A stretch of DNA of 39,418 nt from Candidatus Berkelbacteria bacterium (lineage in GTDB: Bacteria > Patescibacteriota > UBA1384 > XYA2-FULL-43-10 > 1-14-0-10-43-13), in contig JAPLVL010000035.1 in the NCBI GenBank assembly GCA_026397135.1, positions 1 through 39,418 on the forward strand, in the 5' to 3' direction. Below, piece after piece: positions 1-39,418 of the stretch; the stretch's first letter is position 1; each line of letters opens with the position of its first letter. Below the pieces are notes generated by a model. It was not told the origin of the DNA and searched no databases. It saw only the letters and a list, made by a program, of their open reading frames with translations. A program made the position numbers and the translations under genes.

Positions 1-2
1 AG

Positions 3-1547
3 ATACCGGAAGCCGGCAAAATTGCTCTCCTCTCGCAGTCGGGTGCAATTATCACCTCACTGATAGATTGGTCGAAAAGTTCGCATTTGGGATTTTCGAA
101 AATATTTTCGGTTGGCAACCAAGCTCAGCTCTCTGAGGCCGAGCTTCTCGAATTTCTCTACCAAGACACCGAAACGAGTGTGATTATCGCATATATGGAG
201 CGGCTAGAAGTCAACGAGAAATTAACTGAAACTCTGATCAAATATGCCAAGAAGAAGCCGACGGTCGTTCTCTTTGGTGGCAAGAGCCATTTTGGCGCCA
301 AAGCGGCTCTCTCTCATACTGGTTCGGTCGTTTCCTCTTATCTCTCGGTCAAAACATATTTGTCTCAGGCTGGGGTTATCATTGCTGACGGTCTCGAGGA
401 TCTCCTCCTCTTCGCTCGATCTTTCTACAACAATCAATCAATCTCGGGCAAACGCCTAGCTATTGTCACTAATGCCGGCGGGCCAAGTATTGCTGCTGCA
501 GATAATATTGCCGAGATGAATTTGGAGATGAGCCATTTCGAAGTCAAAACCGAGGAAGCTCTGTCAAAAGTCTTGCGAGCTGAATCGAATCTGAAAAATC
601 CGGTCGATCTCCTGGGTGACGCAGACGAGAAGTCGTACGAAGAAGCGATCAAGATTGTCGCCAAGGACAAAAATGTTGATGGTATGGTTGTGATCCTGAC
701 ACCGCAATCGTCTACCAAAATCAACGAAACGGCTGAAATTATTGCTAAATACAAGGGTGAGAAGCCACTCTTTGCTTCGTTTGTCGGTGGGGAAATCTTG
801 GCCTCGGCCAAGAAGATCATTGAAGAGTCCGGCCATCCTTGTTTTTCTTATCCCGAAGAAGCGGTTGCCGGTATGAAAGTGCTGGCTGATTATTCTCTGA
901 AGAAGCAAACAATATTACTTCCGCACAAGGAAAATAACAAAATCTTCATTCAGGCCAAGAAAGACCAGATTTTACATGAGTTTAATTTGCCAGTTGTGAG
1001 ATATTATCGGATCGAGCACGAACACGAGCTTGATGAGTTGGCTGAAAAAGTAGGCTATCCTATTGTTTTGAAAACGGCCGACGAAACGGCACACAAATCT
1101 GATATTGGCGGCGTAATTCTAAACATTGAGAATAAATTTGAGTTGAAGAAGGCATTTCTGAAGATTGGTGCGCCAGCCATTATTGGCAAGATGGTCAAGA
1201 CCAAATTTGAAATTATGCTTGGAATCAAGAAGGAAGAGCATATCGGGACAACTGTTCTCTTTGGCAGCGGCGGTATTTATTCTGAGATTTTGAATGATTT
1301 TAGCTTCCGCATTGCTCCTGTAAATATGGAAATGGCCGAAGCTATGATCTCTGAGACGAAAATTGGCCGAATTCTCGACGGCGCTCGTGATCAGAGAAAA
1401 TATGACTTGAAAAAATTAGCTGAAATTATTTGCGCGGCTGTTAAATTTGCTGACAATTTTGGAAATATCGCTGAAGTTGACTTCAATCCAATAATCGCCG
1501 ATGCTGAGAATTTTCATCTCGTAGATATTCGAGTAATTACTAAATAA
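3..1547 (+). CDS. Acetate/acyl-CoA ligase (ADP-forming), alpha-beta type, 5' truncated by window edge
   Basis: Frame is open from base 3 (IPEAGKIALLSQSGAIITSLIDWSKSSHLGFSKIFSVGNQ), before the reported TTG at 87; C-terminal ATP-grasp part 'GYPIVLKTADETAHKSDIGGVILNI'. Confidence 0.9.
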   Translation: MPEAGKIALLSQSGAIITSLIDWSKSSHLGFSKIFSVGNQAQLSEAELLEFLYQDTETSVIIAYMERLEVNEKLTETLIKYAKKKPTVVLFGGKSHFGAKAALSHTGSVVSSYLSVKTYLSQAGVIIADGLEDLLLFARSFYNNQSISGKRLAIVTNAGGPSIAAADNIAEMNLEMSHFEVKTEEALSKVLRAESNLKNPVDLLGDADEKSYEEAIKIVAKDKNVDGMVVILTPQSSTKINETAEIIAKYKGEKPLFASFVGGEILASAKKIIEESGHPCFSYPEEAVAGMKVLADYSLKKQTILLPHKENNKIFIQAKKDQILHEFNLPVVRYYRIEHEHELDELAEKVGYPIVLKTADETAHKSDIGGVILNIENKFELKKAFLKIGAPAIIGKMVKTKFEIMLGIKKEEHIGTTVLFGSGGIYSEILNDFSFRIAPVNMEMAEAMISETKIGRILDGARDQRKYDLKKLAEIICAAVKFADNFGNIAEVDFNPIIADAENFHLVDIRVITK

Positions 1548-1564
1548 TTTTAGGAGTTATCAAT

Positions 1565-2602
1565 ATGACAGAAAAGAAATTATTGCTAACCGGCAACGAA
1601 GCAGCTGTCTTGGGTGCGATCGCGGCTGGGGCTAAAATAATGTTTGGCTATCCGATTACGCCGGCAACTGAAATTTTGCAGGGCTGGATTGGCAAAGCCG
1701 ACAAAAGCGACGAGCTACAATATTTACAGACCGAGGATGAGATCGCGGCTGGATTCGGTGTCCTGGGTGCTGTTTTGGCTGGGGAAATTGCATTTACCGC
1801 TTCAGCTGGGCCGGGTCATGTCCTGCTTCAGGATCCACTCTCGATGGCGGAGAATCTCCGCTTGCCATTTGTCGGGATCATGATGCAGCGGGGCGGACCA
1901 TCAACCGGGACTGTTAATTTCTCTCAACAGGAAGTTAATTTGGCAGCCTTTGGCGGTAATGGTGACGGAATTCGCTTGGTCTATTCCGCTTCGTCCGTTT
2001 TGGAGATGTACACTCTGACACAGGAAGCTTTTCAGATGGCTTGGCGCTATCGTTTCCCCACGATTTTGCTTGGGGATGGGTATTTGGGCAAGATGAAAAC
2101 TGTTGTCGAACTGCCAGCTGATCGCGCTGATGTCAAGGCTGAGCCAATTTTGAAAGAAGTGTCAGAATCAACCAATATTAGAAATTGCTATTCGTCCGAA
2201 GCTGATTTGGCGGAAGTTTTGCAGAAGAATTTGGCAGATTGGAATCATGCTCGCAAGAGTTTGGTTTTGTCTGAAAGTTACGAACTCGATGGCGCCGAAA
2301 CGGTAATTGTCGCTCATGGCTTGGTTGCCAGCGCAGCCAAGGATGCAGTTAGTATTTTGCGAAAAAGCGGAGTGAAAATTGGTCTCTTTCGTCCGATTAC
2401 GCTTCATCCTTTCGATACTGAAGTTTTGAAAAAAGCGGTGGCCAAAGCGAAAAAGGTTATGATCTTCGAATCTTCGCTCAATCAGCTTGCCAGAATTGTC
2501 AAATATGAATTGGCTGACCAAAAAGTGAATTATGAAGAGGTGTCCAAACCGGCAGAAGGCTTCACGGCGGCAGAAATTATTAAAGCAGTCAAAGGAAAAT
2601 AA
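1565..2602 (+). CDS. 2-oxoacid:ferredoxin oxidoreductase, alpha subunit
   Basis: Pyrimidine-binding domain 'TGNEAAVLGAIAAGAKIMFGYPITPATEI'; followed directly by beta and gamma subunits. Confidence 0.9.
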   Translation: MTEKKLLLTGNEAAVLGAIAAGAKIMFGYPITPATEILQGWIGKADKSDELQYLQTEDEIAAGFGVLGAVLAGEIAFTASAGPGHVLLQDPLSMAENLRLPFVGIMMQRGGPSTGTVNFSQQEVNLAAFGGNGDGIRLVYSASSVLEMYTLTQEAFQMAWRYRFPTILLGDGYLGKMKTVVELPADRADVKAEPILKEVSESTNIRNCYSSEADLAEVLQKNLADWNHARKSLVLSESYELDGAETVIVAHGLVASAAKDAVSILRKSGVKIGLFRPITLHPFDTEVLKKAVAKAKKVMIFESSLNQLARIVKYELADQKVNYEEVSKPAEGFTAAEIIKAVKGK

Positions 2603-3339
2603 TGGAAAATATTGCTCCAATTTCTTGGAAAAAATCAAGTAAACCGCATCTTTTCTGCCCTGGCTGTGGACACGGAATTGTTTTGAAGCAGCTCGGGTAT
2701 GCTTTTGACGAGATGAAAATTGCTAGGGATGTGACTTTTGGTATCGATATTGGCTGTTCTCTCCTTGCCTGGAATTTCTTCGATGCCGACACGATCCAGA
2801 CACATCATGGCCGGACGACTTCTGTCATGGTTGGTTATAAGATGGCTAAGCCGGAGCGGATTGCACTCGCCTATATGGGTGACGGCGGCGGTTATGCGAT
2901 CGGTCTTCAAGCTCTGCTTCATGCTGCCTATCGCAACAATCCAGTCACTGTGATTTTGGTTAACAATGAGAATTATGCCATGACAGGCGGCCAATCGTCG
3001 CCAACCACGCCCGTCGGGATGGTAACTTCAACATCACCAAACGGCAAGAGGGCGGAATTCGGCAAGGGTTTGCATGGCCCGGAATTGATATCTGAAATTG
3101 CCGCCCCGAATGCTTATATTGCTCGTGTTTCGATTAGCAACCCAATCCAGTTGAAAATTACTCTGAAGAAAGCGATTGAAAACCAAGTCAAGAACAAAGT
3201 CTTTTCCTTCGTCGAAGTTTTGTCGATCTGCCCGACCAACTGGAAAACAAATGCCAAAGAAAGTTTCGAGATTTTGCGCGAGGCTGAGAAGCTTTATCCA
3301 ATCAAGGAATTTACGAAAGAAAAAGAGGTGGAAAAATGA
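2602..3339 (+). CDS. 2-oxoacid:ferredoxin oxidoreductase, beta (TPP-binding) subunit
   Basis: 'FCPGCGHGIVLKQL', TPP motif 'YMGDGGGYAIGLQALLHAAYRNNPVTVILVNNENYAMTGGQ'; overlaps upstream stop. Confidence 0.9.
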   Translation: MENIAPISWKKSSKPHLFCPGCGHGIVLKQLGYAFDEMKIARDVTFGIDIGCSLLAWNFFDADTIQTHHGRTTSVMVGYKMAKPERIALAYMGDGGGYAIGLQALLHAAYRNNPVTVILVNNENYAMTGGQSSPTTPVGMVTSTSPNGKRAEFGKGLHGPELISEIAAPNAYIARVSISNPIQLKITLKKAIENQVKNKVFSFVEVLSICPTNWKTNAKESFEILREAEKLYPIKEFTKEKEVEK

Positions 3340-4151
3340 AAACAGTCAAAATTATTTTAGCCGGTGAAGGCGGTCAGGGAATCCAGACGATTGCCAAAGT
3401 TCTCTCTGATGCGGCATTCAAGGCCGGATTCCAAGTTGCCTATATCCCCTCCTTTGGTGTCGAACAGCGTGGCACGCCTTCGCTCGCTTATCTCACAATT
3501 GGCGAGGAAGAAATCAGATACCCGCGTTTTGATACAGCCGATTATGTCGTCGTGTTGCAGAAGAGAGCGATCAAAGTAATCGGGCAATTTGTTGACACAA
3601 ATACAACCTTAATTTTTGATTCCTCAGCAGTACCGCAGGCTTTGCTGCCCAAAGGAGCGGCAACTCTCCTCGGCATACCGGCGACAGCTATAGCTAATTC
3701 TGATTTCATACCGAAAGTATTTAATATCATTGTAACTGGAAAATTGAGTCAGATCTTGAAACTGCCGAAGGAGCTGGTGTTTGAGGCAGTTGGTGAGACT
3801 CTTGGCAAGAAGTTCAAAGATGAGAAGATAAAGAAAGCGAACGAAGCTGCTTTTGAATTTGGTTGCAATTTCGAAGCTGAGACTGATAAATTCACCAAGG
3901 CAACTTTCACCCCTTCGGAGGAAAATATCACTGTCAAAGGTCATGGCAAGGTGGCACAGATTGTACCTAAGCGTTGCAAAGGTTGCGGGATTTGCGTCGA
4001 GAAATGTCCAGTCAAGGCGCTCTCCTTTGGCGAAACGCTCGGCGTCTTCGCTACCCCCGTGCCAGACATAGACTTGGAGCGTTGCATTGCTTGTGGAAAC
4101 TGCTATCGCTTCTGTCCTGACGCCGCAATCGAGGTGTGGAAGGTGAGTTAG
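3336..4151 (+). CDS. 2-oxoacid:ferredoxin oxidoreductase gamma subunit fused to a 2x[4Fe-4S] ferredoxin (delta) domain
   Basis: 'GEGGQGIQTIAKVLSDAA...PSFGVEQRG' plus two CxxCxxCxxxCP clusters (CKGCGICVEKCP, CIACGNCYRFCP); ATGA overlap with upstream gene. Confidence 0.9.
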   Translation: MKTVKIILAGEGGQGIQTIAKVLSDAAFKAGFQVAYIPSFGVEQRGTPSLAYLTIGEEEIRYPRFDTADYVVVLQKRAIKVIGQFVDTNTTLIFDSSAVPQALLPKGAATLLGIPATAIANSDFIPKVFNIIVTGKLSQILKLPKELVFEAVGETLGKKFKDEKIKKANEAAFEFGCNFEAETDKFTKATFTPSEENITVKGHGKVAQIVPKRCKGCGICVEKCPVKALSFGETLGVFATPVPDIDLERCIACGNCYRFCPDAAIEVWKVS

Positions 4152-4198
4152 TGAGCAGGTAAACAGGTGAGTAAGTGAGTAAGTTGATAAGTTAATTA
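4143..4198. repeat. Degenerate 8-bp tandem repeat (7 units, consensus GTGAGTAA)
   Basis: gtgagtta|gtgagcag|gtaaacag|gtgagtaa|gtgagtaa|gttgataa|gttaatta, read directly; first unit overlaps the korC-like stop. Confidence 0.8.
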
Positions 4199-4214
4199 AT
4201 AAGGAGAGGACAAG

Positions 4215-4586
4215 ATGGGATTGAAAGATTTGCTCAAAGGAGCGATTGAAGGAACAGGCGAAGTGGCGGAATCATTGATTTCGGCCGTGACCGGTATCGT
4301 GAAAGAGGGAGCAGAAGATACAGCGGATATTTTCGGTGCAATCATTGATCTTGGTAAAGACGGAGTGATTGATGTGACCGAAGGAGTCAAGGATGCTTAT
4401 ATCGGTGCAGTAGACGCATTGAAGGAATCAGGCAAGTCAACCGAGGATGCTGTTAGCGAAGTTACTGCCAACGCCGAGCGTGCTATTTCAAATATTAGCG
4501 AAGAAGGTATGGAAACAGTCGGCGGAGCGGCAAAGAAGGGTATCGAAGAAGCCAAAGGGATTATTGAGGCTCCACTCAAAAAATAA
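4215..4586 (+). CDS. Small Ala/Glu/Gly-rich helical hypothetical protein
   Basis: SD 'aaggagagg' upstream; 123 aa of amphipathic low-complexity helix. Confidence 0.7.
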   Translation: MGLKDLLKGAIEGTGEVAESLISAVTGIVKEGAEDTADIFGAIIDLGKDGVIDVTEGVKDAYIGAVDALKESGKSTEDAVSEVTANAERAISNISEEGMETVGGAAKKGIEEAKGIIEAPLKK

Positions 4587-4608
4587 ACTATCGCTGTATA
4601 TCTATTAC

Positions 4609-4638
4609 AAAACTACCAGGCGTTTGACTGGTAGTTTT
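4609..4638. terminator. Bidirectional intrinsic terminator between convergent genes
   Basis: Perfect 11-bp inverted repeat AAAACTACCAG-gcgtttga-CTGGTAGTTTT. Confidence 0.85.
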
Positions 4639-4652
4639 GGTTTGTCTCAGTA

Positions 4653-5213
4653 TTAGATCGAGCCGCTGGCTGAGCCGTCGGAGGGTGGGGCGAAACTGTC
4701 AGAACTACCAGAATTGGAATTTGGTCGCTGCCATGTGCCGTTTCCTCCACTACCGCCAGTTGGAGCTGTAAAAGTCCCGATGATTATCATTCTGGGAGTT
4801 ATGTCGGTTGCCGTTGTGTCACTGCTCATTACATTGATCTCGTCACTAACCTTCAGGTCGGAAATAGATAGTTGCGTCATCTGTCCGTTGTCTTGTCTTG
4901 AAATCCTGGTAGTTGTGCTGCAATTGATATTTTTCGTACTTTTGTCGTCGGTAGTCATCACAATAGTTTGACCGTTTATTGAGGCGATTGTACCATGGAG
5001 AGGTTGAAAATTGCCTCGCCCTTGCCCGAATTGTCCTTTGTGAGCAGTGTTTTGGGAGGAAGATTTATCAGGACTGACTGCTGCGCTCGCTGATTGGGGT
5101 GAATTAATTGTCGATTTGATACTAGGAATCAGAAATTTAATGGATGTAAATGCCATTGCTGTGAGCACGATTATCGAGATTCCAATATGAGGCAAATATT
5201 TCTTTATTTTCAT
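4653..5213 (-). CDS. Membrane-anchored/secreted protein with DUF5666-like small beta domain and Gly/Ser-rich tail
   Basis: Start taken at MKIKKYLPHIG; N-terminal TM; 'LHGTIASINGQTIVMTTDD...ISDLKVSDEINVMSSD'. Confidence 0.7.
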   Translation of the reverse strand: MKIKKYLPHIGISIIVLTAMAFTSIKFLIPSIKSTINSPQSASAAVSPDKSSSQNTAHKGQFGQGRGNFQPLHGTIASINGQTIVMTTDDKSTKNINCSTTTRISRQDNGQMTQLSISDLKVSDEINVMSSDTTATDITPRMIIIGTFTAPTGGSGGNGTWQRPNSNSGSSDSFAPPSDGSASGSI

Positions 5214-5265
5214 AATATAAATAGTAATATATCCAAGCTGAGAATAGACTGAAATATATTTGGGT

Positions 5266-5297
5266 AAAAAAGTGTCCCTCGGAAATGTTTCCAAGGG
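5266..5297 (-). terminator. Intrinsic terminator of the zinc-ribbon gene
   Basis: Minus strand CCCTTGGAAA-CA-TTTCCGAGGG followed by ACACTTTTTT. Confidence 0.75.
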
Positions 5298-5328
5298 GCG
5301 GGTATTTGCTAGAAGCGAGGTTTAAGAG

Positions 5329-5781
5329 TTAGGATTTGCCGGCGCGATAGCCGTCGCTATAACCCTTGCTGTAGCAGCGGTATACTTCATCCGTGACATG
5401 GAATGTGTAATGACTTGCCGTCGAATGAGATTTACCACTGATGGCATCGTTGAAAGCGTGATTGTATCCTTGCGAATACCAATCAACGAACCTGATACCG
5501 GAGAGGCTAAAGAAGCGTCCATACTTCGGCTTTGGCCGAGTTACCTTGGGGGCGACGCGAACCTGTTGGACGACAACCTTGGGCCGGGGGGCGGCGTTGG
5601 CACAGCTACTGCAGCGAGCTTGGTTTCCTACGATACCAACGCCCTGCTGAAGCGGGCCGCTAATCCGCTTGTTGCAGCGATAGCAACGGAACGGTTTGCT
5701 TGTCCTGCAAACCGGACAGTAGCTAAAGTGACTCTTGATCGAGCGGCCGCAATTGGCACACTGAATCATTGTATAGGCCAT
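5329..5781 (-). CDS. Double zinc-ribbon protein with Tyr/Gly-rich C-terminal region
   Basis: Start at MAYTMIQ (5781) preceded by strong SD AAAGGAGGAAAAG; CxxC pairs CANC/CPVC and CYRC/CSSC; C-term 'QGYNHAFNDAISGKS...KGYSDGYRAGKS'. Confidence 0.8.
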   Translation of the reverse strand: MAYTMIQCANCGRSIKSHFSYCPVCRTSKPFRCYRCNKRISGPLQQGVGIVGNQARCSSCANAAPRPKVVVQQVRVAPKVTRPKPKYGRFFSLSGIRFVDWYSQGYNHAFNDAISGKSHSTASHYTFHVTDEVYRCYSKGYSDGYRAGKS

Positions 5782-5893
5782 CTTTTCCTCCTTTTGAGCG
5801 AGATGGCTCTCAAAACGCATTACTGGCATAGCGATTTGCCAAGTAACGTACGGGACTTCGTCCCGCTAAGTATTTAATCACTATTATATCGAG

Positions 5894-5932
5894 CTGTCAA
5901 GAGGGGTGATCCGCGGTTACTCCTCTTGACAG
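5894..5932. promoter_or_regulatory. 39-bp imperfect palindrome (11-bp perfect arms) between divergent zinc-ribbon and vWA genes; each arm carries a TTGACA -35-like box
   Basis: CTGTCAAGAGG...CCTCTTGACAG. + strand TTGACA(5926-5931)-N17-TAATGT; - strand TTGACA-N17-TTAAAT. Confidence 0.6.
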
Positions 5933-6057
5933 TATTTGAAGTAAGTGTTAATGTAATTTCGGCTAGTGTAGCTTGACAACTGAATAGAGAGTGTTGGTAT
6001 TTCGTGTGAGAAATTTTCATCTCAGACGATCCGCGACAGCGTCCAAAGGAGGACATC

Positions 6058-6805
6058 ATGTCTGTCTATGTTACCCCGTTTTCACCCGATCAAGAGACGA
6101 AGGGAACTCCGACCTTGATCAATCTGCTCGTCGATGGGTCCGGATCGATGGATCCGATCAAACCCGAGCTGGTTGCAAGCATCAATCAGGATTTCCTCGG
6201 TGCACTGCAAGCGATTAACGACACCGAGAAAAAGACAGTCCGCGTTCACGCCGAAGTCTTCAACTGAAATATTCCCGCTGATCACCGGTTTTCGCGCACC
6301 CTGGCAACTACGGGCCAACGAAGTAATTGAAGCACAGCTTCAGCTGGGCGAGCTCGGAAACACAGCTCTTTACAAGTGCATCAAAACTGGATTTGGACAT
6401 TTGATCCAAGCCAGTACTGACCTCGGTCAAAGTATGAACAAGAACACGAAGGCAAAGTTGATCGTTCTGACCGACGGCGCCAACAATCAACCTCCCTACA
6501 ACGAAGACGGGACGAGTCAGGTCTATCGGACCTTCAATCATCCGCAAGACTGGGTCACGACCGAGAAAATCCTGGTCTATTTCCGTACCGATTTGGTCGT
6601 TAGCGAAGAACAGTTCGTCGAGATCGCTGACGCCTGTGGCTTCAATGAGCTGATTATCTTTGATCAGCACAAGACGAACCGCGAAGCGCTCCGCAAGGAA
6701 ATCCGACGCGTCATCCATCTTCTGAGCAATCGGCGTGCCTTCGGGCATCAGTCGATGCCGGACGGAATCCTGACTCATACATTTGAGCCGTGTACCAGCT
6801 GGTAG
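6058..6805 (+). pseudogene. von Willebrand factor A (TerY/YegL-like) protein, interrupted by a +1 frameshift near 6265
   Basis: SD AAAGGAGG; MIDAS 'LVDGSGSM', 'TDGANNQ'. Frame 1 ends ...VHAEVFN* at 6267; homologous continuation EIFPLITGFRAPW...LLSNR lies in frame 2 (to 6805). Confidence 0.8.
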
Positions 6806-6837
6806 AATTTGAGCTGAGTATCAGCTGTTGATTCCCT

Positions 6838-6870
6838 GGGGGGCACTGAGTATCAGTGTCCCCCGTTTTC
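6838..6870 (+). terminator. Intrinsic terminator/attenuator hairpin between vWA and kinase genes
   Basis: GGGGGGCACTGA-GTA-TCAGTGTCCCCC then GTTTTC. Confidence 0.7.
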
Positions 6871-6893
6871 ATACACGCTGAAGGAGGTGTGAG

Positions 6894-7802
6894 ATGTATG
6901 TTCGAGTTGATGATGTCGTGTACGACCTGAAGAAAGAGTCAGAGTTAAAGGTCGGAGGTGAAGGAACTGTCTCGATGCTTTCGAATACGATGGCAGTCAA
7001 AATATACCATGACTACAATGAAGAGATGGAAGCAAAGTTGACTGAGTGTCTTGACTATAATGTGTATGCATCGGTTGAGGTAGCCAGTTTGACAAATTCG
7101 GGCTATTGCGTCGCAAACCAGATCGATTTGCGACGGACCGCTTCACTGTTCTGCCATTTGCACGATGCTATTGCGCAGATTCATTCTGGACCGTTCTGTA
7201 TAGGAGATCTCCGTGCTGCAAACATTATGTTTAAGCCGAGCACATCTGGTCCCTGGGATATTGCGATAATGGACGTTGACAGCTGGGAGGTATATATCAC
7301 CGATATTTCACAGGATAGATGGGGTTGCGAAGTTGACAACAGCAGATATCACTATTGTACGGCAATCCATGATGATGTAGTGCATCCTGATCTGATCAAT
7401 ACAAACTATTCGCAGCTTATGAAGTATCATGACTGGTATGCCTTTGCTCACCAACTGGCAACTTGTCTCCTTAAATGCAATCCATTTGAGGAGGGCCGAG
7501 TGGCTGGCATGACAGACATTGAGCGCAAGATCAAGGGAATTTCCTGCTTTTGCGGTTCTTTGGGAGGAGTTGCCCTGACTTTGGAAGAGCAAATAAATAT
7601 CAAGCGTCTGGGTAGTGACATGACTGGTCTCTTGCAGCGATGGTTGACTGGCAAGGAAAAAGGGGTATTTCCGCGGTCAGCTATTCTAGACTTCATACAG
7701 GGACTGTGTGTCTGCAGATCATGTGGATTACAGCACTTTGAGCGTCAACCTGGCGAAACACATTGTGTTCGGTGTGGAAATAGACTCGTCCTTCGTTGGT
7801 AA
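6894..7802 (+). CDS. Protein kinase-like protein with C-terminal zinc ribbon (TerY-P triad kinase, YegI-like)
   Basis: G-loop 'GGEGTVSML', 'MAVKIY', catalytic loop 'IGDLRAANIMF', DFG-equivalent 'IMDVDSW', C-term CRSC-x14-CVRC ribbon; SD AAGGAGGTG. Confidence 0.8.
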   Translation: MYVRVDDVVYDLKKESELKVGGEGTVSMLSNTMAVKIYHDYNEEMEAKLTECLDYNVYASVEVASLTNSGYCVANQIDLRRTASLFCHLHDAIAQIHSGPFCIGDLRAANIMFKPSTSGPWDIAIMDVDSWEVYITDISQDRWGCEVDNSRYHYCTAIHDDVVHPDLINTNYSQLMKYHDWYAFAHQLATCLLKCNPFEEGRVAGMTDIERKIKGISCFCGSLGGVALTLEEQINIKRLGSDMTGLLQRWLTGKEKGVFPRSAILDFIQGLCVCRSCGLQHFERQPGETHCVRCGNRLVLRW

Positions 7803-7810
7803 TGTTATCG

Positions 7811-7838
7811 GCCTGTGAGCTCTTCGGAGTTCACAGGC
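7811..7838 (+). promoter_or_regulatory. Very stable UUCG-capped mRNA hairpin between kinase and PP2C genes
   Basis: GCCTGTGAGCTC-TTCG-GAGTTCACAGGC, 12 bp with one G-U, no strong U tract. Confidence 0.7.
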
Positions 7839-7872
7839 ACAAATTTATTTAATATCTTCAGGCTGCTTAATT

Positions 7873-9075
7873 ATGAGCATCACAAGATATTCGATAGAAT
7901 ATCTCCAGAATTTTTTGGAATTGCGTGAAGAAGGAGAGACTGTGTATATTTCATCTGGAATCAAAATCCGAGGCGGCAAACATCCGTGTTGCCAAGATGC
8001 CCTATGTCAAGGTCAATACGAGACTAGCGACGGCGGGTATATTTGGTACGGAGCGATTGCTGATGGATGTGGTAGTGCAGTTGGCTCGCAATATGGTGCT
8101 GCGTTTCTTGTTTCCGAATACGAGCGGGCTGTGACTGAGTTATATGAAGCGGGACTTCGCGGCGAAGAATTGCTGGAAGAAATTGCAATTCGACTTTGCG
8201 AATCAATGTTTCGTTATGATTCGGTTTGTGCTGGCAGTGAGATATTTAGCTATGCAGGCAATGTTATCTCGGCCGAACTAACCGCAACAGTCTATGGCTA
8301 TGTGGCAGATTGCGATCGTATCGTCTTGCTTCTGGCGGGCGACGGTTACATCGGTATCAACGGGATTGGTGAAATTATCGACCAGCACAATGAAGCGGTT
8401 TATCCCGTTTATCTTCTGCAGACGCCCATGCACAGTTGGCGGAGTAACCTAAATCAGGTTTTTCACTTCGTTAATATGCCTACTTATCGCGTCGATAATC
8501 TGGTGCTGGCGACCGATGGGTTCTATGGCGGCAACGAATATTCCAGATTGTTTCATGATCCCAACATGCTAACGGATAAAATCGAGCGGGAAGCCTCAAG
8601 ATTTCCCTTTCCGAAGCATCGCTCGGATGACACATCGCTTCTGTCCTTGGCAAAGACGGACAATTGGAGTTCGGATCCTTTGCCACTCGATGCGACAAAT
8701 CGGATCAAGCGTAGTCTGGAAGATCGCTCAGTTGATCAGGTCTTGAGTCTGGGAGCGCACATCGAGACCCAGTTGATTCGCAAAGAGTGCGAGGATCCGT
8801 TTGCCAACGAAGAAGTTGACTCTTCCCTGGCAGGTATTACGGTTTATCCTGATCCTAGCTGGTCACTCGAAAAGCAGTTCGTGAAGCACGAACCTGCCGA
8901 AGAACCCAAAATTGCGGAACCCGAGGCCGAAAGTCCCTTCGTCCTCTGGGAAGAAGAAGAGGCCGAGGATTCACTTGATGAAAGGGAGCGATCCATGGGA
9001 CTGACTCTGATTCGTTGTGCTATTCAGATGCGAGCCATGGTTCAAATTGGTGAACTTCTCGAACAGCTAAAATAA
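7873..9075 (+). CDS. PP2C-family protein phosphatase (TerY-P triad, YegK-like) with acidic C-terminal extension
   Basis: 'CCQDALCQGQY', metal motif 'YGAIADGCGSAVGSQYGA', 'LLLAGDGYIGIN', 'LVLATDGFYGG'. Confidence 0.8.
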   Translation: MSITRYSIEYLQNFLELREEGETVYISSGIKIRGGKHPCCQDALCQGQYETSDGGYIWYGAIADGCGSAVGSQYGAAFLVSEYERAVTELYEAGLRGEELLEEIAIRLCESMFRYDSVCAGSEIFSYAGNVISAELTATVYGYVADCDRIVLLLAGDGYIGINGIGEIIDQHNEAVYPVYLLQTPMHSWRSNLNQVFHFVNMPTYRVDNLVLATDGFYGGNEYSRLFHDPNMLTDKIEREASRFPFPKHRSDDTSLLSLAKTDNWSSDPLPLDATNRIKRSLEDRSVDQVLSLGAHIETQLIRKECEDPFANEEVDSSLAGITVYPDPSWSLEKQFVKHEPAEEPKIAEPEAESPFVLWEEEEAEDSLDERERSMGLTLIRCAIQMRAMVQIGELLEQLK

Positions 9076-9080
9076 TACCT

Positions 9081-9113
9081 GGCCCCGGACAATTTGTCTG
9101 GGGCCTTCTTTGT
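9081..9113 (+). terminator. Strong intrinsic terminator after PP2C gene
   Basis: GGCCCCGGACAatttTGTCTGGGGCC followed by TTCTTTGT. Confidence 0.85.
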
Positions 9114-9229
9114 AATAGAATCGTGTCAGACTTCGATTAAGTTTCAACTATCAGACGCGGAACTATAGTATTTATTTCCAAATTGTGTTATATCGGTGCT
9201 AGCAGCAAAGAGCTGCAAAGGAGGGGGCG

Positions 9230-10261
9230 ATGAACAAGAGAATCGCGGTTTTGACTGGTGGCGGATGTGCGCCAGGACTTGATCCGGCGATTGAGGGTTT
9301 GGTAAACAGCCTTTCGCCAGAGTATGGGGTGATTGGAATCGTGGGTGGCTGGAAAAGCATCCGTGACGGAGCACCTGTGACAATGGATCTGACTGATGCG
9401 GTCGTTCGTGGCTGGGTTCGGAATAGCGGTACCTCGATCAAAACTTCCAGGATCAAGCCGTTGAACGAGAAGAATCTGGATCAGATCGCGTCGAGCTACT
9501 ATTCGCTTGGGATCGACGGAATTGTGGCAGCCGGCGGTGACGACACCCTGGGCAATGCCCTTTTCCTGAAGCAGGCTGGCTTCTCGGTCATCGGGATCCC
9601 GAAAACGATGGATCTCGACCTCAAAGACACCGACTATTCTGTCGGGTTCCAGAGTTATGTTGAAAGCTGCCGCCAAATCGTTAATGACTACATCGAAACA
9701 CTGAAGTCGCATTCGCGAGTTGGTGTGGTCGAAGTCTTCGGGCGCGATTCCGGATTTACGGCTGCTGAGCTTGGTATCGTGACTGATGCTTGCTATATCG
9801 GCATCCCGGAGATCGATATCGACCTTCAGAATCTTCGCCAGCAAGTGGCCTCGTCTTTCTATGATCAGGGCTGGGCTCTGGTTGTCGTCAGCGAAGCTGT
9901 CAACTTGCCTGGTGAGCGGGATTTGAAGCCCGGGGATGACGGTCATATCGAGCTGAAGGAACGGGAGGCTGGCAAACTGATCGCCCTGATGATTCATGAG
10001 CTGACTGGTCTCGAGACGAAATCGACACAGTTGGACCACCCTTTCCGCGGCCGGATCATCAGCTATGATGCGATGGCAGGTTTTCGCCTCGGACTCAAGG
10101 CGGCTGAGATGGTACGGCAGGATCAGTGGGGCGAAATGATCGCAATCCATGGTGAAAAAATGGACGCGGTTCCGCTGGAAAACTTCCAGGGTACGCGTCG
10201 GATTGATCCTGATGACTATCGCTATGAGCTTGTCACTGGCCGAAACTCAGGGATGTTTTAG
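9230..10261 (+). CDS. Phosphofructokinase family protein, probably PPi-dependent type
   Basis: 'TGGGCAPGLDPAIEGLV', 'AAGGDDTLGNA' (GGDD signature of PPi-PFK), 'GIPKTMDLDLKDTDYSVGF'; SD AAAGGAGGGGGCG. Confidence 0.8.
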   Translation: MNKRIAVLTGGGCAPGLDPAIEGLVNSLSPEYGVIGIVGGWKSIRDGAPVTMDLTDAVVRGWVRNSGTSIKTSRIKPLNEKNLDQIASSYYSLGIDGIVAAGGDDTLGNALFLKQAGFSVIGIPKTMDLDLKDTDYSVGFQSYVESCRQIVNDYIETLKSHSRVGVVEVFGRDSGFTAAELGIVTDACYIGIPEIDIDLQNLRQQVASSFYDQGWALVVVSEAVNLPGERDLKPGDDGHIELKEREAGKLIALMIHELTGLETKSTQLDHPFRGRIISYDAMAGFRLGLKAAEMVRQDQWGEMIAIHGEKMDAVPLENFQGTRRIDPDDYRYELVTGRNSGMF

Positions 10262-10297
10262 CTCCATTCAAGCATGTAGCAGACGAGGGGTAATGCT

Positions 10298-10672
10298 ATG
10301 ACTCAGGGTGGTTGTTCGAGGATATTTATTGCTCTGCCGATTGTATTTTTCATTGCTTGTTATCTCAAGCATGGAGATTACTTTGGATGGGTAATTCTGG
10401 CTGGGCTGATTGTATTTATTTTCATCGAGCGAATGTTCTTCTACGAGGAACCGAAGCAGGGAGGCCCGATTCCTGACCCTTGCAAGCGAATCAACAATCC
10501 CTTCGATACGGGTTGGGATGGTAAATGCGATCCCAGAGTCTGTCCTTTTCATGCCACAACCTGTTGGCGGCATGATATGGAGGAGATCGAAAAAACTTCG
10601 AGTGGGATAGTTGAAATCACTCGTTCGCGATGCCGTCGATGCGGCAGAGAATACACATCAGAGTTAAGTTAG
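10298..10672 (+). CDS. Small two-TM protein with Cys-rich cytosolic tail, hypothetical
   Basis: Two hydrophobic segments then CKRI..CDPRVCPFHATTC...CRRCGREY; terminator follows. Confidence 0.6.
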   Translation: MTQGGCSRIFIALPIVFFIACYLKHGDYFGWVILAGLIVFIFIERMFFYEEPKQGGPIPDPCKRINNPFDTGWDGKCDPRVCPFHATTCWRHDMEEIEKTSSGIVEITRSRCRRCGREYTSELS

Positions 10673-10680
10673 ATTTTTCT

Positions 10681-10712
10681 GGCCGGTTGCATTATTGCTG
10701 CCGGCCCTTTTT
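10681..10712 (+). terminator. Intrinsic terminator closing the island
   Basis: GGCCGGTTGCAttatTGCTGCCGGCC then CTTTTT. Confidence 0.85.
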
Positions 10713-10722
10713 GGCCGCAAAT

Positions 10723-12033
10723 TTACACCGAGTCGGTCCAGTATTTTTGATTTTTCAAATTATCAGGCAGTAGAGCTTCGCTGTCGTACATTTTGTAGCC
10801 CTTGCCGAAGCCAAAATCTTTCATCAATTTGGTTGGAGCATTTCTGATTTTGAGTGGAATCGGATCTAGTCGTTTATTTATGACGTCGTCCTTTGCCTTT
10901 GCGTACGCTTCGTCAACTGCTCGCGATTTTGGGGCGTGGCACAAATAGATTACAAGCTCTGCGATGGCGTCGTTGCACTCTGGCATCCCCATTTGTCTGA
11001 CTGATTCTAGGACTGAGGTGGCCAGGACGATGGCGAAAGGGTCAGCCATGCCGATGTCTTCCGAAGCACAACGGGTGAGACGGCGCATGACATAGAGGGG
11101 CTCCTCACCGGCTTCGAGCATTCGAGCGAGATAATGAAGTGCTGCGTCGGGTTGAGAGGCTCTAATTGACTTGTGGAGGGCGGAGATGGCATCAAAATGG
11201 CCATCAGCTGCTTTGTCATAGCGAATAAATTTCTGCTGGATTGATTCCTCTGCTAATTTCTTGTCGATAATGATTTTATTATTTTGCGGCTGTGCTGATA
11301 TGATTGCCAATTCAAGCGAATTGTAGGCATCGCGAATATCTCCTTCGCAGAGTGAGGCAATTGCCTTGGTGGCATCAGCTTTGATTGAAATTGAAATCTT
11401 GGGATTATTTTGAAGATCTCTCGACTGGCTGTTGCCGCTCGAGATGACAAAGCTACTAAGTTTTGGAAAATAAAAAGAGAAATTACTATTGATCTTTTGT
11501 ATTGCATGTTTTAAGGCTTTGCAAATACCGTCTTCTGTGTGTTCGCGAAAGTGAAAAACACGGGCTCTGGATAGGAGTGGTGCGTTGACTTGAAATGAGG
11601 GATTTTCGGTTGTGGCTCCGATTAAGGTGATGATGCCGTTCTCGACATATGGCAGGAAGAGATCTTGTTGGGACTTGTTGAACCTATGAATTTCATCGAC
11701 GAAGAAGATTGTTTTCTTGCCAATGCCCTGATTGCTCCTTGCCTCCTCGATAATTTTGCGGGCATCCCCTACCCCACCAGTCACAGCCGAAAAGGAAACA
11801 AATTCCGATGATGTTTTGTTGGCGATAATTTTGGCCAGTGTTGTTTTGCCGCAGCCCGGCGGCCCCCAGAAAATCATCGGGATAATTCGATCGTATTCGA
11901 TTAGACGGCGCAAAATTTTGCCCTCGCCCAAGATATGCTCCTGTCCGATGAAATCATTTAGATCAGCTGGTCGAAGTTTTTCTGCCAGAGGTACTCCGGC
12001 TGAATTTTGAAACAGGCTCTGTGTCATAGCCAT
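10723..12033 (-). CDS. rarA: Replication-associated recombination protein A (RarA/MgsA AAA+ ATPase)
   Basis: '[29 protein letters not shown]', Walker A '[11 protein letters not shown]', Walker B '[10 protein letters not shown]'. Confidence 0.92.
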
Positions 12034-12041
12034 AGTATTGA

Positions 12042-12740
12042 CTATTTACGGCCGACAATCAAGATGTTTTCATTCTCGGCTTTGCGACCGCGACGCTGAT
12101 ATTCGAGCTCCATGATCCCTAGATGGCTTTCGAGAAAGAGTTTTTCTAATTCTTGCTGCTTGAAACAGTGGATATAGCGATTGGCCAAAACTTTGCCCTG
12201 GCTGTTTTTGAATGGCAGGAAGGTGTCATTTAAGTCTAGGTTCAAATTTAGGATGCCGTCCCGTAGGATTTTCCAAAACATACCGGGGCGACGCCACATA
12301 TTCCAAACTGAGAGCACGATGATTCCGTCTGGCACAAGGACCCGACGAATTTCGCGTAAATATTGAAGTCGCAATTCAGTGCTGGGAATGTGATGGAAAA
12401 CGGCCAAACAGTAGCAGACATCGATACTATTGTCGGGGAGATCAAATTTGAGCGGTTTGGTCACAGCAAAATTTCGCTTCGGGTGTCTCTCTTTGGCTAG
12501 TTGAATTAATTCTTCTGAGTCATCAAGCCCAAGATAATTAACATTTAATTCGTCAAATATTTTGGAAAGTCGTCCATTGCCACAGCCCAGATCAAGGACT
12601 CGATCGCCGTCTCTGGTATATTTCTTCAATTCTTTTAAATCGTCGGACAAATATGAGCGGGTCATTGAAAAAGGAGCCGCAATACTGTTATAATCAGCTA
12701 TTGTTTTTTCGAGTAAAAAGTTAGCGTATTTTTTCTTCAT
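12042..12740 (-). CDS. Class I SAM methyltransferase, Trm9/ALKBH8-like (putative tRNA wobble carboxymethyl-uridine O-methyltransferase)
   Basis: Start at MKKKYANF (12740). 'YNSIAAPFSMTR' resembles Trm9 YNEIAPHFSQTR; 'VLDLGCGNGRL'; C-term 'RYIHCFKQQELEKLF' resembles Trm9 RYYHLYREGEL. Confidence 0.75.
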   Translation of the reverse strand: MKKKYANFLLEKTIADYNSIAAPFSMTRSYLSDDLKELKKYTRDGDRVLDLGCGNGRLSKIFDELNVNYLGLDDSEELIQLAKERHPKRNFAVTKPLKFDLPDNSIDVCYCLAVFHHIPSTELRLQYLREIRRVLVPDGIIVLSVWNMWRRPGMFWKILRDGILNLNLDLNDTFLPFKNSQGKVLANRYIHCFKQQELEKLFLESHLGIMELEYQRRGRKAENENILIVGRK

Positions 12741-14391
12741 GGAGTTAAACGAATCGGAAAATTTAATATTAAAACTAGTCGAAGATGGCGATTTCAGCGA
12801 CCGCGCTTTTTTGAAAACGCAGAGAATTTTGTCGAAGCAAAACAAGCATCAATTCATCACCAACGACATATTGCTAGAAGCATATCATAATTTGATCAAT
12901 CGGGAAATAATCAAACCAAATTCACTTCTTGCAAATTTGCTCAAACTCAAAAATACTCGATCACTTTCCGGGATCGTAGTTGTCTCTGTCCTGACCAAAC
13001 CGTTCCCTTGTCCAGGTAAATGTATTTACTGTCCAAGCGAAAAGGATGTGCCGAAGAGCTATTTGGCAAATGAGCCGGCCGTAATGCGTGCGCTCTCTTG
13101 TCATTTTGATCCGTATTTACAAGTCGAAGCTCGGCTGAAAGCGCTGGAAGCAGTTGGGCACCTGACGGACAAGGTAAATATTAGAATTATTGGTGGAACT
13201 TGGAGTTATTACCCCAAGAGCTATCAGACCTGGTTTGTTCGACGGATTTTTGAAGCGGCCAATAATCAAAGTCTTAAACAGTCCGAAATAGGCTTAAACA
13301 GTCCAAAAGAATTACAAAAAGTCTCAAGTCTGACAGCTGAAAAGACAGGTAAGAGGCTAGAGGAGTTGCAACTGGTTAATGAAACGGCAAAACATCGGAT
13401 TGTCGAGATTTCTGTCGAAACGAGACAGGATTATATTGATTTGGCGGAAATTATACGACTGCGAAAATTAGGTGTGACTAAGGTTGAGTTGGGGGTGCAA
13501 TCAATTTATGACGATGTATTGAAATTGAACAATCGTGGAAATAATACTACCGACACAGCGGCGGCCACAAAATTATTAAAGGATGCCGGATTTAAGGTCT
13601 CTTATCAAATGATGCTAAATTTGCCGGGGGCAAACCTAGAGCGAGACGCGCAAATGTTTCGGGAGCTTTTCGATGACGAGAGGTTTAAGCCCGATCATCT
13701 GAAGATTTATCCACTTGCCCTGATCAAGACAACCCCACTGTATCAAATGTATGAGAGAAATGAATACAATCCATACACGACAGAGGAACTCGTTTCACTT
13801 TTGAAATCTGTCAAATCGGTCATCCCATATTATTGTCGTGTCGAGAGAGTTATCAGGGATATTCCAGCTGGGGAAATCGTTGAAGGTGGGGCGAAGGTCT
13901 CAAATTTGCGCCAGATTGTGACTGAGAAACTGATTGCAGAAGGAAGAGCTTGCCATTGCGTCCGTTGCCGCGAGATCAAGAGTGAATTTGAGGCTACGGA
14001 AGGTACCATCCTCTTTCGTGAAGATTATATTGGTTCGGGCGGAAAAGAAATTTTCCTCTCGTATGAAAACAAGTCTCGCACTAAATTATATTCAATGTTG
14101 CGTCTTCGAATTTCTGGAAATAATAAATCATCTGCCTTACTGGAAAATGCTGGTTTAATTCGTGAAATTCATACCTATGGTCCACAGGTTGGGATCGGGA
14201 AGTATTCAGAAATTTCGGCGCAGCACCAGGGTTATGGCAAGAAATTGATTTTGGAAGCTGAGCGAATCGCAAAAGAGGAATTTGATTGCGACAAGGTGGC
14301 TGTTATTGCCGGAGTTGGAGTCAGAGGATATTTTCGGAAGCTTGGCTACTCGCTTGTCGAAACTTACATGATAAAGAAGCTTAAGTCTTAA
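12739..14391 (+). CDS. Elp3-family tRNA U34 carboxymethyltransferase (radical SAM + GNAT)
   Basis: 'CPGKCIYCPSE' cluster; 'RDIPAGEIVEGGAKVSNLRQ'; C-terminal GNAT 'HQGYGKKLILEAERIA...GVRGYFRKLGY'. Confidence 0.92.
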   Translation: MELNESENLILKLVEDGDFSDRAFLKTQRILSKQNKHQFITNDILLEAYHNLINREIIKPNSLLANLLKLKNTRSLSGIVVVSVLTKPFPCPGKCIYCPSEKDVPKSYLANEPAVMRALSCHFDPYLQVEARLKALEAVGHLTDKVNIRIIGGTWSYYPKSYQTWFVRRIFEAANNQSLKQSEIGLNSPKELQKVSSLTAEKTGKRLEELQLVNETAKHRIVEISVETRQDYIDLAEIIRLRKLGVTKVELGVQSIYDDVLKLNNRGNNTTDTAAATKLLKDAGFKVSYQMMLNLPGANLERDAQMFRELFDDERFKPDHLKIYPLALIKTTPLYQMYERNEYNPYTTEELVSLLKSVKSVIPYYCRVERVIRDIPAGEIVEGGAKVSNLRQIVTEKLIAEGRACHCVRCREIKSEFEATEGTILFREDYIGSGGKEIFLSYENKSRTKLYSMLRLRISGNNKSSALLENAGLIREIHTYGPQVGIGKYSEISAQHQGYGKKLILEAERIAKEEFDCDKVAVIAGVGVRGYFRKLGYSLVETYMIKKLKS

Positions 14392-14407
14392 ATAGTATAA
14401 AAGAGTC

Positions 14408-14442
14408 AAAAAAATCCCGGAGAGACAAACGGTCGCTCCGGG
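14408..14442 (-). terminator. Intrinsic terminator for minus-strand small genes
   Basis: Minus strand CCCGGAGCGACcgtttGTCTCTCCGGG followed by ATTTTTTT. Confidence 0.85.
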
Positions 14443-14450
14443 CGGAAGTT

Positions 14451-14798
14451 CTAACTAAATATTTTTGCCGAAAGCTGCAAGGCGCAGGCTATGGCAGAGA
14501 GTGGTGTGATCGATTCGCTGAAGCCATATTTGGTTCGGAAGGCGGCGGAATCAAACTCGCGAAAAGTGGTTAACTCTGACGCAAGAGCTTCGGCAGCTTC
14601 TGTGTTTGAGCCAAATTTGTCGCTTCGATCGTGCATTGCCAGGGCGAATTTAATAGCACATTCGATTGTGCGCTCTCCCGTGACCTCTCCGAGGAATCCG
14701 AACATTTTGTAAAACATGATCGGATCGACCTCCTGGAAGTTTTTCAGTTTTTGGCGCAACGAAGCCAAGTTATTTGACCTATTCGATAAGGCTGTCAT
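14451..14798 (-). CDS. Small hypothetical protein with two internal homologous repeats
   Basis: SD GGAGGATAAACC-ATG; repeats FQEVDPIMFYKMFGFLGEVTGERTIECAIKFALAM / FREFDSAAFRTKYGFSESITPLSAIACALQLSAKI. Confidence 0.65.
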   Translation of the reverse strand: MTALSNRSNNLASLRQKLKNFQEVDPIMFYKMFGFLGEVTGERTIECAIKFALAMHDRSDKFGSNTEAAEALASELTTFREFDSAAFRTKYGFSESITPLSAIACALQLSAKIFS

Positions 14799-15084
14799 GG
14801 TTTATCCTCCAACCAGCTTCTTTGCCGCATTGTTTGATGATACGGCAGGCATCTTCGGCGTTGGGTAGAATTCCCAATTCGAAATAACTTTGAAAGGAAT
14901 CATACGGAAAACGCAAAGCAAAATCTTGTCGATTGCCTTTTACCCTGACGGTCACTCGTCTATCATTACTGTCGAAATGCTCTCTGTGCAAGGTTTCCAC
15001 CATGTCATCGAGCGAGTGATGTTGAACCATCTTGGTCGGAAGCTTGACTTCCCCAAGATTGGTCAAGACTACTTTTATGACCAT
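14779..15084 (-). CDS. Small hypothetical protein
   Basis: Start at MVIKVVLTNL with SD GAGGTG; stop overlaps next gene's start (translational coupling). Confidence 0.6.
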   Translation of the reverse strand: MVIKVVLTNLGEVKLPTKMVQHHSLDDMVETLHREHFDSNDRRVTVRVKGNRQDFALRFPYDSFQSYFELGILPNAEDACRIIKQCGKEAGWRINHDSLIE

Positions 15085-15179
15085 GTTGGTCACCTCACTT
15101 TGGGATACATTATTTATACCATATCTTACTGATTTTGTCCAGATTGATAATTTCCTCACTATGAAATAGGATTTGGTCT

Positions 15180-16496
15180 ATGAAGCGCAAGATTACCATC
15201 GTATCATTTCTATTTCTTTTCTTGATTTTGTCTGTAATCACGATATTCAAGCCTCTGTCCCAAGACGAAGGAGTGTTTTTGGCAATTGCAAAGGGCATAA
15301 CTTCTGGGGGTTTGCCTTATCGTGATTTCTTTGATCATAAAACTCCTGGAATTTACTTTGCGCTTTTTGGCATTGTCAAATTATTTGGTAATTCAGTACT
15401 CGTTCCAAAGACATTCCTTGTGTTTGTAAATTTGGCTACAGTCGTCTTCACGTTTTTGATAGCAAAGAAGATTAAAGTTAATGGAAATATTGCAGCAGTT
15501 TTTACTTTGTTCAGGATGATCTTTTTTGAAGGTAATAGCATTATTGCAGAGCCATTTGTTATACTTTTTCTTACTATTTCACTCTATCTTCTATTGCAGC
15601 CAAGATTTGCAATTCAGTATTTTCTAGCAGGATTATGTCTGGGAATTTCAATTCTTTTCAAACAGACTGCAGTCGTAAATTTAATGGTAATTCTGCTGCT
15701 ATGTTTAATCACTTCGAAATGGTCCAAATTATTAATGATATTATTGGGAGCAGGTACCATTTTCGCGAGTGTATTTCTGTATATATATTTGAACGGTTTA
15801 GTAATACCTGCGTATGAACAAATCATACTTTACAATATTACGAGTTATCCTCGGGAACACTTGGTGTTACTACTATCAAATCTCTGGCCTGCATTTGTCT
15901 TGATATTGCCGCTTTGGGCCCTTTTCATTATTGGCTTGAATAAACGGTTTATCAGTAATCATTTACTTGTGATAGCGTTTGCCATTTTGCCAATTCCCCT
16001 CTTCTTTATACGTCACTATCCTCATTATTGGTTACAAATTATCCCTTTTGTTGCTATCGTTGCTGCGTATGCTTACAATAAAATTCATCTACGATACCAA
16101 TATTTGATTTTGGCATTTATCATACTAGTTATGATCTTTCCGGTTACTCAGATTAGGAGAAATATCATTTTGCTTGATGAACAATTTCGTATTACCAAGT
16201 ATTTGAATAGTTTACAAGAAGATAGGATACTAACAGAGAATCAATTTTCCTCATACTATTTTCTTTCTGACAAAAAACCATTAAATAAATATCTGTATAT
16301 TACTGAAATTGATGATTGGAGCGAGGGGGCTCAAAACAAGACCATTAGTGATCTGCAAATACATCTTAATACGGTGATTATTTGGCCCAAAGATTCTAAT
16401 TTTGCTTACGCAAAAAACTTGCAAAGTTATATCCTTGACAATTACTCGATCAAAAAGTCTTATGATCAAAGTGGGGTACTAATATTATCCAAATAG
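15180..16496 (+). CDS. GT-C fold membrane glycosyltransferase (GT39/ArnT-like)
   Basis: 'LSQDEGVFLAIAKGITSGGLPYRDFFDHKTPGIYFALFGIVKLFG' followed by many TM helices. Confidence 0.75.
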   Translation: MKRKITIVSFLFLFLILSVITIFKPLSQDEGVFLAIAKGITSGGLPYRDFFDHKTPGIYFALFGIVKLFGNSVLVPKTFLVFVNLATVVFTFLIAKKIKVNGNIAAVFTLFRMIFFEGNSIIAEPFVILFLTISLYLLLQPRFAIQYFLAGLCLGISILFKQTAVVNLMVILLLCLITSKWSKLLMILLGAGTIFASVFLYIYLNGLVIPAYEQIILYNITSYPREHLVLLLSNLWPAFVLILPLWALFIIGLNKRFISNHLLVIAFAILPIPLFFIRHYPHYWLQIIPFVAIVAAYAYNKIHLRYQYLILAFIILVMIFPVTQIRRNIILLDEQFRITKYLNSLQEDRILTENQFSSYYFLSDKKPLNKYLYITEIDDWSEGAQNKTISDLQIHLNTVIIWPKDSNFAYAKNLQSYILDNYSIKKSYDQSGVLILSK

Positions 16497-18512
16497 TTAT
16501 TTGACGATGATCCCAGTATTGCTAAACCAACCCCATTTGGCTTTGAATGTTGCGATATCATATGTTTTGCCAGGATAGCCATATCCAGAATCGGTAACCG
16601 AAAAAGAAGTCGGATTATCGACTGTGCCGGTAAATCCTTTGACCACTTGAACATGCATACCGTTGACACCGTGGATGCTTTTGCCGGCAGGAGTTTTCCA
16701 ATTAACTTCATATGTCGGCCAGGCACCGTTGACCCACCAAATAATGATCGGATTTCCTGCTGAAATCTGAGTTGCTAGGTCTGAAACGGTCATGTTTGTC
16801 TTGACTTCATTTGAAACCCCATATGACGAAAGGGCTTTTGCGATGGGATCCCAATACGAACCATAGCCCCAGCCAATATTATCGGCTTTGCCGCTCAAAT
16901 CGCCAACGATTCCAACGTCGGGATCTCCCCAGATTGCTCCGCCCTCTGCCCATGTTCCCGACCATGGTGTTGTGTCGTAACCGACTTTGCTGATAATGCT
17001 AGATTCAGAAGCGCTGATTCCGCGATAAGCAAGTGCACTTCGAGCTGCTGAAATCATACACGAATACATGTAAGCCTGATGATAGGCTGGAACATTCAAA
17101 CTAGCGCTCTGATCTGCGGTAGTAAATGAATATGTATACGGTTGTCTGGAGTTTATACCGGAAATGCTAACAACCCCGCTCGCAATTGAAACAGTATATT
17201 TTGTCGAATAAGCGAGTTTGGAGTGCGCGAAGCTGACCGTGTTACCACCCCAGCTGAAAGTTCCTGTGGCGGCGGGCGTGATTGAAAACTTTGATTCAGC
17301 TGAAGCTTGATTTACCGCTTGATTGAAAGTCAAAGAGATTTTCTGATCGACAGAAATCTTGGTCCCTCCGCTTGACGGACTTGTGGAGCTAACAACTACT
17401 GCACCAATGGTTGTGAAATCAAATGAAATTTCCTCTTCGAGCGGGCTTTTGTCGGCTGCCAGGGCAGAAGTTCCCAATTTGACAGTATATTTAGTTTCTT
17501 TCGAAAGCAGTGTTGGGTGGAAAGTCATCGTTCTGTTGTCGCTCCATTCAAATACTCCCATGACTTGCGGATTGATGGAAAAAGCCTTTTCTGTTGAGCT
17601 TTTGTCCATATCCTGTAAAAATTCCAGGACAATCGGATCCGTTGTCAGTACTTGGTCCGAAGTTGGCGAATACTTTTTCAAGCCAGGTGCATCGATCGTT
17701 TCAAAATTTAAGTTCTTGATCTCATCTTTGCTTAATTGAGTTTTATTGCCTGTCTTGTAATTGATTTGATTAATTTCGCGATAAATTTTCAGATTGTACT
17801 GTGTCCCCTTCTTGAATGGGCTTTTGGGAGTCAGTGAATAAACCAGGCCAACTCTTTCAACAGATAAATCTACGACAGGTGTTGTTTCAAAATCAAAAGT
17901 TGCAATTTCCGGAATTGTGGAATCACTGGTAGCTGTAATAACCTGATTGGGCAATATCCCCTTGTCTCCATCCGCAAAAGAGACCGATGAAATCTCGGGC
18001 AGGTCTGGCGTCTCGATACTAAAAAGGTATTTACTCTCGTCTCTCTCCAAAGCGTTCCGGATTCCTGTGACCGAAATGGTATATCGGGTAGATAGATCAG
18101 GCGAAATATCAGGACTAAAAGTTAGTTTCGACTCATGTCCACCCCAAACGGATTGGCTCAATTTCCAACTGCCTGGAAGCTGGGGGGAAATTTCATAGTG
18201 GAGTGACTTGGGGTTTACAAAATGATTAAACTCGGCAACGACAGGCCCTTTGTCTGAAAACATGGTGGAATTGAGTGCTGGATCGGTTGGATATACTACT
18301 TTTGGTGTCAGATAAAAGTAAACAGTAGTGGTCGCAAATAAAAGAAGCATGAGTAGTAGATTTATCAGAAGTTTGTGGCGGAAGCGCCAATTGGAGCGGA
18401 AATGTTTCGGAAGAAATATATACAAAAGCCAGAAAATAACAAAACAGCAAATCAGGCTAAATCCAAAATAGAAAAGAAATTGTTGTGATGGTGGAAAATG
18501 AAGAAATTTCAT
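16497..18512 (-). CDS. Membrane-anchored protein with Ig-like (Big_5-type) domains and C-terminal C39-like cysteine peptidase
   Basis: Start MKFLHFPPS (18512), two N-terminal TMs, repeated 'P.....KY.V.......F' Ig modules, C-term 'VPAYHQAYMYSCMISAARSALAY...GMHVQVVKGF...VTDSGYG'. Confidence 0.75.
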   Translation of the reverse strand: MKFLHFPPSQQFLFYFGFSLICCFVIFWLLYIFLPKHFRSNWRFRHKLLINLLLMLLLFATTTVYFYLTPKVVYPTDPALNSTMFSDKGPVVAEFNHFVNPKSLHYEISPQLPGSWKLSQSVWGGHESKLTFSPDISPDLSTRYTISVTGIRNALERDESKYLFSIETPDLPEISSVSFADGDKGILPNQVITATSDSTIPEIATFDFETTPVVDLSVERVGLVYSLTPKSPFKKGTQYNLKIYREINQINYKTGNKTQLSKDEIKNLNFETIDAPGLKKYSPTSDQVLTTDPIVLEFLQDMDKSSTEKAFSINPQVMGVFEWSDNRTMTFHPTLLSKETKYTVKLGTSALAADKSPLEEEISFDFTTIGAVVVSSTSPSSGGTKISVDQKISLTFNQAVNQASAESKFSITPAATGTFSWGGNTVSFAHSKLAYSTKYTVSIASGVVSISGINSRQPYTYSFTTADQSASLNVPAYHQAYMYSCMISAARSALAYRGISASESSIISKVGYDTTPWSGTWAEGGAIWGDPDVGIVGDLSGKADNIGWGYGSYWDPIAKALSSYGVSNEVKTNMTVSDLATQISAGNPIIIWWVNGAWPTYEVNWKTPAGKSIHGVNGMHVQVVKGFTGTVDNPTSFSVTDSGYGYPGKTYDIATFKAKWGWFSNTGIIVK

Positions 18513-21415
18513 TATTTCTCCCAGGCTGTTGCAATCTTGGAAACGGAAGTGAAAACAACTGGGCCAGTATCTAGGTCTGATCGGAATGGTTTCATACAGT
18601 TGAAGAGATCTGTTACTCTTTGTTGTTCGGCAGAATTGAACCAATGCGGATGTGAGAGAAATGTGATTTGTTTTTTCGAATCAAGGGTAGCGGAAGTATT
18701 GTTTTGGTCGAATCGCTCGATCAGCTCCTTGGCCGAGAACCAGTAGGAATCTGCGCCGTTGTCTGGAATTTCCAGAATAGAGAGGTTGTCAGTGCCGGAC
18801 TTGTTTTGATCGCTTGCTGAAGGGTAATATGGCATCGTCGTTGCGAGCAAATTCCAGGGGCCAGGTAAATTGTTTTTACCAAAGGTATATTTGGTTCGGC
18901 CGGAACTGTCAGAACTGAAATTAAGATTGGCCAAGGTGTTCAATACGGTAGCATCAGCAAACCAAGCGCCAGCTCGGAAATATATCGGGTTTGGCAAGCC
19001 ATTGTCAGAGAAAATCTGCCTTGATTTATTGACAATCAGAGTAATCTCGTCCGGCGTGTATGAGGAAAGTGGTACGCCATAACCGTCGCCGTTGTCACCC
19101 CAATTCGGTGTTTGGTGTGGAGTCACTCCAGCGCTAGTCACCAAATCGTAAAACAGATGCAAATGCATCCCAATATCATCACCCTTGTCCAATCTGGCTT
19201 TGATCCAGTCGGTCAGTTGTGAGACTCGCCCCTTCGAAATGGTGTCTGTAGTATAAATCCTAGGATTCCAGTAGTGTGTGAGCGGCATATCATTCTGATC
19301 CGCAATATCAGTCATCGCCTTCAGATAATCATCCTTTGCGTCATAGCCCTCCCAATCAATAGTCCAGGAAACATAGAGCGGCTCTGAGACTGCAAATCCG
19401 CAATTTTGACTTTGATATGTCTTGTCGCCATCGACAATATCGGCAACAATTTGATAAGTCCCAGGCTTGAAACCGGACAGAGGAATTGAAGTTTCGTATG
19501 TGCCGGTATCGACAAAAGTCATAAATCCTGATTTGGTCGTGTTCAAAATCTGCCAATTCACGACTGGGTTTTTCAGGTCAAGATCAGTATTGGCCGAAAA
19601 AGTGAGAGCGGCAATATTATTATACTCGTCAAATATGTTCCATCTTTTGCCAACTGTTGCTCTAACAGGGTAGTTCTCAATATCTTTCAGCTCAACTTGA
19701 TATTTAATCTTGGAAGATTCATCCTTTTTTGTGGCAACCAGTGGCGCACTAGTCTTGAAATCACCGAAATATATGTAGAGATTTATATTTTCATTATTTG
19801 GCTTGATTGTCTCTGGTAGAGCAACAGTCAGGGTTGTATCGTTTCGATTCCAGCCGTTTAGGAGTGTATAGTCAATTTGCTTTGAATTCTTGCCGTCGAA
19901 GAATACAATTGCAATGTCGCGGCCAAAACTATCAACCTTGTACTTGGAAATGAGCGAAGTATGATCTATTACAATATTAATCTTGTTGTCCTTGACCAGG
20001 CCGGTGAAGGAATCTTTGTTCGTGACTCGAATATTCTGGCGGTAAATGTAATCACTGTTCCACCAGGTGATTTTCATGTTTTGGCGAAGACTCGTCTGCA
20101 CTTCGGAAACGATCGTGGGGGAAATTAACAAAACTACGGCAGAAACCAAAATTGCGATCAAAAGAATATGTCGCTTCTTGACCAATCTCTTCAGTCTCGG
20201 TTTATCGTTAGTACCAAGGAAGAAAAACCGCCGGAGTCTCCACCATTCTTTTCTGCCCGAAGTGGCAACTTCTTCGCCCAATTTGACGACAGGCAATGAT
20301 TCCAAGATTCGCTCCTGCTCTTCGTGAGAATCTCTAATAAGCGTTAGGCTAAGTTTGAAATTAAACGGCAGAAATGTAGCGAGCGCGAGTGAGAGCAGAA
20401 CTGTCGCGATAAACAAAATCAAGACTATCAGGGGAGAGCTAAACTTGATCCCACCGGCCATTTGGTAAAAGCTAAGCAGGAAAATGTGCGTCCAGAAAAT
20501 CGCATAAGCATTTTGTCCGAAGGTGAGAAAGAGGTCGCGCAGAAGTGGCATCCTGGTGTAGCTTTTGAAAGCATAAAAGAGGTAGCAAAGAGCAAGGGTA
20601 GCGGTGATTCCGGTCAAAAGGAAAGTTGGCATTGGCGGCCAGCGCAGAAAAAACTCAGAAATTAGGCCAAATTTCCAAAGCAGAAGAGAAAAGGCCGAGA
20701 GGAAAAGGAGCGAAACAATGGTAGCCAAGCGGAAAAATTGAAATTTGCGAGTAAGCCCCTCGGTTGACAGCAATTTCATCCCGACATAGAGTCCGACGAA
20801 GAAAACAGGTGCATAATGAAAAATCGGAAAACGATACAAGCCGACGCCGCCAACAAAGAAGGCTTTCCAAGGAAGAAGGAAGCTAAATACTGGGACAAAA
20901 TTCAAAAGATAACCGATCAGATAGATGACTAAGCAGCTGATAATTGTAAGCATGAGAGATTTTCCAATTTTCGCAATCTGTTTTTGGAACAGCATCACGA
21001 TAAGGGAGAAGAAAATCAGAGGAGGAATGTACTCTGTAAACGATGGGAGTATGCGGAAGGATAGAATATTAATGATTAATTGATTGCGGGAGACAAAATC
21101 TGAGGTCACAAGATCTCTTGCGACAACAAAAAAAGCTAATATATAGTAAGATATTAGCAATAGAATGATTCGTCGCATAATCCGCTTGGCGGCGTCATAG
21201 CGATCTATGCCATCGCGTAAGTAAGCAACGGACATTGTGGCGCCCGAGACGAAGAGAAACATGACGAAGCAGAACAAATTACCAAGTGATTCGAGGCTTA
21301 GTATGAATGAATTGTCGCGGTCATGAAAAAAATAGACAGAGTGGGCTAGAACCATCAACAAGACGGCAATGCCTCTCAAAAGGTCTAATATAAAAAACCG
21401 ACGTTTTGAATTCAT
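18512..21415 (-). CDS. Multidomain membrane acyltransferase (acyltransferase-3/DUF1624-like) + DUF2341-like + Ig-like + NodB-like polysaccharide deacetylase
   Basis: Start MNSKRRFFILDLLRGIAVLLMVLAHS; ~10 TM; then 'WWNSDYIYRQNIRVTN...'; C-term 'VSWTIDWEGYDAKDDYLKAM...DIGMHLHLFYD'. Confidence 0.7.
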   Translation of the reverse strand: MNSKRRFFILDLLRGIAVLLMVLAHSVYFFHDRDNSFILSLESLGNLFCFVMFLFVSGATMSVAYLRDGIDRYDAAKRIMRRIILLLISYYILAFFVVARDLVTSDFVSRNQLIINILSFRILPSFTEYIPPLIFFSLIVMLFQKQIAKIGKSLMLTIISCLVIYLIGYLLNFVPVFSFLLPWKAFFVGGVGLYRFPIFHYAPVFFVGLYVGMKLLSTEGLTRKFQFFRLATIVSLLFLSAFSLLLWKFGLISEFFLRWPPMPTFLLTGITATLALCYLFYAFKSYTRMPLLRDLFLTFGQNAYAIFWTHIFLLSFYQMAGGIKFSSPLIVLILFIATVLLSLALATFLPFNFKLSLTLIRDSHEEQERILESLPVVKLGEEVATSGRKEWWRLRRFFFLGTNDKPRLKRLVKKRHILLIAILVSAVVLLISPTIVSEVQTSLRQNMKITWWNSDYIYRQNIRVTNKDSFTGLVKDNKINIVIDHTSLISKYKVDSFGRDIAIVFFDGKNSKQIDYTLLNGWNRNDTTLTVALPETIKPNNENINLYIYFGDFKTSAPLVATKKDESSKIKYQVELKDIENYPVRATVGKRWNIFDEYNNIAALTFSANTDLDLKNPVVNWQILNTTKSGFMTFVDTGTYETSIPLSGFKPGTYQIVADIVDGDKTYQSQNCGFAVSEPLYVSWTIDWEGYDAKDDYLKAMTDIADQNDMPLTHYWNPRIYTTDTISKGRVSQLTDWIKARLDKGDDIGMHLHLFYDLVTSAGVTPHQTPNWGDNGDGYGVPLSSYTPDEITLIVNKSRQIFSDNGLPNPIYFRAGAWFADATVLNTLANLNFSSDSSGRTKYTFGKNNLPGPWNLLATTMPYYPSASDQNKSGTDNLSILEIPDNGADSYWFSAKELIERFDQNNTSATLDSKKQITFLSHPHWFNSAEQQRVTDLFNCMKPFRSDLDTGPVVFTSVSKIATAWEK

Positions 21416-21454
21416 CTGTTTCTTTCTTTGATGATTGTCCATATAAATATTATA

Positions 21455-23389
21455 ATGCAAAAAACTAATAAAAACAAAAATATTCAAATTTCGATAGTTT
21501 CTCCTCTGTATAACGAAGAGGCAGTTATTGAATTGTTTTATATTAAAATTAAAGAAATTTTGAATCATTTCGAGAATTCCGAACTTGTACTGGTAAACGA
21601 CGGCTCGACTGATCAGACTTTTGCAAAAATTAATAAATTGTCTCGTCATGATTCCCGAATCAAAATTATAAGCCTTGTCACGAACCAAGGACAATCAAAA
21701 GCGATATTGGCTGGGATTAAAACATCTCGTGGAGAAGCTATTGTAGTGATTGATAGTGATTTGCAAGATCCGCCGAATTTGATAAATCATATGTACGAGG
21801 AATATGAAAAAGGAGCGAAGATTGTGATGGCGTCCCGAATTTCGCGGTCAGATAGCAGATTTAAGATTTTGACGGCGAAGCTGTTTTATTTCCTTCTGAA
21901 TACGCTTACAAGGAGAAAATTTTCACCGAATTTCGGCGAGTTTTATCTATTTGATCGAAATTTGTTACCACAAATATTGCAGTACGAGGATTGTCATCCA
22001 ATGCTACGATTCTTACTTCCAAATTTGGGCCTACGATTTGCTGAGGTGAAATACAAAAGATTGCCTAGAACAAGAGGAGAATCACACTATTCAATTCTCT
22101 CTATGCTTCGGCTGGCCTGGCAATCAATCTGTTTCTCTCGGAAATTTAAGCCGTCGGAACCAGCCAAACGAGTGGCTATTATTGGTGCTGGCATAACTGG
22201 GCTTGCGCTCGGGTATTTCCTCTCAAAACAAAATTTCCAGGTCACTGTTTACGAAAAACAAGACGAAATCGGAGGATTACTTCAGATATCAGAGTCGCAA
22301 GGAGTCCTTTTTGAGAAATATTATCATCATTTTTTTTCATCTGATTCATCGCTAATCTCATTGCTCGATGACTTGGGACTTAAATCGAATATTAGATGGC
22401 ACAAAAGCAATATCGCATTTCTTGCAAATAAACACTTTTATGATTTTAACAGTCCGAACGACCTAATCTCGCTTCCCTTCCTATCTCTTTGGGCAAAGTT
22501 TCGATTCGGGCTGGGCTACCTTTTCGTCAAAATCTCACCGTATCGTTTGCTAAATTTGGCAAAAACGGCTTCGAGATTAATTATATTTACATTTGGTCTG
22601 GAGAATTACAGCAAAATTTGGCACCCACTTCTGGCCGGTAAATTTGGCACAGAGGCGGAAAAAGTCGCCGCGAGTTGGTTTGCGGCGAGGATCAAGACCA
22701 GGGCGAGCTCAAATAGCGGAAAAGGCGAATATTTGGGATATCTGGCTGGGAGTTTCAAAGCGTTGCTGACAAGATTGGAAAAAAGCATTCGTTTAAACGG
22801 TGGTGAAATTATCCTGAATTCAAAAATTGAAAAGATTACAAAGAAAAATGGTAAATTCCTGGTGAACAAAAATGAATTTGATTTCGTAGTATCAACAACG
22901 CCAACTTTTTCCAGGAACAGAAACACAAAATATTTAGGGGTAGTTTGCGTCGTCCTGACTCTGAGCCAAAAGTTAACTGATTATTACTGGGTAAACATAT
23001 TGGATGAGAGATTGCCTTTCAAGGTGATGGTCGAGCACACGAATTTGATCGGAGCAGAAGCAAATCGGCACCTTGTATATTTGGCTGAGTATCTCGACCC
23101 TAATTCTTTGAGATATTCTGCTGGTGACAATGAATTTGTGACGGAATATTTGGCCACTCTTGAGAGTATTTTCCCGGGAGTCAGCCAGAGTATGATCTCT
23201 TCGACTGTTTTTCGATCCCCTATTGCACAGCCAGTGATTACGAAAAATTTCAAACAACTGAAATCTGAAACAGACATCCCAAATTACTTTGAGATTACTA
23301 TGGCCCACATTTACCCAGAAGACCGGGGCTTGAATTACGGGATCAAAATGGCAAAGGAGTTGTCCCAGAAAATTGTTGATTGCTGTTAG
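21455..23389 (+). CDS. Fusion: GT2 glycosyltransferase (DPM1-like) + FAD/NAD(P)-dependent amine-oxidase/UGM-like oxidoreductase
   Basis: 'ISIVSPLYNEEAVIELF...VLVNDGSTDQT...DSDLQDPP' then 'KRVAIIGAGITGLALGYFLSKQNFQVTVYEKQDEIGGLL'. Confidence 0.8.
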   Translation: MQKTNKNKNIQISIVSPLYNEEAVIELFYIKIKEILNHFENSELVLVNDGSTDQTFAKINKLSRHDSRIKIISLVTNQGQSKAILAGIKTSRGEAIVVIDSDLQDPPNLINHMYEEYEKGAKIVMASRISRSDSRFKILTAKLFYFLLNTLTRRKFSPNFGEFYLFDRNLLPQILQYEDCHPMLRFLLPNLGLRFAEVKYKRLPRTRGESHYSILSMLRLAWQSICFSRKFKPSEPAKRVAIIGAGITGLALGYFLSKQNFQVTVYEKQDEIGGLLQISESQGVLFEKYYHHFFSSDSSLISLLDDLGLKSNIRWHKSNIAFLANKHFYDFNSPNDLISLPFLSLWAKFRFGLGYLFVKISPYRLLNLAKTASRLIIFTFGLENYSKIWHPLLAGKFGTEAEKVAASWFAARIKTRASSNSGKGEYLGYLAGSFKALLTRLEKSIRLNGGEIILNSKIEKITKKNGKFLVNKNEFDFVVSTTPTFSRNRNTKYLGVVCVVLTLSQKLTDYYWVNILDERLPFKVMVEHTNLIGAEANRHLVYLAEYLDPNSLRYSAGDNEFVTEYLATLESIFPGVSQSMISSTVFRSPIAQPVITKNFKQLKSETDIPNYFEITMAHIYPEDRGLNYGIKMAKELSQKIVDCC

Positions 23390-23454
23390 TACTGTTTTGG
23401 TCTTGTCTAAAAGTATGTTTGAGATTAAAATGTAAACAAATATAATATTATTGT

Positions 23455-24186
23455 ATGAAGATAACATTTTTGGGATTGTCAGCATTTGTTATAGAAGATA
23501 TAGAAAGGCACAAAATCTTGCTAGATCCTTTTGATGATAGGCCAGAATTTCAATTAGGTGTTGACTTGCCAGGAAACCTAGAAGCTGATTTTGCCTGCTT
23601 TTCTCATAAGGATCCTGATCATTATAATCCACTGGTTGTATCAAAATATCCTGCTCCGGGTGGAAACATATTGAAAAGGACAGTTGTCGGAAATGAATTC
23701 AATGGAGATGAATTTATGATTAATATATTCGAAATTGATAACATGACAATCGCGCATTTTGCTGATCAATCAGTCGCATTTAGCGAAGAGCAACTCGCGT
23801 CCATCGGCAAAGTTGATATCGCAATTTATTCACCTCCGAAAGCTGATGGCAAGTTGGCGCCTAAGGCTTTGAAAGTCGTAATAGATAATCTGAATAAGTT
23901 AAATCCGAAAATGATTATTTGGTCACACTTCATTGTGCCAGATGGCTGGCAGACGAATAAAACTACCGATGAACTGAGGGAATTTTTCAGAGATTATCTT
24001 GGCAAAAATGCAAATTCAAACAAAAACTATAATTCCAGAGATAGTTTTATAGAACTTTGCTATATTTTAGAAAATGGTATCGATCTCAATCAGTATTTCA
24101 ACGGCAGCATAGTTGCTGGGAATTCGATAGACATCAATGAACTGCCTCAGACTATGACTTCAGTCCTATTCTCAAAAATGTCGTAG
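23455..24186 (+). CDS. MBL-fold (UlaG-like) metal-dependent hydrolase-like protein
   Basis: 'FLGLSAFVIED...ILLDPFDD...FSHKDPDHYNP', 'MTIAHFADQ', 'IIWSHF'. Confidence 0.6.
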   Translation: MKITFLGLSAFVIEDIERHKILLDPFDDRPEFQLGVDLPGNLEADFACFSHKDPDHYNPLVVSKYPAPGGNILKRTVVGNEFNGDEFMINIFEIDNMTIAHFADQSVAFSEEQLASIGKVDIAIYSPPKADGKLAPKALKVVIDNLNKLNPKMIIWSHFIVPDGWQTNKTTDELREFFRDYLGKNANSNKNYNSRDSFIELCYILENGIDLNQYFNGSIVAGNSIDINELPQTMTSVLFSKMS

Positions 24187-24321
24187 TTTACACTGATAAT
24201 TACGGATTATCTACGTCCTTCTACAATGCCATGATATAATAACCAGTCTATTACTAATTTTTCAGGCCCATCGACAAGCTCAGTGTCATAAAAAAACATC
24301 AATTTCATGATATATTTTTCT

Positions 24322-24398
24322 TGGTGGACCTTAAGGGAGTTGAACCCTTGACCTCCTCCATGCCATGGAGGCGCTCTAGCCAACTGAGCTAAAGGCCC
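24322..24398 (-). tRNA. tRNA-Ala (anticodon GGC), CCA encoded
   Basis: Minus strand GGGCCTTTAGCTCAGTTGGCTAGAGCGCCTCCATGGCATGGAGGAGGTCAAGGGTTCAACTCCCTTAAGGTCCACCA; anticodon loop ATGGCAT; G3-U70 alanine identity pair. Confidence 0.95.
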
Positions 24399-24512
24399 AC
24401 TAATTTACGACATTGATATTTTACTACATTTTCGATTTGAATTCAAGCACAGAAAGTGGTAAATTTAATTTAGCAATATCCAGTAAGTATTAAGAATTAA
24501 GTAGTAAGTTTT

Positions 24513-27026
24513 ATGAAAGACTATAATTTCAAGGAAATTGAGAAGAAGTGGCAAAAGTATTGGGAAGATACTAATTATGGTATCTCTGCTGACTCTTCCA
24601 ATAAGCCAAAATTCTATTCTCTGATTGAGTTTCCCTACCCCTCGGGCTCAGGGTTACACGTCGGACACTGTATGATGTATTCTGCGACCGACGCTCATGC
24701 CAGGATGATGAGACTGAAGGGATACAATGTGATGTTCCCAATGGGTTGGGACGCCTTTGGCTTGCCTACGGAAAATTATGCAATCAAAAATAAAATAAAA
24801 CCACAGGTCGCCACTGCCAAGAATGTCGAAACTTTCATCCGTCAGCAAAAGTCCTTGGGTTATTCATTTGATTGGAACCGAGAAATCAATACGACTGATC
24901 CGGATTATTACAAATGGACACAGTGGATTTTCTTGCAATTTTATAAACACGCACTTATCGGCGGAAAGCTGGTTGAGGTTGATGATGATGACACTACCAC
25001 TCCTAGACTTGCATATCGGGCCGAAATGCCGGTCAATTGGTGTCCGTCTTGCAAAATTATTTTGGCAAACGAGGAAGTAATCAATGGCAAGTGTGAACGC
25101 TGTGGCACCGGATCCCTCAAACGGGTGCAAAAGCAGTGGATGCTTCGAATCACCGCCTATGCTGACAAATTGATTGATGGCCTCTCGACTGTTGACTACG
25201 AAGAAAAAATCAAAACGCAACAAATCAATTGGATCGGAAAATCCGTAGGCACAAACATTATTTTCGATGTGAAGGGTCGGAGCGGTACTATCCACGATGA
25301 AGAGATCGAAGTTTTCACTACCCGTGCTGATACTTTGTATGGCTGCACCTATGTCGTATTAGCTCCCGAGCACCCACTCGTCACCAAACTTGGCCACCAT
25401 GTTCAGAATTTTGAGGAAGTTTCGGAATATATTTCGGAAACGAAGAAGAAATCTGACCTTGAGCGAACCGAATTGCAAAAGGACAAGACTGGTGTCAAGC
25501 TCTATGGCGTTTTTGCTATCAATCCGATCAATGGCCAAGAGGTTGATATCTATGTCGCTGATTATGTTCTTGCCAGTTATGGCACTGGCGCAGTTATGGC
25601 TGTGCCTGCACACGACGATCGTGATTTTGAATTCGCCAAGAAGTACGGGATTTCTACCGTCCAATCAATTACTGACAAGCTCGACAATATTTTAACGCTC
25701 GACAAGGCTTATACTGATTATGGATTCCTGATTGATTCTGCGGAATTTAGCGGGCTTTCTTCGTCTGAGGGTAAGAAAGCAATTACCGAGAAGTTGAAAG
25801 CTAAGCGTCTTGGGGATTTCGCCGTAAATTACAAACTTCGAGATTGGATCTTCTCTCGTCAGCACTACTGGGGTGAACCAATTCCGATTATTCACTGCGA
25901 TAAATGCGGGATGGTTCCTATACCCGAGGATCAACTTCCCCTGACTTTGCCAGATGTAGAAAATTACGAGCCAACAGATGATGGTCAGTCCCCGCTAGCC
26001 GCGATCACGGACTGGGTAGAGACCACTTGTCCTGTTTGTGGTTGCAAGGCCAGGCGAGAAACAGACACGATGCCAAATTGGGCGGGTAGTTCATGGTACT
26101 TCATTGCATACGCAATAAGTCAGAAGCTAAAAGTTGAAGGCCAAAAGCAAAGCGGAAACATTTTTGATGATAACAAAGATTTGTTAGATTATTGGATGCC
26201 GGTTGATCTGTACAATGGTGGAAATGAGCACATTACACTCCACCTGCTTTATTCGAGATTTTGGAATATTTTTCTTCACGACCTGGGCGTTGTCCCATCC
26301 TCTGAACCATATGCCAAGCGGATCAATCATGGCATTATCTTGGGTCCAGACGGACAAAAGATGAGTAAATCAAAAGGAAATGTAATAAATCCGGATGAGA
26401 TGGCGGCTCAATATGGCGCAGACACGCTCCGAACATATATGATGTTCATCGGCCCATACAATCAGGATTCGGCGTGGAGCATGGCTGGAATACAGGGTGT
26501 TTTCCGTTTCCTCAGACGAGTTTGGGGTAATATTGAGAAAGTCTCTGGTGTTGCTGATTCGAAAGAGCTTCTGCTCAAGCTCAATCAAACAATTTTGGGA
26601 GTGACGGAAGATTTAGAGAAATTCCAGATGAATACTGTTGTTTCCAAACTGATGGAGTTGAATAATACTATTGAGAAAGTCGGGGCAATCTCGCTTGAGT
26701 CTTATTCTAAGTTTCTGCGATTACTCTTTGTCACCGCGCCGCATATTGCTTCCGAGCTTTGGGAGCTTGCCGGCTTGGATGGAAATATTGGTTCAGGCAG
26801 CTGGCCAGAAGTTGATTCGAGGTATTTGGTCGCAGATCAAATTGATGTAGTAATTCAAATAAACGGCAAAGTTCGTGGCAAAATCTCGGTATCGCCAAAC
26901 ACACCCAAGGAATCGCTGGAAAAGTTGGCATTTGCCTCAGATAAGATTCAGCCGTATCTAAATGACAAAGAAATTGTGAAAATAATCGTTATTCCTGACA
27001 AATTGGTCAGTATTGTCGTCAAGTAA
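24513..27026 (+). CDS. leuS: Leucyl-tRNA synthetase
   Basis: 'PYPSGSGLHVGHCMMY', CP1 editing 'TTRADTLYGCTY', 'KMSKSKGNV'. Confidence 0.97.
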   Translation: MKDYNFKEIEKKWQKYWEDTNYGISADSSNKPKFYSLIEFPYPSGSGLHVGHCMMYSATDAHARMMRLKGYNVMFPMGWDAFGLPTENYAIKNKIKPQVATAKNVETFIRQQKSLGYSFDWNREINTTDPDYYKWTQWIFLQFYKHALIGGKLVEVDDDDTTTPRLAYRAEMPVNWCPSCKIILANEEVINGKCERCGTGSLKRVQKQWMLRITAYADKLIDGLSTVDYEEKIKTQQINWIGKSVGTNIIFDVKGRSGTIHDEEIEVFTTRADTLYGCTYVVLAPEHPLVTKLGHHVQNFEEVSEYISETKKKSDLERTELQKDKTGVKLYGVFAINPINGQEVDIYVADYVLASYGTGAVMAVPAHDDRDFEFAKKYGISTVQSITDKLDNILTLDKAYTDYGFLIDSAEFSGLSSSEGKKAITEKLKAKRLGDFAVNYKLRDWIFSRQHYWGEPIPIIHCDKCGMVPIPEDQLPLTLPDVENYEPTDDGQSPLAAITDWVETTCPVCGCKARRETDTMPNWAGSSWYFIAYAISQKLKVEGQKQSGNIFDDNKDLLDYWMPVDLYNGGNEHITLHLLYSRFWNIFLHDLGVVPSSEPYAKRINHGIILGPDGQKMSKSKGNVINPDEMAAQYGADTLRTYMMFIGPYNQDSAWSMAGIQGVFRFLRRVWGNIEKVSGVADSKELLLKLNQTILGVTEDLEKFQMNTVVSKLMELNNTIEKVGAISLESYSKFLRLLFVTAPHIASELWELAGLDGNIGSGSWPEVDSRYLVADQIDVVIQINGKVRGKISVSPNTPKESLEKLAFASDKIQPYLNDKEIVKIIVIPDKLVSIVVK

Positions 27027-27157
27027 ACAGTATATGGCTTGAAATTATTGGTGATTTATGCAATAATAAAGCGGCTAATCGATCCAAAGTCAAAATAGGT
27101 TTAAACAGTCTCAAATAGAATAAAGCATAATTTTAAGTATAAAGTAGAAGGAAGAAA

Positions 27158-27343
27158 ATGGCCGAACCAAAGAAACGAACGAATAGCTCCAAGCAGGGTA
27201 TGCGCCGAATGCATGACCATACCAAGCAAGCAAACATTGTTTATTGTGAAAGTTGTCACGAACCAAAAGAAGCGCACAAAGTTTGCTATTCTTGTGGCAA
27301 TTTTGACAAGAAACCAGTACTAGAAATGAAAAAAGAGAAATAA
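27158..27343 (+). CDS. rpmF: Ribosomal protein L32
   Basis: 'MAEPKKRTNSSKQGMRRMHD' plus C-x2-C zinc ribbon. Confidence 0.9.
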   Translation: MAEPKKRTNSSKQGMRRMHDHTKQANIVYCESCHEPKEAHKVCYSCGNFDKKPVLEMKKEK

Positions 27344-27374
27344 GTTCAAGGCAACTAGCCAAAGGAAATTTCTA

Positions 27375-27809
27375 ATGAATCGTCATCTTTCTCGAATGAT
27401 TGCAATGCAAACTCTCTACGAATGGGATTTTCGTGAAGGATCAGACCTCCAGGAAATCAAGGAGAGAAATATTGAAGAGTATGAGGATAAATGCGAACGC
27501 GATTTTGTTGATATTTTAGTCGATGGAGTTTCGAAGGACAAAGTCAAAATTGACGAAATAATTGATACTTCTGCTCCAGAATGGCCAGTTGATCAAATTT
27601 CTCTGATTGATAAAACTGTTTTGCGTATTGCAATTCTCGAACTTTTGTTTCTCGAAGAAATTCCACCGAAGGTCTCGATAAATGAAGCAGTTGAACTCTC
27701 GAAGCAATTTGGCGGTGAAAATTCGTCCAAATTTGTGAACGGTGTCTTGGGAACCGTATACAAGAAGTATGAAAAAGAAATATTAAGTAAACCAACAACG
27801 GATAGCTAA
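27375..27809 (+). CDS. nusB: Transcription antitermination factor NusB
   Basis: 'SRMIAMQTLYEWDF' ... 'IDKTVLRIAILELLFLEEIPPKVSINEAVELSKQFGGENSSKFVNGVLGTV'. Confidence 0.95.
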   Translation: MNRHLSRMIAMQTLYEWDFREGSDLQEIKERNIEEYEDKCERDFVDILVDGVSKDKVKIDEIIDTSAPEWPVDQISLIDKTVLRIAILELLFLEEIPPKVSINEAVELSKQFGGENSSKFVNGVLGTVYKKYEKEILSKPTTDS

Positions 27810-27863
27810 TTTACTTATAGCTAATTGCAAATGACTCTGATCCATTGTTAACTAGGAAAAATT

Positions 27864-28568
27864 ATGAAAACGCTGAGCGATTTCGAAGCGCAAATTGGGA
27901 TTCAGTTTAAGGATAAATCACTGCTAGAGCAAGTATTTATTCACAGATCGTATCTCAATGAACACAAAAGCCTAAATCTGGAACACAACGAAAGGTTGGA
28001 GTTTTTGGGTGATGCCGTTCTAGAGCTGGCTTCGACTAAATATCTTTATGACAATTACGACCGTCCCGAAGGTGAATTGACGAATTGGCGAAGTGCCTTG
28101 GTCAAGGGTGAGTCTCTATCCGAAGAGGCCAAGCGACTCGAGATGGATCAATTTTTGCGAACTTCTCGTGGCGAAGCCAGAAACGTTGGCAAAGCAAGAG
28201 ATATTCTATTGGCAAACGCTTTTGAAGCTCTGATTGGGGCAATTTATATTGACCAAGGTTTTGAAGTGGCTTCCCAATTTGTACTCAAAAATATTTGCTA
28301 CAAGCTTGACAACATCCTAAGTAATGGTTTGCATTATGATGCCAAAAGTAAGTTTCAGGAAATGTCCCAGGAACTTTTCGGCATTACTCCTAACTACGAA
28401 GTTGTAAAAGAAGAAGGCCCTGATCACTCCAAAACATTTACTGTTGCCGCCAATCTAGGTGAACACGAAGTTAGTGTCGGTACCGGCCCATCAAAGCAAC
28501 GAGCTCAGACCGATGCTGCCGCAGAAGCACTCAAGAAATGGGATGAGATCAAAAAAATGATTGCGTAA
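27864..28568 (+). CDS. rnc: Ribonuclease III
   Basis: 'NERLEFLGDAVLEL' and C-terminal dsRBD 'SKFQEMSQELFGITPNYEV'. Confidence 0.96.
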   Translation: MKTLSDFEAQIGIQFKDKSLLEQVFIHRSYLNEHKSLNLEHNERLEFLGDAVLELASTKYLYDNYDRPEGELTNWRSALVKGESLSEEAKRLEMDQFLRTSRGEARNVGKARDILLANAFEALIGAIYIDQGFEVASQFVLKNICYKLDNILSNGLHYDAKSKFQEMSQELFGITPNYEVVKEEGPDHSKTFTVAANLGEHEVSVGTGPSKQRAQTDAAAEALKKWDEIKKMIA

Positions 28569-28588
28569 AATGGTCGATTTTAGACTAT

Positions 28589-29563
28589 TTAGGACTTAAT
28601 ATTGTCGGTTGGCCAAATAATATTATTCCAGCCCCAGTCCTGGAGTTTTTTGGACTCGTCTGCTGAAGCAGTCGCAGTGTCATATGTAGTATGAAGTACA
28701 ATGCTAATCAAGGTGTGGCCGTCGCGTTTCACAGCGACGACAAGGCAGTGGCTAGCTTCGGGCATATATCCGGTCTTGACACCGATTGCACCTGGATAAT
28801 TCCAATCTGAAACGAGGCGATTTGAATTGTGTAGGTCATGTTTGATCTTTCCACTAATATCAGTTGTGGTCATATCGGCTGTTCCCACAATCTTGGCAAA
28901 GAGGGTGTTCTTCATTGCGTATTTCGTAATTATCACCAAATCAGAAGCTGTCGAATATCCTGTCACATCAAGTCCGGCCGGATCATGATAATCTGTATCA
29001 GTCATGCCAAGCTCAATGGCTTTTTTGTTCATAAGAGCGACAAATTTTGCAGTTCCGCTCTCACCGGCAGTATTTATGTGCTCCGCCAGAGCATTGGCTG
29101 AACGGTTAGATGAAATAATCAACAGATTGTATAGCAAAGTATTAACTGTTAACTGCTCCCCTGTCCTCGTAACATCTCCAGTACCTGGAAGATTTGCTGC
29201 TTCCTTTGAAACTGTCACTACATCGTCAAGATTATAATTCTCGATCACAACAATTGCGGTCATGATTTTGGTAGTTGAAGCAATGGGAACCTTTTCAGTC
29301 TCATTCTTTTTCAAAAATACGAGACCGGAATCAGAATCGACTAGGAGATAACTTTCCGCGTAGATATTTGGAGTTGGAGCGTTTTTGGCGACTTTGGGCG
29401 GTGTCAGTATCGCTGGCAAGGGAATGACGGCACTCTCTGCAATAGCAATATTTTGTTCGCCTGCTAGATTACCAACAATCTGCCGGTCCAGGTTCTGCGA
29501 AGAACCTTGGAAGCCGAAGGTGTTAAATAAAATAGATAAAAATAATAAAAATTTGGGTATCAT
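28589..29563 (-). CDS. D-alanyl-D-alanine carboxypeptidase (peptidase S11)
   Basis: SxxK 'ASTTKIMTA', SxN 'SSNRSANAL', KTG 'VKTGYMPEA'. Confidence 0.92.
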   Translation of the reverse strand: MIPKFLLFLSILFNTFGFQGSSQNLDRQIVGNLAGEQNIAIAESAVIPLPAILTPPKVAKNAPTPNIYAESYLLVDSDSGLVFLKKNETEKVPIASTTKIMTAIVVIENYNLDDVVTVSKEAANLPGTGDVTRTGEQLTVNTLLYNLLIISSNRSANALAEHINTAGESGTAKFVALMNKKAIELGMTDTDYHDPAGLDVTGYSTASDLVIITKYAMKNTLFAKIVGTADMTTTDISGKIKHDLHNSNRLVSDWNYPGAIGVKTGYMPEASHCLVVAVKRDGHTLISIVLHTTYDTATASADESKKLQDWGWNNIIWPTDNIKS

Positions 29564-30300
29564 ATCACTTGATTTGGTGAAATTTGAACGAATTGACTAG
29601 CAGATAATCTAAGATCGGACAAAGTGAGCTTGCCAATTCTAATTCTTGTTAACTTAATTACTTCCAAACCAATTTTAGCACACATGCGCCTAATCTGTCG
29701 ATTATAACCGGTGTGGAGAACCAAACGAAAGTCCAAATAGTCCTTGAAGTCCTTGAAGTCTGAAACTAAATCAGCTTTCATCCAAACAGAATCAATTTCA
29801 AATCCTTTTTCAAATTTATATTTTATTTCATCTGAACTTTTGACCTGCCTCGCCGACAGGCAAACTTTTGACTTTATAGACCTTTTGACTCTCACTTCGT
29901 ACTCTTTCTCGTGCTCGAAGCTGGGGTGAGTTAGTCTTTGAGCAAAATCTCCATCATTGGTTAAAATCATCAACCCTTCTGAGTTGGCATCAAGCCGTCC
30001 AACAGGATAAACCCGTGGGGTTTTCGGCACCAAATCGATTACTGTTTCACGATTTAGTTCATCACTTGCAGTTGAGACAACTCCGAGAGGTTTATAAACA
30101 GCATAATATATAAGTTTGTCAATCTGCTTTATTGTCTGGCCTTCAAATTCAACCAAATCTGTACCGCTATTGATCTTTAGCCCCATTGCCTTAACAACAA
30201 TGCCATTTACAGATACTCTCCCCGCCAAAATTTCTTCGTCAGCTTTGCGCCGCGAACATACTCCGCTTTCAGCCAAAAATTTATTCAATCGTATCAACAT
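29560..30300 (-). CDS. RluB/RsuA-family pseudouridine synthase
   Basis: S4 domain 'IRLNKFLAESGVCSRRKADEEI', 'PVGRLDANSEGLMILTNDGDFAQRLTHPS', 'NRQIRRM'; ATGA overlap with dacA-like gene. Confidence 0.93.
   Translation of the reverse strand: MLIRLNKFLAESGVCSRRKADEEILAGRVSVNGIVVKAMGLKINSGTDLVEFEGQTIKQIDKLIYYAVYKPLGVVSTASDELNRETVIDLVPKTPRVYPVGRLDANSEGLMILTNDGDFAQRLTHPSFEHEKEYEVRVKRSIKSKVCLSARQVKSSDEIKYKFEKGFEIDSVWMKADLVSDFKDFKDYLDFRLVLHTGYNRQIRRMCAKIGLEVIKLTRIRIGKLTLSDLRLSASQFVQISPNQVI
29835..29872. repeat. Palindromic repeat core CTGCCTCGCCGACAGGCA flanked by perfect 10-bp direct repeats AACTTTTGAC, inside rluB-like CDS
   Basis: Read directly: AACTTTTGAC-CTGCCTCGCCGACAGGCA-AACTTTTGAC; encodes 'SKVCLSARQVKSS' on the minus strand. 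Confidence 0.8.
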
Positions 30301-30335
30301 CTTGACTATTTCGTACTTCCTGCTATATTCAACTT

Positions 30336-30468
30336 ATCACTCTCATACCGTGATCACTGGTCAGTTTTGCCTCTCTCAAATACCAAGACTGGCCAGTCGC
30401 AATCATCAAGTCGGCAATTGCCGATTCATATCCTCTCCTTAACTACCACATTAGTTGGGGAGATTTTT
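30336..30468 (+). ncRNA. Candidate small RNA in the aspS-rluB spacer (hypothetical)
   Basis: Upstream + strand TTGACT(30302)-N16-TATATT(30324); 14-bp stem-loop 30356-30397; palindrome TCGGCAATTGCCGA 30411-30424; terminator hairpin 30434-30463 with TTTTT; no + strand gene present. Confidence 0.45.
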
Positions 30469-31900
30469 AGTCTCCGATTATTGTATCGGCACCTTTGAGT
30501 TCTTTGCCTTCTGCTTCCTTGCGCAAACTAATATGAACATCCTTCAGCTGTTGCTCGGAAACCTGGCTAGGGGCACCCATCATCAGATCTTTGGCATCAC
30601 CGGTCTTCGGGAAAGCCATCACTTCGCGAATTGCATCTTCGTGCGCCAAAACTGCAATGAGACGGTCGATTCCCCAAGCAATTCCACCATGTGGCGGTGC
30701 ACCAAATTCGAAAGCCTCGAGCATATGACCAAAACGTCGTTGTTTTTCCTCTGGTGACACGCCGAGAAGATCGAATATTTTGTCCTGAATTTTGCGGTCA
30801 TGAATTCTGATTGAACCACCAGCAATTTCAAATCCATTTAATACAAGATCGTAAGCATAAGCCCTGACATCTTTCGGCTTTGAATCCAATAAGTGTAGGT
30901 CTTCTGGTTGGGGCATCGTGAACGGATGATGACTGGAGACCAATTTCTTATCAGTCTTGGAATATTTGAAGAGTGGCGCATCAATAATCCAGAGAAACGC
31001 CATTTCACTCTTGTCGTTCTTGTCTTTGCGCAAATCTGGCTTGTCAGTATTATATTTCTCCATTGCTTCTTTGTAAGTCATCCGAGGAAAAGGGGTAGAA
31101 TCAATTGTATTTTCAGGGGTAATATTGTTGATTAGCTCAATAGCTAATTTTTCCATTTTCTCTAAGATATCTTCCTGATCAATAAAGGACATTTCAACAT
31201 CAAGTTGAGTAAACTCCGGCTGTCGATCCCCTCTCTGGTCCTCGTCGCGAAAACATCTGGCAATTTGAAAATATCTCTCCATCCCAGCGACCATCAAAAG
31301 CTGCTTGAATTGCTGGGGACTCTGAGGCAGAACATAAAATTCACCCGGATAAAGGCGGCTAGGCACGACAAATTCTCGAGCACCTTCAGGGGTTGATTTG
31401 GTCAGGTATGGTGTTTCAATCTCACGAAAATCTTCTTTCCAGAGATATTCGCGCATAAATCTGACAATGTTATGACGAAGTGTGATGTTCTTGTTCATTC
31501 GGTCAGTTCGCAAATCAAGGTAGCGATATTTCAATCGTAGTTCTTCGTCAATGCCGAGAGTTGTTTTGTCCGTTTCAAACGGAGGCGTTTTGGCCGGATT
31601 TAAGACTTCTAGATCAACGGCTTCCATCTCGACAGTGCCTGTCACCATTTTGTCGTTTACCATTTTCTCTGGTCTAGCTTTGACCAGTCCTGTAATCGAG
31701 ATGACCCACTCTGGTCTAACTTCGCTTACTTTTTCATACGCTTTTGAACCGGGAACGAAAACAACTTGTAGAATACCAGACATGTCGCGCAAATCTAGAA
31801 AAACAATCTTGCCATGATCACGCCGTGTGTGAACCCAGCCAGAAATTTTGACTTCTTTCCCAACCTCTTTGACAGTTTCTTTGACTAAAATTCTCTTCAT
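30467..31900 (-). CDS. aspS: Aspartyl-tRNA synthetase, bacterial-type, apparently lacking the GAD insertion domain
   Basis: 'CFRDEDQRGDRQPEFTQLDVEMSF', 'GAPPHGGIAWGIDRL'; 477 aa, 'TDKPDLRKDKNDKSEMAFLWIIDAPLF' runs directly into the catalytic part. Confidence 0.93.
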   Translation of the reverse strand: MKRILVKETVKEVGKEVKISGWVHTRRDHGKIVFLDLRDMSGILQVVFVPGSKAYEKVSEVRPEWVISITGLVKARPEKMVNDKMVTGTVEMEAVDLEVLNPAKTPPFETDKTTLGIDEELRLKYRYLDLRTDRMNKNITLRHNIVRFMREYLWKEDFREIETPYLTKSTPEGAREFVVPSRLYPGEFYVLPQSPQQFKQLLMVAGMERYFQIARCFRDEDQRGDRQPEFTQLDVEMSFIDQEDILEKMEKLAIELINNITPENTIDSTPFPRMTYKEAMEKYNTDKPDLRKDKNDKSEMAFLWIIDAPLFKYSKTDKKLVSSHHPFTMPQPEDLHLLDSKPKDVRAYAYDLVLNGFEIAGGSIRIHDRKIQDKIFDLLGVSPEEKQRRFGHMLEAFEFGAPPHGGIAWGIDRLIAVLAHEDAIREVMAFPKTGDAKDLMMGAPSQVSEQQLKDVHISLRKEAEGKELKGADTIIGD

Positions 31901-31907
31901 GTTTCTC

Positions 31908-34018
31908 CTAATACTCTCTTAGTGATGCTTTAAATTTATCTGTAATACTTTGTATGACTTTTTTAATAATCTGATTTGCTTCTGAATCTGTCATCGTCTT
32001 GTTCATATTCTGAATATATAGATGAAAGGCAACATTTTTCTTGTTAGTACCAAATTTGTCACTTGAGAACTCGTCAAAAAGCTCAACTCTGCAAATCTGA
32101 TCAGATGCAGAATATATCTCGTCGATAATTTCATCTGGATTAACCATCGTATCTACTATAAAAGCGAGGTCGCGGGTCAGAGAAGGATACTTGGAAATAG
32201 AGCGATAATGAATTTTCTTTGTAACGATTACGAAATCTGGATAAACATTGTTTTTAATCAGTCCATCAACTAGCAGTTGGACATTAATCTCAGATGTGAA
32301 GATTAGAGGCTTCTTGATCTTAAATCGCTCAAGCTCATCTCGAGTGTGCTCTCTTATTTCAAAACTAGATTTGGCTACCCCTGTCAAGATGCTGATATTT
32401 TCGATGACTGTCTCGATTTCCTTTTTGGCATTTTTACCAGCGGTTGCAACTGAGAGAAATACTGTTTCCTCCTCCTTGGTAAAACCATGTCCAATCTCAA
32501 AAATTAGAATTGGATCAAATGTTGGATTCTTGGCAACCACCTTGAGCAGTCCAGGGATAAGAGATCGGCGAAGAAATTTATTCTCGGGCTGAATTGGGTT
32601 AGCAACCTCCAAAAGATCACTAGAATCGGTTCCCAATACTTTCAGATCTAATTCACTCATGAAGGCGTATCCGTAAATCTCAGAAAAACCTGATTTTACC
32701 AAGACATCCTTCAGATATTCTTTGTAGTAATAGGGAGATTTCTTGGGCGGCTTGGTAATCTCAATACTTGCCTTCGGAATGTTGTCAAAACCATATATAC
32801 GAGCTACTTCCTCGGCTAAATCCTCCCAGATCGAAATGTCGTGCCTCCAAGAAGGGACGGTGACCGTATCATTATTTACAACAAAACCTCGAGAATCAGA
32901 GTCGCCGCTTTCTTTAGCGCGTTTTCGATATTGCCTGAATCTATCCCCCGTTCGAATCGATAGCTCGCATCGGAACTAAGATTTAAGTTTTTGGCTGTTT
33001 TTCTGATACTACGGCGTTCAAATTCAGCTGCTTCGATAATAATCTCAGAAGTTTTGTCATCTACTTCGGAATTACTACCACCCATAACTCCGGCAATCGC
33101 AATCGCTTCTTCTCTGTCTGCAATTACAATCATACCTTCGTCTAGTGCTCGCAAATTTCCATCTAGTGTTACAATGCCCTCGCCAAAATGCGCTGGCCGA
33201 ATATTAATTCCACCTTTCAATTTTGTAGCGTCAAAGGCATGAAGTGGCTGACCCAAGTCGAGTAAAATATAATTTGTTACATCGACAATATTGTTGATCG
33301 GGCGGAAACCGGAAGAAGTCAAGCGATCTTTCAGCCATTTTGGTGACTCTGCTGGCTTTACGCCACTAATCTTAAGGCCGTAATATTGTGGACAGAGAGA
33401 TGAATCGACGACGGAAATTTCAATCTCCTTAGCCTCTTTGTTAATTTTTAGTTCGTAATTTGATTTCTTCAGCTCCTTTTTTAATAGGGCTTTGAGTTCT
33501 CGAGCCACGCCGATATGTGAGAGCAAGTCGCCTCTGTTTGGAGTTATTTCAATATCAAAAACAGCGTCAGATTTAATATATTTATTTAGCGGCTGGCCAA
33601 TTTCCCATTTGGAATCCAGAATCATAATTCCAGAGTGGTCGCTGCCTAATCCAAGTTCATCGGCAGCACAGAGCATTCCACTGGACTCAATCCCGCGAAT
33701 TTCTGCTTTTTTGATCACGAAACCCTCGCCAAGTACGCTACCAATTTGAGCAAGTGGCACTTTCTGGCATGGGGCAATATTTGGCGCACCGCAAACAATT
33801 TGCAGTTCTTCCTCTCCATTCCAAACTGTCGCAATTTGCAATTTGTCGGCATTTGGATGCTTCTTGACCTCTCGAATTTCAGCTACTACAACCTTGCTAT
33901 CAAGCACTTCTCCAAAAGAGTCCACGGCAGTACCAGACAAGCTCAAAAGGTCAGCTAGTTTTTCGTTTTCGAGGTCTAAATCAATATAATCTTGTAACCA
34001 TGATTTTATAATTTTCAT
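31908..34018 (-). pseudogene. pheT: Phenylalanyl-tRNA synthetase beta subunit, split by frameshift/internal deletion near 32885
   Basis: N-part 34018..32876 ends ATLILEVLL*; C-part continues in another frame GFVVNNDTVTVPSWRHDISIWEDLAEEVARIYGFDNIP...; FDX-ACB at C-term. B5 segment absent. Confidence 0.88.
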
Positions 34019-34062
34019 ACATTTCTCGCTTAATTCTTACTGCTTAATTCTTACTGCTGGAA

Positions 34063-34746
34063 TTAGAATTGTTTTAGGAATCGGAGATCGCCAGAGCGAA
34101 AAAGTCTAACATCTGATATCCCATACTGAACCATAATTGGACGCTCAATCCCAGGGCCAAAGGCAAGACCGGTATAGACGTTTGGATCAAGTCCCATATT
34201 TGCAATTACTTTGGGGTGAACCAGACCAGCACCACCAAGCTCAAACCATTTGCCTTTGAATTTAACATGAAATTCAGTACTTGGTTCAGTGAATGGAAAA
34301 TGACTTGGCTGAAAGCGCAATTTGATATCGTCGCCATATGTGTATTTGTAGAAATCTTCCAAGATTTTGAACAGTTGACCAAAGGTAACATCTTTGTCAA
34401 TGTAGAGGCCTTCAAGTTGGAGAAATGTCGTTTCGTGGCCACTATCGGTTGACTCATTTCGATAACAAACTCCAGGCACGACAACTTTGATCGGCGGTTT
34501 CTTGTCGATACCGTAGCGAACCTGCGAATTTGATGTCTGAGTCCTGAGAAGCCGGCCATCGGTTAACCAAAAGGTGTCCTGTGTGTCTCTGGAGGGGTGG
34601 TCAGCTGCAACATTGAGCGCGTCAAAATTGTACCATTCGGTATCAACTTCCGGCCCTTCGAAGACATCAAATCCCAAGCCTTCAAAGAATTTAACTGCTT
34701 TCCTAATTGTTTGTGTAACTGGATTGAGATTGCCTTCTTTCATCAT
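34063..34746 (-). CDS. pheS: Phenylalanyl-tRNA synthetase alpha subunit, catalytic core only
   Basis: Starts at 'NLNPVTQTIRKAVKFFEGLGFDVFEGPEVDTEWYNFDALN', ends 'GPGIERPIMVQYGISDVRLFRSGDLRFLKQF'; 227 aa. Confidence 0.92.
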   Translation of the reverse strand: MMKEGNLNPVTQTIRKAVKFFEGLGFDVFEGPEVDTEWYNFDALNVAADHPSRDTQDTFWLTDGRLLRTQTSNSQVRYGIDKKPPIKVVVPGVCYRNESTDSGHETTFLQLEGLYIDKDVTFGQLFKILEDFYKYTYGDDIKLRFQPSHFPFTEPSTEFHVKFKGKWFELGGAGLVHPKVIANMGLDPNVYTGLAFGPGIERPIMVQYGISDVRLFRSGDLRFLKQF

Positions 34747-34755
34747 TTGGATCCT

Positions 34756-35148
34756 TTACGCCTTTTTGGCTGATTTGTTAATCTTGGTTTGGAAAAATAA
34801 TTCTAGCAAAATTACAATAATAACCACCGATACGGAAATCAGAATATCTAAAAGATGGTATGATTTAAGTGCGAGAAGCGTTGTGGCGGCAACAGCGAGA
34901 AAAGTTCCTTGCCGGACAGATGGCCAGAAATGTTCCTTGGCTGATTTCTGGTGAAAAAATCTGATTTTCGTCCCCAAGAGTACAAAGGCAACCAGTCCCA
35001 GGACAGTGAAGAAGAAGCTGGCATAGAGCCCATAGAATACAGTCTTATTTGCCGTAAAAGGGTTGTTATTGTACACGGTCATCAAAAGCGAGACAAACCC
35101 AAGCAGGGTGGTAGAAAAAAGAAAAAAAATGTTTCGATAAAAAGTCAT
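34756..35148 (-). CDS. Small multi-TM membrane protein, hypothetical
   Basis: Start MTFYRNIFF; about four hydrophobic helices. Confidence 0.6.
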   Translation of the reverse strand: MTFYRNIFFLFSTTLLGFVSLLMTVYNNNPFTANKTVFYGLYASFFFTVLGLVAFVLLGTKIRFFHQKSAKEHFWPSVRQGTFLAVAATTLLALKSYHLLDILISVSVVIIVILLELFFQTKINKSAKKA

Positions 35149-35149
35149 C

Positions 35150-35473
35150 TTAGCTCTTGATTTCGTCAATTAATCGATCAATTTTCTCGGCTTTTTCATC
35201 AGTCAAATCAGCTACAAAATAGAAGCTGGGAACGCGCCTGGCAACTATCTTCTTGGAAAGAGTGTGCCTAATCTCCCTGGCTTTCTCTTGAAGTTGTGGA
35301 ATCAATGCTTCTGTTTCCCTAAAAGCGCTGATCCAAACCTTGGCAAACGAGAGGTCTTTGGATACGTGAACCTGAGTGATCGAAACAAATTTATCAGGAA
35401 AAAGACGATGAATTTCCTCAGCCAATTCACGTCTAATCAGGGCATCAAATTGTTGCATTCTGCTTGTTACCAT
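35150..35473 (-). CDS. rbfA: Ribosome-binding factor A
   Basis: 'RRELAEEIHRLFPDKFVSITQVHVSKDLSFAKVWIS', 'RRVPSFYFVAD'. Confidence 0.88.
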   Translation of the reverse strand: MVTSRMQQFDALIRRELAEEIHRLFPDKFVSITQVHVSKDLSFAKVWISAFRETEALIPQLQEKAREIRHTLSKKIVARRVPSFYFVADLTDEKAEKIDRLIDEIKS

Positions 35474-35577
35474 TAATATTATTCTACCACGTTTTAATCA
35501 AATTTAATAGCTCACGCACTGTGTATGATTGATATTTAGTTATTGGTAATCGGTAGGTAGTATATAATAAGTATAAA

Positions 35578-35617
35578 CAAAACCCCCCGATAATGTAATC
35601 TTCAGAGGGTTTTGTGT
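35578..35617 (-). terminator. Intrinsic terminator downstream of rpsI
   Basis: AAAACCC...GGGTTTT arms (CAAAACCCTCTGAAG...CGGGGGGTTTTG on minus). Confidence 0.65.
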
Positions 35618-35633
35618 ATAGTACAAAAAATAT

Positions 35634-36023
35634 TTAGCGTTTTGCCCATTGTGGTGCTCGGCGAGCGCGTCGAAGACCTGGCTTTTTGCGCTCTTTTTCA
35701 CGAGGATCGCGAGTCAGGAAGCCAGCTTTCTTGAGCGTGGTTCTGAATTCTGCATTGTATTTCTCGAGTGCACGAGCTATTCCAAGTCTGATAGCTGTCA
35801 ATTGACTCACCTTGCCGCCGCCGTTGACTTTGGCTACGAAACCAAAATTTGATTTCTCACCAACAAGTTCTAGCGGAGTTGCAAGATATTGCGAAACTTC
35901 AGCCGTGACACCGTTAATCGAGCTCGTCTTCTCTTGAGAAAGTTTGACAACAGCAACCGCCGATTTGCGGCGTCCGATACCAACCCAATATTCTTTTGTT
36001 GTAGATTCTTTTTTGTCCGTCAT
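35634..36023 (-). CDS. rpsI: Ribosomal protein S9
   Basis: 'GRRKSAVAVVKL', C-term 'GFLTRDPREKERKKPGLRRARRAPQWAKR'. Confidence 0.97.
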   Translation of the reverse strand: MTDKKESTTKEYWVGIGRRKSAVAVVKLSQEKTSSINGVTAEVSQYLATPLELVGEKSNFGFVAKVNGGGKVSQLTAIRLGIARALEKYNAEFRTTLKKAGFLTRDPREKERKKPGLRRARRAPQWAKR

Positions 36024-36039
36024 TTTGCCTTAACCACAA

Positions 36040-36456
36040 TTATTTAACGTTTTTAAATTTGATATTTTGATGAGGATGCGAATCGCTGGAGTAAACTTTG
36101 AGTCGATCCATGAAGCCTTTTTGCAAGCGATTGTGAGGAAGCATGCCCTCGACAGCCTTGGTCAGAATTTCACCTGGCTTGTCCTTCAATAACTCTGGAA
36201 CAGTGTAAGTTTTGAGATTGCCAAGATAGCCAGTATGACGATAGTATCGTTTCTGATCTACTTTTTTGCCAGTCAAAACGAATGCGTCTGCATTTGTAAC
36301 AACTACATAATCACCTTGATCAAGGTTTGCGGCGAAATTTGTTTTGTCTTTGCCACGCAAAAGATTTGCAATCTCGGTTGCGAGACGGCCCAATACTTTG
36401 CCTTTGGCATCCAAATGATACCAATTTCTTGCGTCTGTTTCTTTATTTTCGGACAT
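36040..36456 (-). CDS. rplM: Ribosomal protein L13
   Basis: 'WYHLDAKGKVLGRLATEIANLLRGKDK', 'VEGMLPHNRLQ'. Confidence 0.97.
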   Translation of the reverse strand: MSENKETDARNWYHLDAKGKVLGRLATEIANLLRGKDKTNFAANLDQGDYVVVTNADAFVLTGKKVDQKRYYRHTGYLGNLKTYTVPELLKDKPGEILTKAVEGMLPHNRLQKGFMDRLKVYSSDSHPHQNIKFKNVK

Positions 36457-36901
36457 TTTTCTTTTCCTTTGGTTGTGTATTTACTTCATTTGAAACGATA
36501 TCTAGAGCCTTGCTAGCAGTTTTTGTTTTTGCTTTTGGCTCTTCCTCTTTGGCTACGAAAACTTTGCGATCGACGAGCTCAAGTCTCATCATAGCAGAAT
36601 TGTCGCCGAGACGATTTTTCAGATGATAAGAACGGGTAAATCCGCTATTTCTGCCGGCATATCTTGGAACTAATTCCTCAATAATTTTCTTAACAGCATT
36701 CATATCGAATAAAACCGCTTTCAGCTGGCGAATTGCATTCAAATCAGCATCTTTGGCACGAGCAATCAAGGCATCCAAAAAAGATTTAACTTCTTTGCCC
36801 TTGGCAAGTGTCGTGTCGATTCGCTCATAAAGTACCAGTGAGGTAGCTAGGTTGCGAATAAGGTGGTTTCGGTGATCAGTTTTTCTGCTAAATTGTCTCA
36901 T
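36443..36901 (-). CDS. rplQ: Ribosomal protein L17
   Basis: 'FSRKTDHRNHLIRNLATSLVLYERIDTTLAKGKEVKSF'. Confidence 0.95.
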   Translation of the reverse strand: MRQFSRKTDHRNHLIRNLATSLVLYERIDTTLAKGKEVKSFLDALIARAKDADLNAIRQLKAVLFDMNAVKKIIEELVPRYAGRNSGFTRSYHLKNRLGDNSAMMRLELVDRKVFVAKEEEPKAKTKTASKALDIVSNEVNTQPKEKKNVRK

Positions 36902-36906
36902 TTTTC

Positions 36907-37842
36907 TTAACCTAAAATTGCATTAATTTCGTCAATTCCCTTTTTGCCAAGCCCTTTGATTTCTTCAAGCTTCAGAGCTGAAAGTTTTTTCAATCCACCG
37001 ACAGTTTTGATTCCGGCGTTGGAAAGTGCATTCAGTGTTCGAGCACCAAAGTTTAGGTCTTCAATCTTGGTTTTGTTGTCAACTTCACCCGATTCCACTT
37101 CAGCGTCATTACTGACAGATTCTGTTTCCTCGGAGTTTTCAATAACTTCTTCTTGCGATTCAACTTCGCCAGTCATGATAGCAGTATAGTGCTCAATCAA
37201 AACTTGTGAAGCTTCTTTGATAGCTGCAGAAGGCTCGATTGTACCGTTCGTGATGACTTCAAGAATCAATTTGTCGTAGTTAGTCATCTGTCCAACACGA
37301 GTGTCTTCGACAGACATTTTGACACGCTCAACAGGTGAAAAGAGAGCATCAATACCAATGCTGCCAATCTCGCTTCTCTCACCAGTGCCAATATTGACCG
37401 AACGAAAGCCGCGATCTTTTTCGACTGTAACTTCCATATTGAAATCAGCGCCTTTGTCTAGAGTGATAATGTGGGCATCTGGATTAGCGATTTCGATATT
37501 GCTATTTTTCTTGAAATCACCAGCTTTTACTTCAGCCGGTCCCTTTTTGGATAATTCCAAGACGACAGGTTCATCACTAAATGATTTGAAATATACACCC
37601 TTCAAATTCATCATAACTTCAATTACATCTTCTTTGGCGTGAACAATCGAGGAAAATTCATGGCTAATGCCATCAATTTTTACCGATGTTGCAGCTGCGC
37701 CGGTGATCGACGAAAGCAAAACACGGCGAAGCGTGTTTCCAATAGTAGCACCATAACCTGGATAAAGAGGCTCAATCACAAATTTGGAGTGATTTGCATC
37801 AATTTCTTCTTCGGTTATTCTAGGTAGGTTGATTTTTTCCAT
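36907..37842 (-). CDS. rpoA: RNA polymerase alpha subunit
   Basis: 'FVIEPLYPGYGATIGNTLRRVLLSSITGAA', C-terminal alpha-CTD 'LNALSNAGIKTVGGLKKLS'. Confidence 0.97.
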   Translation of the reverse strand: MEKINLPRITEEEIDANHSKFVIEPLYPGYGATIGNTLRRVLLSSITGAAATSVKIDGISHEFSSIVHAKEDVIEVMMNLKGVYFKSFSDEPVVLELSKKGPAEVKAGDFKKNSNIEIANPDAHIITLDKGADFNMEVTVEKDRGFRSVNIGTGERSEIGSIGIDALFSPVERVKMSVEDTRVGQMTNYDKLILEVITNGTIEPSAAIKEASQVLIEHYTAIMTGEVESQEEVIENSEETESVSNDAEVESGEVDNKTKIEDLNFGARTLNALSNAGIKTVGGLKKLSALKLEEIKGLGKKGIDEINAILG

Positions 37843-37860
37843 ATATTTATCTCCTTTAGT

Positions 37861-38454
37861 TTAGCGAGAATAGAACTCGATAATTAAGTTTTCGTTGATA
37901 TTCGTATCAATTTCCTCGCGAACCGGCAAATGCTTGACTGTAACCGTCAATTTCTTGCTATCTGCCTCAAGCCAAGTAACTGCGGTTGAAAGAGATGTCT
38001 CTTTGAAGTGATTTGGATTAATAGGCTCAACAATATCGGACATTTTCAATTGATATGATGGAGTTTTGACCCGTTTTTTGTTGACCATGAACAAGCCGTG
38101 GCTAACCATTTGTCGTGCGTCGGAGCGTGAATTGGCGAATCCGATTCGAGCAATAACATTGTCGATTCGAACTTCGAAAAGACGCATCAAATTCTCTGTT
38201 TTGTTGCCAAGCATAGTGTTGGCCTTTGTAACATAGCTTTTGAATTGACGTTCGCCAATATTGTAAATGCGGCGAGCTTTTTGTTTTTCGCGAAGCTGCT
38301 TGCCATATTCACTCATCTTGCCGTGGAAGCCTTGGCCATGATCGCCAGGAATATATGGTCGTTTAACCATAGCACATTTAGCCGAGAGGCATCTCTCGCC
38401 TTTGATAAGCAATTTTTCGCCCTCTCTCCGGCATTTTTTACAAGCTTTGATCAT
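37861..38454 (-). CDS. rpsD: Ribosomal protein S4 (zinc-finger C+ form)
   Basis: 'CKKCRREGEKLLIKGERCLSAKC', 'LRVIGFANSRSDARQMVSHGLF'-like S4 domain 'RIGFANSRSDARQMVSHGLFMVN'. Confidence 0.96.
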   Translation of the reverse strand: MIKACKKCRREGEKLLIKGERCLSAKCAMVKRPYIPGDHGQGFHGKMSEYGKQLREKQKARRIYNIGERQFKSYVTKANTMLGNKTENLMRLFEVRIDNVIARIGFANSRSDARQMVSHGLFMVNKKRVKTPSYQLKMSDIVEPINPNHFKETSLSTAVTWLEADSKKLTVTVKHLPVREEIDTNINENLIIEFYSR

Positions 38455-38490
38455 TTTATCTTTTCCTAAGTTCTCGATTAAATTATGGAA

Positions 38491-38913
38491 TTAAACTCGG
38501 CGTGGCTTCTTGGCTCTACAACCGTTATGGGCAATTGGGGTAACATCTTTGATAATGATTGGCTCAATGTTGGCATTGATTAATGCGCGAACAGCGGAAT
38601 CACGACCAGGACCGACACCACTAACATAAATATTTGCCTTGGAAAAACCTCTTGCCTTTGCCTTTTCGACAGCGGCAGCAACGGCCAACTGTGCAGCATA
38701 TGGAGTTGATTTCTTGGCACCCTTGAATCCAATCGCACCAGCTGAAGCTGTAGCGATTGCGCCACCAGTGGCATCAGTGATTGTCACCAAAGTATTGTTG
38801 AAGGTGGATTGAATATAGATGTTGCCAGAATAAACTGGGGCTTTTGCTCGTTTTTTGACGATCTTCTTGCCAGTTTTGGCTGCGGTTGGTTTTTTGGTTG
38901 TTGCTTTGGCCAT
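38491..38913 (-). CDS. rpsK: Ribosomal protein S11
   Basis: 'GNIYIQSTFNNTLVTITDATGGAIATASAGAIGFKGAKKSTPYAAQ', 'HNGCRAKKPRRV'. Confidence 0.97.
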   Translation of the reverse strand: MAKATTKKPTAAKTGKKIVKKRAKAPVYSGNIYIQSTFNNTLVTITDATGGAIATASAGAIGFKGAKKSTPYAAQLAVAAAVEKAKARGFSKANIYVSGVGPGRDSAVRALINANIEPIIIKDVTPIAHNGCRAKKPRRV

Positions 38914-39011
38914 ATGCTTAGTTTTTTGTTAGTAGTTTTTAGTAATCGCTAATTTGTGATTGACACAATAATTTATTTGTAAATTTGTATTGATCCGTAA
39001 TCTGTTGTTAT

Positions 39012-39395
39012 CTATTTCTTCTCAACGGCACGGCGACCTGATCCGACTGTGACTTTCTTGCCGCGTTTGGTACGAGCGTTTGTCTTGGTCTGTTGTCCGC
39101 GAGCTGGCAAGCCTTTCAGGTGGCGAGATCCACGATATGTGCCGATCTCTTTTAGCCGTTTGATATTCTGGGCGACTTCGGTACGAAGGTCACCTTCGAT
39201 GCGGTATTTTTTGGAAATAAATTGTCGGATTTTTTCGAGATCATCCTCTGAGACGTTTTTGACACGCAAATTAGCGTCGATTTTCAACTCGGCTAAGATT
39301 TTTTGACTTAGAGAGAGACCAATACCATATAAATATGTAAGGGCAATCTCAAGTCTTTTTTCGTTCGGAAGGTTGATTCCACCAATTCTGGCCAT
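39012..39395 (-). CDS. rpsM: Ribosomal protein S13
   Basis: 'MARIGGINLPNEKRLEIALTYLYGIG', 'GSRHLKGLPARGQQTKTNARTKRG'. Confidence 0.97.
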   Translation of the reverse strand: MARIGGINLPNEKRLEIALTYLYGIGLSLSQKILAELKIDANLRVKNVSEDDLEKIRQFISKKYRIEGDLRTEVAQNIKRLKEIGTYRGSRHLKGLPARGQQTKTNARTKRGKKVTVGSGRRAVEKK

Positions 39396-39418
39396 TATTT
39401 CTCCAAAAATTCAATATT

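Follow-up and report, generated by a model that had tools for sequence, protein, structure and literature searches.

A probable horizontally acquired TerY-P-like phospho-signalling island between korC and rarA in a Patescibacterium genome

In a single genome we identified a TerY-P-like island that contains a three-gene switch of a known kind. We consider it probable that the island represents a horizontally acquired, stand-alone phospho-signalling module, and the site that it occupies, with korC on one side and rarA on the other, is variable. The sequence analysed, referred to here as the window, comprises contig positions 1-39418 of a 1.14 Mb genome (67 contigs, 98% complete). The label Patescibacteria, for this genome and for the comparison genomes, was assigned from small genome size and gene content. 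Modules of the TerY-P type are mostly considered in connection with responses to tellurite and phages. As described by Anantharaman, Iyer and Aravind in 2012 (via PMC11090510), TerY-P combines a vWA protein, a PP2C phosphatase and a kinase with a C-terminal zinc ribbon, and its proposed role is that of a metal-sensing phosphorylation switch (PMC11090510). Anti-phage activity has been reported for a TerY-P system of P. aeruginosa (PMC10889362).

Organization and origin of the island

The features of the island are given in Table 1; all six genes lie at the originally described location. Elsewhere the window encodes acyl-CoA synthetase-like and 2-oxoacid:ferredoxin oxidoreductase genes, rarA, an Elp3-like gene and a ribosomal cluster. 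Two further reading frames are of note for their domain content: one ORF at 21428-23389 combines a family 2 glycosyltransferase domain with a flavin amine oxidase-like domain located after it, and a long ORF at 18512-21694 contains acyltransferase and DUF2334 domains.

Table 1. Features of the island in window coordinates
Feature	Position	Strand	Remarks
Double zinc-ribbon protein P0005	5329..5829	-	two CxxC-CxxC ribbons, C-terminal Y-x2-GY repeat region; divergent
Near-perfect palindrome, intergenic (divergent zinc-ribbon/vWA genes)	5894..5932	.	inverted repeat I17; fold z = -6.8
TerY-like vWA coding sequence, frameshifted	6058..6805	+	MIDAS residues; independent HMM 42.8 bits
Terminator-like hairpin 3' of vWA	6837..6865	+	z = -4.95
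Ser/Thr-type kinase P0001, YegI/TerY-P type	6894..7802	+	C-terminal CxxC...CxxC putative zinc ribbon; independent HMM 63.3 bits
Hairpin 3' of kinase gene	7811..7838	+	z = -6.3
PP2C phosphatase P0002	7873..9075	+	Pfam PP2C_2 4.7e-10; independent HMM 66.2 bits
Terminator-like hairpin 3' of PP2C	9081..9105	+	z = -5.5
Phosphofructokinase (PFK) P0003, PPi-type residues	9230..10261	+	PF00365 1.2e-55; GGDD, PKTMD
Two-TM protein P0004, Cys-rich tail	10298..10672	+	sequence features
Hairpin then T run, island end	10681..10706	+	fold analysis

The gene set had originally been described as bounded by terminators. By their fold z-scores, strong hairpins do lie around the set; they also lie within it, following the vWA, kinase and PP2C genes as well as the last gene. 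Hairpins after single genes argue against one transcript, and the island seems to comprise several transcription units, one of them shared by the PFK and two-TM genes.

Several observations mark the island as probably imported. It is absent from the sampled relatives: the PP2C occurs only in the window genome among 55 sampled genomes of the class, and was not found in 60 relatives, which are largely the other 54 of that sample. The island is flanked by korC and rarA, and in a genome of the same family (G001) korABC and rarA are syntenic with their order kept, yet genes for an ABC transporter and a giant Fn3-like protein lie between rarA and korC; this alternative cargo identifies a variable site. 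Third-position GC is 0.60-0.63 in the zinc-ribbon, vWA and PFK genes, compared to 0.33-0.50 in 28 other window genes. The kinase, PP2C and two-TM genes do not deviate (0.46-0.47), and the island may thus be mosaic, its genes perhaps differing in origin. A repeat scan recognised no direct repeats of the insertion-end type. With the window proteins as queries, no related locus was found in plasmids, phages or viral contigs, the phage search returning a single weak fragment, for the kinase, and genome contigs searched with the kinase likewise gave no related locus. No related island was found that would support joint travel of the six genes.

The signalling genes match the TerY-P triad in domain content

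The original prediction placed consecutive vWA, kinase and PP2C genes here, and all three are present with the expected domains and residues, except that the vWA lacks a continuous reading frame (discussed below). Pfam detected the phosphatase, and both the vWA (0.0012) and the kinase (0.032) fell short of its cut-offs. For this reason we built HMMs from the triads of five other Patescibacteria and of E. coli, excluding the window sequences. The resulting scores (Table 1) are to be read as bit scores rather than E-values, as the latter refer to a database of few proteins; other window proteins scored approximately zero or less, apart from the zinc-ribbon protein, which gave a weak 6.6 bits with the kinase profile.

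The conserved residues agree with these assignments. When read through the frameshift, the vWA has the MIDAS residues DGSGS, T and TDG. The kinase keeps K36, D105 and D127 and ends in CRSCGLQHFERQPGETHCVRCG, the CxxC...CxxC of the putative zinc ribbon. An alignment shows that its Cys columns are shared with the kinases of L028 and L029, two triad loci described below. In the PP2C, alignment identifies conserved residues D64, G65, D157, D215, D252 and D253, and the protein has an extra C-terminal region of ~140 residues. With a PP2C, Ser/Thr kinase residues and a kinase C-terminal zinc ribbon, the set is predicted to belong to the TerY-P triad. Structure prediction, which had been proposed as a check, was run from single sequences for the kinase (pLDDT 33) and the zinc-ribbon protein, and confidence was too low for use in both cases. 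We take all three signalling genes to be real, and their domain content fits the TerY-P triad, pending the vWA frame.

Compared to known systems, the identification as TerY-P type holds at the domain level: vWA, PP2C and a kinase with a C-terminal zinc ribbon are adjacent, a composition matching the published description (PMC11090510). The island differs in that its vWA is frameshifted, a PFK lies alongside, and no ter, CoCoNuT/McrBC or nuclease genes were recognised nearby. The absence of Ter genes noted originally holds for the neighbours scanned, where restriction genes were likewise not recognised, and no PADLOC family matched under E 0.05. E. coli yegI/pphC/yegL are, as proposed, distant homologues of the triad. 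They share its three domains and conserved catalytic residues, however identity is ~19%, YegI has long C-terminal extensions, and the gene order is different.

The vWA gene is frameshifted as assembled

The vWA had been taken as an intact gene, and a +1 frameshift was missed. From its ATG at 6058 the frame runs to a TGA at 6265-6267, and the remainder, up to 6805, is in the +1 frame; this part is the second half of the vWA, with the MIDAS Thr and Asp. As assembled the gene is broken, and the module is therefore either decaying or mis-assembled in this genome. We also considered programmed +1 frameshifting, which would yield full-length vWA. The shift is exactly at the TGA stop, as such a mechanism would have it, but there is no slippery site or upstream SD-like element at the shift, folding there is unremarkable (z = -0.2), and AAC-TGA is not among the +1 slippery sites known to us. 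We rejected programmed frameshifting on these grounds as highly improbable. The same lack of a slippery site or stimulatory structure would fit a decaying remnant, that is, an island that was acquired and has been degrading from the vWA onward with its function lost, and the TerY-P clusters of H. pylori are often disrupted too (PMC4978471). Against decay, the kinase, PP2C, PFK and other island genes are intact, and a second gene on the same contig, pheT, is also frameshifted, pointing to assembly error instead. On balance we consider decay rather unlikely.

The pheT gene (31908-34018) is frameshifted near 32880, where it breaks after residue 380 and goes on in another frame, with sequence perhaps missing; the split could reflect faulty assembly or a genuine lesion. 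As an essential gene in most cases, pheT makes assembly error plausible for its own frameshift and for that of the vWA, with real mutation as the alternative.

Triads of other Patescibacteria and of viruses

A kinase of this type occurs in 7 of 380 Patescibacteria, the window genome included. Among the remaining six loci, L028 and L029 contain PP2C, kinase and vWA with a nicotinamidase-like gene before the vWA; L037-L039 also contain all three triad genes, two of them with a 660-residue protein between kinase and vWA; and L040 has a kinase without a PP2C or vWA match. NAD-related genes lie near the triads of L029, L037, L038 and L039. NrtR is near those of L029, L037 and L038, and adjoins a PP2C at the contig edge in L139; NAPRTase is near those of L037 and L039, with a weaker match in L029; NMN/NaMN adenylyltransferase-like genes are near those of L029, L037 and L039; and L029 also has an NAD kinase. 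NrtR was found in 7 of 192 sampled genomes, three of which have the kinase (G094, G155, G221), and in G155 the NrtR genes are far from the triad.

The arrangement is also seen in viral contigs. In L145:2822-8023 and L146:4859-9593, PP2C, kinase, an isochorismatase/nicotinamidase-family gene and vWA follow in order with small genes interspersed, and L146 has an NAD synthase upstream. Proteins related to the viral kinase and to the viral nicotinamidase-like protein are encoded ~2-11 kb apart in the phage records LR756500, LR745208 and LR756511 (462-595 kb) and in MT837596.

These NAD-linked clusters resemble the island in having the same triad with metabolic genes adjoining, and the two closest share the C-terminal ribbon of the kinase. 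They differ in their longer kinase and in carrying nicotinamidase-like, NrtR, NAPRTase or adenylyltransferase genes instead of a PFK. Neither NrtR nor NAPRTase was matched in the window genome, and thus the NAD theme does not explain the window.

The PFK and the other proposed partners

P0003 is the sole PFK of the genome. Its PFK_mixed match (3.1e-68) falls short of the model's own cut-off, and it carries GGDD and PKTMD when aligned to E. coli PfkA. We take Asp104 and Lys124 equivalents to be marks of the PPi type and Asp127 to be catalytic; all three are found along with the family match, so P0003 is a candidate PPi-type PFK whose phosphoryl donor is a prediction from residues. None of 60 sampled relatives has a PFK above the family cut-off, and other Patescibacteria PFKs are ~30% identical to P0003. 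Relatives in genome contigs of other phyla were selected for sharing at least one of six 8-residue words; the best 80 of the matches listed share no more than 48% identity over an 82-residue core. No kinase, vWA or PP2C of this type was found at any of these 80 loci within the stretches compared, several of which are short. Nor does a PFK lie beside the other Patescibacteria triads inspected.

The zinc-ribbon protein P0005 was under the cut-off for Pfam DZR (0.0017) and had four weak zinc-ribbon-type matches only in 191 other Patescibacteria (E of at least 9.7e-5), and P0004 had one weak match in 40 relatives (E 0.005). The PFK and the zinc-ribbon proteins had been put forward as system-specific partners of the triad, and neighbourhood conservation lends this no support for either. 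The partnership is not thereby refuted, the searches having turned up no closely related island.

Could the triad control the PFK? The kinase and PP2C would then act on the PFK or on its Cys-rich membrane neighbour, gating glycolytic flux. The genes are adjacent, no other PFK is available to the cell, and comparable Patescibacteria triads adjoin NAD enzymes; in L028 and L029 a nicotinamidase-like gene even separates kinase from vWA. Linkage of PFK and triad is not conserved at the 80 PFK loci or at the other triads inspected, however, and a hairpin separates PP2C from PFK. The switch may control the PFK, but in view of these points we regard this as improbable. We would give slightly less credence still to the broader proposal of a TerY-P-type switch coupled to an acquired PPi-type PFK, resulting in regulated glycolytic entry in a PFK-less Patescibacterium lineage. 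The PFK is most likely co-transported cargo, and it may give the cell an upper-glycolysis step.

Discussion

Our preferred reading is that of an acquired TerY-P-like module. We hypothesize that the kinase phosphorylates a target which the Mg2+-binding vWA protein presents to it, and that the PP2C would remove the phosphate from this target, with the zinc ribbon of the kinase as the probable sensing or nucleic-acid/metal-binding part. By analogy with characterised TerY-P systems, the output of the switch would be a stress or phage response.

The island extends TerY-P-like triads to the Patescibacteria, a group in which such kinases are rare. NAD genes often lie beside the triads of Patescibacteria and of some viruses, which suggests a metabolic output.
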